From: Pseudosporangium ferrugineum
GTDB lineage: Bacteria > Actinomycetota > Actinomycetes > Mycobacteriales > Micromonosporaceae
Length of the DNA: 64,000 bases
Assembly: GCF_003002065.1 (NCBI RefSeq)
Contig: NZ_PVZG01000001.1
Span: forward strand, 806,001-870,000
Reading direction: 5' to 3'
Positions 1-64,000 of this stretch are shown here, one piece after another. A model generated the notes under the pieces. That model saw only the letters and a program-made list of their open reading frames with translations, made no database searches and was not told where the DNA came from. The position numbers and the translations under genes are program-made. How positions within the stretch are numbered: the stretch's first letter is position 1; each line of letters starts with the position of its first letter.

Positions 1-2
1 GG

Positions 3-1541
3 GAGGGCGCCGGCTGGGCCGCCGACGACCTGCACCGCCTGGGCAAGCTGGGCGGCGGCGAGGAGGCGCAGCGCTGGGGCGACGAGGCCAACCGGCACGA
101 GCCGCGCCTGCTCACCCACGACCGGTACGGCCACCGCACCGACGAGGTCGACTTCCACCCGTCCTGGCACCGGCTGATGGACGTGGCCGTGGCCGAGGGG
201 CTGGCCGGCACCCCGTGGTCGGATCCGCGGCCGGGGGCGCACGTGGCACGGGCCGCCGGCCTGTTCGTGTGGGGGCAGGTGGAGGCCGGGCACACCTGTC
301 CGATCTCGATGACGTACGCGGTGCTGCCCGCCCTGCGGCACTCCCCCGAGCTGTCCGCCGCGTACGGGCCGCTGCTGGCGAGCCGCGCGTACGATCCGGG
401 GCTGCGCGCGCCGCAAACCAAGCGGGGACTGCTCGCCGGCATGGGCATGACCGAGAAGCAGGGCGGCTCCGACGTCCGCGCGAACTCGACCACCGCGACC
501 CCGGCCGGCGACGGCACCTACCGGCTGCGCGGCCACAAGTGGTTCACCAGCGCGCCGATGTGCGACCTGTTCCTGGTCCTCGCCCGGGCGCCGGCCGGCC
601 TGTCGTGCTTCCTGGTTCCGCGGGTGCTGCCCGACGGCAGCCGCAACACGTTCCGGATCCAGCGGCTCAAGGACAAGCTGGGCAACCGCAGCAACGCCAG
701 CAGCGAGCCGGAGTTCGAGGACACGGTGGCGTGGCCGGTCGGGGCCGAGGGCGACGGCATCCGCACGATCATCGACATGGTGGCGATGACCCGGCTGGAC
801 TGCGTGACCGGCTCGGCGTCCGGGATGCGGGCCGCGCTGGTGCAGGCCGTCCATCACGTACGGCACCGGTCGGCGTTCGGCGGCCCGCTGATCGGCAAGC
901 CGCTGATGCGCAACGTCTGCGCGGACCTGGCGGTGGAGACCGAGGCCGCGACGGCGCTGGCCCTGCGGCTGGCCGGGGCCGTCGACCGGGGCGTACGCGG
1001 GAACGCCGCCGAGCGCGCCTTCAGCCGGCTCGCCGTGCCGATCGGCAAGTTCTGGGTCTGCAAGCGCCAGCCGGCGGTGGTCGGCGAGGCCCTCGAGTGC
1101 CTCGGCGGCAACGGGTACGTCGAGGACTCCGGCCTGCCCCGGCTGTACCGCGACGCCCCGCTGAACTCGATCTGGGAGGGCTCGGGCAACGTCCAGGCCC
1201 TGGACGTGCTGCGGGCGCTGCGCCGCGACCCGGGCAGCCTCGACGCGTACCGGGCGGAGATCGACGCGGCGGCGGGCGCCGACCGCCGCCTGGACGAGGC
1301 GGCGGCCGGGCTGACCGCGCTGCTCGCCGCGGACGACCCGGAGCCGCAGGCGCGGCGCATCGTGGAGCGGATGGCACTGGTGTTGCAGGGCGCGCTGCTC
1401 GTGCGCCACGCTCCGCACGCGGTCGCCGACGCGTTCTGCGCGAGCCGCCTGGCCGGCGACTGGGGGCACACCTTCGGCACGCTGCCCGCCGGCGTCGACA
1501 CCGCCGCCCTGACCGACCGCGCGCTGCCCGCGGCCCGGTGA
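3..1541 (+). CDS. aidB: AidB-like acyl-CoA dehydrogenase, 5' end outside the window
   Basis: FAD-dependent acyl-CoA dehydrogenase of the AidB branch. E. coli AidB is an adaptive-response flavoprotein that binds DNA and is linked to alkylation damage; the physiological substrate of the family is unclear. The frame is open from base 3, so the first codons lie upstream of the window; 512 residues are visible. AidB-like signatures are a YGHRTDEVDFHPSWH segment near the start, MGMTEKQGGSDVR in the middle domain, and near the C-terminus a GGNGYVEDSG segment followed by RLYRDAPLNSIWEGSGN, which includes the dehydrogenase-family EGSGN signature. The next gene starts on the overlapping GTGA, so the two may be co-translated. 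An internal ATG at 177 would give a truncated product and is not the start. The family is secure, the role less so. Confidence 0.9.
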   Translation, partial: EGAGWAADDLHRLGKLGGGEEAQRWGDEANRHEPRLLTHDRYGHRTDEVDFHPSWHRLMDVAVAEGLAGTPWSDPRPGAHVARAAGLFVWGQVEAGHTCPISMTYAVLPALRHSPELSAAYGPLLASRAYDPGLRAPQTKRGLLAGMGMTEKQGGSDVRANSTTATPAGDGTYRLRGHKWFTSAPMCDLFLVLARAPAGLSCFLVPRVLPDGSRNTFRIQRLKDKLGNRSNASSEPEFEDTVAWPVGAEGDGIRTIIDMVAMTRLDCVTGSASGMRAALVQAVHHVRHRSAFGGPLIGKPLMRNVCADLAVETEAATALALRLAGAVDRGVRGNAAERAFSRLAVPIGKFWVCKRQPAVVGEALECLGGNGYVEDSGLPRLYRDAPLNSIWEGSGNVQALDVLRALRRDPGSLDAYRAEIDAAAGADRRLDEAAAGLTALLAADDPEPQARRIVERMALVLQGALLVRHAPHAVADAFCASRLAGDWGHTFGTLPAGVDTAALTDRALPAAR

Positions 1542-3817
1542 AGGTTCAGGTGTCGCGGATCACTGCCGATGGCGTGGGTGTGCGGAACCTACGGGGTGAC
1601 CGGGTGACGGTGGCGTGGCTGGCGGCGGGGCTGCTGGTCACCGTCGCGTACCCGCTGCTGGACGACGGCACCCCGGCCGCGGCGGTGCTCTACAACGGCT
1701 TCGAGGTCGCGACGCTGCTCGCGGTCCTGGCCGGCATCCGGCGCCGCCGGCCCGTGCACCGCACCGGCTGGTACGTCTTCGCCGCCGCCGTGCTGGTCCG
1801 GCTGGCCGGTGACATCACGTACGAGATCTACCGGCAGGTGCTGGACGAGCCGCCGTTCCCGTCCCTGGCCGACGTGTTCTACCTCGCCACCTGCCCGCTG
1901 CTGGCCGCCGGCGTCCTGCTGATCGCGCGGGGGCGGCTCGCCCGGGACCGGGCCGGCCTGCTCGACTCGGCCATCATCGCCACCGGGCTGGGGCTGGTGT
2001 GGTGGGTGTTCCTGGTGGGGCCGATCGCCGCCGACGCGTCCATCCCGGCGCTGGAGCGCCTGGTCGGGGCCGCCTACCCGGTGAGTGACCTGCTGCTGCT
2101 GGCGGTCGCCGTGCGCCTGCTGACCCGGTCGGGGCGCCCGACGCTCAGCCTGGCGCTGCTCACCGCGGGGGTGGCCGGCATGCTCGCGTCCGACGCGGCG
2201 TACCAGGTCGTGACGGCGTACGCGCCCGACCTGGAGGGCCCGATCGCGGTCGGCTGGATCCTCGCGAACGTCGCCTGGGGTGCCGCCGCGCTGCACCGTT
2301 CGGCCGGTGCCGCGGACCCGCCGGCCGGTCCCGCCGCCCCGCGCCTGGGCCGCGGCCGGCTGACCCTGCTGGCCGCCTGCACCCTGCTCGTGCCGGCGGC
2401 GCTGTTCGCCCAGGGCCTCACCGCCGGCGCCGCCGGGGTGGACTGGCCCGCCATCGGGGTCGGCGCGGTGCTGCTGTTCCTGTTCGTCCTCGCCCGCATG
2501 TCCGGCTTCGTGACGGAGGTGCAGCGCCAGGCGGGGCTGCTGGAGGAGCTGGCCCTGCGGGACGCGCTGACCGGCCTGCCGAACCGGCGGGTCTTCGAGG
2601 AGCGCCTCACCGCGGCGGTCGCCGCCGGTTCCGCCCAGGTGGCCATGCTCGACCTCAACGGCTTCAAGGACGTCAACGACCGGCTCGGCCACGCCGCCGG
2701 CGACCGCCTGCTCCAGACCGTCGCCGCGCGGCTGCAGGGCGCGCTGCGCGAGGGCGACCTGGTCGCGCGGATGGGCGGCGACGAGTTCGCCGTCCTGGTG
2801 CCGCACGCCACCCCGGCGGCCATGGACCAGGTCGTCGGCCGGGTGGTCGAGGCGCTGCGCGAGCCCGTCCGGGTCGACGGGCACGAGCTGCTCGTCGGCG
2901 CCAGCGTCGGCACCGCGGACGACGCCGGCACCACGGACGGCTACGAGGTCCTGCGCCGGGCGGACGTCGCCATGTACGCCGCGAAGCAGGCCGGCGAGCG
3001 CCACCGCCGGCACACCGCCGACCTGGACGTCCGCGCGGCCGACGAGGCGTGGCTGGGCGCGGAGCTGCGGACCGCGCTCGACACCGGCGGGCTGCACCTC
3101 GTCTATCAGCCGATCGTGTCCCTGCCCGACCACCGGATGGCCGCCGTCGAGGCGCTCGTGCGCTGGGATCATCCCGTACGCGGGCCGATCGCCCCGGCCG
3201 AGTTCCTGCCCGTCGCCGAACGCACGGGCCTCATGGTCGAGCTCGGCGCCTGGATCCTCGAGACGGCGTGCGCGCGCGCCGCGGAATGGCACCGCACCCT
3301 CGGCCCGGCCGCGCCCGCCCGCGTCAACGTCAACGTCTGCGCCCGCCAGCTCGCCGAGCCGGGCTTCCCCGAGCTGGTCACGACCACCCTCGCCCGGACC
3401 GGGCTGCCGATCCACCACCTGACCCTCGAGGTGAGCGAGACGGCGGTGCTGCGGGGCGGCCGGGTGGTGCGGACGCTGGAGCAGCTGCACGAGCTGGGCG
3501 TACCGATCGGGCTCGACGAGTTCGGCACCGGCCACTCGTCGCTGGGCGTCCTCGACCACGTGCCCGCCGACCTGCTCAAGATCGACCGCTCGTTCGTCGG
3601 CTCGATCACCCGGGCGGGCCGGCACGCCGTCATCGCCACCGCGCTGCTACAGGTGAGCGACGGGCTCGGCCTGACCGCCGTGGCCGAGGGCGTGCAGACT
3701 GCCGAACAGGCCGCCGAGCTGCACCGGCTCGGATACCGCTACGCGCAGGGCGACTACTTCGGTACGCCCCTCGCCGTCCCCGGCTTCGCCCGTAGCGATG
3801 TGGCCGCGATCTCCTGA
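1538..3817 (+). CDS. Membrane GGDEF-EAL protein (first of tandem pair), altered EAL site
   Basis: Predicted cyclic-di-GMP enzyme. About nine hydrophobic helices fill the first ~320 residues, then a GGDEF domain (GGDEF at about 413-417) and an EAL domain (EAL at about 538-540). An RxxD product-inhibition site (R404-D407) lies five residues before GGDEF, so the cyclase looks active and feedback-controlled. In the EAL domain the usual DDFG is DEFG (D660-E661): the second metal-site aspartate is glutamate. The LKID lysine, the AEGV glutamate and the later glutamine are kept. The start is taken as GTG 1538, overlapping the aidB stop; GTG at 1550 or about 1603 is possible and no good ribosome site favours one. 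The length is about 759 residues. The next gene is a paralogue of the same architecture. Confidence 0.85.
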   Translation: MKVQVSRITADGVGVRNLRGDRVTVAWLAAGLLVTVAYPLLDDGTPAAAVLYNGFEVATLLAVLAGIRRRRPVHRTGWYVFAAAVLVRLAGDITYEIYRQVLDEPPFPSLADVFYLATCPLLAAGVLLIARGRLARDRAGLLDSAIIATGLGLVWWVFLVGPIAADASIPALERLVGAAYPVSDLLLLAVAVRLLTRSGRPTLSLALLTAGVAGMLASDAAYQVVTAYAPDLEGPIAVGWILANVAWGAAALHRSAGAADPPAGPAAPRLGRGRLTLLAACTLLVPAALFAQGLTAGAAGVDWPAIGVGAVLLFLFVLARMSGFVTEVQRQAGLLEELALRDALTGLPNRRVFEERLTAAVAAGSAQVAMLDLNGFKDVNDRLGHAAGDRLLQTVAARLQGALREGDLVARMGGDEFAVLVPHATPAAMDQVVGRVVEALREPVRVDGHELLVGASVGTADDAGTTDGYEVLRRADVAMYAAKQAGERHRRHTADLDVRAADEAWLGAELRTALDTGGLHLVYQPIVSLPDHRMAAVEALVRWDHPVRGPIAPAEFLPVAERTGLMVELGAWILETACARAAEWHRTLGPAAPARVNVNVCARQLAEPGFPELVTTTLARTGLPIHHLTLEVSETAVLRGGRVVRTLEQLHELGVPIGLDEFGTGHSSLGVLDHVPADLLKIDRSFVGSITRAGRHAVIATALLQVSDGLGLTAVAEGVQTAEQAAELHRLGYRYAQGDYFGTPLAVPGFARSDVAAIS

Positions 3818-6116
3818 GCGGGCGGACACCTCAGCTGGGTCCCGCCGCCGCCGATGTCAGGACGTGCGGGGAGAGCGGTTCTGGTGGTGGTGGGTAGCGG
3901 CGGGGTCGCTGGCCACGGCCGCCTACTTCCTGCTGCCGGACGAGGGCCTCGTCTCGAACCTCGTGTACGACGCGATCGGGCTGGTCTCCACCGTCATGAT
4001 CATCGTCGGCGTACGGCTGCACCGGGCCGGCCGCCGCGCCATGTGGTACTGGTTCGCCGCCGGCCAGCTCACCTGGGTCCTGGGCGACCTCGTGTGGGAG
4101 TACTACAAGTACGTCCTGGACCAGGAGCCGTACCCGTCCCCGGCGGACGTCCTGTACCTGAGCGCGTACCCGTTCTTCGTGGCCGGGATGATCATGCTGA
4201 TGCGCGGCCGCGGCGCCCGGGACCGCGACCTGGCCGCCCTCATCGACGCGTCCATCGTCGCGATCGGCCTCGGCCTGGTCTTCTGGGTCTTCGTGATGCA
4301 CCCCATCGCCGCCGACTCGACCGCCTCGACCCTCGAGCGGGTGATCGGCGTCGCGTACCCGGCGGCCGACGCGCTGCTGCTCGCCATGCTGGCCCGCTTC
4401 TACACCGGCGTCGTCCGGCGCTCGACCAGCATCCGGCTGCTCGGCGCCGCCGCGGTGCTCCTGCTCGTGGCCGACGTCTGCTACTCGCTCATCTCGCTCT
4501 ACTCGGACGTGAACGCCCGGTTCCTGGACGCCGGCTGGCTGCTGTCGTACGTCTGCTGGGGCGCCGCGGCGCTGCACCCGTCGATGCGCGTCGCCGGAAC
4601 GGCCCGCCGGCAGGCCCGTGACGCCCGGGTGGGCCGGGCCCGGCTGCTGCTGCTCGCCGTCTGCTCGCTGCTCGCCCCGGGCCTGCTGTTCCTGCCCGGC
4701 AGCGGCGACCACGTCGACCGGCTGGTCATCGCCGCCGGCGCGGTGCTGCTCTTCCTGCTGGTCGTGGTCCGCATGTCCGGCTTCGTCGGCCAGGTGCAGC
4801 GGCAGGCCGACCAGCTCGAGGACCTGGCGATGGCCGACGACCTCACCGGCCTGGCGAACCGGCGCCGCTTCGAGCGCGACCTGCGGACCGCCCTGGCCGC
4901 CGGGCGCACCCAGGTGGCGCTGCTCGACCTCGACGACTTCAAGGGCGTCAACGACCGGCTCGGCCACGGCGTCGGCGACCGCCTGCTCACCGTGGCCGGC
5001 CAGCGGCTGCGCGCGGCGCTGCCGCCGGAGGTGCTCGTCGCCCGGATGGGCGGGGACGAGTTCGCCGTCCTCCTGCCCGGGGCGACCGGCGCGGAGGCGG
5101 ACCGGGCCGTGGCGCGGCTCGCCGACGCCCTGCGCGAACCCATCGTCGCCGGCGACCACGAGCTGCTCGTGAGCGCCAGCATCGGCGTCGCGGACGGTGC
5201 CGGCACGGCGGACCCGTACGAGGTGCTGCGCCGCGCCGACGTCGCCATGTACGCCGCCAAGGCCGCCGCCGCGGACCGCCCCCGCCGCTACGCCGCCGAC
5301 CTCGACGAGCAGTCCGACGAGCAGGCCCGGGTCGGCGCGGAGCTGCGGACGGCCCTGGACACCGGCCAGTTCCGCGTCGTCTATCAGCCGATCGTGGCGC
5401 TGCCGTCCGGGCGCCCGGTCGCCGTCGAGGCCCTGGTCCGCTGGGCCCACCCGGAACGCGGCACGGTGCCCCCGGACCACTTCATCCCGGCCGCCGAACG
5501 CAACGGCCTGATCGTCGAGCTGGGCGAGTGGATCCTGCGGACGGCCTGCGCCCAGGCGATGGAGTGGCAGGCCGCGTACGGCGACCTGGCGCCGGCCCGG
5601 ATGAGCGTCAACGTCTCCGCCCGCCAGCTCGCCGAGCCCGGCTTCGCCGCCCTGGTGGCGGCGGTCCTCGACGAGACCGGCCTGCCCGCCGGCCGCCTGA
5701 CGGTCGAGGTCACCGAGACCGCCGTCTTCGGCGGCGGCCAGGCCGTGCAGTCGGTGCAGGACCTGCACGACCTCGGCGTCCACATCGCCCTGGACGACTT
5801 CGGCACCGGCCACTCCTCCCTCGGCCTGCTCCAGACGGTCCCGGTCGACGTCCTCAAGGTCGACAAGTCCTTCGTCGACTCCATCACGATGGCCGGCCGG
5901 CACGCGGTGATCGCGACCGCGCTGATCCAGGTGAGCGCGGGCCTGGGCCTCACGGCGGTGGCCGAGGGCGTGGAGACCGCGGAACAGGCGGCGGAGCTGC
6001 ACCGGCTCGGCTACGAGCTGGCCCAGGGCTACCACTTCGGCCGCCCCTCCCCCGAGCCGTCCTTCCTCACCCCCGGTCCGTCGCCGGCCGCCGCGGTCCA
6101 CGTTCAGAGCAGGTGA
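3798..6116 (+). CDS. Membrane GGDEF-EAL protein (second of tandem pair), no I-site
   Basis: Paralogue of the upstream gene with the same order: a multi-helix membrane region, GGDEF (418-422), then EAL (544-546). All the EAL metal and catalytic positions I could check are intact, including D666-D667 in DDFGTG, the LKVD lysine and AEGVET. The residues five before GGDEF are PPEV instead of RxxD, so the allosteric inhibition site seen in the neighbour is missing. It is predicted to make and/or degrade cyclic-di-GMP at the membrane. ATG 3798 gives 772 residues and overlaps the upstream gene by 20 bases; GTG 3864, just before the first hydrophobic helix, is an equally reasonable start. The 3' end overlaps the convergent acyl-CoA dehydrogenase by 13 bases. 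Confidence 0.87.
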   Translation: MWPRSPERADTSAGSRRRRCQDVRGERFWWWWVAAGSLATAAYFLLPDEGLVSNLVYDAIGLVSTVMIIVGVRLHRAGRRAMWYWFAAGQLTWVLGDLVWEYYKYVLDQEPYPSPADVLYLSAYPFFVAGMIMLMRGRGARDRDLAALIDASIVAIGLGLVFWVFVMHPIAADSTASTLERVIGVAYPAADALLLAMLARFYTGVVRRSTSIRLLGAAAVLLLVADVCYSLISLYSDVNARFLDAGWLLSYVCWGAAALHPSMRVAGTARRQARDARVGRARLLLLAVCSLLAPGLLFLPGSGDHVDRLVIAAGAVLLFLLVVVRMSGFVGQVQRQADQLEDLAMADDLTGLANRRRFERDLRTALAAGRTQVALLDLDDFKGVNDRLGHGVGDRLLTVAGQRLRAALPPEVLVARMGGDEFAVLLPGATGAEADRAVARLADALREPIVAGDHELLVSASIGVADGAGTADPYEVLRRADVAMYAAKAAAADRPRRYAADLDEQSDEQARVGAELRTALDTGQFRVVYQPIVALPSGRPVAVEALVRWAHPERGTVPPDHFIPAAERNGLIVELGEWILRTACAQAMEWQAAYGDLAPARMSVNVSARQLAEPGFAALVAAVLDETGLPAGRLTVEVTETAVFGGGQAVQSVQDLHDLGVHIALDDFGTGHSSLGLLQTVPVDVLKVDKSFVDSITMAGRHAVIATALIQVSAGLGLTAVAEGVETAEQAAELHRLGYELAQGYHFGRPSPEPSFLTPGPSPAAAVHVQSR

Positions 6117-7369
6117 GCCGCGCCCAACAGGGACAGCAGGTCGTTCTCGCCGTCCGCAACCATGAATGACCTGGCATCGCGCAGAAGCTTCTCGGGGTAG
6201 AAGACGGAACCGTCCGTGAAGCGGACGCCGTCGCGCTGGGTGGCCCTGGCCCCGCAGAGCTGGAAGGCGATGCCGCAGATCTCGACAGCGGCCTCCGTGA
6301 CGAAGACCTTGGCGGCTGCGGCGTGCGCCAGGGAGCCCATGCCGCCGGCGTCGGTCCGGCCGTAGTTGTGCAGGAACACGGCACGAGTCAGGGCCCGGGC
6401 GGCTTCCAGCTTGCCGAACATCCGGAAGATGCGCAGCTGGGTGGCCTGATGCTCGCTGAGGATCCGGCCACCCTGTACCCGTTCACGCACCCAGCGCAGG
6501 GCACCCTCGTACGCGGCCCGGGCGGTACCGAAGGCCAGCAGCGCCATGGAGACGCTCGCCAGCGCATGCGTCGCCTGCATGGCGGTGGCGTACGCGTCCT
6601 CGCCGATCAGCAGGTGGTCCGCGGGCAGGCGAACGGCGGAGAAGCTGAGCGAGCCCTGGTTCAGTGACCGCAGGCCGTGCTTGTCCAGCGGCCGCCCGCG
6701 GGTGACCCCGTCCACGTCCAGCGGGACCACGGCGATGCCGCCGCGGGCGAGACTGGTCCGGTCGATCGTGCAGCAGACCAGGGCATGGGTCGCGGTCATC
6801 GCGTTGCTGGTCCAGGCGGCCTTGGTGCCGTCGAGGACCCACTCGTCACCGTCCCGGCGGGCGATGACGTCCCCGCCCGGCACGGCGAACGCGGGGGTGT
6901 GCGAGGCCATCATGTCGGAGCCGTGGCCGGCGTCGGTGATGGCGAAGCAGCTCGACCACTCCGGCCGTTGCCCGGTGAAGTACGGACGGCTCAGTTCCTC
7001 GACGAGCCGGGGGCTGCCGAAGTCGTGCGCGTACCGGTACGCCATCGGGGCGATGAACAGGCTGGTCGCCAGGCCCGCATCACCGGTCGCCAGCTCCTCC
7101 ACGACCAGATACTCGGCGAGGCGCGACAGTCCCGGCCCCCCGTACGCCGCAGGTGCGGTCATCGTCAGGAATCCGGCCGCGGTGGCGGCGCCGAGGAAGT
7201 CGAAGTACGGCGAACCGGATGCGACCGCCTCCTGCGCGCTCATCACGTCGAGGCGGCGCCCGATCGGCGCCGCGTGTTCCGCGGCGAAGGCCCGTGCTTT
7301 CGCCCGCCACCGTGCTGCCGTCTCGTCGATCGAGCCGTCGAGTTCGAGGAACGGTTCGTCCTGAGTCAT
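6104..7369 (-). CDS. Acyl-CoA dehydrogenase family protein with altered catalytic segment
   Basis: Flavin-dependent acyl-CoA dehydrogenase-like enzyme, 421 residues. The start at 7369 is chosen over the longer open frame because a GGGGG ribosome site precedes it by four bases. The N-terminal helical domain, the FAITDAGHGSDMM flavin segment, the VLDGTKAAWTSNA segment and the C-terminal helical bundle are all present. In the last motif, where MCAD-type enzymes have YEGT with the catalytic glutamate, this protein has ADGEN: aspartate replaces glutamate. The base could be Asp or lie elsewhere, as in isovaleryl-CoA dehydrogenases, or the enzyme may do another flavin reaction. It is divergent from a GMC oxidoreductase/prenyl synthase operon and may serve the same pathway (inference). 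Confidence 0.85.
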   Translation of the reverse strand: MTQDEPFLELDGSIDETAARWRAKARAFAAEHAAPIGRRLDVMSAQEAVASGSPYFDFLGAATAAGFLTMTAPAAYGGPGLSRLAEYLVVEELATGDAGLATSLFIAPMAYRYAHDFGSPRLVEELSRPYFTGQRPEWSSCFAITDAGHGSDMMASHTPAFAVPGGDVIARRDGDEWVLDGTKAAWTSNAMTATHALVCCTIDRTSLARGGIAVVPLDVDGVTRGRPLDKHGLRSLNQGSLSFSAVRLPADHLLIGEDAYATAMQATHALASVSMALLAFGTARAAYEGALRWVRERVQGGRILSEHQATQLRIFRMFGKLEAARALTRAVFLHNYGRTDAGGMGSLAHAAAAKVFVTEAAVEICGIAFQLCGARATQRDGVRFTDGSVFYPEKLLRDARSFMVADGENDLLSLLGAAHLL

Positions 7370-7588
7370 CGTGCCCCCACTGTCTCTCGGTACGAGAAGG
7401 CTCACTTCGGACGATGCCGGCGACAAGGGGCAGCGGGCGACGAGGGACTTATTTCCACTCTTGCAGGTATGAAAAGGCCAGAAGTCGCCGCGAAGGGTGC
7501 CGTTCACCGCCGGAAGACCATCAGATTGACACCAGTGATCAACCATCGCCGCCATGCCCGTACCGCGGCGTCACCACTGAGGACGGTC
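7370..7588. promoter_or_regulatory. Divergent promoter region, acyl-CoA dehydrogenase / GMC oxidoreductase
   Basis: This 219-base gap separates two divergent genes. It is less GC-rich than its surroundings. A TTGACA -35-like hexamer lies at 7526-7531 on the plus strand, without a convincing -10 at the expected distance. A 5-bp inverted repeat with a 3-base spacer, TCTCG-GTA-CGAGA, lies at 7385-7397, just upstream of the minus-strand gene, and could be a repressor site. No regulator gene adjoins it. The promoter positions are guesses; only the repeat is directly seen. Confidence 0.4.
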
Positions 7589-9175
7589 ATGAATACCTCG
7601 AGCTATGACTATCTCGTCGTAGGAGCGGGCTCGGCCGGCAGCGTGGTCGCCGCCCGCCTGGCCGCCGACCCGCGGGCACGGGTGGCGGTGATCGAGGCCG
7701 GCGGCCCGGACGACCATCCGGCTGTCGGCATCCCGCTGGCCTTCCCCACCCTGTTCGGCACCGAGCACGACTGGGACTACCGCACCACCCCGCAGCCCGG
7801 TCTGGCCGGACGGGAGGTGCGGGTGCCCCGCGGCCGCATCCTCGGCGGCAGTTCGTCGCTCAACGCCAACGTCTGGACCCGCGGTCACCGGGCCGACTTC
7901 GACGGCTGGGCACAGGGCGGCGCCCCCGGATGGACCTACGACGACGTCGAGCCGTACTTCCGTCGCGCCGAGCGCCGCACCGGGACGACCGGTCCCGGCC
8001 TGTACGGCACCGACGGACCGCAATACGTCGAGGACGTCCGCAGCCGGCTGGAGGTCACCGACGTGTTCCTCGCCGCCTGCGACGAGCTCGGCCTGCCCCG
8101 GTCGGCCGACGCCAACGCCCCGGACAGCACCGGCGTCGCCCGGCTGCCCACGAGTCAGCGGGACGGGCGACGCTGGAGTACGGCGGACGGCTATCTGCGC
8201 GGGCTCGGCCGGGAGAACCTCGACGTCCGCTCCGGCCTGCACGTACGCCGCATCCTCGTGGAGGACGGGCGGGCCACGGGCGTCGAGGCCGCCGACCGGG
8301 AGGGGCGGGTGGTGACGCTCCTCGCGCGGCGTGAGGTCATACTCAGCGCGGGCGCGATCAACTCCCCTCAGCTGCTCATGCTCTCCGGCATCGGGCCCGC
8401 CGAGCACCTCGCGGAACACGGCATCGACTGCGTCCGGCCGCTCGACGGAGTCGGTCAGGGGCTGCAGGACCACCTCTTCGCCCCGCTGATCGTCCACTGC
8501 CGGCGCGAGGTCACCCTCGCCGCCGCGGGCAGCCCCGAGGCCCAGGCGGCCTACGAGCGCGACCGCACGGGCCCGCTCACCTCCAACGTGGCCGAGGCGG
8601 CCTACTTCGCCGCCAGTTCCCCGGTCCACGCGGCACCCGATCTGGAGATCAGCTTCCTTCCGGCCGCGTTCGTCGACCACGGCATCGACCCGCCGGCGGA
8701 GCACGCCCTGACCCTGGCGGTCGTCCTCCTGCAGCCGCGGAGCCGGGGACGCGTACGGCTGCGATCGTCCTCGCCGGACGACGCGCCCGAGATCGACCCC
8801 GGGTATCTGCTCGATCCCGCGGGGGAAGACCTGCGGCGGCTGATCCGGGGGCTCGCCGTCGCCCGGCGGATCCTCGGTACACACGCTCTGGCCCCGTACG
8901 CCGGCGAGCCGTGGCACCCGGACCTGGACCTGGACGACGAGGCGAGCGTGGAGCACCACGTCCGGCACCGGGCCGACACCGTCTACCACCACGTCGGAAC
9001 CTGCCGCATGGGCACGGACGAGGAAGCGGTGGTCGACCCGGAGCTCCGCGTCCGCGGCATCGCCGGCCTGCGGGTGGTCGACGCGTCGGCAATGCCCGTC
9101 ATCCCCCGCGCACACACCAACGCCGCCACCATCATGCTCGCCGAACGCGCGGCCGACCTCATCCGCGGCGCATGA
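7589..9175 (+). CDS. GMC-family FAD-dependent oxidoreductase
   Basis: Glucose-methanol-choline family flavoprotein, 528 residues, oxidising an alcohol to an aldehyde or ketone. The N-terminus has the FAD dinucleotide motif VVGAGSAGSVVAARL; the GMC region RGRILGGSSSLNANVW binds FAD; the C-terminus has YHHVGTCRMG with the active-site histidine, and PRAHTNAATIM supplies the second polar catalytic position. ATG 7589 is supported by a GAGGA ribosome site six bases upstream. It resembles choline dehydrogenase and other BetA-like enzymes, but nothing nearby suggests glycine-betaine metabolism. It opens an operon with an F420-type reductase, a polyprenyl synthase and a HAD protein; each junction is a 4-base stop-start overlap. 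A role in tailoring an isoprenoid alcohol is an inference from that context. Confidence 0.92.
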   Translation: MNTSSYDYLVVGAGSAGSVVAARLAADPRARVAVIEAGGPDDHPAVGIPLAFPTLFGTEHDWDYRTTPQPGLAGREVRVPRGRILGGSSSLNANVWTRGHRADFDGWAQGGAPGWTYDDVEPYFRRAERRTGTTGPGLYGTDGPQYVEDVRSRLEVTDVFLAACDELGLPRSADANAPDSTGVARLPTSQRDGRRWSTADGYLRGLGRENLDVRSGLHVRRILVEDGRATGVEAADREGRVVTLLARREVILSAGAINSPQLLMLSGIGPAEHLAEHGIDCVRPLDGVGQGLQDHLFAPLIVHCRREVTLAAAGSPEAQAAYERDRTGPLTSNVAEAAYFAASSPVHAAPDLEISFLPAAFVDHGIDPPAEHALTLAVVLLQPRSRGRVRLRSSSPDDAPEIDPGYLLDPAGEDLRRLIRGLAVARRILGTHALAPYAGEPWHPDLDLDDEASVEHHVRHRADTVYHHVGTCRMGTDEEAVVDPELRVRGIAGLRVVDASAMPVIPRAHTNAATIMLAERAADLIRGA

Positions 9176-9690
9176 TCCCCGCACGCGTACAGGCCGGGCT
9201 CTGGAAGCTCATGGTGAGACTCGCTCCCGAGCCGTGGTTCATCGGCTTCATGCGCCGGGCCATGGTGCCCGCCGACCGCTTCCTGCTGGCCCGTAGCCGG
9301 GGTCGCGTGAGCGTGGGCGGCACGACCGGCGCTCCCACGCTGCTGCTCACCACGACCGGCCGGCGAACCGGGAAGCCGCGCACCACGCCGCTGTTCTACA
9401 AGCCGCACGGTGCGGACTCCTTCGCGGTGGTCGCGTCCCACTTCGGCCGTTCCGGACACCCCGACTGGTCCGCCAACCTGCTCGCCGAGCCGGCGGCGAC
9501 GGTCACCACGGGCGACACGGTGATACCGGTCAGGGCCCGGCTGCTGACCGGGGAGGAACACGCCGAGGTCTGGGCGTTCTATACCGGTTTCGGGCCGGCC
9601 TACCAGAACTATCTGGATTCCAGCGGGCACACCGCCTTCCGCATCTTCGCCCTCGACAGGGTCGTCGCCGTACGGGACGGAGAACGATGA
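9172..9690 (+). CDS. F420-dependent nitroreductase-type (DUF385/Ddn-like) protein
   Basis: Small deazaflavin-dependent oxidoreductase of the nitroreductase/quinone-reductase group, 172 residues. The split-barrel signature is present: LLLTTTGRRTGKPRTTPLFY, a VVASHFGRSGHPDWSANL segment, then the pattern LLAEPAATVTTGD. Family members such as Ddn use reduced F420 to reduce quinones, enones or nitro compounds. The ATG overlaps the GMC stop (ATGA), so translation is coupled. A basic, aromatic N-terminal stretch could sit at the membrane surface. Next to a prenyl diphosphate synthase, a reduction of an isoprenoid double bond or quinone is plausible but unproven. Confidence 0.88.
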   Translation: MIPARVQAGLWKLMVRLAPEPWFIGFMRRAMVPADRFLLARSRGRVSVGGTTGAPTLLLTTTGRRTGKPRTTPLFYKPHGADSFAVVASHFGRSGHPDWSANLLAEPAATVTTGDTVIPVRARLLTGEEHAEVWAFYTGFGPAYQNYLDSSGHTAFRIFALDRVVAVRDGER

Positions 9691-10754
9691 GCAGCCCGCC
9701 GAGCACCATGATCGACCTGGACGAGGCCCGGCAGCAGGTGACGGAGTACCTGCTCACCTTCCTCGCCGGCAAGCGGGAACGCGCGCGGAAGGGTGCACTG
9801 CCGTCCGAAATTCCGGCCACGCTGGAGAGCTTCGTGGCCGCCGGCGGCAAGCGGCTCCGCCCGCTGCTGTGTCTCGCGGGCTGGCAGGCTGCCGGCGGCG
9901 ACGGACTGCCCGAACCCGTGCTCCGGACCGCCGCCGCGCTGGAGCTGTATCAGGCCTTCGCGCTGATCCACGACGACATCATCGACAACACCGACACCCG
10001 CCGCTCCCGGCCCACCGTCCACCGGGAGATCGCCGCCCGCCTGGGCCACCACGACAGGGCGGCGCAGGTGGGCGCGAGCGCCGCGCTCCTCATCGGCAAC
10101 ATGGCCCTGACCTGGTCGGACGAGCTGTACACCACCGCCGGGGTCCCCGCCGGCCGCCGGGGTGCGGCGGCCTCGGTGATCGACGTCATGCGCGAGGAGA
10201 TGCACTACGGCCAGTACCTGGATCTGATGACGGCCCTGGGACCGATCACCGACCAGCGGGCGGCGATGGCCGTCATCCGCTACAAGACCGCCAAGTACAC
10301 GGTCGAGCGTCCGCTGCACGTGGGAGCCGCGCTGGCGGGCGCCGACGCCGGTCTGCTGGAAACGCTCAGCCGGTTCGCCCTCCCCCTCGGCGACGCGTTC
10401 CAGCTGCGCGACGACCTCCTCGGGATCTTCGGGGACCCGCTCCTCACCGGTAAGCCGGTCAGCGACGACCTGCGCGAGGGCAAGCGCACCGTCCTGCTCG
10501 CCATCGCCGCGCGGCGCGCCACCGCCACGCAACGGGATCTGCTGGAGAGCCTGGTCGGCAGGGCCGGCCTGACCGAGCCGGAGGCCCGCGCGGCCCGCGA
10601 GGTCATCGCGGCCACCGGTGCGCCGGAGATCGTCGAGGCGATGATCGCCGAACGGTACCGGGAGTCCCTGACCGCGCTCGACGACGCCCCGCGGCTGCGG
10701 GCGCGGGCGACCCTCCGGAAGCTGGCGATGCTCTGTGTGGAGCGCGATTCGTGA
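9687..10754 (+). CDS. Polyprenyl diphosphate synthase (trans-isoprenyl type)
   Basis: Class I isoprenyl diphosphate synthase, 355 residues, condensing IPP onto an allylic diphosphate. The first aspartate-rich motif is intact (HDDIIDNTDTRR), as are the GGKRLRPLL IPP-binding segment, the RYKTAKYTVERP region and the second aspartate-rich region (QLRDDLLGIFGD). A Phe five residues before the first motif suggests a shorter-chain product (FPP/GGPP range) rather than long-chain quinone tails; this is inference. The start ATG overlaps the upstream stop. Genes for GMC oxidoreductase, F420-type reductase and HAD protein in the same coupled unit suggest a dedicated pathway rather than housekeeping. Confidence 0.92.
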   Translation: MSSPPSTMIDLDEARQQVTEYLLTFLAGKRERARKGALPSEIPATLESFVAAGGKRLRPLLCLAGWQAAGGDGLPEPVLRTAAALELYQAFALIHDDIIDNTDTRRSRPTVHREIAARLGHHDRAAQVGASAALLIGNMALTWSDELYTTAGVPAGRRGAAASVIDVMREEMHYGQYLDLMTALGPITDQRAAMAVIRYKTAKYTVERPLHVGAALAGADAGLLETLSRFALPLGDAFQLRDDLLGIFGDPLLTGKPVSDDLREGKRTVLLAIAARRATATQRDLLESLVGRAGLTEPEARAAREVIAATGAPEIVEAMIAERYRESLTALDDAPRLRARATLRKLAMLCVERDS

Positions 10755-11464
10755 CCCGTCACGTCGTCGTCGACCTCGACGGCACGCTGCTGCCCGGCGT
10801 GCTCGGCAGGCAGTTCATGACTGATCTGATCGAGCACGGCGTGGGCGACGCCGCCGAGGCCCGCGCCTGTCTGCGCGCTATCGCGCGGTACACCGCCGCA
10901 GCCGGCGACAAGGCATCCCGGGACCGGATCATGACCGAGGCCTACCGGGCGTACGCGGCAACCCTGAACGGCGTCGCCGAGCCGGACGTGCGCGCGGTGG
11001 CCGCCGGCACCTGGCAGACCTGCCGCCGGAGCCTCTTCGCGTTCGCCGAGGAGTTGATCGCCCTGTTCAAGGCCCACGACTTCGAGATCCACCTGATCTC
11101 CGGCAACTCGGATGTCCCGATTCAGGAGGCCGCCCTCGACCTGGGCATCTCCTGGAGCCGCGGCGCTCTCAGCGAGACCGTCGACGGCCGGCTCACCGAC
11201 CGCCTGACGTGCACCCCGGGGCTGACCGGCGGCAAGGAGCGGGTGATGCGCGAGCTGAGGTCGGTTCTGCCGTACGACCCGGGCACCGCGATCGGGATCG
11301 GCAACGCCGCGCCGGACGCCGAGGTCTTCGCGCACACCGCCACGGCCCTGGCCTTCGAACCCGACGCCGACCTGCTGGCGCTCGCCGCCCACCACGACTG
11401 GCAGGTGGTCGACCGGGACACGATCCTGCCCTACTGCATCCGCTTGCTCGGCCGCCGGTCCTGA
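10751..11464 (+). CDS. HAD-superfamily protein, SerB-like, changed motif IV
   Basis: HAD-fold protein of 237 residues starting at GTG 10751, overlapping the prenyl synthase stop (GTGA). Motif I is VDLDGTLLPG, with nucleophile and acid/base aspartates. Motif II is LISGNS, and GGKERVM probably gives the motif III lysine. Motif IV is GIGNAAPD instead of the usual GDxxxD: the first aspartate is isoleucine, although a later aspartate is kept. It could be a phosphatase with altered metal binding, acting on an isoprenyl phosphate or diphosphate, or a HAD-type terpene enzyme. It ends a four-gene coupled operon. Confidence 0.8.
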   Translation: MTRHVVVDLDGTLLPGVLGRQFMTDLIEHGVGDAAEARACLRAIARYTAAAGDKASRDRIMTEAYRAYAATLNGVAEPDVRAVAAGTWQTCRRSLFAFAEELIALFKAHDFEIHLISGNSDVPIQEAALDLGISWSRGALSETVDGRLTDRLTCTPGLTGGKERVMRELRSVLPYDPGTAIGIGNAAPDAEVFAHTATALAFEPDADLLALAAHHDWQVVDRDTILPYCIRLLGRRS

Positions 11465-11567
11465 CCGCTGCCCTGCTCCCCTGGCGCCCGCCCCCGCCCG
11501 GACCCGCGGCCGGCGGGGACCGCGACCCGCGGGCCGGCCGGCGCGGCGACCCGCGGGCCGGCGAGGG
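11465..11567. repeat. Short GC-rich direct repeats between convergent genes
   Basis: The gap between the HAD gene and the convergent hydrolase holds three imperfect copies of a GACCCGCGGGCCGGC-like unit between about 11502 and 11562. Each contains the palindrome CCCGCGGG or a variant. This may act as a two-way terminator or be a short expanded repeat. No coding potential is seen. Confidence 0.5.
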
Positions 11568-12338
11568 TCAGGGCAGGGAGGACCAGAACGCGCGCAGGGT
11601 CTTCGCGGCGGCCGCCGGATCCTCCATCATCCAGAAGTGGCTGACGCCCTCCACCAGGGCGGTGCGGGCGCCGAGCCGGGCCGCCACCTCCGCCGAGCGG
11701 GCCGGGTCGTCGAGGGTGTCGCCGGTCGCCCGGAGCACGAGGCCCGGTGCCGGTGCGGGCCGGGACAGCTCCGCTGCCCAGCCGGCGTGGATGTTCGGCG
11801 TCGCGGAGCGGTAGAGGTCGAGGATGCAGCCGCCCATCGTGTCGTCGATGCGCGCCTCGAGTTCGCCGGCGTCCGGGCCCGCGACCTCCAGCAGGGCGTT
11901 CTTCAGCCAGGCTGGTTCGCCGCGCTCGCCGGTGCCGCCCCGGCCGGCCGCCACGAACGCCGCCATCCACTCCTCGCCCTGGCCCGGTGTCCGCCACACC
12001 TGCGCCATCGGGTGCCAGACGTAGTCCTCGTGCAGCACCGAGGCGCAGTCGATCGCCCAGCTGCGCAGGGGCACGTCGAAGGCCGTGGCCACGCGCGCCA
12101 CCAGGCCCGCGCCCCAGTCGTGGCCGACCAGGTCGATCGGACCGACGAGGTCACGCAGCGCCCCGGCGAGCCAGGCCGCGTAGTCGTCCTTCGTCGCGCC
12201 GAAGCCCGCCGGGCGCTCGGAGCCGAAGCCGGGCAGGCCGAGCGCCACGGTGCCGACGCCGGTCGCCTCGAGCTCCTCGCGCAGGGCGCGCCAGACGACG
12301 CCGGTCTCCGGGACCCCGTGTACGAACACAGCCGTCAT
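11568..12338 (-). CDS. Alpha/beta-fold hydrolase, epoxide hydrolase/dehalogenase-like
   Basis: Alpha/beta hydrolase of 256 residues. The HGVPETGVVW segment gives the oxyanion region. The nucleophile elbow is VGHDWGAG, an aspartate nucleophile as in epoxide hydrolases and haloalkane dehalogenases rather than a serine. GVSHFWMMEDP near the end gives the catalytic histidine. ATG 12338 is chosen because GGGGTGGGG precedes it; the frame extends only eight codons further. A TATAAC -10-like box and a 13-bp palindrome lie immediately upstream, so it is probably repressor-controlled. The substrate is unknown. Confidence 0.88.
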   Translation of the reverse strand: MTAVFVHGVPETGVVWRALREELEATGVGTVALGLPGFGSERPAGFGATKDDYAAWLAGALRDLVGPIDLVGHDWGAGLVARVATAFDVPLRSWAIDCASVLHEDYVWHPMAQVWRTPGQGEEWMAAFVAAGRGGTGERGEPAWLKNALLEVAGPDAGELEARIDDTMGGCILDLYRSATPNIHAGWAAELSRPAPAPGLVLRATGDTLDDPARSAEVAARLGARTALVEGVSHFWMMEDPAAAAKTLRAFWSSLP

Positions 12339-12353
12339 GCCCCACCCCTCATT

Positions 12354-12380
12354 GAAGATCATCTTCGATCGAGGTTATAT
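12354..12380 (-). promoter_or_regulatory. Promoter with palindromic operator for the alpha/beta hydrolase
   Basis: On the minus strand a TATAAC -10-like hexamer (12374-12379) is followed directly by a perfect palindrome GAAGATCATCTTC (12354-12366), which ends 15 bases before the start codon. The palindrome would cover the transcription start, the usual place for a repressor operator. No matching regulator gene is adjacent. The -35 region is not recognisable. Confidence 0.5.
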
Positions 12381-12405
12381 CCTCCCGAGCCGGGCGAACG
12401 GGGCG

Positions 12406-13863
12406 TCAGGGCAGACCGAGCAGATTCCGGACACTGTCCGCGAGGTCGTGCTGGGTGATCGGGTCGACCATGCCGCCGGTGCGGGCGTCCTGCATCGCCT
12501 TGGCCAGCTGGACGCGACGCAGGGCCTCCTTGATGTCGGCGCCGGTCATGCCGTGGCTGAGCCGGGCGAGCTCGGCCAGGTCCAGGCCGTCGGCGAACAT
12601 CGTGAAGCCCGGTTCCTCGTGCGCCGCCGCGAGCTGGGCGATCATCTTGCGGAAGATCTCGGCGCGGCCGGCCTCGTCGGGCTTGGGCACCGAGATCTTG
12701 ACGTCGAAGCGGCCCGAGCGGATCAGCGAGTCGTCGACCCGGTGCGGGAAGTTGGTGGTGGCCACCACGATGACGTTCGGGTTCACCTCGATGAGGTCGT
12801 TCATCTCCTGCTTGAAGATGCCCGCCACGGCGTTGATCGCCTGGCTGGCCGCGTCCCCGCCGGCGCCCGCGTAGCTGATGATCGAGTCGAACTCGTCGAA
12901 GAGGATCAGCGTCGGCACCCGGTAGCGGCGGGCGTCGCGGAAGATCTGCTTGATGTTGCGCTCGGAGCCGCCCAGCCACTTGTCGAGGATCTCCGGGGTG
13001 CGGATCTCGCGGAAGTCGGCGCCGATCTCGTTGGCCAGCGCCCGGGACAGCATGGTCTTGCCGGTGCCGGGCGGGCCGTACATGAGGATGCCCTGCGGCC
13101 GGCGCGCTCCCCACCGGGCCATCGCCTCCGGGTGGCGGAACGACACCGCGATCTGCCGCAGCTCGCCCACCACGTCGGCGAGGCCGCCGACCTGGTCGAG
13201 GGTGACCTCCTGGGTGGTGGTGGCGACCCGCGGGATGCTCTCCCGGCTGATCACGTAGCGCCGGCCGGCCAGCGGCTCGGAGCTCGGCGGGAGCAGCTCG
13301 GAGACCGCCTGGAGGACCAGCCGGACCATGGCGGTGAGGTGCTCGGGCCGCACGTCGTCGCGGGGCACCTCGGCGCGCAGGCGCACCAGGCTGCCGTCGG
13401 CCTGGTAGGTGACCGCCGCCTGCAGCCCGGCGGTCGCGTCGGCGAGGACGGCCGTCTCCGGCTCCCGGTCCGGCGCACCCGCGCTCGGGCGATCAAGACC
13501 GAGTTTCCGGTACGCCGCGACGGCCGCCGTTCCCACGCCGTCCACGATCCGGGTGGCGATCGGGTCGCCGGCCTCGATGCGCTTGGCCAGCAGCGTGCCG
13601 ACCGGGTCGTTGCCGAGCACCACCGCGCGGATCCGCTCCTTCTGCGGCAGGTCGCTCACCGAGGTGCTGATCTCGGCGGAGAACACGTGCACCGGCCCGG
13701 CGGCCGTGCCGGCGCTGGAGACGGTCAGCTCGGCCCGGCGCACCGGCGGCGGGAACGTGGCGCGGCGCAGCAGCTCGACGGGGTTGACCCGGGCCGCGGC
13801 GAGGATGGTGGCCGCCTCGACGATCTCGACGGTGGCCCCGGCGTACCGGAAGGACTCGGTCAT
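12406..13863 (-). CDS. Stand-alone AAA+ ATPase with unrecognised N-terminal domain
   Basis: Single-module AAA ATPase of 485 residues, not the proteasomal Mpa/ARC. The C-terminal half has Walker A GPPGTGKT, Walker B LILFDEFDS, and a second region of homology VVATTNFPHRVDDSLIRSGRFD with arginine-finger candidates, followed by the small helical lid domain. The N-terminal ~200 residues are an alpha/beta region I do not recognise, with no coiled coil or OB fold apparent, and probably bind substrate or partners. ATG 13863 follows a GAGGGGA ribosome site. It stands alone between a hydrolase and a cellulase on the same strand, so context gives no clue. Unfolding or remodelling of protein complexes is the family expectation. 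Confidence 0.88.
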   Translation of the reverse strand: MTESFRYAGATVEIVEAATILAAARVNPVELLRRATFPPPVRRAELTVSSAGTAAGPVHVFSAEISTSVSDLPQKERIRAVVLGNDPVGTLLAKRIEAGDPIATRIVDGVGTAAVAAYRKLGLDRPSAGAPDREPETAVLADATAGLQAAVTYQADGSLVRLRAEVPRDDVRPEHLTAMVRLVLQAVSELLPPSSEPLAGRRYVISRESIPRVATTTQEVTLDQVGGLADVVGELRQIAVSFRHPEAMARWGARRPQGILMYGPPGTGKTMLSRALANEIGADFREIRTPEILDKWLGGSERNIKQIFRDARRYRVPTLILFDEFDSIISYAGAGGDAASQAINAVAGIFKQEMNDLIEVNPNVIVVATTNFPHRVDDSLIRSGRFDVKISVPKPDEAGRAEIFRKMIAQLAAAHEEPGFTMFADGLDLAELARLSHGMTGADIKEALRRVQLAKAMQDARTGGMVDPITQHDLADSVRNLLGLP

Positions 13864-13890
13864 GGTTGTCCCCTCTCCCCGCCCAAGGGT

Positions 13891-13929
13891 GCCACGGCCG
13901 GGGCACATGATCCGTGTCCCGGCCGTGGC
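13891..13929 (-). terminator. Strong hairpin terminator candidate downstream of the cellulase
   Basis: Two 16-base arms (13891-13906 and 13914-13929) pair along their full length, with one G-U type mismatch, around a seven-base loop ATGATCC. It lies downstream of the minus-strand cellulase gene and upstream of the AAA ATPase start. There is no U tract, which is normal for actinobacterial terminators. Confidence 0.7.
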
Positions 13930-13933
13930 GGGT

Positions 13934-14022
13934 TCAGCAGCCGATCCGGGAGGTGGAGACGGCCACGTCGTCGTACTGCATCGTGCCGGCGGACGCCGGC
14001 ACCACGGCGCCCGCGAGCCGGG
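13934..14022 (-). pseudogene. Coding-like tail, possible relic of a carbohydrate-binding domain
   Basis: Directly after the cellulase stop, another minus-strand frame stays open and ends at 13934 with a peptide containing TMQYDDVAVSTSRIGC. An xYDDVxVS ending is typical of the last strand of some carbohydrate-binding or lamin-like domains. Third codon positions here are almost all G or C, as in a real gene. The segment is only about 30 codons and has no own start, so it looks like the 3' end of a lost gene or a frameshifted extension of the cellulase. Confidence 0.35.
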
Positions 14023-15402
<1,380 letters not shown>

Positions 15403-16086
15403 TCAGGCTTCCGGCAGGGGGTCGCCCTGGCGGACCAGCCCGCTCTGGTACGCGAGCACCACCAGCTGCGCCCGGTCCCGCACGTTGAGCTTGGTCATCG
15501 CGCGGTTGACGTGCGTCTTCGCGGTCAGCGGCGACACGTGCAGCCGCTCGGCGATGTCGTCGTTGGACAGCCCGTGCGCGACCAGCACCAGGATCTCCCG
15601 CTCCCGCTCGGTGAGCAGGCCGAGGGTGGTCGACCGGTCCGCGCCCTCCGGCCGCAGCGTGGAGAGGAAGCGGCTGACCAGCCCTCGCGTGGCCTTCGGC
15701 GACAGCAGCGCCTCGCCGCTCGCCACCACCCGGATCGCGTGCAGCAGATCCTCCGGCGGCACGCTCTTGCCCAGGAACCCGCTGGCGCCCGCCTGCAACG
15801 CCAGCACCACGTTGTCGTCGTTCTCGAACGTGGTCAGCACCAGCACCCGCACGCCGGCGAGGTTGTCGTCCGCGCCGATCCGCCGGGTCGCCTCCAGCCC
15901 GTCCATCCGCGGCATCCGGATGTCCATCAGCACCACGTCGGCCCGGGCCGTACGCGCCAGGTCCACCGCCTCGCGCCCGTCGCCCGCCTCGGCCACCACC
16001 TCGAAGCCCGGCTCCGAGTCGATGATCATGCGGAAGCCCGCGCGGATCAGGGCCTGGTCGTCGGCGAGCAGCACCCGGATCGTCAC
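15403..16086 (-). CDS. NarL/LuxR-type response regulator
   Basis: Response regulator of 227 residues. The receiver domain carries the acidic pair ADD near the start, the phospho-acceptor in VVLMDIRMPRMDG and a lysine in FLGKSVPPEDLL. A linker leads to a LuxR-type helix-turn-helix (LTEREREILVLVAHGLSNDDIAERL). GTG 16086 overlaps the stop of the upstream kinase gene (GTGA), so the pair is co-translated. The likely targets are its own operon or the divergent MmpL exporter operon (inference). Confidence 0.93.
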   Translation of the reverse strand: MTIRVLLADDQALIRAGFRMIIDSEPGFEVVAEAGDGREAVDLARTARADVVLMDIRMPRMDGLEATRRIGADDNLAGVRVLVLTTFENDDNVVLALQAGASGFLGKSVPPEDLLHAIRVVASGEALLSPKATRGLVSRFLSTLRPEGADRSTTLGLLTEREREILVLVAHGLSNDDIAERLHVSPLTAKTHVNRAMTKLNVRDRAQLVVLAYQSGLVRQGDPLPEA

Positions 16087-17327
16087 GCGGGCTCCTCGCT
16101 CGGCTGCAGGCAACTGGGCCGCGGGGTGCGCAACAGCGGGCGCACCACCGGCTCCGACACCGGCTCCGGGACGGACGCGTCGCTCTCGGTCGGCAGCACG
16201 GCGTGGACCCGGAAGCCGCCGTCGCCGGTGTACCCGGCCGTGACCCGCCCGCCGGCCGCCACCGCGCGTTCGCGCATGCCCAGCAGGCCGTACCCGGAAC
16301 CCTGCGGGCCCAGGATCGGGCGGACGTCGTTCGCGACCTCGAGCACGATGCCGCTGGGGGCGTACTCGACGAGCAGGCGGGCGGCGCCCTCTCCGTACCG
16401 GTGGGCGTTGGTCAGCGCCTCCTGCACGATCCGGTACGCCGCCAGGTCGACCATCGCGGGCAGCGGGCGCGGCTCGCCGCGCTGGTGCAGGCGTACGGGA
16501 AAACCGGTCGACTCCAGGGTGGCCAGCAGCTCCGGCAGGCGCGACAGTCCCGGGGTGGGCTCGGTGCTCGTCCCCTCGTCGGTGCGCAGCACGCCGACCA
16601 CCGACTGGATCTCCTTGAGCACCGTGTCGGAGGCCTCGCGGATGTGCGCCAGCACCGGCCCGACCTGGTCCGGCCGGCGGTCCAGCACGTGCGCCGCCGC
16701 GCCGGCCTGCACGCTGATCACGGCGATGTGGTGGGCCACCACGTCGTGCAGCTCGCGGGCGATGCGCACCCGCTCGTCCATGACCGCCCGGTGCGCCTCC
16801 TCCGCACGGGTCTGCTCGGCGCGCCGGGCCCGCTCCTCCACCTCGTGGATGTACGCCCGGTGCGTGCGCGCCGCGTCCCCGGCCGCCGCGGCCATGAAGA
16901 TCCACGCGAACACCCCGAGCGTCTCGGCCCGCCACCAGTCCTCGACGGCGACGATCAGCCCGGTCAGGTAGACCAGCGAGGAGGCGCTGAGGGCGCAGAT
17001 CCAGCCCTGCCGCCGCCCGGTGTGCGCGGCGATCGAATACGTGATCACGCCGAGCGCCACGATCAGCCCCGGGTTGGTCACCTGCTGCAGGACCGCGCCG
17101 ACCGTCGCGGCGATGGCCACCCCCAGCGCGGCGAAGGGCCTGATGCGGCGCATCAGCACCGCCACGAACGCCACCCCGGCCACGGCGACGTCGCTCGGCG
17201 TGGCGCGGTCCGCGACCGCCGCCTTGAGCACAGCGTAGGCCAGCACCAGGGCGAGCAGGATGTCGAGCAGCAGAGGCTTGTCCGCCGCTTCCTTCCAGGC
17301 CTTGAGCCGCGTTCGGTTGGTCTCCAT
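16083..17327 (-). CDS. HisKA_3 sensor histidine kinase
   Basis: Membrane histidine kinase of 414 residues. Four to five hydrophobic helices occupy residues ~25-155, with no sizeable extracellular domain, so it probably senses a membrane signal. The dimerisation/phospho-acceptor motif is ERVRIARELHDVVAHHIAVIS with the histidine in ELHD; the ATP-binding domain shows EALTNAHRYGEGA and the glycine box GYGLLGMRERA. The open frame continues far upstream antisense to the MmpL gene, but ATG 17327 is the sensible start, just before the first basic and hydrophobic segment. It is paired with the overlapping response regulator. Confidence 0.92.
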   Translation of the reverse strand: METNRTRLKAWKEAADKPLLLDILLALVLAYAVLKAAVADRATPSDVAVAGVAFVAVLMRRIRPFAALGVAIAATVGAVLQQVTNPGLIVALGVITYSIAAHTGRRQGWICALSASSLVYLTGLIVAVEDWWRAETLGVFAWIFMAAAAGDAARTHRAYIHEVEERARRAEQTRAEEAHRAVMDERVRIARELHDVVAHHIAVISVQAGAAAHVLDRRPDQVGPVLAHIREASDTVLKEIQSVVGVLRTDEGTSTEPTPGLSRLPELLATLESTGFPVRLHQRGEPRPLPAMVDLAAYRIVQEALTNAHRYGEGAARLLVEYAPSGIVLEVANDVRPILGPQGSGYGLLGMRERAVAAGGRVTAGYTGDGGFRVHAVLPTESDASVPEPVSEPVVRPLLRTPRPSCLQPSEEPA

Positions 17328-17498
17328 CACCCTGGACCGTACGCCCGTGCCATCGGACCGGCGTCCTCTCGTCGTAGTAACGGGTCCCGCCCGCGCTACC
17401 ACGATCATGGTACGGCGATGTCTACGCCAGGACGACGCTTTGCCGGGCACTTCCCGGCACGGTGAGTGGGTCCCTGACGAAGGCTCACAGGAGTACTG
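17328..17498. promoter_or_regulatory. Divergent promoter region, histidine kinase / MmpL
   Basis: This 171-base gap lies between the minus-strand kinase and the plus-strand MmpL gene. It contains a perfect inverted repeat TGCCGGG-CACTT-CCCGGCA (17441-17459), 40 bases before the MmpL start, which could bind the neighbouring response regulator. A GGAG ribosome site precedes ATG 17499. No consensus -10 or -35 was convincing. Confidence 0.45.
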
Positions 17499-19700
17499 AT
17501 GGCTACCTATCTCTATCGGCTCGGGCGGTTCAGTTACCGCCGCCGGGCGCTGGTCCTCACGATGTGGCTCGCCCTGATCGCGGCCCTCGGGGTGGGTGCC
17601 GCCACGTTGTCGGGACCGACCTCGGACGTCTTCAACGTGCCCGGCACGGAGGCCCAGCAGGCACAGGACCTGCTCACCGAGCGGTTCCCGCAGGCCGGGG
17701 CGGGAGGCGCGCAGGCACGGGTGGTCTTCGCCGCCCCGGCCGGTGAGAAGCTCACCGACGCCGGCAACCGCGCCGCCATCGGGCGCACGGTCGCCGGCCT
17801 GAAGGCCGGCGGGCAGGTCGTGGACGTCACCGACCCGCTGAAGGGCGGGATCAACCCGGCCGGGACGGTCGCGTACGCCCAGGTCTCGTACAAGGTCCAG
17901 GCGGTCGAGCTGACCGACGCCGACCGCGAGTCGCTGGCCCACGCCGCGCAGCTCGGGCGGGACGCGGGCCTGACCGTCGAGACCGGCGGCGACGCCCTCG
18001 AGGAGCAGGCCGAACAGGGCCTCGCCGAGGTGCTCGGCTTCCTCGTCGCCGCCGTGGTGCTGCTGATCACCTTCGGCTCGCTGGTCGCGGCGGGGCTCCC
18101 GCTGCTCACCGCGATCCTGGGCGTGGGCGCCGCGATGAGCGGCATCATGATCGTCTCCGGCTACACCGAGCTCAGCAGCAGCACGCCGACCCTGGCGCTG
18201 ATGCTCGGCCTCGCGGTGGCCATCGACTACGCGTTGTTCATCGTCTCCCGGTACCGGCACGAGATCGCGCGGGGGCGTACCGGCATCGAGGCGGCCGGGC
18301 AGGCGGTCGGCACGGCGGGCTCGGCGGTCACCTTCGCCGGCCTGACCGTGGTCATCGCGCTGTCCGCCCTGTCCGTGGTGAACATGCCCGTGCTGACCCA
18401 GATGGGCCTCGGCGCCGCGGGCGCCGTCGTCGTCGCCGTGCTCATCGCGCTCACCCTGCTCCCGGCGCTGCTCGGCTTCGCCGGGGCGCGGATCACCGGC
18501 AAGGGCAAGCGCAGCCGGGACCCGGAGGCCGAGGGCGCCCGCCCGACCGCCGGCCGCCGCTGGGCCGGGCTGGTCACCCGCCGGCCCGCGCTCACCCTGC
18601 TCGCCGGCACGCTCGGCCTGCTGGTGGTGGCGCTGCCGGCGCTGGACCTGCGGCTGGGCCTGCCGGGCGACAACATGCTGTCGCCCGAGACCACCCAGCG
18701 CAAGGCGTACGACCTGCTCACCGAGGGCTTCGGGCCGGGCTTCAACGGCCCGCTGATGATCGTGGTGGACGCCTCGGGCAGCAGCGACCCGAAGGCCGCC
18801 GCGGAGCAGGCCGCCGGGACGATCAAGAGCCTCAAGGACGTCGTCGCGGTCAGCCCGGCCGCCTTCAACCCGGCGGGCGACACGGCCATCCTGCAGGTCA
18901 TCCCGTCGAGCGCGCCGGACAGCCAGGCGACCACCGACCTGGTGCACGCGATCCGCGACCGGGACGCCGACGTGCGCGGCAGCACGGGTGCGGACCTCTC
19001 GGTCACCGGCCTCACCGCCGTCAACATCGACATGTCGGCGCGGATGGGCTCGGCGCTGGTGCCGTACCTGGCGGTCATCGTGGTGCTGGCGTTCCTGCTG
19101 CTGACGCTGCTGTTCCGCTCGCTGCTCGTGCCGATCAAGGCGATCGTGGGCTTCCTGCTCAGCGTCGGTGCCACGTTCGGTGCGGTGGTTGCGGTCTTCC
19201 AGTGGGGCTGGCTGGCCGACGTGCTCGGCGTCGAGCAGACCGGCCCGGTGGTCAGCCTGCTGCCGGTGATCCTCATCGGCATCGTGTTCGGCCTGGCGAT
19301 GGACTACGAGGTCTTCCTGGTCAGCCGGATGCGGGAGGAGCACGTGCACGGCGCGGCGCCGAAGGACGCGGTGGTCAACGGCTTCAGCCACAGCGCCCGG
19401 GTGGTCACCGCGGCGGCGATCATCATGATCAGCGTCTTCTCCGGCTTCATCCTCTCCCCCGAGTCGATCATCAAGTCGATCGGTTTCGCCCTCGCGGCGG
19501 CCATCCTCTTCGACGCGTTCGTGGTGCGGATGACGCTCGTACCGGCGGTGATGACGCTGCTGGGCCGCCGGGCCTGGGCGCTGCCCGCCTGGCTCGACCG
19601 GATCCTGCCGGACATCGACGTCGAGGGCGAGAAGCTGCGCCCCGAGGCCGAACCCGATACCGCGCCGGACGACGCCGAACTGGTCGGCGCCGGGCGATGA
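17499..19700 (+). CDS. MmpL/RND-family membrane transporter
   Basis: MMPL-family exporter of 733 residues, a proton-driven RND transporter moving lipids or hydrophobic compounds. Two repeats are visible, each an N-terminal helix, an extracytoplasmic domain and a cluster of five to six membrane helices (about residues 180-330 and 520-690). The characteristic acidic helix motifs are LALMLGLAVAIDYALFIVSR and GIVFGLAMDYEVFLVSR, each with an Asp-Tyr pair that carries protons in the family. The start follows a GGAG site. It is divergent from a two-component system and overlaps the next gene (ATGA). Lipid or drug export is the family expectation; the substrate is unknown. Confidence 0.93.
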   Translation: MATYLYRLGRFSYRRRALVLTMWLALIAALGVGAATLSGPTSDVFNVPGTEAQQAQDLLTERFPQAGAGGAQARVVFAAPAGEKLTDAGNRAAIGRTVAGLKAGGQVVDVTDPLKGGINPAGTVAYAQVSYKVQAVELTDADRESLAHAAQLGRDAGLTVETGGDALEEQAEQGLAEVLGFLVAAVVLLITFGSLVAAGLPLLTAILGVGAAMSGIMIVSGYTELSSSTPTLALMLGLAVAIDYALFIVSRYRHEIARGRTGIEAAGQAVGTAGSAVTFAGLTVVIALSALSVVNMPVLTQMGLGAAGAVVVAVLIALTLLPALLGFAGARITGKGKRSRDPEAEGARPTAGRRWAGLVTRRPALTLLAGTLGLLVVALPALDLRLGLPGDNMLSPETTQRKAYDLLTEGFGPGFNGPLMIVVDASGSSDPKAAAEQAAGTIKSLKDVVAVSPAAFNPAGDTAILQVIPSSAPDSQATTDLVHAIRDRDADVRGSTGADLSVTGLTAVNIDMSARMGSALVPYLAVIVVLAFLLLTLLFRSLLVPIKAIVGFLLSVGATFGAVVAVFQWGWLADVLGVEQTGPVVSLLPVILIGIVFGLAMDYEVFLVSRMREEHVHGAAPKDAVVNGFSHSARVVTAAAIIMISVFSGFILSPESIIKSIGFALAAAILFDAFVVRMTLVPAVMTLLGRRAWALPAWLDRILPDIDVEGEKLRPEAEPDTAPDDAELVGAGR

Positions 19701-21592
19701 GGCCCGCCGGGCCGCCGCCCGCAGCACGGCGGCGGCCCGGGCGGCCCCGGCCGGTACGCGAACTCCTGCTCGTCGCCGCGCTCTGGCTGATCTACAGCTC
19801 GGGCCGGTTCGCCGCCGACGGTCACGTCGCCGCGGCCATGGCGAACGCGGACCGGGTGTGGGACCTCGAACGGCTCCTGCGCCTGCCCGGCGAGCGCGGG
19901 GTGCAGGAGCTGCTCGGCACGGGACATCTCGTCGCCGCGGCCAACAGCTACTACGCGTTCGTGCACTTCCCCGCGACGGCGGCGCTGCTGCTCTGGGTGT
20001 ACCTGCGGCGCCCGGGGGCGTACCGGCGGGTGCGGACCACGTTCGCGCTGCTCACCGGGGCGGCGCTGGCCGTACATTTGATCTTCCCGCTGGCGCCGCC
20101 GCGGATGCTCGCGGGCACCGGCCTGGTCGACACCGGGCGCCGCTACGGCCCGGCGGTGTACGGCCCGCCGGACGCGGACGACCTGGCCAACCAGTACGCG
20201 GCGATGCCGTCCCTGCACGTCGGCTGGGCCCTGCTGGTGGCGCTGACCCTGATCGCGCTCACCCGCGGCCGACGGCGGGCGCTGTGGCTGCTGCATCCGG
20301 CGCTGACCCTGCTGGTCGTGGTGGGCACCGCCAACCACTACTGGCTCGACGCGCTCGTCGCGGTCGCGCTGGTGGCCGCCGCCGGGGCGGCGACCGGCCT
20401 GGCCCGCGCCGGACGCACCCGCCCCCACTACCCTGGTCGGGTGGCTTCGGTGCGGGAGACGGTGGCTGCCGTGCTGAGCGGCCGGATCGGGTACGAGGAC
20501 GGCCTCGACCGACTCACCGTGGCCCCCGCCACCGAGGTGGACCCGGTGCTGACCGCGGCCCTGTTCGACGCGTCCGCGCGGCTGTTCCGCGACGGGTGGC
20601 AGCCGGCCGAGCTGCACCGGGTCGTCGCCCGCCGGGGCGATCCCGCGCAGGCGCACCTGATCACCGACGCGGTGGCCGCGTACCTGCGGGGCTTCAAGCC
20701 GCGGGCGGTCGATCCCCGCTGGCTGGCCCAGGCCGGCGAGCTGGACGCCCGGGTCTGGTGGGGCACCGACGACGAGTACGCCGGCCAGGTCACGCGGCGC
20801 CGGCGCACCGACCGCATCGCCCTGATCGACGCGTTCCTGGGCGCCCTGCGGGTGCTGGCCTCGCTGCCCCCGATCGAGGTGCTGGTGCCGCCGCCGGGGC
20901 GGGTGGCCCGCACCCACCGGGCCGCCGGCAACGAGGCGATGCTCCACCGGGTGCGCGCGCTGCTGGCGAAGGCCGAGGCGACGACGTTCCCCGCCGAGGC
21001 GGAGGCGTTCAGCGCGAAGGCCCAGGAGCTGATCTCCCGGCACAGCCTGGACGAGGCGCTGGTCGGGGCCGGGGACACCGCGGTCACGCCGTACGCCCGC
21101 CGGCTCGGGGTGGACCACCCGTACGAGAGCGAGAAGGCGTCCCTGCTCGACGCCGTGGCCCGGGCCAACCGCTGCCAGGTCGTCTGGTCGCCGGAGTTCG
21201 GCTTCGCCACGGTGTTCGGCTTCGACGCCGACATCGACGCCGTCGATCTGCTGCACGCCTCCCTGCTGGTGCAGGCCCACCGGGCGATGGCGCGGGCCGA
21301 ACCGCCGGGCGGCAAGGCCGGGCGGGCGCGGCTCAAGACCTTCCGGCAGTCCTTCCTGATCGGGTACGCGGTGCGCATCGGCGAACGCCTCGCGGCGGCC
21401 GACCGGGCCGCCCTGGCCGGGGCGGAGGACGCCGCCGCGCTGCTGCCCGTGCTGGCGTCCCGCGAGACGCAGGTGCGCGAGGCACGGGAGCGGGCGTTCC
21501 CCCGGACGGTGCGGGGCCGCGGCTTCAAGGTCGACAGCGAGGAGGGCTGGGAGTCGGGGCGTACGGCCGCCGACCGCGCGACCCTGCACTGA
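19697..21592 (+). CDS. PAP2-family membrane protein fused to DUF2786 protein
   Basis: One uninterrupted frame of 631 residues joining two parts usually seen apart. Residues 1-~245 are a PAP2/inositolphosphotransferase-like membrane domain: about six helices, the AMPSLHVGWALL motif and the NHYWLDALVAV motif that supply the two catalytic histidines for lipid phosphate chemistry. From about residue 249 comes a soluble actinobacterial protein whose C-terminal half is a DUF2786 domain (RVRALLAKAEATTFPAEAEA). No stop separates them. GTG 20441 lies six bases after a TACCCT box and could be a leaderless start for the second half alone. The start ATG overlaps the MmpL stop. The PAP2 fold is clear; the function of DUF2786 is unknown. 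Confidence 0.82.
   Translation: MRPAGPPPAARRRPGRPRPVRELLLVAALWLIYSSGRFAADGHVAAAMANADRVWDLERLLRLPGERGVQELLGTGHLVAAANSYYAFVHFPATAALLLWVYLRRPGAYRRVRTTFALLTGAALAVHLIFPLAPPRMLAGTGLVDTGRRYGPAVYGPPDADDLANQYAAMPSLHVGWALLVALTLIALTRGRRRALWLLHPALTLLVVVGTANHYWLDALVAVALVAAAGAATGLARAGRTRPHYPGRVASVRETVAAVLSGRIGYEDGLDRLTVAPATEVDPVLTAALFDASARLFRDGWQPAELHRVVARRGDPAQAHLITDAVAAYLRGFKPRAVDPRWLAQAGELDARVWWGTDDEYAGQVTRRRRTDRIALIDAFLGALRVLASLPPIEVLVPPPGRVARTHRAAGNEAMLHRVRALLAKAEATTFPAEAEAFSAKAQELISRHSLDEALVGAGDTAVTPYARRLGVDHPYESEKASLLDAVARANRCQVVWSPEFGFATVFGFDADIDAVDLLHASLLVQAHRAMARAEPPGGKAGRARLKTFRQSFLIGYAVRIGERLAAADRAALAGAEDAAALLPVLASRETQVREARERAFPRTVRGRGFKVDSEEGWESGRTAADRATLH
20429..20443 (+). promoter_or_regulatory. 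Possible internal leaderless promoter for the DUF2786 half
   Basis: TACCCT at 20429-20434 is followed by six bases and an in-frame GTG at 20441, exactly at the domain junction of the fused gene. The spacing matches the leaderless pattern seen for many other genes in this window. If used, it would express the DUF2786 protein without the membrane domain. Confidence 0.35.
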
Positions 21593-21605
21593 GCCTCACG
21601 GACAG

Positions 21606-21639
21606 TATGATCTTGACTCCACTGTGTATGGTGACCAGG
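21606..21639 (+). promoter_or_regulatory. Promoter of the EACC1-caspase unit
   Basis: The short gap after the DUF2786 stop is AT-richer than its surroundings. It holds TATGAT (21606-21611), TTGACT (21613-21618) and TATGGT (21627-21632). TATGGT is seven bases before GTG 21640, the leaderless spacing found elsewhere here; TATGAT could drive a short leader instead. Confidence 0.5.
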
Positions 21640-22020
21640 GTGGAGACGACAACCGTGGCACGCATCACCGTGGTGGCCGGTGACCCGGCCGCCTCCGACG
21701 AGGCCGCTCAGCGGCTGCTCAAGGAGCTGCACGGGGTGGCCGAGATCATCGCCGTCGAGCAGGCGACCGTCCCGGGCGCGGCGGACGGGCGCAGCGTGGA
21801 CGCCCTCGCCGTCGGCACCCTCCTGCTCACCCTCGCCGCCACCCCCGAGGTGCTCGGCGGGGTCCTGACCTACCTCATGGACTGGCGGCGCCGGCCCGGC
21901 AACAACCGCGGCACGCTGCGGTTCCGGATGGGCGACCGGGAACTGGAGATCACCGACCCGACGCCCGCCGAGCGCAAGAAGCTCATCGACGCGTTCGTCA
22001 GGGAGTTGAGGCGACGCTGA
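21640..22020 (+). CDS. EACC1-type effector-associated small protein
   Basis: Small protein of about 126 residues that I recognise as the effector-associated constant component EACC1. The pattern is an N-terminal strand (ARITVVAG), a central hydrophobic helix (VGTLLLTLAATPEVLGGVL), an Arg-rich turn (DWRRRPGNNRG) and a short strand/helix end (LRFRMGDRELEITD). EACC1 genes are found beside caspase-like or other effector genes in actinobacterial conflict systems, where they are thought to couple the effector to its partner; their biochemistry is unknown. The start is uncertain: GTG 21640 fits a leaderless promoter, and GTG 21655 has a GGAG site nine bases upstream. It overlaps the next gene, a membrane caspase, by four bases. 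Confidence 0.75.
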   Translation: METTTVARITVVAGDPAASDEAAQRLLKELHGVAEIIAVEQATVPGAADGRSVDALAVGTLLLTLAATPEVLGGVLTYLMDWRRRPGNNRGTLRFRMGDRELEITDPTPAERKKLIDAFVRELRRR

Positions 22021-24608
22021 CCCACCGACATGCGCTGATCATCGCCACGGAGCACTACGACGATCCCGCGTTCACCCAGCTGCCCGGCACCACCCGCGAC
22101 GCCGAGGAGCTGCGGCAGGTTCTCGGCGATCCGCACGTCGGCGACTTCGACGTCGACGTGCTCCGGGACCCCGACGTCCTCACCGCCGGTCGGCAGATCA
22201 AGGAGTTCTTCTCCAGCTCGGCGCCGGACGACATCCTGCTGCTCTACGTCGCCGGGCACGGCGTCCGCAACGACGAGGGCAACCTCTACTTCGCGGTCAC
22301 CGACACGGACCCCGGCCTGCTGTTCGTGACGGCGCTGGCCGCCAAGGACCTGAGCCACGAGATCGAGATGAGCCCCGCCCGCCGGGTCGTGGTGCTGCTC
22401 GACTGCTGCTACGCCGGCGCCTTCGCCGACCGCCGGAACCTCGACCACGCCGCCCCGCGCCCCGCGCCGCGGACCTCCCCGGCGAGCTCCGCGGGCGACG
22501 CCGCGGCCCAGGCCTTCACCCTGCCGCCCGCCGACGACGCGCACGTCCGCGGCCAGGTGATCATCGCCGCCGCCACCTCCATCCAGCAGGCCGTCGAGGG
22601 CCGCACCGGCGGGCTGTTCACCCGGTGCGTCGTGCACGGGCTGCGGACCGGCGAGGCCGACCTCAACCACGACGGCGAGGTCGACGCCCACGAACTGCAC
22701 CTCTACGTGGACGCGCGGATGCGGCGGCTCGGGGCCGGGGTGGAGCAGCATCCGTCGTACTCGGTCCACCAGCTGGAGGGGATGCTGCGCATCGCGCACC
22801 GCGCCACCGCCACGGCCCCGCCGCGGACGCTCCTGCCGCCCCGGGCCACGCCGCCCCCGCCACCGGCCGAGGACCGGACGGCCGAGGACCTGCCGCCGCC
22901 GGCCCGCGGGGACCCGGGCCGCCGGCCCCTGTCCCGGGCCCTGCTGCTCGCCGCCGCCCTGCTCCTGCCCGGCTGTGGCATCCAGTCGGACAGTCCCCTC
23001 GCCGACGGCGGCTGCCCGGCGCCGGCGCACCTGCGGGTCGCCGCGGCACCGGCCGGGTTGGGGGCGTACCGGCAGCTGGCCACGGCGTTCGAGGACTGGG
23101 TCGCCGCCCAGCGCCACGGCTGCCGCTCCGCCGACCTGTACGTCTACCCCGTCGGCGCCCAGGAGATGGCCGACGGGCTGCGCCGCGGCTGGGGGCAGGA
23201 GGCGGACGGGCGGGCGTACCTGCGCGACGTCGGCCCGCATCCGGACGTGTGGCTGCCCGGCGCCGCGACCGACCTGCCGGCCCTCAGCGGTCCCGCCGCA
23301 CGGCTCGTCGCGAGCGCGGAGGAGGTCGCCCGCACGCCGATCGTGCTCGGCGTGCCGGTCCGGGCCGGGCTCCCCGAGGACCGGCGGCCGGCGACGCGGA
23401 CCTGGACCGAGCTGTTCGCCGAGACCGCCGGCCGCGGCGGGGTGGTCCGCGGCGACCCCCGCGTCTCGCCGATCGCCCGGATGGCCACCGCGAAGCTCTA
23501 CAACGACGGCGCGATCGACCCGGCCGCCGCGCGGACCCGCTACGAGCAGCACCTTGAACAGGCCCTCGACGCGGGCGGGTATCCGGTCGGGGACGAGGCC
23601 GGGCTGCTCTGCCGGCAGGGCCTGCTACGGGGGCGTACCGCGGTCGTGGTCACCGAGCAGGAGCTGGTGCGGTTCAACCGCGGCGACGCGCTAGGCGACT
23701 CCTGCCCGGAGGCCGTCACGCCCCGCGGCGGTGACCGGCTGGCGGCGTACTACCCCTCCGACACGCCGGCCGTCCGGCAGCTGGTCGTCACCCTCACGTG
23801 GGAACGCGACGTGCAGGCGGGCACGACGGCGGCGTACGCGCGCTGGTTCGCCCGGTGGCTGCACACCGACCCCGGGCGCGCGGCGCTGGTCGCCATCGGG
23901 CTGCGGCCGTGGGCGTACGACCCCGTCACGCCGATCAGCGGCGAGTACGGCGCCCTCCCCGGCTGGCCCTTCTCCCGGGTGGTGCAGCCCGAACCCGACG
24001 CGTTCGTCCGGCGCGACGTGGACGCGGTCTACGCCCGGGCGCGGCGGCCGGCGCACTTCCTGGTGGCGCTGGACGCGTCCGGGTCGATGAACACGGTCAC
24101 GGCCGACCCCACCCGTACCCGATGGGAGGTCGCGGTCGCCGCGGTCGAACAGGCCGTCACCCATCTCGGCGGCCGGGACCGGTTCGGCCTGCTCACCTTC
24201 GCCGGCGCCGGCGGCAGCACCCGCGAGCTGCTGCGACCGGGACCGCCGGGGCGGGACCCGGTCGGCGCGGTCCGGCGGGCAACGGCCGGCATCCGGCCCG
24301 GCGGCGGCACCCCGCTGCACGAGGCGGTCCGGCACGGCGCCGCCGCGCTGCGGGCCGGCCCCGGCGCGGGCGACCCCCGGCGCACGCTGGTGGTGCTGAC
24401 CGACGGCAAGAACACCGGCGCCCAGCCGCGCCCGGCCGCCGCCGAGACCGCCGGGGTCCGCGTCGTCGTCATCGCGGTCGGCGACGTGACCTGCGCCGAC
24501 GGGAGCCTGCGACGGCTCACCGCGGACACCGGCGGCAGTTGCTTCGACGCCGGCCTGGGCTCGCTCGAGCCGGTGCTCACCCGGGTCTTCCGGGCGATCT
24601 GGGGATAG
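22017..24608 (+). CDS. Membrane caspase-like protease with outward solute-binding and VWA domains
   Basis: Predicted 863-residue effector. Residues 1-~250 are a caspase-family (C14) domain with catalytic His81 (VAGHGVRND) and Cys131 (LLDCCYAG), followed by an EF-hand-like loop DLNHDGEVDAHE. A Pro-rich linker and one hydrophobic segment (~303-320, ending in the lipobox-like LLPGC) lead to a periplasmic-binding-protein-like domain (~330-660) and a C-terminal VWA domain with a complete MIDAS site (DASGS at 686, then GGGTP and VLTDG). The topology would put the protease inside and the sensor domains outside. No ATG, GTG or TTG fits the 5' end. CTG 22017, overlapping the EACC1 stop and five bases after GAGG, is the likely start. 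A coupled EACC1 gene and a following binding-protein gene suggest a ligand-triggered death or defence system (inference). Confidence 0.82.
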   Translation: MTHRHALIIATEHYDDPAFTQLPGTTRDAEELRQVLGDPHVGDFDVDVLRDPDVLTAGRQIKEFFSSSAPDDILLLYVAGHGVRNDEGNLYFAVTDTDPGLLFVTALAAKDLSHEIEMSPARRVVVLLDCCYAGAFADRRNLDHAAPRPAPRTSPASSAGDAAAQAFTLPPADDAHVRGQVIIAAATSIQQAVEGRTGGLFTRCVVHGLRTGEADLNHDGEVDAHELHLYVDARMRRLGAGVEQHPSYSVHQLEGMLRIAHRATATAPPRTLLPPRATPPPPPAEDRTAEDLPPPARGDPGRRPLSRALLLAAALLLPGCGIQSDSPLADGGCPAPAHLRVAAAPAGLGAYRQLATAFEDWVAAQRHGCRSADLYVYPVGAQEMADGLRRGWGQEADGRAYLRDVGPHPDVWLPGAATDLPALSGPAARLVASAEEVARTPIVLGVPVRAGLPEDRRPATRTWTELFAETAGRGGVVRGDPRVSPIARMATAKLYNDGAIDPAAARTRYEQHLEQALDAGGYPVGDEAGLLCRQGLLRGRTAVVVTEQELVRFNRGDALGDSCPEAVTPRGGDRLAAYYPSDTPAVRQLVVTLTWERDVQAGTTAAYARWFARWLHTDPGRAALVAIGLRPWAYDPVTPISGEYGALPGWPFSRVVQPEPDAFVRRDVDAVYARARRPAHFLVALDASGSMNTVTADPTRTRWEVAVAAVEQAVTHLGGRDRFGLLTFAGAGGSTRELLRPGPPGRDPVGAVRRATAGIRPGGGTPLHEAVRHGAAALRAGPGAGDPRRTLVVLTDGKNTGAQPRPAAAETAGVRVVVIAVGDVTCADGSLRRLTADTGGSCFDAGLGSLEPVLTRVFRAIWG

Positions 24609-24616
24609 GAGGACCC

Positions 24617-25891
24617 GTGCGGGTACGCGGCAAGCCGTGGTGGCTCTTCGCCGCCGGCAACCTGACCGGCGCCGCCGTGGCGGCGGCGCTGTTCCTGGTC
24701 GGGCCCCTCGCCGGGCCGCCGGAACTGGAACCGGGCGAGCTCGTGATCCTCAGCGGCCAGGACGACAGCACCGGCGGCCAGCGGCAGCAGCTGATCAACC
24801 TGTGGAACGACAGCCACCCGCGCAACCGCGCCCGGATCGTCAGCGTGCCGCAGGCCGCCGACGGGCAGTGGATCGAGATGGCGAGCCGCGCCGAGGACGG
24901 CGACACCGACATCTTCAACCTCGACGTGGCGTGGACGGCGTACTTCGCCGACCCGCCCTCCGGCCGCCGGCTGATCCGCCCGATCGACGAGTCGCTGCTG
25001 GCCGAGGAGCCGGGGCGGGCGTTCATGGCCAAGCCGCTGGAGACCTGCCGGTACGCCGGCAAGCTGTGGGGCCTGCCCTTCAACACCGACGCCGGCCTGC
25101 TCTACTACCGCACCGACCAGGGGCTGAAGCCGCCGTTCGACTGGGCGGCCATCGAGCGCGGTGCCGGGCGCGCGGGGTTCGAGGCCGCGTACACCGGCCA
25201 GCTCGCCGGCTACGAGGGGCTGACCGTCAACACCCTGGAGGCGGTCTGGGCCGCCGGCGGCCGGCTCGACGTCGCCGCCGACGGCCGGGTCACCCTCGAT
25301 CTCGACCGGTGGGACGAGGCGATGCGCCGGCTGACCCCGCGCCGCACCGGGCCGCCGGTGGTGCTCCCCCGGTCGACCACGTTCGACGAGACCGGCAGCC
25401 GCGGGGCGTTCCAGGACGGGCGGGTGCTGTTCATGCGCAACTGGCCGGTCGCGTACCGTGCGATGACGGCCGGCGACGAACCCGGGCCCGCCCGGCCCCC
25501 GGTGAAGTTCTCCGTGGCGAAGCTGCCCGGGCCGAGCGTGCTGGGCGGGCAGAACCTTGCGATCTCCGAGCGCACCCGCAAGCCCCGGGCGGCGCAGGCG
25601 CTCATCGAGTTCCTGACCAACGACCAGAGCCAGCGCGCGCTCTTCGACCCGGGCGGTTTCGCCGCGACCCGCGCCGCCGTCTACGAGGACGAGACCATCA
25701 AGCAGAAATATCCGTACGCGTCCCTGCTGCGCGAGGCGGTCGACACGGCCCGGCTGCGCCCGGTGTCCCCCAACTACGTGGCCTTCAGCAAGCGGCTGCA
25801 CCAGCTCGTCTCGGAGGTCCTCACCGGACGGCAGAAGCAGCTGCCCCGCGACCTCGCCGACCGGCTCACGCAGGCCCTGCGGGGCAGGTAG
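24617..25891 (+). CDS. Membrane-anchored ABC-type solute-binding protein without transporter
   Basis: Family 1 extracellular solute-binding protein of 424 residues, sugar-binding type. Residues ~7-28 form an uncleaved hydrophobic anchor; there is no lipobox cysteine. Typical segments are VILSGQDDSTGG at the first strand, TDIFNLDVAWTAYFA, LWGLPFNTDAGLLYYR, and a C-terminal LIEFLTNDQSQ helix. GTG 24617 follows an AGGAGG site and lies eight bases after the caspase stop, so it is in the same operon. No permease or ATPase gene is nearby, so it probably works as a receptor for the EACC1-caspase system rather than in uptake (inference). Confidence 0.85.
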   Translation: MRVRGKPWWLFAAGNLTGAAVAAALFLVGPLAGPPELEPGELVILSGQDDSTGGQRQQLINLWNDSHPRNRARIVSVPQAADGQWIEMASRAEDGDTDIFNLDVAWTAYFADPPSGRRLIRPIDESLLAEEPGRAFMAKPLETCRYAGKLWGLPFNTDAGLLYYRTDQGLKPPFDWAAIERGAGRAGFEAAYTGQLAGYEGLTVNTLEAVWAAGGRLDVAADGRVTLDLDRWDEAMRRLTPRRTGPPVVLPRSTTFDETGSRGAFQDGRVLFMRNWPVAYRAMTAGDEPGPARPPVKFSVAKLPGPSVLGGQNLAISERTRKPRAAQALIEFLTNDQSQRALFDPGGFAATRAAVYEDETIKQKYPYASLLREAVDTARLRPVSPNYVAFSKRLHQLVSEVLTGRQKQLPRDLADRLTQALRGR

Positions 25892-25903
25892 CTCCGCAGG
25901 GCC
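25873..25903. terminator. Bidirectional hairpin between convergent genes
   Basis: A perfect 10-bp stem (GGCCCTGCGG at 25873-25882, CCGCAGGGCC at 25894-25903) with an 11-base loop spans the stop codon of the solute-binding gene and ends 14 bases before the 3' end of the convergent M1 peptidase gene. It can serve both transcripts. Confidence 0.75.
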
Positions 25904-25916
25904 CGCGGGCGGGCGG

Positions 25917-27434
25917 TCAGTGCCGGCGCAGCAGCTCGTGGGTCCGCTCGATCTGCGCCCACGACTCCGGCGCCACCGGGGCGGACGCCGCCCGGGCGAA
26001 CCCGCTCGCCAGGACGGGCTTCGACGGCGTGTAGAGCCAGGTGCGGAACAGCTCGTCGAGCTGGAGGCCGGAGACCTTCTCCGACAGCGCGATGAACTGC
26101 TCGGTGGTGGCGTTGCCGTACCGGTGCTCGGCCACCCAGGTCCGCAGGATCTCGAAGAAGTCGTCGTCGCCGACCGTGCGGCGCAGCTGGTGCAGGGTCA
26201 TCGCGCCGCGGTCGTACACGGCGCCGTCGAACAGGTTCGGCGCGGTCGGGTCGCCGGGCAAAACCGTCCAGAAGTCGGCGGGCTCCACCGCGTACAGATA
26301 ATCGAAGATCTCGTCCGCAGTGCCCTCGCCCTGCTCCTCGGACCACAGCCACTCAGCGTAGCTGGCGAAGCCCTCGTTGAGCCAGATCTCCTTCCACTGG
26401 GCCACCGACACCGAGTCGCCGAAGTACTGGTGGGCGTTCTCGTGCACGATCACCGACTGGTTGGCGCCGCCCCGGAAGAACGCCGACGAGTAGTTCGGCC
26501 GGGTCTGGTTCTCCAGCGCGAAACCGAGGGTGCCGGGCGGCGTCACCACGCCGCCGCGCGCGGTGAACGGCCACGGGCCGAAGACGCTCTCCTCCCATTC
26601 GGTGATCTCGGCCGTACGCTCCACGCTGGCCCGCGCGGCGGCGTCGTAGTCCTCCGGCAGCAGCTCCGAGTACGCGTTGATCACCGGCTCCCCCGACGCC
26701 GTGACGTCGCGGATGATGTCGTACTGCCCGATGGTGATGAACGCCAGGTAGGTCGCCTGCGGCTTGGCCGAGCGCCAGTACCACCGGGTCCAGCCGAGGA
26801 TCTCGGGCGACGGGTTACGCGGCTGCACCCCGTTGCTGATCACCTCGACGCCGTCCGGCACGGCCACCGAGACGTCGAAGGTGGCCTTGTCCGACGGATG
26901 GTCGTTGCTGGGGAACCACCACCACGCCTCCTCCGGCTCGCCCACGGCGGCGGCGCCGTCCGGGGTACGGATCCAGGCGGTGAACCCGGCCGCCTCCTTG
27001 TTGGACGGCACCCCGGAATACTGCACGACCACGGTCATGGCCTGGCCGTCGGCGACCGTGCGGGCCGGGGTGACGACCAGCTCGTGATCGCCACGCCGGG
27101 TGAACGTGGCCGCCCGGTTGTTCACCTTGATCGAGGCGACGTCCAGGATGAAGTCGAGGTTGAAGGAGCTCAGCTCCTGCTCGGCGGTGGCGAGAATGGT
27201 GGTCGTGCCGGTGAGCCGGTCCTCGTCCGGGTAGTACCGCAGCCGGATGTCGTAATGGGAGACGTCGTAGCCGCCGTTGCCGTAGTCGGGAAAATACTCG
27301 TCCCCGAGCCCGGGAGCGCCGGGGCTGGGCGCGGCGGCACGCGGGGCCGCGAGCGCGCCCGCGGCCGAGGCGGGGACGGCGGTGCCGGCGAGGGTCAACA
27401 CGGTGGCTGTCGCCGCCACCAGAAGTCGTCGCAC
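25917..27434 (-). CDS. Secreted M1-family zinc metallopeptidase
   Basis: Exported gluzincin aminopeptidase-like enzyme of 505 residues. A signal peptide covers residues 1-~24 (ending PASA). A beta-rich N-terminal domain is followed by the M1 catalytic region: FALENQT stands in place of the usual GxMEN exopeptidase loop, and VHENAHQYFGD gives the HExxH zinc site with the third ligand in the WLNEGFASY glutamate. A later Tyr-rich segment completes the site. GTG 27434 has a GGAAGGA ribosome site eight bases upstream. It hydrolyses peptides outside the cell; the altered GxMEN suggests changed N-terminal recognition. It is convergent to the caspase unit and not obviously linked to it. Confidence 0.93.
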   Translation of the reverse strand: MRRLLVAATATVLTLAGTAVPASAAGALAAPRAAAPSPGAPGLGDEYFPDYGNGGYDVSHYDIRLRYYPDEDRLTGTTTILATAEQELSSFNLDFILDVASIKVNNRAATFTRRGDHELVVTPARTVADGQAMTVVVQYSGVPSNKEAAGFTAWIRTPDGAAAVGEPEEAWWWFPSNDHPSDKATFDVSVAVPDGVEVISNGVQPRNPSPEILGWTRWYWRSAKPQATYLAFITIGQYDIIRDVTASGEPVINAYSELLPEDYDAAARASVERTAEITEWEESVFGPWPFTARGGVVTPPGTLGFALENQTRPNYSSAFFRGGANQSVIVHENAHQYFGDSVSVAQWKEIWLNEGFASYAEWLWSEEQGEGTADEIFDYLYAVEPADFWTVLPGDPTAPNLFDGAVYDRGAMTLHQLRRTVGDDDFFEILRTWVAEHRYGNATTEQFIALSEKVSGLQLDELFRTWLYTPSKPVLASGFARAASAPVAPESWAQIERTHELLRRH

Positions 27435-27861
27435 GGTCGGGTTCCTTCCGTCGGCGAACCGCGATGTGCGGTCCGGCCTGGATCAGTCGCCGCCGAACCT
27501 ATCGAAGTCCATCGACGGCCGCGCCCCCTCCGCCGGGCGCGGGAAGGACTCGCCCTCGGTCAACGCCGTCCGCCGTTCGCGCGATGCGCCTGGGCCGGGG
27601 TGAGGGAACCCGCCCGGCCTATCTGCGGCAGCCCTCGCGTGGGTCCGGCCCAGTCGGGAGGCTCGGCCCATGAGCGCTCTCGACTCGCCCGGATCCGCAG
27701 CTCAAGGCAGGGCCACGGGAGGCCGCAGGAACAGCGGGCGCGGCGGAACGGTCGCCACGGTCGCTTCTGATGCATCAGGACCCCCAGTCGAATTCCTATG
27801 ACTGAGAGTGACGCTAGGCGTGATCCGACCGAGGGTGATTACCTGCGGTAATCCTCCGTCC
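27435..27861. other. 427-base gene-free gap with palindromes
   Basis: The gap lies between the 5' end of the M1 peptidase gene and the 3' end of the XRE regulator gene, both on the minus strand. It should hold the M1 promoter. A 12-bp palindrome CTGATGCATCAG (27767-27778) and an inverted repeat GATTACC-TGC-GGTAATC (27837-27853) are visible; the latter begins nine bases after the regulator stop and may be its terminator. Short open frames here lack codon bias and ribosome sites and are not called. Confidence 0.5.
27837..27853 (-). terminator. Hairpin after the XRE regulator gene
   Basis: GATTACC and GGTAATC pair perfectly around a three-base loop, nine bases past the minus-strand stop codon. 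The flanking GAGG/CCTC could extend the stem after a bulge. No U tract follows. It could equally be an operator for a regulator. Confidence 0.4.
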
Positions 27862-29070
27862 TCATGCGACCCCAAGGCGGGATGCCAGCTCGCGGAGGTG
27901 CGTCCCGCCGGCGTCCGACCGGGCTCGCCGCAGCATCGCTCCCACGGTGTCGCGGACGACCGGCGAGAGTCGCACACGTTGCGGCGCGACACGTTCCGCG
28001 TTGACGAATTGCGCCAGAGCCTCCCCGTCCGCGCGGCGGGTCGAGGCGAGAGCCGAGCCGTACTCGATGTGGAACTGGGTCCGGCGGGAGAGGGAGTGGA
28101 TCCGCTGCGGAAAAATGGCGCGGGACAACTCGACCGCCCTGCCCGCCTCCCCGCCCTCGAACGCTATCGAGGCGCGCCACTGCGCAACGTTCGTCGGTCC
28201 GAAGTTCATCTGCGCGAAGCCGCCGCCGGGCAGGTCCTCCCCGAGAGAAGCAGCAGCATCTTGGGCCTCGTCGAGCCGGTCGCGTGCCGCAGCCGCGTTA
28301 CCGGAGATCGTCTCAGCCCATGCACTGGTGAGCTGGAGCATCCCGTATGCCTGCCGGACGGCGGGGGCGCCGAGATGGGGCTGGAGCCGGTCGGCGGTGC
28401 CGGCGGCGAGGCGCCGGCCGACGTCGCGGCTCTCCGGCGGGAGCATGTGGAGCCGGGTGTACTCCGCGAGCCCGAACCATTCCGGCTCCCCCAACTCCGA
28501 GGCGGCGAGGTGGCCACGCTCGGCCGCGGCCAGTGAAAGGTCGATGAAGCCCAGGTATTTGAGGATGAAGGCGGTGTGGTGGGTCGTGAGCGTGAGGAGC
28601 CGCAGCACCTCGGCCCGGCCGGCGGCGCGCGGGTCGTGGACCGCTGCGCTGAGGTTCCGCAGCAGTGGCGCGATCATCGGGGAAGCGGCCGAGTAGTCAC
28701 ACACCCGCCGAGCCTGCGCGAGACGGCCGACGTCGGCGCGGAGCTGGTCGAGTGACTTCCCCCCATGGGCCGGGAGGTCGAGGTAGGCGAGCCCGATGAG
28801 CGCGGCGCGGATCTCCGGGACCGGGGCGAGGGCCTGCGCGTGCGGGGCGTCGGCGGGCGCGTACGGCTGCCCGGTGAGATCGGCGACGGAGACCTGGAGC
28901 GCCTCGGCCAGCCGGACCAGTGTGGAGCGCTTGTCGATCTCCTTCAGGCCGGACTCGATCTGGGAGATGTAGCCCTGGGTCACCCCGGCGAGTCCGGCGA
29001 GGGTCTTCTGGCTCAGGGCGCGCTTGAGCCGCCAGAAACGGACGCGGGCGCCCGTGTAGTCCTCCGCCAC
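27862..29070 (-). CDS. XRE-family regulator with TPR-like C-terminal region
   Basis: Regulator of 402 residues. An N-terminal Cro/CI-type helix-turn-helix (about residues 9-65: LSQKTLAGLAG, VTQGYISQIESG) is followed by a long all-helical region resembling TPR repeats, the plan of many actinobacterial cytosolic regulators that respond to peptides or act in development. GTG 29070 is preferred over the seven-codon-longer start because a GGGAGG ribosome site lies directly upstream. An inverted repeat CACTTC/GAAGTG (29089-29094, 29112-29117) upstream may be an autoregulatory site. The target genes are unknown. Confidence 0.87.
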   Translation of the reverse strand: MAEDYTGARVRFWRLKRALSQKTLAGLAGVTQGYISQIESGLKEIDKRSTLVRLAEALQVSVADLTGQPYAPADAPHAQALAPVPEIRAALIGLAYLDLPAHGGKSLDQLRADVGRLAQARRVCDYSAASPMIAPLLRNLSAAVHDPRAAGRAEVLRLLTLTTHHTAFILKYLGFIDLSLAAAERGHLAASELGEPEWFGLAEYTRLHMLPPESRDVGRRLAAGTADRLQPHLGAPAVRQAYGMLQLTSAWAETISGNAAAARDRLDEAQDAAASLGEDLPGGGFAQMNFGPTNVAQWRASIAFEGGEAGRAVELSRAIFPQRIHSLSRRTQFHIEYGSALASTRRADGEALAQFVNAERVAPQRVRLSPVVRDTVGAMLRRARSDAGGTHLRELASRLGVA

Positions 29071-29088
29071 CTGACACCTCCCGGCAAA

Positions 29089-29117
29089 CACTTCCGACGG
29101 TACGTCAGCAAGAAGTG
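29089..29117 (-). promoter_or_regulatory. Inverted repeat upstream of the XRE regulator
   Basis: CACTTC (29089-29094) and GAAGTG (29112-29117) are perfect inverted copies 17 bases apart, 19 bases upstream of the GTG start. The size and spacing suit a dimeric helix-turn-helix protein, possibly the regulator itself. Confidence 0.35.
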
Positions 29118-29151
29118 ATCGCCTAAGCCGGAGCCCATGTGACGACGCGGG

Positions 29152-29793
29152 TCAGCCGCGCAGGTAGGCGAGCACCGCGCGGACCCGGCGGTGGTCGTCG
29201 GCGTCCGGGGGCAGGTCGAGCTTGGCCAGGAGGCTGCCGATGTGCTTGGCGACCGCCGCCTCGGTGACCACGAGGGCGCGCGCGATCGCCGTGTTGGAGC
29301 GGCCCTCGGCCATCAGGGCGAGCACCTCGCGCTCGCGGGGGGTGAGGCGCTGCAGCGGGTCGTGGCGGCGGCCGAGCAGTTGGCGGACCACCTCCGGGTC
29401 GACCACCGTACGGCCGCCGGCCACCTGCTCGAGCGCGCCGACGAACTCGGTCACCTCGCCGATCCGGTCCTTGAGCAGGTAGCCGACGCCCGCCGGGTGG
29501 CCGGAGTCGAGCAGTTCGGCCGCGTACGTCTGCTCGACGTACTGGCTCAGCACCAGGACCGGCAGCGCGGGGTCCGCGGCGCGCAGGGCGATCGCCGCCT
29601 GGAGTCCCTCGTCGCTGAAGCCGGGCGGCATGCGCACGTCGGTCACGACCACGTCGGGCCGGTGCTCGGCCACGGCCGCGTGCAGGGCGGGGGTGTCGGC
29701 GACGGCGGCGACCACCTCGTGGCCGAAGCGGCGCAGCATCCCGGCGATGCCCTCGCGCACGATCAGGCCGTCCTCCGCGATCACGACCCGCAC
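29152..29793 (-). CDS. LuxR-type response regulator of the second two-component pair
   Basis: Response regulator of 213 residues. The receiver has VVIAEDG at the first strand, the acceptor in VVVTDVRMPPG, and a lysine in GYLLKDRIGEV. The C-terminal LuxR helix-turn-helix reads LTPREREVLALMAEGRSNTAIA. GTG 29793 lies inside the kinase gene, overlapping it by 13 bases. The pair is divergent from an ABC permease gene, the usual arrangement for a drug- or lipid-responsive exporter. Confidence 0.93.
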   Translation of the reverse strand: MRVVIAEDGLIVREGIAGMLRRFGHEVVAAVADTPALHAAVAEHRPDVVVTDVRMPPGFSDEGLQAAIALRAADPALPVLVLSQYVEQTYAAELLDSGHPAGVGYLLKDRIGEVTEFVGALEQVAGGRTVVDPEVVRQLLGRRHDPLQRLTPREREVLALMAEGRSNTAIARALVVTEAAVAKHIGSLLAKLDLPPDADDHRRVRAVLAYLRG

Positions 29794-31019
29794 GGGATCT
29801 CCACGTGCACGAGGGTGGGGCCGCCGGGCGGGCTGGAGAGCGCGACGCTCCCGCCGACCGCGGCGACCCGGTCCGCCAGCCCGACCAGTCCGGTGCCGCG
29901 GTCCGGGTCGGCGCCCCCGCGCCCGTCGTCGCGGACGTCGAGGCGCAGCCGGCCGCCGTGCACCCCGGCGCTGACCGCGGCCCCCGCCGCGCCGCTGTGC
30001 TTGGCGATGTTGGCGAGCGCCTCGACCACCACGAAGTACGCCGCCACCTCCACCGGCTGCGGCAGCCGCCCGGTGAGCCGCAGGTCCAGCCGGACCGGGA
30101 CGGGCGCGTGCCCGGCCGCCTCGCCCACGGCCGCCGCCAGGCCGCGGTCGGTGAGGATCTTCGGGTGCACGCCGCGGATCAGCTCGCGCAGCTCGGCCAG
30201 CGCCTGCTTCGCGAGGTCCTGCGCGGCCACCACCGACGTCTCGGCCGGCGAGCCGGGCGCGAGTTCGAGGCGGGCCAGGCCCAGCTGCATGCTGAGCGCG
30301 ACGAGCCGCTGCTGGGCGCCGTCGTGCAGGTCGCGCTCGATGCGCCGGCGTTCCACCTCGAAGGCGTCGACGAGCCGGGCCCGGGAGCGGGTCAGCTCGA
30401 CCAGTTTCGCGTCGGTGTCGTCGCTGCGCGGGGCGAGGATCGCGCGGGCCATCGCCGCCCGCGCGCCGGCCCACGCGGTCACCGGGTAGGCCGCGATGAC
30501 GGCCGCCACCGGGGCCAGCAGGGTCAGCGGCAGGGTCGCCGACAGCGGCTTCTCGTCGATGTAGAGGGGCGCGAAGAGGAACGTGGCGGGCATGAAGATC
30601 GCCGTGCCGACGACCGCCGCGTCCATCCAGCACAGCACCAGCGCGGACATCATGGCGTAGCCGAGCTCGCGCCAGGTGGCCTGCTCGCGCAGCCGGAACA
30701 TCAGCCAGGCCCGCAGGCCCGGCTCGGGCGGGCGGCGGTGCGGATCGGGCAGCGCCTCACGGTCGATGAGCCGCATCCGCCAGCGCTCCAGCCGGCCGAC
30801 GGCGACCCCGGACAACACGGTGGCCAGATAGCCGGCGACGCCGATGACGACGACTGACAGGACCAGCCCGGCGCCGAGCAGCCCGAGCACCACGAAGGCG
30901 GTGGCGACGCCGAGCAGCGCGCCGCCGGTCAGGTAGGCCAGCGAGCGCCACGGCCACGACGACACCAGGAACCGGGTCGGGCGCATGGTCAGCGCGTCCA
31001 GGGCATTGCGGACCGGCAT
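29781..31019 (-). CDS. HisKA_3 histidine kinase with membrane sensor domain
   Basis: Sensor kinase of 412 residues. Two pairs of membrane helices (about residues 25-70 and 120-195) flank an Arg-rich cytoplasmic loop, an actinobacterial sensor-domain layout. The phospho-acceptor motif is ERRRIERDLHDGAQQRLVALS; the ATPase domain has EALANIAKHSGA and GTGLVGLADRVAAVGG. ATG 31019 is eight bases after a TAGCGT box, suggesting a nearly leaderless transcript. It pairs with the overlapping response regulator. Confidence 0.92.
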   Translation of the reverse strand: MPVRNALDALTMRPTRFLVSSWPWRSLAYLTGGALLGVATAFVVLGLLGAGLVLSVVVIGVAGYLATVLSGVAVGRLERWRMRLIDREALPDPHRRPPEPGLRAWLMFRLREQATWRELGYAMMSALVLCWMDAAVVGTAIFMPATFLFAPLYIDEKPLSATLPLTLLAPVAAVIAAYPVTAWAGARAAMARAILAPRSDDTDAKLVELTRSRARLVDAFEVERRRIERDLHDGAQQRLVALSMQLGLARLELAPGSPAETSVVAAQDLAKQALAELRELIRGVHPKILTDRGLAAAVGEAAGHAPVPVRLDLRLTGRLPQPVEVAAYFVVVEALANIAKHSGAAGAAVSAGVHGGRLRLDVRDDGRGGADPDRGTGLVGLADRVAAVGGSVALSSPPGGPTLVHVEIPCGS

Positions 31020-31130
31020 GGGCAGTGACGCTACCCGGGCGCCCGGCCCGTCACGGTAGTGCTGGATATACCTTCCACCGTCGCCGCAGCGTGACTGTGC
31101 CGCACGCCGCGGGCCGCAAGGCTCGACGCC

Positions 31131-31202
31131 ATGACCATCACGAGCATCGGCACCGGGAGGTGCTGCGCCGCGGTGCGCACGGCGCGGCTGGAGGAGCGAT
31201 GA
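31131..31202 (+). pseudogene. 23-codon mini-ORF, possible remnant of an ABC ATPase gene
   Basis: ATG 31131 opens a 23-codon frame starting MTITSIGTG and ending RLEER, with its TGA overlapping the permease ATG (ATGA). FtsX-type permease genes beside a two-component system normally follow an ATPase gene at this place. The peptide could be the two ends of a deleted ATPase gene, or a leader peptide. Too short to prove. Confidence 0.3.
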
Positions 31203-33517
31203 GCCTGGCCTGGACCATGGTGCGGCACCGGTTCGCCGCGTTCGCCGGCACCTTCGTCGCGATCGCCCTCGGCGTGGCCGTCGTCGCGGGGGCGACGACC
31301 CTGTGGGCGTCGTCGCGGCCGGAGGTGCCCGCCCGGCTGGCCGCCGCCCCCGTCGTCGTGCACTCCCCGAGCGTCGGCGGCGGCAGCGACAGCTATCCGC
31401 GGTACCGGTCCTGGACGGCGGCGGAGGCACGCGCCCTGGCCTCCCGCCTGGTGGCCGTCCCGGGCGTACGCGCGGCGGTCCCGGACCCGGCCTTCTACGT
31501 CCAGCGGCTCATCGGCGGGCGGGCCACCGGCGACCCGGATACGGCGCTGACCGACGGGCACTCGTGGGCGTCGGCGGTGCTCGGCGGCTATCGGCCGACC
31601 GCGGGCGTCGCGCCGCGGCGCGACGGGGAGGTGGCGCTGGCCGGCGCGGCGCCGGGCACCCGGATCGAGGTGCTGACCGCCCGCGGGCCGGCCACCTGGC
31701 GGGTCACGGCCACTGTGGACGGTCCGGGCTTCTACGTCGCCGACGCGACCGCTTCGGCGCTGGCCGGGGGCGTACGCGTCATCGGCCTGTCCGTCTCGGG
31801 CGATCCGGCGCGGGTGGCCGGGGAAGCGGCCACCGTGGCCGGCGCCGACGGGCTGGTCCTCGCCGGCGCCGACCGGGTGCGGCTGGAGGAGGAGGCGGTG
31901 ACCCGGGTCCGCTGGATCGGCGCGCAACTGCTCATCGCCATGGTCACGCTCGGCGGGTTCGTCGCGGTGTTCGTCGTCGCCTCGACGTGCGCGCTGAGCG
32001 CCGCGCAGCGCCGCCGGGAGATCGGACTGCTCCGGGCAGTCGGCGCGACGCCGGGGCAGGTACGCCGCCTCCTGTACGCCGAGACCCTGGTCGTGGCCGT
32101 CCTCGGCGGGGCCGTGGGCGTACCGGCGGGAGCCCTGGCCGCTCCCCTGCTGGCGCCGGTGCTGGTCGGCGCCGGTCTCGAACCGGCGGGGTTCTCGGTG
32201 ACCACGCAGCCGCTCGCGCTGGCCGGTTCGTTCCTGCTCGGCGTGGTGGTGGCGCTCGCCGGCGCCGGGGCCGCCGCCCGCCGTTCCAGCCGGATCCCGG
32301 CGCTGGACGCGCTGCGCGACGCCGCCGCCGAACGCCGGGCCATGACCGCCCCGCGCTGGGTGCTGGGCATCCTGACCGCGGCGGGCGGCGGCGCGCTGAT
32401 GGCCGCCCTGCCCGCGCTGCCGCTCACCACGCGGACCACCGCGGCACTCGGCGCGGCGATGCTGCTGCTCGTCGCGGGGGCCCTGCTCGCGCCCGCGATG
32501 ATCGTGCCGCTGGTCAGGGCCCTCACCCGGCCGTGGCGGGGCTCCGCCGTCGGCATGCTGGTGCGCGAGGGCACCCTGACCGGGGTGCGCCGGGTGGCCT
32601 CGACCGCGGCGCCGGTCCTGCTCACTGTCGGCTTCGCGGCGCTGCTCACCGGCACCGTCGCCACGATCGAGGCGGCGGCCGGGATCGACGAGGCCGCCGA
32701 GCTGCCCGCAACGCTGATCGCCGCACCGGACGGCACGCCGGGGCTCTCCGCGGACGCCGCCGACCGGCAACCGGGCGTGGCGGAACTGCCCACCGAGGTG
32801 GTGATGACCGTGGCCGGGCGCGCCTCCGCCTACGAGGCCACCGGCAAGGAGGGCGTGAACGGCATCCTGATCGGCAGGGACCTGCCCGGCCCGCCGCCGA
32901 GCGCCGAGGTGCGCTTCGCCGACGGCACGACGGCCCGGCTGCCGGTCACCGGCACGCACGACGGCCCGCCCGACCTCGTCACGCTCCCCTACGACCTCGT
33001 CCGGGCCCACGACCCGTCCGCGCTGACCGGCTCGGTGCTGCTGGACGGCCCGCCGGTCGCCGCGCCGGGGATGAAGGTGCTGCCGGTGCGCGACTACGTG
33101 CAGGGGCTGCTCGACGAGGAGGGCCGGATCATCGACATCTTCCTCGCCGTGCTGCTCGGCCTGGCCGTCGGCTACACCGGCGTCGCCGTGGCGAACACGC
33201 TGCTGATGGCCACCGCGGCGCGGCGCGGCGAGTTCGCGGCGCTGCGGCTGGCCGGCGGCGGGACGTCGCACGTGCTGCGGGTGACCTCCGCGGAGGCGCT
33301 GCTGGCCGTGGTCACCGGCACCCTGCTGGGTGCGGCGGTCGCCGCGGCGGCCCTGCTGGGCATGCGGCACGCGGTCGAGGCGGAGCTGGACCAGCGGGTG
33401 GACATCGTCATGCCGTGGTCACAGACCGCCCTGGTGGCCCTGACGTGCGCCATCGTGGCGGTCATCGCCGCCGCGGTGCCGGTGCTGCGCGCACGGCACG
33501 GGGCTGGGTCTCGATGA
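31199..33517 (+). CDS. FtsX/MacB-type ABC transporter permease
   Basis: Large ABC permease of 772 residues. The plan is one N-terminal helix, an extracellular domain (~residues 40-230), three helices, a central helix pair, a second extracellular domain, then three C-terminal helices. Both FtsX repeats show the RRREIGLLRAVGATPGQVRRL-like and RRGEFAALRLAGGGTSHVLR coupling segments. ATG 31199 has a GGAGGAG site. Such permeases transmit ATP hydrolysis across the membrane to export lipoproteins, lipids or peptides. No ATPase gene adjoins it, so the partner must be encoded elsewhere or lost. Regulation by the divergent two-component system is likely. Confidence 0.9.
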   Translation: MSLAWTMVRHRFAAFAGTFVAIALGVAVVAGATTLWASSRPEVPARLAAAPVVVHSPSVGGGSDSYPRYRSWTAAEARALASRLVAVPGVRAAVPDPAFYVQRLIGGRATGDPDTALTDGHSWASAVLGGYRPTAGVAPRRDGEVALAGAAPGTRIEVLTARGPATWRVTATVDGPGFYVADATASALAGGVRVIGLSVSGDPARVAGEAATVAGADGLVLAGADRVRLEEEAVTRVRWIGAQLLIAMVTLGGFVAVFVVASTCALSAAQRRREIGLLRAVGATPGQVRRLLYAETLVVAVLGGAVGVPAGALAAPLLAPVLVGAGLEPAGFSVTTQPLALAGSFLLGVVVALAGAGAAARRSSRIPALDALRDAAAERRAMTAPRWVLGILTAAGGGALMAALPALPLTTRTTAALGAAMLLLVAGALLAPAMIVPLVRALTRPWRGSAVGMLVREGTLTGVRRVASTAAPVLLTVGFAALLTGTVATIEAAAGIDEAAELPATLIAAPDGTPGLSADAADRQPGVAELPTEVVMTVAGRASAYEATGKEGVNGILIGRDLPGPPPSAEVRFADGTTARLPVTGTHDGPPDLVTLPYDLVRAHDPSALTGSVLLDGPPVAAPGMKVLPVRDYVQGLLDEEGRIIDIFLAVLLGLAVGYTGVAVANTLLMATAARRGEFAALRLAGGGTSHVLRVTSAEALLAVVTGTLLGAAVAAAALLGMRHAVEAELDQRVDIVMPWSQTALVALTCAIVAVIAAAVPVLRARHGAGSR

Positions 33518-33608
33518 AACAAGACCGAAACGGAGGGTTGGACCGGGACGACGGACATGCTGGGATCGAGGAGGACGTTCCGGCGGATCTGTGGAGGAGA
33601 CCCCAGCC

Positions 33609-35156
33609 ATGCTCAACCTCTCCGTGTTCCTCGAGGACAGCGCCCGGCACCATCCCGACCGCACGGCCGTCGTCCTGGGCGACCAGCGGCTGTCGTACGC
33701 GCAGGTCGACGCGGGGGCGAACCAGGTCGCCAACCTGCTCGTGTCGCGGGGGATCGGGCCCGGCGACAAGGTGGCGCTCTCCTGCCCCAACCTGCCGTAC
33801 TTCCCGGTCGTCTACTACGGGATTCTCAAGGCGGGCGCGGTCGTGGTGCCGCTGAACGTGCTGCTCAAGGGGCGCGAGATCGCGTACCACCTGGGCGACT
33901 CGGAGGCGAAGGCGTACTTCTGCTTCCAGGGGTCCGCCGAGCTGCCGATGGGCACCGAGGGCTACGCCGGGTTCGGCCAGGCCGAAGGCTGCGAGCACTT
34001 CTTCCTCATCACCGCCGACCCGGCGGCGCCGTCGACGGTCGAGGGCGCCGAGACGCTCGGGCAGGCGCTCACCGGGCAGTCGCCGGTCTTCGAGACCGTG
34101 CTCGCCGCCGAGAACGACCCGGCCGTCATCCTCTACACCAGCGGCACCACCGGGCAGGCCAAGGGCGCCGAGCTCAGCCACTCCAACCTGGTCCTGAACG
34201 CGCTGACCTGCAACCGGCTGTTCCAGAGCGCGCCGGCCACCGACACCCACCTGGTGGTGCTGCCGCTGTTCCACTCGTTCGGCTCCACGGTCAACATGAA
34301 CGCCGGCTTCTCCACGGCCGCCACGCTGGTGCTCATGCCCCGGTTCGAGGCCGCCGGCGCGGTCAAGCTGCTGGACACCGAGAGCGTGACGTTCTTCGCG
34401 GGCGTACCGACGATGTACTGGGGCCTGCTCAACGCCCTCACCGCCGACGTGGACGTGGACCGGATCGCCCGCACCATGCGCCGGGCGGTCAGCGGCGGCT
34501 CCAGCCTGCCCGTGGAGATCATCAAGGAGGTCCAGGCCCGGCTCGGGATCCAGATCCTCGAGGGGTACGGCCTGAGCGAGACCTCGCCGGTGGCCACCTT
34601 CAGCGACCCGGACAGCGACCCCCGCCCCGGCTCGATCGGCATCCCGGTCTGGGGCGTCGAGGTGAAGCTCATCGACGAGTCCTGGAACACGATCGAGGGC
34701 ACCGACGAGATCGGCGAGATCGCGATCCGCGGTCACAACATCATGCGCGGCTACTACAACCGCCCCGAGGCGACCGCCGAGGTGATGAACAACGGCTGGT
34801 TCCGCTCGGGTGACCTGGGCCGGCGCGACAAGGACGGCTACTACTACATCGTCGACCGGGCCAAGGACATGATCATCCGGGGTGGCTTCAACGTCTACCC
34901 GCGGGAGATCGAGGAGGTCCTGATGACCCACGAGGCCGTCTCGCTGGCGGCGGTCATCGGGGTGCCGCACCCGACCCACGGCGAGGAGGTCAAGGCGTAC
35001 GTGATCCGCAAGGAGGGCGCCACGGTGACCGAAGAGGAGCTCGTCGCCTGGGGCAAGGAGCAGATGGCGAGCTACAAGTACCCGCGGGTGGTCACTTTCG
35101 TGGATTCGTTGCCGATGACGGCGACGGGCAAGCTGCTCAAGCGCGCCCTGACCTGA
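33609..35156 (+). CDS. fadD: Long-chain acyl-CoA synthetase / AMP-dependent ligase
   Basis: ANL-superfamily fatty-acyl-CoA (or acyl-AMP) ligase of 515 residues. The P-loop-like motif is ILYTSGTTGQAKGAELSH; the adenylate-binding motif is LEGYGLSETSP; the hinge is SGDLGRRDKDGYYYIVDRAKDMI; and the C-terminal lysine lies in MTATGKLLKR. It activates a carboxylic acid with ATP and loads CoA. ATG 33609 has a GGAGGAGA site. It follows the permease gene on the same strand with a 91-base gap and is followed by a strong terminator. The gene symbol denotes the family, not an orthologue. Confidence 0.92.
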   Translation: MLNLSVFLEDSARHHPDRTAVVLGDQRLSYAQVDAGANQVANLLVSRGIGPGDKVALSCPNLPYFPVVYYGILKAGAVVVPLNVLLKGREIAYHLGDSEAKAYFCFQGSAELPMGTEGYAGFGQAEGCEHFFLITADPAAPSTVEGAETLGQALTGQSPVFETVLAAENDPAVILYTSGTTGQAKGAELSHSNLVLNALTCNRLFQSAPATDTHLVVLPLFHSFGSTVNMNAGFSTAATLVLMPRFEAAGAVKLLDTESVTFFAGVPTMYWGLLNALTADVDVDRIARTMRRAVSGGSSLPVEIIKEVQARLGIQILEGYGLSETSPVATFSDPDSDPRPGSIGIPVWGVEVKLIDESWNTIEGTDEIGEIAIRGHNIMRGYYNRPEATAEVMNNGWFRSGDLGRRDKDGYYYIVDRAKDMIIRGGFNVYPREIEEVLMTHEAVSLAAVIGVPHPTHGEEVKAYVIRKEGATVTEEELVAWGKEQMASYKYPRVVTFVDSLPMTATGKLLKRALT

Positions 35157-35169
35157 CGGTCCACCGGAC

Positions 35170-35198
35170 GCGCCCGCAGGGGGGGACCCTGCGGGCGC
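35170..35198 (+). terminator. Strong hairpin after the acyl-CoA synthetase gene
   Basis: A perfect 12-bp stem (arms 35170-35181 and 35187-35198) with a five-base GGGGA loop is followed by CCCCTTCC. It separates the acyl-CoA synthetase from the GlnX operon. Confidence 0.85.
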
Positions 35199-35309
35199 CC
35201 CCTTCCTGCGTACCATCTGTCGGTCACGGGCCCGTGAAGATCGTTTGCGCGGGTGCGGCACAGTATCGGGTGTGAGCACTCCACCACGCACGGCACCGAC
35301 GGAGGAAGT

Positions 35310-36629
35310 TTGAGCACAGCCCAGCTCGACCGGGCGGCGCCCGCGGTGGCCCCGGCGCCGGGTGGGGTCCTGCACCGGGTCCGGCGCCTGCGCCACACCT
35401 CGCCGGGCCGCCTGCAGCTCATCCTCGCCGTGCTGCTCACGCTCGGCGCGCTGACCGGCCTCGTCGCCGGCATCACCGCCGCCGCGGCCCGCACCGGCAC
35501 CGACGACCTCGGCGAACGGGCCCAGCCGCTGCTGGTCGAGGCGGAGACGATCTACTCGGCCCTGGCCGACGCCGACACCACCGCCGCGCAGGCGTTCCTC
35601 GCCGGCGGCCTCGAACCGGCCGAGCTCACCCGCCGGTACGAGGCCGACCTGCACCGGGCCACCACGGCGCTCACGTCGGCGGCGCGGCGTACGGCACCGG
35701 GCGGCCCGGCCGCGGAGGCGATCAGCGCGCTCTCCGCCGACATCCCGCGCTACGCGGCCCTGGTGGCGAGCGCCCGCGCGAACAACCGCCAGGGGCTGCC
35801 GGTCGGCGCCTCGTACCTGTCCACCGCCTCGCGGCTGAGCCGGGAGTCGCTGCAGCCGCAGGCGCAGGCGCTGTTCCGCAGCGCCCAGCGGGAGGTGGAC
35901 GCCGGCTACTCCGACGCCCGCAGCTCGTGGTGGACGGCGCTGCTGGTGGTGCTCCTGCTGACCCTGCTCGTGACGCTCCTGCTCGCCCAGCGCCACCTCA
36001 GCCGCGCCACCCGCCGTACGTTCAACCTCCCGCTGCTCGCCGCCACCGGGGTGACCCTGCTGCTCGCCCTGACCACCGCGGCGGTCCTCGCCGGCCAGCG
36101 GGCCCGCCTGGCGGACGCCAGAACGGACGGCTCGCGCCCGGTCGCGATGCTCGCCGAGGCGCGGATCCTGGCGCTGCGGGAACGCGGCGACGAGGCGCTG
36201 ACGCTCGCGGCGCGGGCCGGCGAGGGCGCGCAGGAGAAGGACTTCGACGAGACCTCGCGGCAGCTCACCGGCCTGCTCGCCGACATTCGCCGGCAGTCGG
36301 GCGCCGCCACCTCGGCCGCCGTCACGGCCGCCACCGAGGGACACCGGGACTACGTCGCCGCCCACGACGAGGTGCGCGCCCTGGACAACTCCGGCCGGTA
36401 CGACGACGCGGTCGAGCTGGCCATCGGCGAGCCGACGACGCGCACCTTCACCGTGCTCACCGACGGCCTCGGCCGGGGCCTGGAGGACCGCAAGGCCGAC
36501 TTCACCCGCGAGATCGACGACGCCGGCCGCGGGCTGGGCTCGCTCACCGTGCTCGGCCCGCTGCTCGCGCTGGTGCTCTGCGTCCTGGCCGCCGCCGGCA
36601 TCCGCGCCCGCCTCGAGGAGTACCGCTGA
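35310..36629 (+). CDS. glnX: GlnX-like transmembrane signal relay protein
   Basis: Four-helix membrane protein of 439 residues with the order helix, extracellular helical bundle, helix, helix, extracellular bundle, helix (about 35-60, 208-228, 240-262 and 412-432). Both outside bundles are rich in Ala, Glu and Arg heptads. This is the layout of mycobacterial GlnX, which relays amino-acid binding by lipoprotein GlnH to the kinase PknG. The start is TTG 35310, directly after GGAGGA; a GTG at 35253 is the alternative. The stop overlaps the next gene, GlnH, and PknG lies two genes further on, which supports the identification. It heads a seven-gene operon. Confidence 0.85.
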   Translation: MSTAQLDRAAPAVAPAPGGVLHRVRRLRHTSPGRLQLILAVLLTLGALTGLVAGITAAAARTGTDDLGERAQPLLVEAETIYSALADADTTAAQAFLAGGLEPAELTRRYEADLHRATTALTSAARRTAPGGPAAEAISALSADIPRYAALVASARANNRQGLPVGASYLSTASRLSRESLQPQAQALFRSAQREVDAGYSDARSSWWTALLVVLLLTLLVTLLLAQRHLSRATRRTFNLPLLAATGVTLLLALTTAAVLAGQRARLADARTDGSRPVAMLAEARILALRERGDEALTLAARAGEGAQEKDFDETSRQLTGLLADIRRQSGAATSAAVTAATEGHRDYVAAHDEVRALDNSGRYDDAVELAIGEPTTRTFTVLTDGLGRGLEDRKADFTREIDDAGRGLGSLTVLGPLLALVLCVLAAAGIRARLEEYR

Positions 36630-37585
36630 TGCGCATCCGTGCCGCCGCCGTCGCCGCCGTGCTGACCGTGCTCGCCGCCGCCGGCTGCTCCGGCGACTCC
36701 ACGCCGCTGGCCCGTCCGGCCGGCCCGTCCGCCGAGGCGCCGGCGCCCGCCGGGCCGGCGACGGCACCGGACACGTCGTGCCGGCCGCGCGCCAGCCTGC
36801 GGCCCCCGGCCACCCTGCCCGAGCCCGGGAAGATGCCGGCGGGCAGCTACATGCGCACGATCCAGGACCGCGGCCGGCTCGTCCTCGGCACCGGCCAGGA
36901 CCTGCTGCTGTTCAGCTCCCGCAACCCGTTCACCGGCCGGATCGAGGGCTTCGACGTGGACATGGGCCGGCAGATCGCCGACGCCATCTTCGGCGACCCG
37001 GACAAGATCCAGATCAAGGTGATCCCGTACGACAAGCGCATCAGCTCGGCCCACGACGGCTCCGTCGACCTGGTCGCCAACACACTGACCGCGAATTGCG
37101 CGCGGTGGAAGGACGTCGACTTCTCGACCATCTACTACGACGCCGCCAAGAGGGTCCTCGTCTCCAGCACGTCGAAGGCACGCGGCATGGGCGACCTCGG
37201 CGGCAGGAAGGTCTGCGCGGCCCGCGGCTCGACCTCCTACGACGGCATCGTCTCCGCGGCCAGCAAGCCGGTGCCGGTGGCCCGGGACACCTTCGGCGAC
37301 TGCCTCGTGGCGTTCCAGCAGAACGAGGTCGACGCCATCTCCACCGACGACGCCATCCTCGCCGGCCTCGCCGCGCAGGACCCGTTCGTGGAGGTCGTCG
37401 GCGAGCCCCTGTCCCAGGAGCCGTACGCCATGGCGGTCTCCAAGGAGCACCCGGAGTTCACCCGCTTCGTCAACGCCGTGCTGGCGAGGAACCGGGCGAA
37501 CGGCACCTGGAAGCGCACGTACGAGCGGTGGCTGCCCGACCTCGGCGCGGCGCCGAAGCCGCCCGCGGCGGAGTACCGGGACTGA
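36629..37585 (+). CDS. glnH: GlnH-like amino-acid-binding lipoprotein
   Basis: Periplasmic-binding-protein family 3 lipoprotein of 318 residues. The lipobox LAAAGC places the lipidated cysteine at about residue 20, followed by a Pro/Ala-rich tether. Binding-domain landmarks are the IEGFDVDMGRQIADA segment, VDLVANTLTANCARW, and KVCAARGSTSYDGI; the family binds Glu, Gln or Asp. No ABC permease follows. In Mycobacterium the orthologue senses aspartate/glutamate and signals through GlnX to PknG; the gene order here fits that use. The ATG overlaps the glnX stop (TGATG). Confidence 0.92.
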   Translation: MRIRAAAVAAVLTVLAAAGCSGDSTPLARPAGPSAEAPAPAGPATAPDTSCRPRASLRPPATLPEPGKMPAGSYMRTIQDRGRLVLGTGQDLLLFSSRNPFTGRIEGFDVDMGRQIADAIFGDPDKIQIKVIPYDKRISSAHDGSVDLVANTLTANCARWKDVDFSTIYYDAAKRVLVSSTSKARGMGDLGGRKVCAARGSTSYDGIVSAASKPVPVARDTFGDCLVAFQQNEVDAISTDDAILAGLAAQDPFVEVVGEPLSQEPYAMAVSKEHPEFTRFVNAVLARNRANGTWKRTYERWLPDLGAAPKPPAAEYRD

Positions 37586-37586
37586 G

Positions 37587-38771
37587 ATGACCGCACCGTT
37601 CACCGGGCTGCTCGCCCGCGCCGACGCCGAGCTGGCCCGGCTCGAGACCGCCGTCGCGGCGGTCGCGGCCAACCTGGTCGACCTCGACGACAACAGCGCC
37701 CGCAAGGACCTCGACAAGGGCCCGCTGACCGGCGCCACCGCCGCCGCGTGGGCCGACGCGACCGCCGCGCTGACCCAGCTGTGGGACGGCTACGGGATGC
37801 TGACCGCGCTGATCACCTCGGCGCGGGCCACCCGGGGGCAGCGGCGGCTCAGCGACGCCGAGCGGTCGGCGTACATCGACCAGGTGCTCGGCCGGTCGAT
37901 CACGCTGTCCACCGCGACCGTGCCCCTCGCCCAGCGCGGCCTGCTCGGCGCCGGGAAGGTCACCACGACGTGCTCCCCCGCCGAGCTGCTGTCGGCGATG
38001 GAGGCCGCCTTCGCCACGGCGGTGGACGTGGCCACCCGGGCCGGCGACGTGTGGCACCGGCTGATGCCCGCCGCCGCGGACGCCGCCGCCCGCATCGCCC
38101 ACCTGCGGACGCTGACCGGCTCCCCCACGCTCGACGAGGCCGACCGGCGGCTCGGCGACTTCACCGCGCTGCTCGCCGCCGACCCGCTGAGCTGCGACGA
38201 GCGGGCGCTGGACGCCGTACGCACGCTCGCCGACCGGGCCGACGCCGAACGCACCTCCGCCACCGAGCTGCGGGAGGCGCTGCGGCAGCGGCTCACCGAC
38301 GCGCACACGCTCGCCGACCGCCTGGCCGCCGCCGCACGCACCGCCGCCGCCGCCGAGGAGTCCGCCGCCGGGCGGTTCCCCGGCCCGGCCGTCGCCACCG
38401 TCGGCGGGCCCGACCTGCGACCCGACCTCGCCGCGATCGACGCCCTCGCGGCGGCCGGCCAGTGGGCGCTGATCAGCCCGCGGCTCGCCGCCTGGACCCG
38501 GGCCGCCCGGGAACGGCTCGCGGCCCTGGAGTCGGCCGCCGCGCGCAACTCGGCGCTGCTGTCGACCCGCAACGAGCTGCGGGGGCGGCTGGACGCGTAC
38601 CGGGCGAAGGCGGGCAGCCGTGGCCTGGCCGAGGACCCGGTGCTGGCCCCGCTCGCCGAGAGGGCCCGCGACTCGCTCTACACCGCGCCGTGCGACCTCG
38701 AGGCGGCGCGCGCCGCCGTGGCGGCGTACCAGGAAGCGGTCGCCGCATCGACCAGGGAGGGCCGGCCATGA
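37587..38771 (+). CDS. Unrecognised all-helical protein between GlnH and PknG
   Basis: Cytoplasmic protein of 394 residues with no signal peptide or membrane helix. It is nearly all helical, with Ala/Leu/Arg/Glu heptads suggesting coiled coils at about residues 10-40, 200-265 and 300-345; one CSPAELL segment and a few lone cysteines are seen. I do not recognise a named domain. It begins one base after the glnH stop and its own stop overlaps the PknG start (ATGA), so it is made together with the signalling proteins. A scaffold or linker between the GlnX cytoplasmic face and PknG is a reasonable guess only. Confidence 0.8.
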   Translation: MTAPFTGLLARADAELARLETAVAAVAANLVDLDDNSARKDLDKGPLTGATAAAWADATAALTQLWDGYGMLTALITSARATRGQRRLSDAERSAYIDQVLGRSITLSTATVPLAQRGLLGAGKVTTTCSPAELLSAMEAAFATAVDVATRAGDVWHRLMPAAADAAARIAHLRTLTGSPTLDEADRRLGDFTALLAADPLSCDERALDAVRTLADRADAERTSATELREALRQRLTDAHTLADRLAAAARTAAAAEESAAGRFPGPAVATVGGPDLRPDLAAIDALAAAGQWALISPRLAAWTRAARERLAALESAAARNSALLSTRNELRGRLDAYRAKAGSRGLAEDPVLAPLAERARDSLYTAPCDLEAARAAVAAYQEAVAASTREGRP

Positions 38772-40945
38772 AGTGCCAGCGTGACTGTCCGGGCACCGTC
38801 CAGGACGGCTACTGCGACACCTGCGGGATGGCACCGCCGAAGGCGGACGCCACGACTCCCGCGCCGCGGGCCGCGACGGCACCGTCCGTGCGGACCTCGG
38901 CGCTCTCCACCCGTACGGGCGGCTCGGCGCGCACCGGCAGCGCCCGCACCGGCAGCCGGCGGCGGCGCTTCGGCGGCGGGCTGGTCGACGTGGCACCGCT
39001 GCCGCCCCGCGACCCGGCGACCGCCATCATGGCCGTCGCCGAGGTGCCCGAGGAGAAGCGGTACTGCGGCAAGTGCGGGAACCCCGTCGGCCGGGCCCGC
39101 GGCGACCGTCCCGGGCGTACGTCCGGCTTCTGCCCCTCCTGCGGCGAGGCCTTCAACTTCACCCCGAAGCTCGGCAAGGGCGACCTGGTCGGCGGCCAGT
39201 ACGAGGTCGTCGGCGCCCTCGCGCACGGCGGCCTGGGCTGGATCTACCTGGCGACGGACAAGAACGTCTCGGACCGCTGGGTGGTGCTCAAGGGCCTGCT
39301 GAACTCCGGCGACGAGGACGCGCTGGCCGCGGCGGTCGCCGAGCGGCGCTTCCTGGCCGAGGTCGAGCACCCCAACATCGTCAAGATCTACAACTTCGTC
39401 GAGCACGACGGCGCCGGCTACATCGTCATGGAGTACGTCGGCGGCGAATCGCTCAAGGGCATCCTCAAGGACCGGTGGTCGCTGCGCGGCGCTCCCGACC
39501 CGCTCCCCGTCGACCAGGCGCTCGCCTACGTCCTGGAGATCATGCCCGCCTTCGCCTACCTGCACGACCGCGGCCTGATCTTCTGCGACTTCAAGCCGGA
39601 CAACGTCATCCAGACCGGCGACCAGGTGAAACTCATCGACCTCGGCGGCGTGGTGCACATCGACGACCACGACGCCGCGCTGTACGGCACGGTCGGCTAC
39701 CAGGCGCCGGAGATGGCCCAGGCCGGCCCGTCCGTGCAGAGCGACCTCTACACGATCGGCCGCACCCTGGCCGTGCTGACCACCGACTTCCGCGGCTACC
39801 AGACCACCTTCAAGGACAGCCTGCCCGAGCCCGGCGAGTTCGCGGCCTACCGGGAGCACGAGTCGTTCCACCGGCTGCTGCTGCGCGCCACCCGCACCGA
39901 CCCCGCCGAGCGGTTCGTCGACGCCGGCGAGATGACCGAGCAGATGCTCGGGGTGCTGCGCGAGGTGCTGGCGGCCGGCGGGGAGCCGCACCCCACCACG
40001 TCCCGGTTGTTCACCGGCGAGCTGCGGACGGACGCGCGCAGCGACGAGCCGCAGTGGCGCTTCCTGCCCTCGCCCATGATCGACCTCACCGACCCGGCCG
40101 CCGCGTTCCTGGCCTCGGTGACCGTCACCGACCCCCGCGAGGTGCTGACCCTGCTCGGCAAGGCGCCCGAGCACACGATCGAGGTGCGGTTGCGGGCGCT
40201 GCGGGCGTACATCGACCTCGGGGCGGACGCGCACGCCGAGGCGGTACGGCTGCGGGACTCGCTCGCCGGTTCCTTCCCCGGCGACTGGCGGATCGCCTGG
40301 TACGACGGGGTGCTCGCGCTCTCCTCCGGCGACCTGCGGCGCGCCCGGGAGCAGTTCGACGCCGTCTTCTCCGCGCTGCCCGGCGAACTGGCGCCCAAGC
40401 TCGCGCTGGGGCTCAGCCTCGAACTCGCCGGCCAGCACGCCGAGGCGGCCCGGTACTACGACGTGGTGAGCCGCACGGATCCGGCGTACACCACCGCCGC
40501 GGCGGGGCTGGCCCGGTGCCGGCTGGCCGCCGGGGACCGCGACGGGGCTGTGGAGGCGTACAACCGGGTGCCGGGCACGTCGGCCGCGTACCGGAGCTCC
40601 CAGGTCGGCGCGGTCCGCGCGCTGGTCCGGCCGCACCCGGCGGCACCGGCCGCGGTGACCGCGCTCGCCGCCGCGGCGGCCCTGCTGGACCGGCTCGAGA
40701 TGGAGGCCGCCCAGCTCGCCGCCCTCCGCGCCGAACTGCTGGAACAGGCGCTCACCGCGCTGCGCGCCGGCACCCCCGTCCCCGTCGCCGTGCTGGGCAC
40801 CCCCGGCGACGGCGTCGCGCCCGAGCGGGAGCTACGGTTCGCGCTCGAGGGCGCGTACCGGGAAATGGCCCGGGCCGCCCACGGCCCGGAGAAGATCCGG
40901 CTCGTCGACCTTGCCAACGCCTCCCGACCGAGGACCCGCACATGA
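38768..40945 (+). CDS. pknG: PknG-type serine/threonine protein kinase
   Basis: Soluble kinase of 725 residues with the full PknG order. An N-terminal zinc ribbon (Cys 3, 7, 16, 19; DGYCDTCG) and a Thr/Arg-rich linker precede a rubredoxin-like domain (Cys 100, 103, 122, 125). The kinase domain (~144-400) has the PknG-type loop AHGGLGWIYLA, catalytic Lys175, IFCDFKPDNV in place of HRD, and IDLGG in place of DFG. A TPR-rich C-terminal half follows. In mycobacteria PknG phosphorylates the FHA protein GarA and so controls glutamate metabolism. Here a phosphatase and an FHA protein are encoded downstream. Start and stop both overlap neighbours by four bases. Confidence 0.94.
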   Translation: MKCQRDCPGTVQDGYCDTCGMAPPKADATTPAPRAATAPSVRTSALSTRTGGSARTGSARTGSRRRRFGGGLVDVAPLPPRDPATAIMAVAEVPEEKRYCGKCGNPVGRARGDRPGRTSGFCPSCGEAFNFTPKLGKGDLVGGQYEVVGALAHGGLGWIYLATDKNVSDRWVVLKGLLNSGDEDALAAAVAERRFLAEVEHPNIVKIYNFVEHDGAGYIVMEYVGGESLKGILKDRWSLRGAPDPLPVDQALAYVLEIMPAFAYLHDRGLIFCDFKPDNVIQTGDQVKLIDLGGVVHIDDHDAALYGTVGYQAPEMAQAGPSVQSDLYTIGRTLAVLTTDFRGYQTTFKDSLPEPGEFAAYREHESFHRLLLRATRTDPAERFVDAGEMTEQMLGVLREVLAAGGEPHPTTSRLFTGELRTDARSDEPQWRFLPSPMIDLTDPAAAFLASVTVTDPREVLTLLGKAPEHTIEVRLRALRAYIDLGADAHAEAVRLRDSLAGSFPGDWRIAWYDGVLALSSGDLRRAREQFDAVFSALPGELAPKLALGLSLELAGQHAEAARYYDVVSRTDPAYTTAAAGLARCRLAAGDRDGAVEAYNRVPGTSAAYRSSQVGAVRALVRPHPAAPAAVTALAAAAALLDRLEMEAAQLAALRAELLEQALTALRAGTPVPVAVLGTPGDGVAPERELRFALEGAYREMARAAHGPEKIRLVDLANASRPRTRT

Positions 40946-41904
40946 CCGTCACCGACGACTGCGCCTCGTGCGCCGACGAGCGCGCCGCCGGCGCCGCGTT
41001 CTGCGAGAACTGCGGCAGGGCCCTCGCCGGCGGCGCCGAGCCCGCGGCCGGCACGGACTGCCCCGCCTGCGACTCCACCGGTACGGTCGGCGCGGACGGC
41101 TACTGCGGCAACTGCGGCATGCTCGCCGTCCGCCCCCGCGACCACGCCGAGATCGACGCCGGTGAGGTGGCGGGCGCGGCGACCGACCGGGGGCTGCGCC
41201 ACCACCGCAACGAGGACGCGATGTGGCTGGCCACGCGCGGCACCGACGTGGACGCGGTGGTGTGCGACGGGGTCTCGGCCTCGTTCGACCCCGACGTCGC
41301 CTCCGAGGTGGCCGCCGAGGCCGCGGGCAAGGTCCTGGCCGCCGCGACCGGCGACCTCGCCGAGCACGTCGCCGCCGCCATCACCGCGGCCGCCGAGGCG
41401 GTGGCCGCCCTCGCGGGCATCGGCGATCCGCGCCGGGCGGCGTCCAACCCGGCCTGCACGATCGTCGCCGCCTGCGTCCGGGACGAGCGGATCGCGTACG
41501 GCTGGGTCGGCGACAGCCGCGCGTACCGCATCCCGCCGGAGGGCGACGCCGAGCAGCTCACCGAGGACGACTCCTGGGCCACCCACGCGATCGCCTTCGG
41601 GGTGGAGCCGCAGGTGGCCTGGAACGACCCCAAGGCGCACGCCATCACCGCGTGGCTCGGCGCCGACGCGGGCCCGGTCCGCCCCCGCACCGCGACGCTG
41701 GAGGGCGGGCAGCCGGGCCTTCTCGTGCTCTGCAGCGACGGGCTGTGGAACTACCTGACCGAACCGGCCGCGTTCGCCGGGACCGTGCGCCGCGCCGTAC
41801 GCGAAGCACCGGACCTGGTCTCCGCCGCCCGGGCCCTGACCGCGTTCGCCAACGAGCAGGGTGGCGCGGACAACACCACCGTCGTCCTCGTACCGATCAA
41901 CTAG
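40942..41904 (+). CDS. PP2C-type protein phosphatase with double zinc ribbon
   Basis: Metal-dependent Ser/Thr phosphatase of 320 residues. Two zinc ribbons open the protein (Cys 7, 10, 21, 24 and Cys 40, 43, 55, 58; the second contains DGYCGNCG). The PP2C domain follows with RGLRHHRNEDAM, VVCDGVSASFDPD, YGWVGDSRAYR, LLVLCSDGLWNY and GGADNTTVVLV, which supply the usual metal-binding aspartates. Its ATG overlaps the pknG stop. It is the obvious candidate to reverse PknG phosphorylation; the ribbon resembles the first ribbon of PknG, hinting at a shared docking site. Confidence 0.93.
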   Translation: MTVTDDCASCADERAAGAAFCENCGRALAGGAEPAAGTDCPACDSTGTVGADGYCGNCGMLAVRPRDHAEIDAGEVAGAATDRGLRHHRNEDAMWLATRGTDVDAVVCDGVSASFDPDVASEVAAEAAGKVLAAATGDLAEHVAAAITAAAEAVAALAGIGDPRRAASNPACTIVAACVRDERIAYGWVGDSRAYRIPPEGDAEQLTEDDSWATHAIAFGVEPQVAWNDPKAHAITAWLGADAGPVRPRTATLEGGQPGLLVLCSDGLWNYLTEPAAFAGTVRRAVREAPDLVSAARALTAFANEQGGADNTTVVLVPIN

Positions 41905-41913
41905 GGAGAGCCC

Positions 41914-43179
41914 ATGGCATACACCGCCGAGGCGTTCCAGAACGAGTTCCTCGCTTTGGGCGCGACCGAGGTCAACGCGATCGTCACCGTGACGTCGTCC
42001 GGCGCGGAGGGCGGACGGCGCACGGCCGGGGCGACCGAGATCATCATCGTGGACTGCTCCGGTTCCATGCAGGCCGAGGGCCGGATGGTCGCCGCCCGCC
42101 AGGCCGCCAAGGCCGCGGTGAACTGCATCGACGACGGCGTCCGCTTCGCCATCATCGCCGGCGTCAGCACCGCCCAGCAGCTCTTCCCCGCCCCCGGCCA
42201 GCTCGCCGTGGCGACCCCGGAGATCCGCGCCCAGGCGGTCGGCGCCATCGACCGGCTCCAGGCCAACGGCGGTACGGCCATGGGCGCCTGGCTCAAGCTC
42301 GCCCACCAGCTGTTCGCCCAGCGCCCCGGCGACATCCAGCACGCGATCCTGCTCACCGACGGCGAGAACGGCGAGTACCGCGGCTACCTCGAGAACGTGC
42401 TCCAGGAGATCGGCGGCTCGTTCACCTGCGACTGCCGCGGCATCGGCACCAGCTGGCAGGTCTCCGAGCTGCGCAAGATCGCCACCGCGATGCTCGGCTC
42501 GGTCGACATCGTGGCCCGCCCGCAGGACCTCGCCGCGGCGTTCGAGCAGATGATGACCGCGGCGATGGGCAAGACCAGCGCCGACGTGCAGCTCAAGGTG
42601 TGGACCCCGGTGAACTCCACGGTCCGCTTCGTCAAGCAGGTCGAACCCCAGGTCACCGACCTGACGGGCAAGCGTACGGAGGACGGCCCCCGCGCCGGCC
42701 GCTACCCGCTGGGGGCCTGGGGCTCGGAGAGCCGCGACTACCACGTGTGCATCGACGTGACCGCGGGCGCGGCCGGCGACGAGATGCTCGCGGCGCGGGT
42801 GTCCGTCGTGGAGGGTGAGACCGTGCACGCCCAGTGCCTGGTCCGTGCGGTGTGGACGGACGACGCGGCGCTGTCCACCCGGATCAACCGGCAGGTCGCC
42901 CACTACACCGGGCAGGCCGAGCTCGCCGACGCCATCCAGGCCGGGATCGAGGCCCGCAAGGCCGGCGACGACCGTACGGCCACCCTCAAGTTCGGCCGCG
43001 CGGCCCAGCTCGCCCACGAGAGCGGCAACAAGGCGACGGAGGAACTGCTGGCCACGGTCGTCGAGATCGAGGACGCGGCGACGGGCACCGTACGCCTGCG
43101 CCGCAAGGTGGACGCGGCCGACGAGATGGCCCTGGACACCCGCTCGACCAAGACCGTACGGGTGGGACGGGCGCAGTGA
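41914..43179 (+). CDS. VWA-domain protein of the PknG operon
   Basis: Protein of 421 residues without signal peptide or membrane helix. The von Willebrand A domain (~35-215) has a complete MIDAS site: IVDCSGSMQ, a Thr in NGGTAMGAW, and ILLTDGENGEY. A beta-rich middle (~220-310) and a helical end (~315-421) follow, as in other actinobacterial VWA proteins that assemble partners. It probably binds a metal-dependent partner in the signalling complex. ATG 41914 has an AGGGAGA site nine bases after the phosphatase stop; its stop overlaps the FHA gene (GTGA). Confidence 0.9.
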   Translation: MAYTAEAFQNEFLALGATEVNAIVTVTSSGAEGGRRTAGATEIIIVDCSGSMQAEGRMVAARQAAKAAVNCIDDGVRFAIIAGVSTAQQLFPAPGQLAVATPEIRAQAVGAIDRLQANGGTAMGAWLKLAHQLFAQRPGDIQHAILLTDGENGEYRGYLENVLQEIGGSFTCDCRGIGTSWQVSELRKIATAMLGSVDIVARPQDLAAAFEQMMTAAMGKTSADVQLKVWTPVNSTVRFVKQVEPQVTDLTGKRTEDGPRAGRYPLGAWGSESRDYHVCIDVTAGAAGDEMLAARVSVVEGETVHAQCLVRAVWTDDAALSTRINRQVAHYTGQAELADAIQAGIEARKAGDDRTATLKFGRAAQLAHESGNKATEELLATVVEIEDAATGTVRLRRKVDAADEMALDTRSTKTVRVGRAQ

Positions 43180-43892
43180 GCACGTACGCCTGCCCGAAGG
43201 GTCACGCCTCCACCACCGACGACTTCTGCGACACGTGCGGCGCGAAGATAGCCGGTGCCGCCCTGCCGCCTCCGACCGGCGCCGCATCGGCTCCGTCGCT
43301 GTCGCCCCCGACCGGCGCCGCGCCGGCTCCCGGGCTGTCGGCCCCGGCCGACGCCGCGGCGGCACCCACCGCCGGCTCCTGCCCGCACTGCGGCGCCCCG
43401 CACCCCGGGACCGGCCGCTTCTGCGAGGACTGCGGCTTCGACCACCACACCGGCAAGATCCCGGTCCTGACGACCCCGCCGGCGTCCCCGGCCCCGGCGG
43501 CCCCCGCGGCGGCATGGACGGCAACAATCGCGGCGGACCGCGAATACTACGACGCCAACGCGGTCGAGGGCGCCGACTTCCCGGCGGACCCGAGAACCCG
43601 CACGATCACCCTCCCCCCACCTCAGCTCCGCATCGGCCGCCGCAGCACCTCGAAGGGCACCGACCCGGAGATCGACCTCGCCGACGACGACCCGGGCGTC
43701 TCCCACAGCCACGCCCTCCTCACCTTCAGCGTCGACGGGGTATGGCTTCTGTCGGACCTGGGCTCGACCAACGGCACCTACCTGAACGACGAACAAAAAC
43801 CCCTGACGGCAGGCCAGACCCGCCCCCTCACCAACGGCGACCGTGTCCACGTCGGCGCCTGGACCACCATCACGGTCCACGCCCCGTCATAA
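43176..43892 (+). CDS. Zinc-ribbon FHA-domain protein, possible PknG effector
   Basis: Protein of 238 residues, last gene of the GlnX-PknG operon. An N-terminal zinc ribbon (Cys 6, 18, 21) and a second ribbon (SCPHCG, CEDCGF) flank a linker made of repeats of the type PPTGAAxAPxL. The C-terminal ~90 residues form an FHA domain with LRIGRR, GVSHSHA and DLGSTNGTYLN, the phosphothreonine-binding loops. In mycobacteria PknG phosphorylates the FHA protein GarA; this protein could play that part, although no clear GarA-like phospho-motif is visible in its N-terminal region. GTG 43176 overlaps the VWA stop. Confidence 0.9.
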   Translation: MSTYACPKGHASTTDDFCDTCGAKIAGAALPPPTGAASAPSLSPPTGAAPAPGLSAPADAAAAPTAGSCPHCGAPHPGTGRFCEDCGFDHHTGKIPVLTTPPASPAPAAPAAAWTATIAADREYYDANAVEGADFPADPRTRTITLPPPQLRIGRRSTSKGTDPEIDLADDDPGVSHSHALLTFSVDGVWLLSDLGSTNGTYLNDEQKPLTAGQTRPLTNGDRVHVGAWTTITVHAPS

Positions 43893-43904
43893 CGCCGCCC
43901 CCTG

Positions 43905-44050
43905 CCCGTCCGCTGCCCCCTGCCCGCCCGCTGCCCGCCGGCGTCCGCCCGCCACCCTCTGCCCGCCGGCGTCCGCCCACCATCGCCCTCTGCCCGCCGG
44001 CGCCCGCCCACCACCGCCCCTCTGCCCGTCCGCCGTCCGCCGCCCGGCGG
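43905..44050. repeat. Imperfect ~30-bp tandem repeat after the FHA gene
   Basis: Copies of a unit like CTGCCCGCCGGCGTCCGCCC begin at about 43931, 43959, 43990 and 44022 (period 28-32), preceded by shorter partial copies. The gap 43893-44176 holds no gene that I can support; open frames through it reflect the repeat only. Confidence 0.8.
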
Positions 44051-44176
44051 CCGCGGCCGTCTGCCCGCGGCCTTGCTTTGCTGCCGGCCAGCCTCCACCC
44101 GGCCCGCCCTCTTCGCCCGGCCGTCGATCACCGTGCCGTCGAAGCCACGCCCGCCGCCGTGTGCCATCCTCAAGCC

Positions 44177-44467
44177 GTGACAAGCAACGGCACCGTGCGG
44201 GCCTGGCACGACGACGAGGGCTGGGGCATCATCGACTCCCCCGACACACCGGGCGGCTGCTGGACCCACTTCAGCAGCATCCTCAGCGACGGCTACCTCA
44301 CTCTGACCGGCACCGACCAGGTCACCTTCGAGTTCGAACAAGCCTCCCAGGACGGCTACGCCTACCGCACCACAGCCATCTGGACCGGCCCCGAACGCCC
44401 CAAGCCGCCCACACCCGGCGAGCCGTCGGCCGCCTTCACCAGCACCCTCCGCCTCGACTTCGACTGA
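44177..44467 (+). CDS. Cold-shock-domain protein (divergent)
   Basis: Small protein of 96 residues. The first ~65 residues follow the cold-shock fold: NGTVRAWHDDEGWGIIDS, a shortened middle with WTHFSSIL, and a VTFEFEQASQDGYAYRTTAI end. The nucleic-acid-binding motifs are partly altered (GTVRAWHDDEGWG instead of GTVKWFNAEKGFG). A Pro-rich tail completes it. GTG 44177 lies six bases after CATCCT, so the gene may be leaderless. RNA or single-strand DNA binding is the family role. Confidence 0.8.
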   Translation: MTSNGTVRAWHDDEGWGIIDSPDTPGGCWTHFSSILSDGYLTLTGTDQVTFEFEQASQDGYAYRTTAIWTGPERPKPPTPGEPSAAFTSTLRLDFD

Positions 44468-44621
44468 TTCCTTTACCCGGCGCCGCCTGCTCGCCCGCCG
44501 CCGCCCGCCCCGGCGCCGCCTGGCCCGCTCGCCCTCCCAGGTCCCCTCCCGGGCGTCCGTTCAGCCGGGGTCACCCATTTCCCCGCGGACCGGCCCGGCG
44601 GCGCGATACCGTCGGGCCGCG

Positions 44622-45074
44622 ATGAAGGACGAGCGCATCGGTACGGTGCACCGAACCCAGGTGATCGACCTGCTGAACCAGGCGCTCGCCGAGGGCCACC
44701 TGTCCGAGTCCGGCTACGACACCCGGATCGTGGCGGTGAGCACGGCCACGTACGCGTCGGACCTCCAGGCCCAGATCCAGGACCTGCCACCCCGGCTCCA
44801 ATGGGACCCGCGCAACGCCGCCCCACCGACACCCCCGGACCGCAGCGCGGGCCGCGGCGCCCTGATCCTGGGCCTGATGGCCGTACCCCTGTCGTTCTGC
44901 CTGATCGGCGGCCTGCTGGGCATCGTGGCCATCATCCTGAGCACCCGCGGCCGCGGCGCCCACGGAGTCGGCCCGGCCCTGATCGGCCGCGTCCTCGGCA
45001 TCATCAGCATCGTCCTGTCCCTCGGCGCGGTCGCCGCCCTCATCTTCGCCGCCCGCACCGAACTCGGCCCCTGA
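44622..45074 (+). CDS. DUF1707-DUF4190-like small membrane protein
   Basis: Protein of 150 residues. An N-terminal DUF1707-like domain (~1-55) shows the typical ERIGTVHRTQVIDLLNQALAEG and GRIxxxEYDxR-like YDTRIVAVSTA segments. After a Pro-rich linker two hydrophobic helices follow (~80-107 and ~115-143), of the DUF4190 type. A TACCGT box lies nine bases before the ATG. Function unknown; DUF1707 proteins are common at actinobacterial membranes. Confidence 0.82.
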   Translation: MKDERIGTVHRTQVIDLLNQALAEGHLSESGYDTRIVAVSTATYASDLQAQIQDLPPRLQWDPRNAAPPTPPDRSAGRGALILGLMAVPLSFCLIGGLLGIVAIILSTRGRGAHGVGPALIGRVLGIISIVLSLGAVAALIFAARTELGP

Positions 45075-45413
45075 CCGCGGCGCGCGTGGCTCGTCCCACC
45101 CCCGGCACGACGCGCGTAGTTCGCCCTCGCCCTCGGCCCCGGCGCGCGTGGCTCGCCCCGCCCTCGGCCCAGCGCGCGCCGCTCGGCCCGCCCTCAGCGC
45201 GGCGCGCGTAGCTCGCCCCCGGCCCCGGCGCGCGTGGCTCGGCCCGCCCCAGGCGCGGCGCGCGCGGCTCGTCGCACTCCGGCCCCACGTGTGTCCCGCC
45301 CCCGGCGCGTGGCGCGTCCCGCCCCCGGGCGCGGCGCGCGCGGTTCGCACGTCGCCCAGGTTCGTTCTCCGTGTCCGGCTCGGCGGGCGTTCGGCCGACG
45401 CAGCCTCCAGCGC
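45075..45413. repeat. GC-rich ~30-bp tandem repeat array
   Basis: About seven copies of a CGCGCGTGGCTCG-containing unit begin at 45081, 45111, 45143, 45173, 45203, 45229 and 45259 (period mostly 30). Degenerate copies continue to about 45350. The 339-base gap between the DUF1707 gene and the convergent phosphatase gene consists almost wholly of this array. Open frames through it on both strands are repeats of Ala, Arg, Pro and Gly codons and are not genes. Confidence 0.85.
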
Positions 45414-46418
45414 TCACCCCCACAGGGCGCGGTGGGCCTCCTTCCACAGCGCCGGGCTGCGGGCGTACAGCGAGGTTCCCGGGCCGGGTCCCCGGATTCC
45501 GTCCGCACCGCCGTAGGCGCCGCCTGCTTCGGTCACGATCAGGGACGGGGCCGCGAAGTCCCAGATCTGCCCGCGGGTCTGCACCGCCAGGTCGAGTTTT
45601 CCCTCCGCCACCAGCAGCGGCGCGTGCACGTCCCACTCGACGGCGGTCGCATGCTCCACCAGCGGGGCCGCGATGAGCCGGTCGGACTCGAAGTAGTTCG
45701 GTGGGGCCGGGACCACGCCGACCTCCGCGCCTTCCAACGTGTCCGGGCGGCCCGTGGCCACGGTGACGCGCTTTTCCGCCGTACCGTCAAGGTTCGAGCG
45801 GTAGGCGCCGCCGCCGCGGCGCGCCCACCAGAGCGTGCCCTGCGCGGGCACCGCGGCCGCCGCGGCGACGATCTTGCCGTCCTCCTCGAGGGCCACCAGC
45901 ACGAGCCAGCGGTCGTCGCCGGAGACGAACAGGGCGGTGCCGTCGATCGGATCCACGATCCATCGCCGCCGCCCCTCCCCGACAACCGCACCACCCGGCT
46001 GAAGAGAGCCACCCAGCTGGGCAGTGCCACCCGGCTGGGCAGTGCCACCCGGCTGGGCAGTACCACCCGGCGAGGCAGTGCCACCCGGCGAAGCAGAGCC
46101 GCCCACCTGAGCAGAGCCACCCGCCTGAAATGAGCCGCCCGGCCGAAGTGGGGCGCCCGGCGGAAAAGGGCCGCCCGGCTGAGCCGGGCCGGGCGAGCCG
46201 GTCACCGTCCCGCCCTCCTCGCCCAGCACCGTGTCTCCGGGGCGCTCGCGGCGCAGCAGCTCCCGGATCGCCAGTTCGGTCTCCCTGTCCGCGGCCGTCA
46301 CCACGCTGCCGTCCGGCTTGGTCTCGCGGGGCAGATCGGCCAGCGCCGCGAAGTGTCTGAGCGCCACCGCGGAGCCGGCGCGGGCCGCCTCGCGGGCAAC
46401 ATCAAGGTCACTGAGCAC
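45414..46418 (-). CDS. Inositol-monophosphatase/HisN-like phosphatase with repeat insertion
   Basis: Mg-dependent sugar phosphatase of the IMPase family, 334 residues against about 260 usually. Metal motifs are intact: VLGEEGG (Glu67-Glu68), WIVDPIDGT (153-161) and WDFAAPSLIVTEAGG. HisN-like histidinol phosphatase or another substrate is possible. Between the first two motifs (~72-148) lies a Gly/Pro/Ala-rich insertion built of hexapeptides such as GGTAQP, encoded by an 18-bp tandem repeat. It sits at a surface loop next to the active site, so it may be tolerated. GTG 46418 is the start. Confidence 0.88.
   Translation of the reverse strand: MLSDLDVAREAARAGSAVALRHFAALADLPRETKPDGSVVTAADRETELAIRELLRRERPGDTVLGEEGGTVTGSPGPAQPGGPFPPGAPLRPGGSFQAGGSAQVGGSASPGGTASPGGTAQPGGTAQPGGTAQLGGSLQPGGAVVGEGRRRWIVDPIDGTALFVSGDDRWLVLVALEEDGKIVAAAAAVPAQGTLWWARRGGGAYRSNLDGTAEKRVTVATGRPDTLEGAEVGVVPAPPNYFESDRLIAAPLVEHATAVEWDVHAPLLVAEGKLDLAVQTRGQIWDFAAPSLIVTEAGGAYGGADGIRGPGPGTSLYARSPALWKEAHRALWG
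45986..46160. repeat. 18-bp minisatellite inside the IMPase gene
   Basis: About nine imperfect copies of an 18-base unit containing CAGTGCCACCCGGCTGGG lie in frame in the phosphatase gene, coding on the minus strand for GGTAQP-type hexapeptides. Central copies are nearly identical and outer ones diverge, as in an array growing by slippage. Confidence 0.85.
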
Positions 46419-46459
46419 GGACCCATCCTGCCCGATCCGACCGGGCCACGCCCGGCCGC

Positions 46460-46500
46460 TGTGGACGAACAGCCGGCCCGTATCCCGCCGCTGTGGACAA
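46460..46500. promoter_or_regulatory. Two DnaA-box-like sites in a promoter gap
   Basis: TGTGGACAA (46492-46500; reverse complement TTGTCCACA, the actinobacterial DnaA-box consensus) and TGTGGACGA (46460-46468, one mismatch) lie in the same orientation 32 bases apart, within a repeated CCGCTGTGGAC context, between the divergent phosphatase and VOC genes. Only two boxes are present, so this is not an origin; chance is possible. Confidence 0.3.
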
Positions 46501-46525
46501 ACCCCGGACCGCTCTCACCGGCCGA

Positions 46526-46539
46526 TACAGTCACGTTCA
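46526..46539 (+). promoter_or_regulatory. Leaderless promoter of the VOC gene
   Basis: TACAGT at 46526-46531 is seven bases before ATG 46539 and no ribosome site is present, so transcription should begin at or next to the start codon. Confidence 0.55.
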
Positions 46540-46913
46540 TGCATCGCAGCCGCCTGTACGGGCTTTTCATCGACACCCCGGACGCCGACGACGCCGCGGC
46601 CTTCTGGTCCGCCGCGCTGGGTGTGCCGGCCGTTCCGGAGCCGCACGAGGAGCAGTTCATCATGTTGCACGGGGCACTGCCCAAGCTGGTCGCGGGCGTG
46701 CAGCGGGTCGACGACACGCCGCGCTACCACGTCGACATCGAGACCGATGACGTCGATGCCGAGACGGCCCGGTTGACGGCGCTGGGGGCGGTGGAGGTGA
46801 ACCGGTGGCAGGGGTGCCGGATCCTGCGGGCTCCGGGTGGCCATCTGCTGTGCGTGATCCCGGTGCACAGTGATCCTGCCCTGTTCGACGCCGAGGCGCG
46901 CGGCTTCCCCTAA
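46539..46913 (+). CDS. VOC-family (glyoxalase/bleomycin-resistance-like) protein
   Basis: Vicinal-oxygen-chelate fold protein of 124 residues with two beta-alpha-beta-beta-beta halves: LYGLFIDTPDADDAAAFW at the start and YHVDIETDDVDAETARLTALGA at the second half, ending LRAPGGHLLCVIPV. Family members are lyases, dioxygenases or drug-binding proteins; the metal ligands cannot be assigned with certainty. It is leaderless by its promoter layout. The stop overlaps that of the convergent PhyH gene. Confidence 0.85.
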   Translation: MHRSRLYGLFIDTPDADDAAAFWSAALGVPAVPEPHEEQFIMLHGALPKLVAGVQRVDDTPRYHVDIETDDVDAETARLTALGAVEVNRWQGCRILRAPGGHLLCVIPVHSDPALFDAEARGFP

Positions 46914-47722
46914 GCCTCGCCCATCACCAGGCCCTCGATGGTGTGCTTCTGGGTGATGGGGGTGAGCACGTCGACGACCGGGCAGTGCAGGTGGTCGCGG
47001 ACCTGCTGGGGCAGCGAATCCCAGTAGCCTCGGGTGACGGCCGTGTCGTGGCGTTGGCCGTTGACGCCGCCGGGGGCGTCCACGCCGAGGACGAGGACCG
47101 GGCGGGATTTCTGGGACTCGTTGCGCGTTCCGCGGTGGATCGTGAGGGCGGACCGGGCCGAGATGTCGCCGCGCCGGGGGTATTTGCGGACGGCGCGTTC
47201 CTCGTAGCGGGGGTAGAACGGCTTGGGCGGGAACATGCCGTGGCCGAATTCCGGCTCGTCGTCGAAGTGGGTGCCCGGGGCGATCTCGAACGGGCCCATG
47301 TCCTCCTCGGTGTCCACGGCGGTGAGGTTGAACGCCAGCGAGTCCAGCACCCGGGTCTCGCGGGTGATCTCCGGCATGGGGAAGTCCCGGTGCCACGGCT
47401 GGTTGACGGCGCCGGCGAACGGGATGTCGAAGCCGAGTTCGACGATCTCGTACCGCGGGCCGAGGACCGCCTCGCAGACGGCGGTCACCCACGGGTGGGT
47501 GACGAGGTCGACGAAGCCGCGCAGCTGTTCGGGGTGGATCTCCACGTAGTAGCGCCGGGGGCCGCGGCCGACGGCGCCGCCGGGCCGGTTGATCGCCTCC
47601 GCGAACGCCTTGTCGATGTCCTCGCGCATGGTGTCGGCCCACTCGGTGGTGAAGGCCCCGCGGCATGCGGTGATGCCGTCGCGGTAGATCGCTTCCCTGG
47701 CGGCTGCTCCCGGATCAGTCAT
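46910..47722 (-). CDS. Phytanoyl-CoA dioxygenase (PhyH) family protein
   Basis: Fe(II)/2-oxoglutarate-dependent oxygenase of about 270 residues. The iron facial triad is visible: QPWHRDF gives His and Asp, and LTIHRGTRNES gives the distal His and the Arg that holds 2-oxoglutarate. The start is ATG 47722; ATGs at 47731 and 47734 are possible. The promoter region is shared with a divergent LacI gene and contains two tandem operators, so the gene is probably repressed by that LacI protein and induced by a small molecule. Small-molecule hydroxylation is the family role; the substrate is unknown. Confidence 0.88.
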   Translation of the reverse strand: MTDPGAAAREAIYRDGITACRGAFTTEWADTMREDIDKAFAEAINRPGGAVGRGPRRYYVEIHPEQLRGFVDLVTHPWVTAVCEAVLGPRYEIVELGFDIPFAGAVNQPWHRDFPMPEITRETRVLDSLAFNLTAVDTEEDMGPFEIAPGTHFDDEPEFGHGMFPPKPFYPRYEERAVRKYPRRGDISARSALTIHRGTRNESQKSRPVLVLGVDAPGGVNGQRHDTAVTRGYWDSLPQQVRDHLHCPVVDVLTPITQKHTIEGLVMGEA

Positions 47723-47734
47723 GCAATTCATCAT

Positions 47735-47758
47735 TGCAACGTGGCATGCAACGTTGCA
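47735..47758. promoter_or_regulatory. Tandem LacI-type operators
   Basis: TGCAACGTTGCA (47747-47758) is a perfect 12-bp palindrome with the central CG typical of LacI-family operators. TGCAACGTGGCA (47735-47746) is a second copy with one mismatch, directly abutting it. They lie between the divergent PhyH and LacI genes, 24 bases before the lacI start codon. Confidence 0.75.
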
Positions 47759-47769
47759 AGCGGAGCCGG

Positions 47770-47783
47770 TAGGGTTTTCATCA
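47770..47783 (+). promoter_or_regulatory. Leaderless promoter of the lacI-family gene
   Basis: TAGGGT at 47770-47775 lies seven bases before ATG 47783, without a ribosome site. The tandem operators sit just upstream in the -35 region. Confidence 0.6.
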
Positions 47784-48784
47784 TGAGCGCGAGCCTGCGT
47801 CAGGTGGCCGAGCGGGCCGGCGTGTCCGTCCGTACGGTGTCGAACGTGGTCAGCGGCTTCGCGCTGGTCGCCCCGGAGACCCGGGCGCGGGTCCAGGCCG
47901 CGATCGACGAGCTGCAGTATCGTCCCAACGCCGCGGCACGCCACTTGCGCGGCGGACGCTCCGGCCTGGTCGCGCTGGCCATCCCGGAGATCGCCTCGCC
48001 GTACTTCGGGGAGCTGGCCGGCCTGCTCGTCGAGGAGGCCGAGAAGCACTCGTGGATGCTGCTCGTCCAGCAGACCGGCGGCGACGCGGAGCACGAGCGC
48101 GGCCTGCTCGGGGGCGTACGCGGTCAGGTCGTCGACGGCCTGGTGCTCAGCCCCTGGTCCCTCTCCCCCGCCGAGTTGCGGCGCCGGCCGGACGCCGTAC
48201 CCGTGGTGCTGCTCGGCGAGCAGGACGCGGACGGCCTGCTCGACCACGTCGCGGTCGACAGTGTCGCCGCCGCGCGCGACGCCACCCGGCACCTGATCGA
48301 CCGGGGCCGCCGCCGGATCGCCGCCCTGGGCCTGCAACCCCACCTGGAGAACGGCACGGCGGCCCGGCGCGTCGCGGGCTACCGGCGGGCGCTGGCCGAG
48401 GCGGGCGTGGCCGCCGATCCGGCCCTGGAGATCGCGGTGCAACGCCTGCACCGCGCCGACGGCGCCGACGGCATGCGGCGCCTGCTCGACGCCGGGACCC
48501 CGGTCGATGCGGTCTTCTGCTTCAGCGACCAGCTCGCGCTCGGCGCGATGCAGACCGCGCTGCGTGCGGGGTTGCGCATCCCGGCGGACCTCGCGGTGGC
48601 GGGCTTCGACGACGTCGAGGACGGCCGGTACGCGACCCCGTCCCTGACCACGGTCTCGCCCGACAAGACGGCGATCGCCCGGGAGGCGCTGGCCTGCCTC
48701 GCGGACCGGCTCACGGGAGATCGCGCCGCGCCGGCCCGGCGCATCGTCATTCCGTACGCCCTGACGGTGCGCGACAGCACCTGA
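47783..48784 (+). CDS. LacI-family transcriptional repressor
   Basis: Repressor of 333 residues. The N-terminal helix-turn-helix LRQVAERAGVSVRTVSNVVSG and hinge helix RPNAAARHLRGGRSG are typical; the rest is a periplasmic-binding-protein-like effector domain (LVALAIPEIASPYFGEL, VDGLVLSPWS, FCFSDQLALGAMQ, AVAGFDDVEDGRYATPSLTTV). It probably binds the tandem TGCAACGTTGCA sites next to its own promoter, controlling itself and the divergent PhyH gene. It is not predicted to be CebR, because the CebR box differs. Confidence 0.93.
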   Translation: MSASLRQVAERAGVSVRTVSNVVSGFALVAPETRARVQAAIDELQYRPNAAARHLRGGRSGLVALAIPEIASPYFGELAGLLVEEAEKHSWMLLVQQTGGDAEHERGLLGGVRGQVVDGLVLSPWSLSPAELRRRPDAVPVVLLGEQDADGLLDHVAVDSVAAARDATRHLIDRGRRRIAALGLQPHLENGTAARRVAGYRRALAEAGVAADPALEIAVQRLHRADGADGMRRLLDAGTPVDAVFCFSDQLALGAMQTALRAGLRIPADLAVAGFDDVEDGRYATPSLTTVSPDKTAIAREALACLADRLTGDRAAPARRIVIPYALTVRDST

Positions 48785-48851
48785 CCGAGCGCCTCCATCA
48801 GCGGCAGCAGGACGCCGAGGTGCCGACCGGCCTGCGGTATCACCGCCGCGG

Positions 48852-48992
48852 CTCCGGCGCCGAGCGGGGTCACCACCACCGCCCCGGCACCGGACGGGGC
48901 CACCCCATCGCCCCGGCACCGGACGGAGTCACCACCGCCGCTCCGGCACCGGACGAGGCCGCCACCGCCGCTCCGGCGCCGGGTGGGGTCAC
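48852..48992. repeat. Five-copy ~30-bp tandem repeat between convergent genes
   Basis: Units of the form CTCCGGCACCGGACGGGGTC begin at 48852, 48882, 48911, 48941 and 48971 (period 30, 29, 30, 30). The array follows the lacI gene, and its last copy reaches into the 3' end of the convergent helicase gene. Confidence 0.88.
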
Positions 48993-51769
48993 AGGGCCGT
49001 CTGGTAGGCCAGGACCCCCCGGTTGATCGTCGTCATCGCCTTGCGGGCCGTCTCGCGCAGTTCCGCCGATGCCGCCGAGGCGTCACGGAGCTGGGCCAGG
49101 AGGTCGAGGACCTGGCGGGCCCAGCGGACGAAGTCGCCCGCCGGCATGTCCGCGTCGTAGTTGTGGCCGCTGGCCAGGACCCGGGCCAGCGGTTCGCCGC
49201 GGGCCCAGCGGTAGATCGGCCAGACGAAGCCCGCGTCCGGCTCCCGGGTCAGCGACAACCCGTGCGACGCCTCCTGCGACTCGATCTCCGCCCACAGCTT
49301 GTGGCAGGCGTCCACGGCGTCGGAGGCCGGACCCTTGGGGACCGAGGCCCGCTCGTCGCTCTCGCGGCGGGACTCGTAGAGCACCATGGACACCGCGGCG
49401 GCGAGTTCCTCGGGGGCGAGGCCGTCCCACACCCCGCGGCGCAGGCACTCGGCGACGAGCAGGTCCGCCTCCGTCCAGATGCGGCCCAGCATCCGGCCGG
49501 CGTCGGTGACCTCGCCGTCCGGCGAAAGATAGCCCCGCTCGGTGAGGACCGCGCAGACCTGGTCGAACGTACGGGCCAGCGACCCCGTCCGCCCGGCGAC
49601 CTTGTCACGCAGCGCCTCGGTGTCGCGTTCGAGGCGGTGCCGGCGTTCCGCCCAGCGGGCGTGGTCCTCGCGCTCGGGGCAGGCGTGGCACGGATGCTGC
49701 CGCAGCTGCACCTTGAGCAGGGCGACCTCGGCATCCTCCCCCGGCGCGCCCCGGTTGCGCCCGCGCCGGCCGCCGGCCCGCTCGTGCCGGTCCAGGCCGG
49801 TGGCGCTGACCGTGGCGGCGAGGTCCCGGCGCGCGGCCGGCGACCGGTGGTTGAAGTGTTTCGGCACCCGTACGCGATCGAGCACGTCGACCGTGCCCGG
49901 GAAGTCCGCGGGACCGACCCGCCCGGCCCAGCGGTCCTGGGTCAGCACCAGCGGCCGGGGCTCGCCGAAGCCCCCGGCCGGCGGTTCGAGCACCACCGCG
50001 AGGCCGGCGCGGCGGCCCTGCGGCACCCGGATCACGTCGCCGACCCGCAGCTTCTCCAGGGAGGACACCGCCGCGGCCCGGCGCTGGGAGACGCCCTGCC
50101 GGGCCAGCGCCCGCTCCCGGTCGGCGATGGCCACCCGGATGGCGAAGTACTCGTCGAAGTCGCCGTGGTGGCAGGTCGAGTCCTTGCCGTACGTCCCCAT
50201 CGTGTCCACGTTGCGCTGCACCTGCCGGGCCAGCCCCACCACCGAGCGGTCCGCCTGGAACTGGGCGAACGACGACTCGAGCAGGTCACGGGACTTCTCC
50301 GCGCCCACCGACCCGACCAGGTTGACCGCCATGTTGTACGACGGCCGGAAGCTGGACCGCAGCGGATAGGTACGCGTCGAGGCGAGCCCGGCGACGTGCC
50401 GCGGGTCGACCTCGGGGCTCCAGAGCACCACCGCGTGCCCCTCGACGTCGATGCCGCGCCGGCCGGCCCGCCCGGTGAGCTGCGTGTACTCCCCCGGGGT
50501 GAGGTCGACGTGCGCCTCGCCGTTGAACTTCACCAGGCGTTCGAGGACGACGCAGCGGGCGGGCATGTTGATGCCGAGCGCCAGGGTCTCGGTGGCGAAC
50601 ACCGCCTTGACCAGGCCCCGCACGAAGCACTCCTCGACGGCCTCCTTGAACGCGGGCAGCATGCCGGCGTGGTGGGCCGCGACGCCCCGCTCGAGCCCGT
50701 CGAGCCATTCCCAGTAGCCCAGCACCGACAGGTCCTCGGCCGGGATGCCGGCCACCTTGGCCTGGGCGATCGACCGGATCTCGGCGCGCTCGTCGGGGTC
50801 GGTCAGGCGCAGGCCGCCGGCCAGGCACTGCTGCACGGCCGCGTCGCAGCCGGCCCGGCTGAAGATGAACAGGATCGCGGGCAGCAACCCGGCGCGGTCC
50901 AGCCGGTCGACCACCTCGGCGCGCGGCGGCGGCTGCCAGCGCCGGGGCCGGCCGCTGCGGCTGTGCCAGCCCGGCCCCGCCGTCCGGTCGGTGAGCTCCA
51001 GCCGGCGCAGCATCTCGCGGGTGTAGCGCAGCAGCTCGGGGTGGACGTCGTGCTTGCGGGCCGCGTCGGCGTCGTGGAACAGGTCGAACATCCGTTTGCC
51101 GACCAGCATGTGCTGCCAGAGCGGCACCGGCCGGTGCTCGCTGACCACCACCTCGGTCTGGCCGCGCACGGTGACGAGCCAGTCGGCGAACTCCTCGTAG
51201 TTGCTGACCGTCGCGGAGAGCGAGACGAGGGTCACCGATGCCGGGAGGTGGATGATCACCTCTTCCCAGACCGCGCCGCGGAAGCGGTCGGCGAGGTAGT
51301 GCACCTCGTCCATGACCACGTACGCCAGGCCCTGGAGGCTGGCCGAGCCCGAGTAGAGCATGTTGCGCAGCACCTCGGTGGTCATCACCACCACGGGCGC
51401 GTCGCCGTTGATGACGTTGTCGCCGGTCAGCAGGCCGACCTGGTCGGCGCCGTAGCGCTCGACGAGGTCGTGGTACTTCTGGTTGGACAGCGCCTTGATG
51501 GGCGTGGTGTAGAAGCACTTGCGCCGCACGCCGGAGCCGTCGGCGCGCAGCGCGAGGTGGACGGCGAACTCGCCGACCACCGTCTTGCCGGCGCCGGTCG
51601 GGGCGCAGACCAGCACGCCGCTGCCCCGCTCGAGGGCCTCGCAGGCCTGTCGTTGGAAATCGTCCAGGTCGAAGCCGACGTCCAGCATGAAGTCGTCCAG
51701 GGCCGGGAACTCGGCCGCACGGGCCGCCCGCCTTCTCGACTCCGCGTAGCGTTCGGCGGGGCTCGTCAT
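48989..51769 (-). CDS. Mtr4/Ski2-like DEAD/DEAH-box RNA helicase
   Basis: Superfamily 2 helicase of 926 residues, of the actinobacterial Ski2/Mtr4-like type found beside tatAC and pafBC. Motifs in order: Walker A APTGAGKTVVGE, TTPIKALSNQK (Ia), MDEVHYLADRFRG (II, DEVH), SLSATVSN (III), AVFATETLALGINMPA (V) and QLTGRAGRRGID (VI). The long C-terminal part is a helical DSHCT-type domain; HPCHACPERE shows a possible metal site. ATG 51769 lies seven bases after a TAGCCT box on the minus strand, so the mRNA is probably leaderless. RNA unwinding in decay or processing is expected from the family. Confidence 0.93.
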   Translation of the reverse strand: MTSPAERYAESRRRAARAAEFPALDDFMLDVGFDLDDFQRQACEALERGSGVLVCAPTGAGKTVVGEFAVHLALRADGSGVRRKCFYTTPIKALSNQKYHDLVERYGADQVGLLTGDNVINGDAPVVVMTTEVLRNMLYSGSASLQGLAYVVMDEVHYLADRFRGAVWEEVIIHLPASVTLVSLSATVSNYEEFADWLVTVRGQTEVVVSEHRPVPLWQHMLVGKRMFDLFHDADAARKHDVHPELLRYTREMLRRLELTDRTAGPGWHSRSGRPRRWQPPPRAEVVDRLDRAGLLPAILFIFSRAGCDAAVQQCLAGGLRLTDPDERAEIRSIAQAKVAGIPAEDLSVLGYWEWLDGLERGVAAHHAGMLPAFKEAVEECFVRGLVKAVFATETLALGINMPARCVVLERLVKFNGEAHVDLTPGEYTQLTGRAGRRGIDVEGHAVVLWSPEVDPRHVAGLASTRTYPLRSSFRPSYNMAVNLVGSVGAEKSRDLLESSFAQFQADRSVVGLARQVQRNVDTMGTYGKDSTCHHGDFDEYFAIRVAIADRERALARQGVSQRRAAAVSSLEKLRVGDVIRVPQGRRAGLAVVLEPPAGGFGEPRPLVLTQDRWAGRVGPADFPGTVDVLDRVRVPKHFNHRSPAARRDLAATVSATGLDRHERAGGRRGRNRGAPGEDAEVALLKVQLRQHPCHACPEREDHARWAERRHRLERDTEALRDKVAGRTGSLARTFDQVCAVLTERGYLSPDGEVTDAGRMLGRIWTEADLLVAECLRRGVWDGLAPEELAAAVSMVLYESRRESDERASVPKGPASDAVDACHKLWAEIESQEASHGLSLTREPDAGFVWPIYRWARGEPLARVLASGHNYDADMPAGDFVRWARQVLDLLAQLRDASAASAELRETARKAMTTINRGVLAYQTAL

Positions 51770-51868
51770 GACCACAAGGCTAATGCGTGGGTCCGACAAC
51801 AACGAAGGTCATGGCTCCCCGGGCGGTTGCCGACAGCCGCCCGCGGGCGCCTGGGTATCGTGCACGGC
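51770..51868. promoter_or_regulatory. Divergent leaderless promoters, helicase / HAD
   Basis: Two -10-like boxes face outward: TAGCCT on the minus strand (51777-51782), seven bases before the helicase ATG, and TATCGT on the plus strand (51856-51861), seven bases before GTG 51869. Neither gene has a ribosome site. Confidence 0.6.
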
Positions 51869-52600
51869 GTGCCGGATGCCGCCGAATCGACCGCTCCCCC
51901 GTCGCACCGTCAGGTGGACGCCGTGCTCTTCGACTTCCACGGCACGCTGGCCCAGGTGGAGGAGCCGGTCGCGTGGGTGACCGCCGCGGCCGCCACCTGC
52001 GGCGCCGAGCTGGACCGGGGCAGGGCGACGATCCTGGCCGACCGGCTGGTCACCGCCGGGCGCGCCGGCGGGCCGCTGCCGCACCGGGTGCCGATCCATC
52101 TGGCCGAGCACTGGGCCGACCGCGATCTGTACGAACACAGCCACCGCGCCGCCTACACGGGCCTCGCCGCCACGGTCACCACGAACGTCGAGGGCCTGCC
52201 CGACGCCCTGTACGAGCGCCTGCTCGTCCCCGAGGGCTGGCTCCCGTACGCGGACACCCTGCCCACCCTGCGCATCCTGCACGAGGCGGGGGTGAAGGTC
52301 GGGGTGGTCAGCAACATCGGCTTCGACATCCGCCCGCACTTCGCCGCGTGGGGCCTGGACGGCCTGGTCGACGCGTACGCGCTCTCCTACGAGGTGGGCC
52401 GCACCAAGCCGGACCCGGCGATCTTCCTGCGGGCCTGCGGCATGCTCGGGGTCGACCCGGAGCGCACGCTGATGGTCGGCGACAGCCCGGCCGACGCGGG
52501 CGCGGTGCAGGCCGGCTGCGCGGCGCTGGTGCTGCCGGCCGCCGAGCCGGGCCGCCCGAACGGCCTCGGCGCCACCCTGGCCCTGGCCGGCTGCGCGTGA
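51869..52600 (+). CDS. HAD-superfamily hydrolase-like protein (DFHGT motif)
   Basis: HAD-fold protein of 243 residues with a cap region between motifs I and II. Motif I is LFDFHGTLA: the nucleophile Asp is present, but the second Asp (general acid/base of phosphatases) is His. Motif II lies in VGVVSNIGFDIR, motif III in RTKPDPAIF, motif IV in LMVGDSPADAG. The lost second Asp suggests either a non-phosphatase HAD activity or altered catalysis. GTG 51869 is supported by the TATCGT box seven bases upstream. Confidence 0.85.
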   Translation: MPDAAESTAPPSHRQVDAVLFDFHGTLAQVEEPVAWVTAAAATCGAELDRGRATILADRLVTAGRAGGPLPHRVPIHLAEHWADRDLYEHSHRAAYTGLAATVTTNVEGLPDALYERLLVPEGWLPYADTLPTLRILHEAGVKVGVVSNIGFDIRPHFAAWGLDGLVDAYALSYEVGRTKPDPAIFLRACGMLGVDPERTLMVGDSPADAGAVQAGCAALVLPAAEPGRPNGLGATLALAGCA

Positions 52601-52630
52601 GCCCGGCGCCCGGCGACGGGCGCCGGCACC

Positions 52631-52825
52631 TCAGAGGTAGGTGTCGACCAGCGTGCCCATCGTGGCGTTGACGCTGCGGATCGGCTCGTGCTCGTCCTGC
52701 GCCGCCACGTGGTCCGCGACCGTCGGTGCCTCGCCGCCCTCGGGCGCCTTCTTCGCCGCTGAGGCGTCGGCGGCCCCGAGGTAGGCGCTGGAGATCGTGC
52801 TGGCGCTGAGCGAACCGACCGACAT
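52631..52825 (-). CDS. Small hypothetical protein, 64 residues
   Basis: Short acidic protein with a Ser/Ala-rich first half (SVGSLSASTISSAYLGAADA) and a tail NATMGTLVDTYL. ATG 52825 has a GGGAGG ribosome site four bases upstream, better than the ATG ten codons earlier. No signal peptide, membrane helix or known domain is seen. It stands between a HAD gene and the lipid kinase gene, and I cannot assign a function. Confidence 0.65.
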   Translation of the reverse strand: MSVGSLSASTISSAYLGAADASAAKKAPEGGEAPTVADHVAAQDEHEPIRSVNATMGTLVDTYL

Positions 52826-52895
52826 GCTGCCTCCCGCGTCTTCCGTGGCTTCCACCGTTCCGTTCGGCCCGGCGGAGCGGGCGCTGACCCCGTGC

Positions 52896-53798
52896 TCAGC
52901 GCAGCAACCGGACGGCTCCCGGTTCGCAGCCGATCACCAGCGGCAGCGGGGCGAGACGTTCGCCGTCCGCGTACCCGATGATCCCGGGCGTGTCGATCCG
53001 CACCTCGCGGGCCCGGTAGGTGGTGACCAGCGGGTCGGTGACGTGGGTGCCGCGCCGCAGGCGGGGCTTGAGCCGGGCCAGCGCGACCCGGCCGAGCGGC
53101 GCGGCGACGACGACGTCGAGCAGGCCGTCGGCGGGGTCCGCGCCGGGGCAGATGCGCAGGCCACCGCCGTAACTGGGACAGTTGCCGACCGCCGCGAGCA
53201 CGCCCTCGAAGCTGCGGTCCTCGCCGTCGAGGACGAGGCGGTAGGGGCGCGAGCGCAGCCGGGCGGTCTCGAGCAGGATGGCGAGGTCGTAGCGGCGCGG
53301 GCCGCGGGGCCACGGCAGCCGGTTGGCACGCTCGTTGACGATCGCGTCGAAGCCGGCGGCGAGCACGGCGCCGAACCAGCGCACGCCGCCCTCGGCGGTG
53401 GTCACCCGGGCCAGGTCGAGGGGGTGGTCCCGCCCGTCGCGCAGCGCGGCCGCGATCGCCTCCGCGGCCCCGAGCGGATCCGGGGGTACGCCGGCACCCG
53501 CCGCGAAGTCGTTGCCCGTCCCGGCGGGCACCACCCCGAACGGCGTGCCGCCGCCCGCCACGGCCTGCAGCGCGCAGTGCACCGTGCCGTCGCCGCCCGC
53601 GGCGACCAGGGCGGCGGCTCCCTCGGCGATCGCCCGGTGGCAGGCCGCCTCGGCCTCGCCGGCGGTGGTCGCGGGGAGCAGGCGCACCGGGCGGCCCCCG
53701 GCCCCGAGCCGGTCGAGCACGGCCGGAAGCAGACCGCGGTGCCGGCCGCGCCCCGCACGGGGGTTGGCCAGCACCGCGATGTCGTCGCTGCGGGTCAC
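52896..53798 (-). CDS. Diacylglycerol/sphingosine kinase-like lipid kinase
   Basis: DAGK catalytic-domain protein of 300 residues, phosphorylating a lipid hydroxyl with ATP. Motifs are ANPRAGRGR, the nucleotide loop VAAGGDGTVHCAL, and PAGTGNDFA; the C-terminal beta domain carries GVLAAVGNCPSYGGGLRICPGAD and DGLLDVVV. GTG 53798 follows the tatC stop by a few bases, so it is in the tat operon. The conserved order (helicase, lipid kinase, tatC, tatA, pafC, pafB) is usual in actinobacteria. Confidence 0.9.
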   Translation of the reverse strand: MTRSDDIAVLANPRAGRGRHRGLLPAVLDRLGAGGRPVRLLPATTAGEAEAACHRAIAEGAAALVAAGGDGTVHCALQAVAGGGTPFGVVPAGTGNDFAAGAGVPPDPLGAAEAIAAALRDGRDHPLDLARVTTAEGGVRWFGAVLAAGFDAIVNERANRLPWPRGPRRYDLAILLETARLRSRPYRLVLDGEDRSFEGVLAAVGNCPSYGGGLRICPGADPADGLLDVVVAAPLGRVALARLKPRLRRGTHVTDPLVTTYRAREVRIDTPGIIGYADGERLAPLPLVIGCEPGAVRLLR

Positions 53799-53803
53799 CG
53801 CGG

Positions 53804-54766
53804 TCAGGTCATGTCGTCGAAGCGGCTCTCCAGCGGCAGCGGTTTCGCCACCGGCTCCGGTGCCTCCACCGGTGCGGGCGCGTCGACGCGGTCCGAGACC
53901 CCGACCGGGACGCGTTCCTCCTCCAGCGAGGAGACCTCGTCGTCGTCGAGGTCGCCGTAGATCTCCTTGCCGCGGCCCTTGCGCCGGTCGTTGAGCGCGG
54001 CCACCCCGACGGCGACGAAGTAGAGCAGCGTCATGCACAGCGCCAGCAGCGTCATGCCGAACGGGCCCGGGTCCGGCGTGGCGATCGCCGCGAAGGCGAA
54101 CGACAGGAAGACGACGATCCGCCACCAGCTCAGCAGCCGCTTCGCCGTCACCACGCCGGTGAAGTTCAGCATGAGCAGGATCAACGGGAACTCGAACGCC
54201 GCCCCGAAGATCAGGATCATGTTGGTGACGAAGCCGGTGTAGCTGGTGACCTCGAGCTGGGTCGGGCTGCCGAGGACGCCGGCCTCCATGATGAAGGCCA
54301 GGCTGTGGCCGATCACGAAGTAGGCGAGGATCGCGCCGCCGGCGAACAGCGGCGCCGCGATGGCCACGAAGATGTACGCCCACTTGCGCTCGTGGCGGTG
54401 CAGCCCCGGGGCGATGAACGCCCACAGCTGGTAGAGCCAGACCGGGGCGCCGACGATGAGGCCGACCCACAGGGCGACCTTCAGGCGCAGCACCAGCTGG
54501 TCGGTGGCGCCGAGCGTGAGGAACGTGCACTGCCGCTGGCCCTCGCCGTTGGTCACCCAGGACGACGGCAGGTCGCAATACGGCACCGACAGCAGCTCGA
54601 AGACCTGCCGGGAGACGATGAACCCGACGATCAGGCCGGCGATGATCCCGAGCGAGGCCCAGAACAGGCGGTTACGCAGCTCCCGGACGTGCTCGATCAG
54701 GGTCATCGAGCCGTCGGCGGCCTGCTCGAACTTGCTCGGACCCCGGCGGCGCAGGGCGATGGCCAC
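53804..54766 (-). CDS. tatC: TatC, twin-arginine translocase core subunit
   Basis: Integral membrane receptor of the Tat pathway, 320 residues with six helices. Conserved features are SMTLIEHVRELRNRLFW at the N-terminus, the PYCD segment in the first outside loop, FIAPGLHRHERKW before helix 3, and FAAIATPDPGPFGMTLLA near the end. An acidic cytoplasmic tail follows. ATG 54766 lies six bases after the tatA stop. It recognises twin-arginine signal peptides with TatA-type subunits. Confidence 0.96.
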   Translation of the reverse strand: MAIALRRRGPSKFEQAADGSMTLIEHVRELRNRLFWASLGIIAGLIVGFIVSRQVFELLSVPYCDLPSSWVTNGEGQRQCTFLTLGATDQLVLRLKVALWVGLIVGAPVWLYQLWAFIAPGLHRHERKWAYIFVAIAAPLFAGGAILAYFVIGHSLAFIMEAGVLGSPTQLEVTSYTGFVTNMILIFGAAFEFPLILLMLNFTGVVTAKRLLSWWRIVVFLSFAFAAIATPDPGPFGMTLLALCMTLLYFVAVGVAALNDRRKGRGKEIYGDLDDDEVSSLEEERVPVGVSDRVDAPAPVEAPEPVAKPLPLESRFDDMT

Positions 54767-54772
54767 GGCCGG

Positions 54773-55111
54773 TCAGCGGTCGTTCGTGCGCTGCACCGGG
54801 TCGACGTACGGCTGCGCCGGCGGCTGCTGCGGCTGCTGGTACGCCTGGCCCTGCTGCTGGTAGCCGTTCGGCGGCTGGTAGCCCGGGGCACCCGGCTGGT
54901 GGATCTCGTTGGGGTGTAGCGGCTCGCGCGCGTACTGCGGCTCGGCCTTCTCGGCCACGTTGTTGTCGTCGACCAGGCCCTTGGTCTCGGCCTTGATGAT
55001 CCGCAGGGACCGGCCGAGCGACCGGGCGGCGTCAGGCAGGCGCTTCGCGCCGAAGAGCAGCACGAGCACGACAACGAAGACGGCGATGTGCCATGGCTTG
55101 AGGGCGCCCAT
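54773..55111 (-). CDS. tatA: TatA, twin-arginine translocase subunit
   Basis: Protein of 112 residues with a short N-terminal helix (WHIAVFVVVLVLLFG), the FGAKRLPDAARSLGRSLR amphipathic helix, and a long Gln/Pro/Tyr-rich cytoplasmic tail typical of actinobacteria. ATG 55111 has a GGAG site six bases upstream. It forms the translocation pore with TatC. Confidence 0.95.
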   Translation of the reverse strand: MGALKPWHIAVFVVVLVLLFGAKRLPDAARSLGRSLRIIKAETKGLVDDNNVAEKAEPQYAREPLHPNEIHQPGAPGYQPPNGYQQQGQAYQQPQQPPAQPYVDPVQRTNDR

Positions 55112-55258
55112 GGAGAACTCCAGTCGGTGGGATCACGGTCTTTCCGGATGGTGCGGGGTCCATCGTACGTGTCGATGCTGGGAGTGACCCCTGCCGGACC
55201 TGTTTGTTTGGCAGCCGGTCCGAGGAATTTTCGGACAACGGGCCGGGAACGCCGCACG

Positions 55259-55549
55259 CTACCACGGGGCGGGGACGCTCTGTAAAGAGTGCTTACCGTC
55301 AGCCGCGCCGCGCCCGGCCTTGATGACGGCGACCTGGCCCTGCGCCACCTCCGCCCGCTGCTGGAGGCCCTCCACCGTGGTCTGGAGGACGAGGGCCTTC
55401 TCCTGGAGCTTCTCCGCCTGTTCCTGCCGGCGCAGCAGCTTGCGCAGCGCCCGGTCGAGACCGCGCAACCGGCCCACCACGGACAGGATCGCCGCCCCGA
55501 GGATCACCAGGGCGAACACCACTACCGCGAGCACGATCCACAACACCAT
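55259..55549 (-). CDS. Small membrane-anchored coiled-coil protein
   Basis: Protein of 96 residues: one N-terminal membrane helix (~2-25, VLWIVLAVVVFALVILGAAI), then a basic and coiled-coil stretch (LRGLDRALRKLLRRQEQAEK to ~75). The ATG lies seven bases after TAAGCT, which overlaps the pafC stop codon, suggesting its own leaderless promoter. It sits between pafC and tatA, where actinobacteria often encode such a small protein. Function unknown. Confidence 0.82.
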   Translation of the reverse strand: MVLWIVLAVVVFALVILGAAILSVVGRLRGLDRALRKLLRRQEQAEKLQEKALVLQTTVEGLQQRAEVAQGQVAVIKAGRGAADGKHSLQSVPAPW

Positions 55550-55559
55550 GGCGGACAGC

Positions 55560-56546
55560 TTAGGGCGTGCCGGGGGCCGGCGCCGCGTACTGGTCCAGCG
55601 CCGTCGTGGCCTGTGCCCGGATCCGCTCGACCAGCGCCGCCGGCCCGACCACCGTCACGTCGGGGCCCACGCCGAGCAGGAAGCGCTGCGCCCAGCCGAG
55701 GTCGGTGACCCGCATCGTCACCACCCACTCGTCGCCGTCGCGGCGGACCTCCTCGCACGGGTAGTACTCGGTGATCCAGCGGCTGCCGCGGCCCACCCGC
55801 AGCGTGACCAGCGGCAGGTCCGGCCCGGGGTGGAACACGCCGTCGCGGACGTCGTGCGGCACCGCCTTCGCGGGCGGCGCGGCCGGCTCGTCCAGCTCGG
55901 TGAAGGCGTCGATGCGGTCGATGCGGAACAGCCGGGTGCCCTCGGCGCGCCGGCACCACGCCTCCAGGTAAGCCCGGTTGCCGACCATGAGCACCCGCAT
56001 CGGGTCGATGACCCGCTCGGTCGTCTCGTCGCGCGCGGCGGTGTAGTAGGTGATGCCCATGGCGTGCCGGCGCTCCACGATGGCCCGGATCGCGTCGAGC
56101 CGCTCGCTGTTGGCCGGCAGGCGCACGGTCACCGGCGCGTCGCCGAGGTCGCCGGCCGCACTCTCGATCTTGGCCAGCGCCCGCTCGATCGCGTCCCGCG
56201 AGCCGATGCCCGGGGTCTCGGCGAGCATCCGCAGCGCCACCACCAGCGCGAGGGCCTCGTCCGGATTGAGCCGCAGCGGCCGGTCGATGCCCGCGTCGTA
56301 GGTGATCGTCACCCGGTCGCCGTCGAGGGCCATGTCGATGAGGTCGCCGGGGCCGTAGCCGGGCAGCCCGCAGACCCAGAGCAGCTCCAGGTCCTCGCGC
56401 AGCTGCCGCTCGGTGATCCGGAAGTCGGCCGCCGCCTCCGCGACCGCGATCCCCGGCCGGGCCAGCAGGTACGGCACCAGGTTGAGCAGCCGCCCGAGCC
56501 GGTCGGCGGAGGCGCGACCGGCCGGGGTGCGCTGCTGCGGCGTCAC
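55560..56546 (-). CDS. pafC: PafC, WYL-domain transcription regulator
   Basis: WYL-domain protein of 328 residues: an N-terminal helix-turn-helix (RLGRLLNLVPYLLARPGI, RITERQLREDLELL) and a C-terminal WYL domain (AYLEAWCRRAEGTRLFRIDRI). With PafB it forms the single-strand-DNA-responsive activator of the LexA/RecA-independent DNA damage response in mycobacteria. GTG 56546 overlaps the pafB stop (GTGA). Confidence 0.95.
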   Translation of the reverse strand: MTPQQRTPAGRASADRLGRLLNLVPYLLARPGIAVAEAAADFRITERQLREDLELLWVCGLPGYGPGDLIDMALDGDRVTITYDAGIDRPLRLNPDEALALVVALRMLAETPGIGSRDAIERALAKIESAAGDLGDAPVTVRLPANSERLDAIRAIVERRHAMGITYYTAARDETTERVIDPMRVLMVGNRAYLEAWCRRAEGTRLFRIDRIDAFTELDEPAAPPAKAVPHDVRDGVFHPGPDLPLVTLRVGRGSRWITEYYPCEEVRRDGDEWVVTMRVTDLGWAQRFLLGVGPDVTVVGPAALVERIRAQATTALDQYAAPAPGTP

Positions 56547-57538
56547 GACGGCACTCCCGCCGGGGCCGGCTCGTGCCGGGCGACGACCTCCTTGAGCTGC
56601 TGGATGACCGCCTCGCGCAGCTCCGGCGGCCCGTCCGCGCGCACCTCGGCGCCGTAGCCGACCAGCCGTGACGCCAGCCACTCGACGTCGGAGTACGGGA
56701 TCGTGAGCCGGTCGCCGCCCGGGGCCGGGACGGTCTCCACGGCCAGCCGGCGCAGTCCCGCCGCCCGGCCCGGACGCACCACGACCGTGGCCCGGCCGGT
56801 GCGTTCGGCCGGCCCGGAGAAGCTCGCGACGTGGCTGATCAGGTCGGTGTTCTCCGGGGGTGTGAAGGCGCCCTCGGGCCCCACGGCCCGCACCGGCCCG
56901 ACGATGCGGGACAGCCGGAAGCAGCGGGTGGCGTCCCGGTCGCGGTCGTGGCCGACCACGTACCAGCGGCCCTGCCAGCACACCACGCCCCAGGGCTGGA
57001 GCCGGCGGGTGGACGGCTCGTCGACCTCGGGCACGCGATACGAGAACGTCACCGCCCGCCGCGCCCGGGCCGCCCCGGTGAGCGGCGCGAACGCCGGGTC
57101 GACGGTGACCACCGGCTCGACGCCGAGGGTCGCCTGCGGGTCCACCTCGACGCCGGCCGCCCGCAGCTTCGCCAGGCCGGAGGACGCGGCGGCGGCGAGA
57201 CCGGCGTGCTGCCACAGCCGGGCGGCGATGCCCACGGCGGCGGCCTCGTCCGGTTCGAGCGGAATGTCGGGCAGGGCGTACTCGCGGTGCGCGATCCGGT
57301 AGCCGTGCTCGGTGTCGAACGCGCTGGCCAGGCCGGTCTCGAGCGGTACGCCCAGCTCCCGCAGCTCCGCCTTGTCCCGCTCGAACTTGCGCTGGAAGGC
57401 CTCGTGGTCGCGCGGGTCCTCGGGATCGTGCTCGTACCCGGGCACGGTCGCGGCGATCTGCGCGGCGGTCAGGAACCGTCGCGTGGACAGCAGACAGATC
57501 ACCAGGTTCACCAGGCGCTCGGTACGGGTCCGCGACAC
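56543..57538 (-). CDS. pafB: PafB, WYL-domain transcription regulator
   Basis: WYL-domain protein of 331 residues. The helix-turn-helix region shows RLVNLVICLLSTRRFLTAAQIA and the WYL segment WYVVGHDRDRDATRCFRLSRI. It partners PafC in the mycobacterial-type DNA damage response. GTG 57538 lies seven bases after TAGCGT on the minus strand, with no ribosome site, so the transcript is probably leaderless. It is divergent from the CDF-tail gene. Confidence 0.95.
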   Translation of the reverse strand: MSRTRTERLVNLVICLLSTRRFLTAAQIAATVPGYEHDPEDPRDHEAFQRKFERDKAELRELGVPLETGLASAFDTEHGYRIAHREYALPDIPLEPDEAAAVGIAARLWQHAGLAAAASSGLAKLRAAGVEVDPQATLGVEPVVTVDPAFAPLTGAARARRAVTFSYRVPEVDEPSTRRLQPWGVVCWQGRWYVVGHDRDRDATRCFRLSRIVGPVRAVGPEGAFTPPENTDLISHVASFSGPAERTGRATVVVRPGRAAGLRRLAVETVPAPGGDRLTIPYSDVEWLASRLVGYGAEVRADGPPELREAVIQQLKEVVARHEPAPAGVPS

Positions 57539-57545
57539 GACCGAA

Positions 57546-57551
57546 ACGCTA
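57546..57551 (-). promoter_or_regulatory. Leaderless -10 box of pafBC
   Basis: TAGCGT on the minus strand, seven bases upstream of the pafB GTG. The -35 region carries no clear TTGACN or RecA-NDp-like element that I can identify. Confidence 0.55.
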
Positions 57552-57628
57552 GCAGCCCGGCGTCGCCTATGGCGGCATGCGGATCGCGGGGACGGTTATC
57601 TCCCGCCACCCGGGGGAAGCACTCTGCC

Positions 57629-58045
57629 GTGCCCGAGACCTCCCCCACCGCGGAAACCACTCAAAACCCCCGGGACGAGCCGCCGGTCGGGCTCGCCGGC
57701 GCGGCCGCGCTGCCCGCTCCCGCCGAGCCGGACGGCGGTGGGAACGAGAGCGTCGGCACGGTCGTCCTCGCCGGGCTGGCCAACCAGATCGCCGACGACC
57801 TGGCCGCCATCCCGGTCGTGACGGCGGTGCCGACGCTGCTGACCATGCAGCTCGGGCCCGGCGAGATCCTGGTCGCGGCGAAGGTCGACTTCGACGACGA
57901 CGTCACCGGCGCCCGGATCGAGGAGGCGTCGGACGAGGCGGAGCGCCGGCTGCGGGCCCGCTACCCGGGCATCCGCTACGTCTTCCTCGACCCGACGCGC
58001 GGCCGCGCCGGACGCAATCACCGCGACGGCGGGGTGGACCTATAG
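57629..58045 (+). CDS. Lone cation-efflux C-terminal (CDF dimer) domain
   Basis: Protein of 138 residues that matches only the soluble cytoplasmic end of cation diffusion facilitators: TMQLGPGEILVAAKVDFDD, a helix ARIEEASDEAERRLRARYPG, and IRYVFLDPT. The six membrane helices of the transporter are missing, and the ~90 bases upstream hold no remnant. Before the domain is a disordered Pro/Gly-rich start. It may be a metal-binding protein in its own right or a transporter relic. The codon pattern is normal for a gene. GTG 57629 is the probable start, without a strong ribosome site. Confidence 0.65.
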   Translation: MPETSPTAETTQNPRDEPPVGLAGAAALPAPAEPDGGGNESVGTVVLAGLANQIADDLAAIPVVTAVPTLLTMQLGPGEILVAAKVDFDDDVTGARIEEASDEAERRLRARYPGIRYVFLDPTRGRAGRNHRDGGVDL

Positions 58046-58055
58046 GGTCGCCGCC
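58043..58055 (+). promoter_or_regulatory. Leaderless promoter of the DUF3866 gene
   Basis: TAGGGT (58043-58048) is seven bases before ATG 58056. Its TAG is also the stop codon of the upstream gene. Confidence 0.55.
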
Positions 58056-59141
58056 ATGGTGCGCTGGCGGTCAGGAACGGTTTCTTCGGTACGCCGGAAG
58101 TGGCGCGGCGCGATCGAGCTGGAGGTCGCCACCGGGGACGGCCCGCTGAGGGCGCTCGCGTACCCGGAGCTGACCGGCGCCCCGGAGCCCGGCGACCGGG
58201 TGCTGCTCAACGTGGGTGCCCTGGTGATGGGCCTCGGCACCGGCGGCTACGCCCTGGTCGTGGCCCTGCCCGACCGGCTGCCGCCGGACCCGGCCGACGA
58301 CGGCACGACGCGCGACTCGGGCCACCTGGTCAAGGCCCGCTACACGCCGTTGCAGCCGATCCTGCTCGGCGTGGACGAGGAGGCCTCGCCGCACCGGGAG
58401 GCGCTGGCAGAGGCGACCGGCATCGACGACATGCCGGTGGTGACCGCGGACCTGCACTCGGCGTTGCCGGCGATCCTCGCGGGTGTCCACGCCGACCGGC
58501 CCGACGCCCGGGTCGCCTACGTCATGACCGACGGCGGTGCCCTGCCCGCCTGGTTCTCCCGCACCCTGGACGGCCTGCGCGACCACCTGGCCGGCACGGT
58601 CACCACCGGCCAGGCGTTCGGCGGCGACCTGGAGGCGAGCACGGTCCACACCGGCCTGCTGGCGGCCCGGCACGTGCTCGGCGCCGACGTCGCGATCGTC
58701 GCCCAGGGGCCGGGCAACCTCGGCACGGGTACGCCCTGGGGCTTCTCCGGCGTGGCCCTCGGCGAGGCGGTCAACGCGACGGTGGCGCTGGGCGGGCGGC
58801 CCGTCGGCTCGCTGCGCATCTCGGACGGGGACGGCCGGCCCCGGCACCGTGGGGTCTCCCACCACAGCCTCACCGCGTACGGAAAGGTCGCGCTGGTCCC
58901 CGCCGACCTGCCGGTGCCGGCCGACCTGCCGGTGGACCTGGCCCGGGACGTCTCGGAGGCCCTCGCCCCGCTGAAGGTCCTGCACAGCGTGGTCGAGGTC
59001 GCCACCGACGGCCTCGACGCGGCACTGCAGGCGAGCCCGGTCACCCTGTCGACGATGGGCCGCGGGCTGGCCGAGGACCACGCCTACTTCGTCTCCGCGG
59101 CGGTCGCCGGCCGGCACGCGGCCTCGCTGCTAGCTCTCTAG
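58056..59141 (+). CDS. DUF3866-family protein
   Basis: Soluble protein of 361 residues. I recognise the DUF3866 family by LLNVGALVMGLGTGGYALVV near the start, HLVKARYTPLQPILLGVDEEAS, and the glycine-rich VAIVAQGPGNLGTGTPWGFSG. The family is conserved in actinobacteria and has no assigned role; the last motif suggests a nucleotide or sugar-phosphate site. The start is supported by a TAGGGT box seven bases upstream. Its stop overlaps the convergent O-methyltransferase gene by 12 bases. Confidence 0.88.
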   Translation: MVRWRSGTVSSVRRKWRGAIELEVATGDGPLRALAYPELTGAPEPGDRVLLNVGALVMGLGTGGYALVVALPDRLPPDPADDGTTRDSGHLVKARYTPLQPILLGVDEEASPHREALAEATGIDDMPVVTADLHSALPAILAGVHADRPDARVAYVMTDGGALPAWFSRTLDGLRDHLAGTVTTGQAFGGDLEASTVHTGLLAARHVLGADVAIVAQGPGNLGTGTPWGFSGVALGEAVNATVALGGRPVGSLRISDGDGRPRHRGVSHHSLTAYGKVALVPADLPVPADLPVDLARDVSEALAPLKVLHSVVEVATDGLDAALQASPVTLSTMGRGLAEDHAYFVSAAVAGRHAASLLAL

Positions 59142-59786
59142 CCTGCGGATCAGGGTGACGCCGTCACGGACCGGCAGCATCACCGACTCGACCCGCTCGT
59201 CGGCCACGACCAGGTCGTTCACCTCGCGGATCGCGGCGACGGCGGCCGTCGGCGTGCCGGCCGCGACCACCTGGCCGCGCTGGAGCACGTTGTCGAGCAC
59301 GATCAGGCCGCCGGGCCGCAGCCGCGGGACGAGCTCCTCGTAGTACGCCCGGTAGCCGGTCTTGTCCGCGTCGATGAACGCGAAGTCGACGACCGGGCCG
59401 GCGGGCAGCGCCCGCAGGGTCTCCACGGCCGGGGCGATCCGCAGGTCGATGCGGTCGTCGACGCCGGCCCTCTTCCAGTACGCCCGCGCCACCGTCGTCC
59501 ACTCCTCGGAGACGTCGCAGGCGAGCAGCCGCCCGCCCGGCGCCAGCCCCCGGGCGATGCAGATGGCCGAGTAGCCGGTGAAGACGCCCACCTCGACCGC
59601 CGTACGCGCGCCGGTCAGCCGCACGAGCATGGTGAGCAGCTCCCCCTCGTCCTGGGAGATCTGCATGCCGGCGGCGTCCGGGAACGCGGCCCTGGTCTCG
59701 GCGGCGAGCTCGCGGAGGACGTCGTCCGCGGGGGTGCAGTGGGCGAGCAGGTAGTCGCTGAGCGCGGGAGCGATGATGTCAGCCAT
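59130..59786 (-). CDS. SAM-dependent O-methyltransferase (catechol OMT-like)
   Basis: Methyltransferase of 218 residues of the Methyltransf_3 type. SAM-binding motif I is VEVGVFTGYSAICIA; the acidic loop is LLACDVSEEW; the metal-binding segment is DFAFIDADKTGYRAYYEEL, and VLDNVLQRG follows. It methylates a hydroxyl of a small catechol-like compound or a related substrate. ATG 59786 is chosen over a start 12 codons upstream, because the family begins near ALSDYLLAHC. Confidence 0.9.
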   Translation of the reverse strand: MADIIAPALSDYLLAHCTPADDVLRELAAETRAAFPDAAGMQISQDEGELLTMLVRLTGARTAVEVGVFTGYSAICIARGLAPGGRLLACDVSEEWTTVARAYWKRAGVDDRIDLRIAPAVETLRALPAGPVVDFAFIDADKTGYRAYYEELVPRLRPGGLIVLDNVLQRGQVVAAGTPTAAVAAIREVNDLVVADERVESVMLPVRDGVTLIRRLES

Positions 59787-59837
59787 ACCGGCCAGCCTCG
59801 CCGATCCCGCCCGCGCGGGCAAAACCCCGCGCGGGGG

Positions 59838-60059
59838 TCAGCTGGAGATCACGAGGTAGAGCCAGCCGAGCACCATCGCGGCCACGGCGACCGCCATGAC
59901 CCACGTGGGCACCAGGTGGTCGCCCTGGCGGTCCCGGGCGAGCTGCCCGCGGATGCGCTCCCGGCGACGCTCGGCGCGGGCGCGGAGGAAGTCCTCGACC
60001 GAGCGGCCGGGCTTGTCCGCGGGCGGGTCCTGGCCGGGCTCGTGCGACGCTGAAGTCAT
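59838..60059 (-). CDS. Small C-terminally anchored membrane protein
   Basis: Protein of 73 residues: a basic helical region (DFLRARAERRRERIRGQLAR), then one membrane helix near the C-terminus (~53-71, VMAVAVAAMVLGWLYLVI). A TAGGCT box lies nine bases upstream of the ATG. It follows pafA on the same strand. Function unknown. Confidence 0.75.
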   Translation of the reverse strand: MTSASHEPGQDPPADKPGRSVEDFLRARAERRRERIRGQLARDRQGDHLVPTWVMAVAVAAMVLGWLYLVISS

Positions 60060-60085
60060 AGCCCGGCCAGCCTAGCCCTCCCGGC

Positions 60086-61444
60086 TCACATGCTCGCGAT
60101 CAGGCGCTCCACCCGCTCGTCGTACGCCCGGAACGGGTCCTTGCACAGCACGGTCCGCTGCGCCTGGTCGTTGAGCTTGAGGTGCACCCAGTCGACGGTG
60201 AAGTCGCGCCGCTTCTCCTGCGCGTGCCGGATGAACTCGCCGCGCAGCCGCGCCCGCGTGGTCTGCGGCGGCGTCTCCTTGGCCTCGAAGATCTCCAGGT
60301 CGTTGGAGATGCGGTCGACCTGCTTACGCTTCTCCATCAGCGCGTACAGGCCCCGGCCGCGGCGCACGTCGTGGTACGCCAGGTCGAGCTGGGCGATCCG
60401 CGGGTGCGACATGGGGATGTCGTGCTTGGCCTGGTAGCGCTCGATCAGCTTGAGCTTCGACACCCAGTCGATCTCCCGGGACACCGGGTCGAGGTCGCCG
60501 CTCTCGATCGCGTTGAGCACCCGGCCCCACAGCTCGACGACCCGCTTGGCGGTCTGGTCGCCGCCGCGCCGCTCGACGAACTCGGTCGCCTTGGCCAGGT
60601 ATTCCTGCTGGATCTCGAGGGCGCTGACCTCCTTGTTGTTGGCCAGCCGGATCTTGCGGCGGCCGGTGACGTCGTGGCTGACCTCGCGGATGGCCCGGAT
60701 CGGGTTCTCCAGCGTGAGGTCGCGCATGACCACGCCGGCCTCGATCATCCGCAGCACGATGTCGGCGCTGCCGACCTTGAGCAGCGTGGTGACCTCGTTC
60801 ATGTTCGAGTCGCCGACGATGACGTGCAGGCGCCGGTAGCGCTCGGCGTCGGCGTGCGGCTCGTCGCGGGTGTTGATGATCGGCCGCGACCGGGTGGTGG
60901 CGCTGGAGACGCCCTCCCAGATGTGCTCGGCGCGCTGCGACAGGCAGAACACCGCGCCGCGCGGCGTCTGCAGGACCTTGCCGGCGCCGCAGATCAGCTG
61001 CCGGGTGACCAGGAACGGGATGAGCACGTCGGCGAGGCGGCCGAACTCGCCGTGCCGCGACACGAGGTAGTTCTCGTGGCAGCCGTACGAGTTGCCGGCC
61101 GAGTCGGTGTTGTTCTTGAACAGGTAGATCTCACCCGCGATCCCCTCGTCGTGCAGCCGCTTCTCGGCGTCGACGAGCAGGCCCTCGAGGATGCGCTCCC
61201 CGGCGCGGTCGTGTGCCACCAGATCGGTGACGGAGTCGCACTCGGGCGTCGCGTACTCGGGGTGGGAGCCGACGTCGAGGTAGAGGCGGGCACCGTTGCG
61301 GAGAAAGACGTTGCTGCTGCGTCCCCAGGACACCACTCGGCGGAACAGGTAGCGGGCCACCTCGTCGGGCGACAGCCGCCGCTGCCCCCGGTAGGTGCAC
61401 GTGACTCCGTACTCGGTTTCGAGGCCGAAAATTCGCCGTTCCAT
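60086..61444 (-). CDS. pafA: PafA, Pup-protein ligase
   Basis: Glutamine-synthetase-like ligase of 452 residues that joins the C-terminal Glu of Pup to lysines of target proteins for proteasomal degradation. Landmarks are [13 protein letters not shown] at the start with the metal-binding Glu residues, [22 protein letters not shown], and [17 protein letters not shown]. The length is as expected. ATG 61444 lies six bases after TAGTGT with no ribosome site. It is separated from prcA by two plus-strand genes. Confidence 0.97.
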
Positions 61445-61450
61445 GACGAA

Positions 61451-61456
61451 ACACTA
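61451..61456 (-). promoter_or_regulatory. Leaderless -10 box of pafA
   Basis: TAGTGT on the minus strand, six bases before the pafA start codon. Confidence 0.5.
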
Positions 61457-61562
61457 GCCTCACAAGGCCTCCGAGCGGCAGTGACAACGCGCCCTTTCAC
61501 CGCAGCGCAGCGTGGCGATCTTCATCCGCAGGCCCCCGACCTGCGGATACACTGCGGACCTG

Positions 61563-62537
61563 ATGAATCTTCTGGTCACCGGCGGCGCCGGCTTCATCGG
61601 CTCGGCCTTCGCGCGGGCGGTCCTCGCGGACACCCTGCCGGGCCTCGAGGGCGCGCGGGTCACCGTCCTCGACAAGCTCACGTACGCGGGCAATTTCGCC
61701 AACCTCGGCCCGGTGGCGCACAGCAAACGCCTCGACTTCGTCCCCGGCGACGTCTGCGACACGGCGCTGGTCGCCTCGGTCCTGCCGCGCCACGACCACG
61801 TGGTCCACTTCGCGGCGGAGTCCCACGTCGACCGCTCGATCCGGGGTGCGGCCGAGTTCGCCACCACCAACGTGCTGGGCACCCAGGTGCTGCTGGACGC
61901 CGCGCTGCGGCACGGCGTCGAGAAGTTCGTCCAGGTGTCCACGGACGAGGTCTACGGCTCGATCGCGTCGGGCACGTGGACGGAGGCGACCCCGCTGGCG
62001 CCGACCTCCCCCTACGCGGCGACCAAGGCGGGGGCGGACCTTCTGGCGCTGGCCTTCTTCCGTACGCACGGACTGCCGGTGACCGTGACCCGCTGCGCCA
62101 ACAACTACGGGCCGTACCAGCACCCGGAGAAGCTGATCCCCCGCTTCGTGACGAACCTGCTGAGCGGCCGGAACGTCCCGCTGTACGGCGAGGGCACCCA
62201 GATCCGCGACTGGGTCCACGTGGAGGACCACTGCCGCGCGACCGCGCTGGCGCTCACCGCCGGCCGCCCAGGCGAGGTGTACCACGTCGGCGGCGGCGAC
62301 GAGCTGACGAACAAGGAGCTGACCGGGCTGCTGCTCGACGCGTGCGGGGCCGGCTGGGACCGGGTGGACCACGTGCCGGACCGCAAGGGCCACGACCACC
62401 GGTACGCCCTCGACGACACCCGCCTCCGCGAGGAACTCGGCTACCGCCCCGCGATCGACTTCAGCACCGGCCTGGCGGAGACGGTCCGGTGGTACCGCGA
62501 CAACGAGGACTGGTGGCGTCCCCTGCTCGGCGACTGA
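61563..62537 (+). CDS. rmlB: dTDP-glucose 4,6-dehydratase-like SDR enzyme
   Basis: Extended short-chain dehydrogenase of 324 residues. Motifs are VTGGAGFIGSAFARAV (NAD), HFAAESHVDRSI, the catalytic STDEVYGS, SPYAATKAGADLLALAF with the Tyr-Lys pair, and NNYGPYQHPEKLIPRF, all typical of RmlB/RfbB. It makes dTDP-4-keto-6-deoxyglucose for cell-wall or secondary-metabolite sugars. ATG 61563 precedes the NAD motif directly; a TACACT box lies nine bases upstream. No other dTDP-sugar genes are nearby. Confidence 0.92.
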   Translation: MNLLVTGGAGFIGSAFARAVLADTLPGLEGARVTVLDKLTYAGNFANLGPVAHSKRLDFVPGDVCDTALVASVLPRHDHVVHFAAESHVDRSIRGAAEFATTNVLGTQVLLDAALRHGVEKFVQVSTDEVYGSIASGTWTEATPLAPTSPYAATKAGADLLALAFFRTHGLPVTVTRCANNYGPYQHPEKLIPRFVTNLLSGRNVPLYGEGTQIRDWVHVEDHCRATALALTAGRPGEVYHVGGGDELTNKELTGLLLDACGAGWDRVDHVPDRKGHDHRYALDDTRLREELGYRPAIDFSTGLAETVRWYRDNEDWWRPLLGD

Positions 62538-62565
62538 GCCCCGGCCGGTACGGCACAATCCCACC

Positions 62566-63165
62566 ATGTCCGCACACCCGCACCTGGTCCGCCAGGCCGC
62601 CCTCCAGGCCGAGGCCGCGACGGTCCTCACCGGCCTGGACCTCGCGACACTGGTGGCCGGCATCGGCCCGCTCGTCCCGGCCGGCAGCGTGGTCTCCGGC
62701 CTCATGTGCTGGCGCGATCTGGACCTGATGCTGCACGTGGGCGCGGACTTCCGGCCCGTCGACGTGCTCGACCTGATGCGCCGGATCGTCGAGCGCCCGG
62801 GCGTGGTCGGCCTGCAGTACAGCGACGAACGCGGCCCGCGCGCCCCCACCGATCAACGGCGGGACGAGCGGTACCACGTGCCGATCACGGTCCTGCACGC
62901 CGGCGAGACCTGGCGGATCGACCTCACGCTGTGGCTGCACGACCCGCACCTGAACATCCCCGCGTGGCACGAGGACCTGAGCCGGCGGATCACCGGCGAG
63001 CAGCGCCTGGCCGTGCTCCGCATCAAGGACGTGTGGCACCGCCACCCCGCCTACCCGGACGAGATCGGCGGGGTGGACATCTACACGGCGGTGCTCGACC
63101 ACGGCGTCAGCCGGCCGGACGAGTTCGGCGCCTGGCTGGCCGAGCGCGGCCGAGCGCCGCGCTAG
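62566..63165 (+). CDS. Nucleotidyltransferase-like hypothetical protein
   Basis: Soluble protein of 199 residues. The pattern GSVVSGLMCWRDLDLMLHV, with an Asp-x-Asp pair, and a later WRIDLTLW Asp fit a minimal nucleotidyltransferase fold, as in drug-modifying or Pol-beta-like enzymes, but the glycine-serine motif is weak. CACAAT lies six bases before the ATG, a possible leaderless promoter. It sits between the rmlB-like gene and the convergent prcA. Confidence 0.7.
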   Translation: MSAHPHLVRQAALQAEAATVLTGLDLATLVAGIGPLVPAGSVVSGLMCWRDLDLMLHVGADFRPVDVLDLMRRIVERPGVVGLQYSDERGPRAPTDQRRDERYHVPITVLHAGETWRIDLTLWLHDPHLNIPAWHEDLSRRITGEQRLAVLRIKDVWHRHPAYPDEIGGVDIYTAVLDHGVSRPDEFGAWLAERGRAPR

Positions 63166-63208
63166 GCCAGTCCTGGCGGGCCCACCGCAGCCCGGCCGTG
63201 AACGGCCG

Positions 63209-64000
63209 TCAGTCCTTCTTGTCGTCGTCGTCCGGCTTGCCCTCGAGGTCGACCGAGGCCGCGGACACGGTCGGCTTGTCCTCGCCGGGCGCCGGCGGCG
63301 CGGTGTCGCCGGCCTCGCCCACCTCGGGCTCCGGTTCGTCCTTGCCGCCGCCGAGCAGCGACTCCAGCGCCGCCCCGGCGATCCGCCGGAACGCCCGGCC
63401 CTTGCGCTGCCGGTCGAGGACGGCCACCTCGAGCTGGGAGGCGCCCAGCTCGCGGGCGGCGCCGTTCTCGCCGCCGACGCTGCCGAGGCCCTTGACCGCC
63501 AGCGCGAGCGCGGTCGGCAGGTCGGCGGCCACGTCGTGGCGCTCCTTGAGGACGGTGGAGATGGCCTCCGCCGAGCCGCCCATCGCCATGAAGCCGGGCT
63601 CGTCCATGACCGAGCCGTCGTAGGTGATGCGGTACAGTTCGTCGGCCTCCGGGGTGGCACCGACCTGCGCGACGCAGATCTCCACCTCGTACGGCTTCTG
63701 CGTCTCCGAGAAGATGGCACCGAGCGTCTGCGTGTACGCGTTGGCGAGGGCGCGGCCGGTCACGTCGCGCCGGTCGTACGCGAGGCCGTTGAGGTCGGCC
63801 ATCCGCACGCCGGCCCGGCGCAGGCTCTCGAACTCGTTGTAGCGGCCGACGGCCGCGAAGCCGATCTTGTCGTAGAGCTCGCTGATCTTGCGCAGCGAGG
63901 TGAGGTTCTCGGCGACCAGCAGGATGCCGCCCTCGTACGTGAGCACGACGGCGGAGCGGCCGCGGGCGATGCCCTTGCGGGCGTACTCCGAGCGGTCGCG
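63209..64000 (-). CDS. prcA: PrcA, proteasome alpha subunit (5' end outside window)
   Basis: 20S proteasome alpha subunit; 263 residues are visible and the N-terminus lies past base 64000. The visible start is [20 protein letters not shown], the H0 and first-strand region that gates the pore. [20 protein letters not shown] and [10 protein letters not shown] follow, and the end is a long acidic, Pro/Asp-rich tail. Alpha subunits form the outer rings and bind the Mpa/ARC ATPase. prcB, pup and dop should lie beyond the right edge. Confidence 0.96.

Follow-up and report, generated by a model that had tools for sequence, protein, structure and literature searches.

Proteins that join a GGDEF to an EAL domain hold two opposite activities, and how one of these prevails over the other is an old question. 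It is raised anew by two adjacent genes, A and B, in a stretch of 64,000 nucleotides from Pseudosporangium ferrugineum, an Actinoplanes-type bacterium of which one genome was examined; this whole stretch is referred to below as the window. An earlier note had read the two genes as tandem paralogues with reciprocal decay, in other words a single duplication after which A specialised mainly as a feedback-limited cyclase, and B mainly as a phosphodiesterase or an uninhibited cyclase. The reading that we consider likely is that the two genes are sister copies from an old duplication, with an asymmetry that arose stepwise and on one side, with B kept and leaning to phosphodiesterase activity, and A dispensable and feedback-limited.

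The tandem pair and its active sites

Both open reading frames named in the earlier note are present, A at 1538..3817 (759 aa) and B at 3798..6116 (772 aa); these and all features given below lie on the forward strand. The two proteins are 56% identical over 742 columns. Copy A starts with a GTG at 1538, which overlaps the stop of an aidB-type acyl-CoA dehydrogenase gene, present in the window as its 3' part (3..1541) with the gene start upstream of the window; the whole aidB reading frame matches Pfam AidB_N (PF18158, E=1.2e-56) and NCBIfam NF008594 (548.3 bits, cut-off 545). The first ATG of B, in turn, lies inside A, which gives the two genes a 20-nt overlap. Each copy contains one GGDEF domain (PF00990; 138.5 bits in A, 124.7 in B, cut-off 23.8) and one EAL domain (PF00563; 206.5 bits in A, 233.4 in B, cut-off 31.3), all far above cut-off, and no other Pfam domain was found in A. 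Only the GGDEF domain model stands above cut-off in NCBIfam; whole-protein names such as DibA, offered for the two copies, fall far below it among the matches listed.

The N-terminal membrane domain of A (1538..2527) has ten predicted helices and is without a Pfam match; its AlphaFold2 model has a mean pLDDT of 84.8. Foldseek gave no match to this model at E<=0.001, and a second search returned GPCR- or rhodopsin-like seven-helix bundles with Z up to 11.2, an rmsd of 3.5 and 181 aligned residues; this falls short of the value, about 13, below which the tool itself advises caution with helical bundles, and no fold is assigned.

The catalytic motif of the GGDEF domain is intact in both A (2552..3001, residues 339-488) and B (4827..5273, residues 344-492), as is the metal-binding Asp (DLNGF/DLDDF). 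Five residues before GGDEF, A carries the RxxD inhibition site, or I-site, as REGD (R404-D407, 2747..2758), and at the same place B has PPEV (5022..5033). With regard to the EAL domain, the signature comprises ten residues: the EAL Glu, an Asn, both Glu of ExxE, both Asp of DDFG, a Lys, both Glu of EGVE and a Gln. All ten are kept in B (5340..6047, residues 515-750, with DDFG at 5793-5804). In the EAL domain of A (3062..3769, residues 509-744), the second Asp of DDFG is Glu, giving DEFG (D660 and E661, 3515-3520; codon of E661 at 3518..3520), and the second Glu of EGVET is Gln (Q720, 3695..3697), giving EGVQT with the first Glu, E717, kept. The other eight (the EAL Glu, Asn, the ExxE pair, the first Asp of DDFG, the first Glu of EGVE, Lys and Gln) are unchanged. 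Beyond the signature, the Tyr of QGYxF is Asp in A (D739, 3752..3754), giving QGDYF. The letters at both sites are thus as the earlier note had them, REGD and DEFG in A and PPEV with a complete EAL site in B; the EGVQT and QGD changes had escaped its attention. DEFG, EGVQ and QGD are each one base change from a usual codon.

Both Asp residues of DDFGTG are described as coordinating the catalytic metals in PA3825 (PMC5301497), and the first Glu of an EGVE-type motif as the catalytic base (PMC12900916). The three closest solved EAL domains among the matches listed have DDFG and EGxE at these places. Since the second metal-binding carboxylate is altered in A, this copy has probably lost most of its phosphodiesterase activity and would now be mainly a feedback-limited cyclase or a c-di-GMP binder. 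Against such a loss counts the fact that Glu in DEFG retains a carboxylate, as does the presence in A of the eight unchanged signature residues, the first Glu of EGVQ included; a measured DEFG mutant was not found in the literature searched.

Age of the split and loss of the inhibition site

The family was followed in 143 proteins among the matches listed, of which 59 are A-type, 72 B-type and 12 are relatives below the split. This set includes 21 added matches with clades assigned by a quick tree, and leaves out weaker matches and one fragment (L209). An earlier alignment has 122 rows, excluding four outgroups from the own genome and two distant relatives, and the main tree omitted 35 of 128 rows, these being 32 B-type family rows, which were placed otherwise, and three distant rows. 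In this tree A and B fall into sister clades (A 100/100, B 98/96, A+B 99/97), and the single copies that other genera of the family possess branch below the A/B split. They are indeed duplicates, as had been supposed. Recent tandem duplication is ruled out because the A proteins and the B proteins form separate clades; in other words, A and B of one species are not mutually closest, as recent duplicates would be. The tree puts the split at the root of the genus-level family, earlier than the species itself. Tandem A-B pairs occur in at least 10 of 67 genomes of the genus, and the duplicated gene would have encoded a membrane-anchored GGDEF-EAL protein near the base of this Actinoplanes-type genus.

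Gene order gives a further view of the early history. The aidB gene lies directly upstream of A in seven of the ten pairs (pairs among the matches listed), directly before A in all five loci in which B is 33-44 kb away, and directly before B in all six loci with B and no adjacent A. The simplest ancestral order would be aidB-A-B. As aidB stands directly before B in at least three lineages, copy A seems to have been lost in at least three, a reading drawn from gene order and the tree, with no remnants of the gene. Copy A would on this account be a dispensable, feedback-limited cyclase and phosphodiesterase, and B the core copy.

The inhibition site separates the two copies cleanly in the pairs, RxxD being present in 10 of 10 A proteins and 0 of 10 B proteins (pairs among the matches listed). 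Across the 143 listed proteins it is found in 28 of 59 A-type, none of 72 B-type and 10 of 12 proteins below the split, from which a single early loss, at or near the stem of B, is most simply proposed. Four B-type proteins among the matches listed retain the Arg (RGDI, RGDI, RPDA and RDAA), such that B may have lost the site in more than one step. Nor is RxxD constant in A, as it is absent from 31 of the 59 A-type proteins among the matches listed, and GGDEF motifs that lack it are common in this genome (16 of 27 have it in a loose motif search of 60 loci, among which not all of the genome's 44 EAL matches fall). The metal-binding Asp of GGDEF has been lost in 47 of 72 B-type proteins and in none of 59 A-type proteins among the matches listed. 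All ten EAL signature residues, by comparison, are kept in every row of the B clade examined. The B clade would therewith have shed product inhibition early and retained its EAL site, which suggests a lean towards phosphodiesterase; for the window's B, either role offered in the earlier note, phosphodiesterase or uninhibited cyclase, is compatible with the sequence.

The change in A is of a different age. In the other nine of the ten pairs (among the matches listed) A has the complete EAL signature together with RxxD, and DEFG occurs in one protein of 143, that of the window itself; the second Glu of EGVE is changed in the same protein and in no other of the 143 listed. A twin pattern search of 67 whole genomes of the genus, which recognises an EAL domain solely by its FGTG form, gave one DEFG site in an EAL loop and 1,692 DDFG sites. 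By these counts, DEFG is private to this species. The earlier note had held that its reading would fall if orthologous pairs did not keep the differences. In this comparison the RxxD difference stands, and the DEFG difference, seen in only one of ten A orthologues (the window's own; pairs among the matches listed), does not, so that half of the claim fails by the note's own test. That A is mainly a cyclase becomes a prediction for this species only. The loss of RxxD in B and the change in the EAL domain of A would differ greatly in age, and are better read as two separate events than as reciprocal.

Acceleration of the EAL domain of A

With a threshold of 97% conservation or more across the family, the EAL domain has 80 conserved columns in the 122-row set and 81 in the 143-row set. 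The window's A departs from consensus at eight of them, the highest of any row in both sets, and its two nearest orthologues depart at four and four; these are the top three of the 143 proteins among the matches listed, and the ranking is unchanged when small clades are left out of their own consensus. The B partners in the same three genomes have 0, 0 and 0 departures, and the GGDEF domains of the three A proteins have none (122-row set). The three A proteins form a group with tree support of 100/99; an aidB tree puts the window species elsewhere, with weak support (82).

Branch lengths within the three-species A group are 1.15 for EAL, 0.40 for GGDEF and 0.74 for the membrane part, as compared with 0.40, 0.42 and 0.54 for B of the same genomes. 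Leaving out residues 661, 720 and 734 (739 being left in) brings the EAL length only from 1.153 to 1.131. In relative-rate tests with one outgroup, the EAL domain of A in this species and its two nearest relatives is faster in 18 of 18 (p<0.01), the tests having lineages in common and not being independent; at p<0.05 the GGDEF domain of A is faster in 1 of 18, its membrane part in 0 of 18 and the EAL domain of B in 0 of 18. The suggestion that the EAL domain of A evolves differently is thus borne out, as an acceleration of EAL only. Such acceleration occurs elsewhere too. The stem of the window lineage is second (excess 0.377) to a pair from another genus (0.436), and further branches have excesses of 0.35 and 0.29; these other accelerated branches keep the EAL signature. 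In the three-species lineage the acceleration has reached the active site in this species, as DEFG, EGVQ and QGD.

Two other sources of these changes were considered. Gene conversion of the EAL domain of A from B or another paralogue is not supported by the identities, because the nearest EAL domain among the 60 own-genome loci is that of B at 68%, which is below the A-B identity of four other pairs (G058 79%, G012 78%, G023 81%, G004 75%) and similar to that of the sister species G006 (69%). The literature searched held no paper on gene conversion with GGDEF or EAL domains, and a search requiring all terms found none on tandem GGDEF-EAL duplication with the I-site. Sequencing error, for a single genome, is unlikely because two active-site codons are changed and the EAL-wide acceleration is common to two sister species.

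Alternative readings and known relatives

Reciprocal specialisation, in which one duplication was followed by complementary losses that made A a cyclase and B a phosphodiesterase, has in its favour that this genome does show the two differences and that the EAL domain of A is accelerated; it is very improbable, as DEFG is in one of ten A proteins where RxxD is missing from ten of ten B proteins (pairs among the matches listed), and the tree sets the two events far apart, such that, taken as a trait that the pairs conserve, it is refuted. It is also quite unlikely that DEFG, EGVQ and QGD are near-neutral and the pair simply two bifunctional enzymes, A being still an active phosphodiesterase. 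The single-base nature of each change, the carboxylate kept in DEFG and the variation of the two nearest orthologues at the QGY position (Asn and His) would fit such a reading; the constancy of the second Asp in the other 142 of 143 proteins among the matches listed and the 1,692 DDFG sites against one DEFG do not.

Changed rather than relaxed selection is a further alternative, albeit an unlikely one, in which the EAL domain of A is gaining a role as c-di-GMP receptor or as regulatory module for the cyclase of A or for B. The reading frame is open, A agrees with the family at 72 of the 80 conserved EAL columns and the first Glu of EGVE is retained, and inactive GGDEF or EAL domains are described as having frequently become receptors (PMC10333796); however, the same data fit a plain relaxation of selection that ends in loss, the state of the genomes that lack A. 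By extension, A and B might together form a hetero-oligomeric local membrane c-di-GMP switch tied to aidB, with B as standing phosphodiesterase free of product inhibition and A setting the level by means of its I-site and of an EAL domain that is becoming a sensor. This is speculative and improbable; if true, the species would be midway in the conversion of an EAL enzyme to a receptor, and its sister species would supply the intact intermediates.

On the preferred reading, that of old sister copies diverging stepwise, the chemistry is already known and the value lies in an ordered series of steps. The family would order these on the tree, with the inhibition site of B lost early, the cyclase metal site lost afterwards in some of the B clade, and last a phosphodiesterase-site change in one A lineage, of which two sister species show graded intermediates. 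The graded departures (four and four in the sisters' A, eight in the window's A and none in B) offer ready natural variants for assay.

Known proteins, compared by description, resemble either copy in part. Streptomyces CdgC, a 9TM-PAS-GGDEF-EAL protein described as an active cyclase with a degenerate EAL domain, is like A an actinobacterial membrane GGDEF-EAL protein with GGDEF intact and EAL altered; unlike A, which has three altered motif positions, it is reported to lack every key EAL residue, and it has a PAS domain (PMC6205966, PMC7911125). Streptomyces RmdB (6TM-GGDEF-EAL), a membrane phosphodiesterase with a conserved EAL domain, is like the B proposed here, although it is annotated with six helices where ten are modelled in the membrane domain of A (PMC6205966, PMC7911125). 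Komagataeibacter xylinus is reported to have highly homologous GGDEF-EAL paralogues with differing activity, one cyclase among them having a degenerate EAL loop 6 (PMC10333796). ACSP50_2473 of Actinoplanes sp. SE50/110 is a membrane GGDEF-EAL protein like A and B, encoded in an amlE-amlR operon in contrast to the aidB-adjacent A and B, in a genome for which 48 GGDEF-EAL proteins are given (PMC6828939).

Organisation of the two genes

Copy A (1538-3817, + strand) starts with a GTG that overlaps the stop codon of an aidB-type gene, a gene of the alkylation-response type, the 3′ part of which lies at 3-1541 (+), and copy B (3798-6116, +) follows as the second open reading frame downstream of that gene. 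The whole upstream frame, recovered from locus L099, matches AidB_N (PF18158, E=1.2e-56) as well as NCBIfam NF008594 (isovaleryl-CoA dehydrogenase), the latter with a score barely over its cut-off. A and B each consist of an N-terminal membrane part and, from Pfam, one GGDEF domain and one EAL domain, and they share 56% identity; the source genome holds 44 EAL matches, the closest additional copy (contig 19) being 51% identical to A and 65% to B. The membrane domain of A (1538-2527) has no match in Pfam and is modelled as ten helices; helices 2-8 show a similarity to seven-helix GPCR/rhodopsin bundles that shared arrangement alone may explain, and, as read from the sequence, the eighth helix (230-252) is without a Lys for retinal.

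One-sided divergence of A and B

The motif letters first assigned to both proteins, RxxD with DEFG in A and PPEV with a complete EAL signature in B, proved correct on re-reading, and A carries two further altered motifs, EGVQT and QGDYF. The interpretation put on them in the earlier note, reciprocal decay after duplication, stands only by half. Among the matches listed, 10 of the 67 genomes of the genus, the source genome counted, contain adjacent A and B in the same direction, and in these pairs the RxxD difference is kept (A 10/10, B 0/10), but the DEFG difference is not, since DDFG is present in nine of ten A copies and in all ten B copies. Across 143 proteins the window's A is the only one with an altered second Asp in DDFG, and likewise the only one with an altered second Glu in EGVE. 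Searching all 67 genomes by pattern returned one DEFG site against 1,692 DDFG sites, with a pattern which detects part of the EAL domains (26 DDFG and one DEFG in the source genome, against its 44 EAL matches). DEFG and EGVQ, both in the active site, are changes private to the source species, and the divergence of A and B is stepwise and one-sided rather than reciprocal. In the same 143 proteins RxxD occurs in 28/59 A-type, 0/72 B-type and 10/12 relatives that branch below the A-B split, the Arg still being present in four B-type rows.

In a 93-protein tree A (100/100) and B (98/96) form separate clades; other genera contribute single copies that branch below the split and a few copies that fall within the A clade, such that the duplication is approximately as old as the genus. 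Matches to A at E<=1e-200 were found in 67 of 250 sampled genomes of the family, in 5/44 genera.

The change in A, confined to its EAL domain, had set in before the source species arose. Departures were scored at EAL columns at least 97% conserved (80 columns, 122 rows; 81 columns, 143 rows on recount). The window's A shows eight, and its two nearest orthologues four each, the top three in both counts, where the means per row are 0.43 and 0.50, respectively; their B partners show none, and in the GGDEF domain the three A proteins depart at none of 25 columns. This three-species group ranks highest of 85 overlapping clades, each small clade being excluded from its own consensus. In relative-rate tests, which share lineages, the A or B of these three species was compared with its counterparts in six other pairs under a single outgroup (18 comparisons). 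The EAL domain of A is faster in 18/18 (p 1.5e-08 to 0.0066); at p<0.05 its GGDEF domain is faster in 1/18 and its membrane part in 0/18, and the EAL domain of B is likewise faster in 0/18. With four other outgroups, the EAL domain of the window's A is faster in 12/12 tests (p<=0.013). Branch lengths on a fixed tree agree, but the three-species stem is second, not first, in EAL excess among all branches, from which it is evident that EAL bursts have occurred elsewhere in the family without loss of the signature.

Predicted activities

In the structure reported for the PA3825 EAL domain, the catalytic metals are coordinated by both Asp of DDFGTG (PMC5301497), and for RocR the metal ligands listed include D295 and D296 (PMC7911125); from the motif, it follows that the second Asp position of A would correspond to D296. 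Glu at this position, together with the Gln of EGVQ, would lower c-di-GMP hydrolysis, leaving a feedback-limited cyclase, which we infer to be the state of A in the source species. The window's B, with EAL signature complete, GGDEF intact and RxxD absent, is predicted to lean towards phosphodiesterase activity, since 72/72 B-type proteins retain the full set of ten EAL signature residues and the GGDEF metal-binding Asp is lost in 47/72 with the EAL signature intact (for example L113, L123 and L141). The GGDEF motif was altered in 12 of the first 68 B-type proteins. Within the B clade, therefore, cyclase loss would appear to have come after loss of the inhibition site. Both end states have described counterparts in actinobacteria, in that Streptomyces CdgC is reported as a membrane-bound cyclase whose EAL domain is degenerate, a state comparable to that proposed for A, and RmdB as a membrane phosphodiesterase, comparable to that proposed for B (PMC6205966). 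The pair is a well-resolved example of divergence within an already known kind of enzyme.

Gene order, apparent loss of A and possible EAL exchange

The aidB gene is directly upstream of A in 7/10 pairs, stands at distances of 0.9 and 3.4 kb in two further pairs, and was not found within the stretch examined for the tenth. It is directly before B at 6/6 B loci without an adjacent A (ca 45 to 155 nt from the aidB stop to the aligned match), and directly before A at 5/5 loci where B is 33-44 kb off; it is hence the usual neighbour, within 3.5 kb in 9/10 pairs and at 11/11 single-copy loci examined. The simplest ancestral order is aidB-A-B. B-only loci occur at least three times in sisters of pair-bearing species (G010 with G022; G035; G017), such that, from gene order and tree, A seems to have been lost repeatedly; in G017 an A-type copy persists elsewhere in the genome.

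The five genomes with A still beside aidB and B 33-44 kb apart are G028 (L128/L115), G007 (L134/L162), G038 (L140/L130), G042 (L174/L133) and G055 (L180/L113), and in G018 (L129) A-type and B-type copies of opposite direction are separated by 0.9 kb. Within-genome exchange of the EAL domain seems to have occurred in two genomes: in G023, A (L092) and a distant A-type copy (L143) share 94.5% of the EAL domain and 42.5% of membrane residues, and in G004 the DNA of the last 90 codons of A (L095) and L154 is 98-100% identical, with 62% in the membrane part. An EAL-only tree joins L092 with L143 and L095 with L154.
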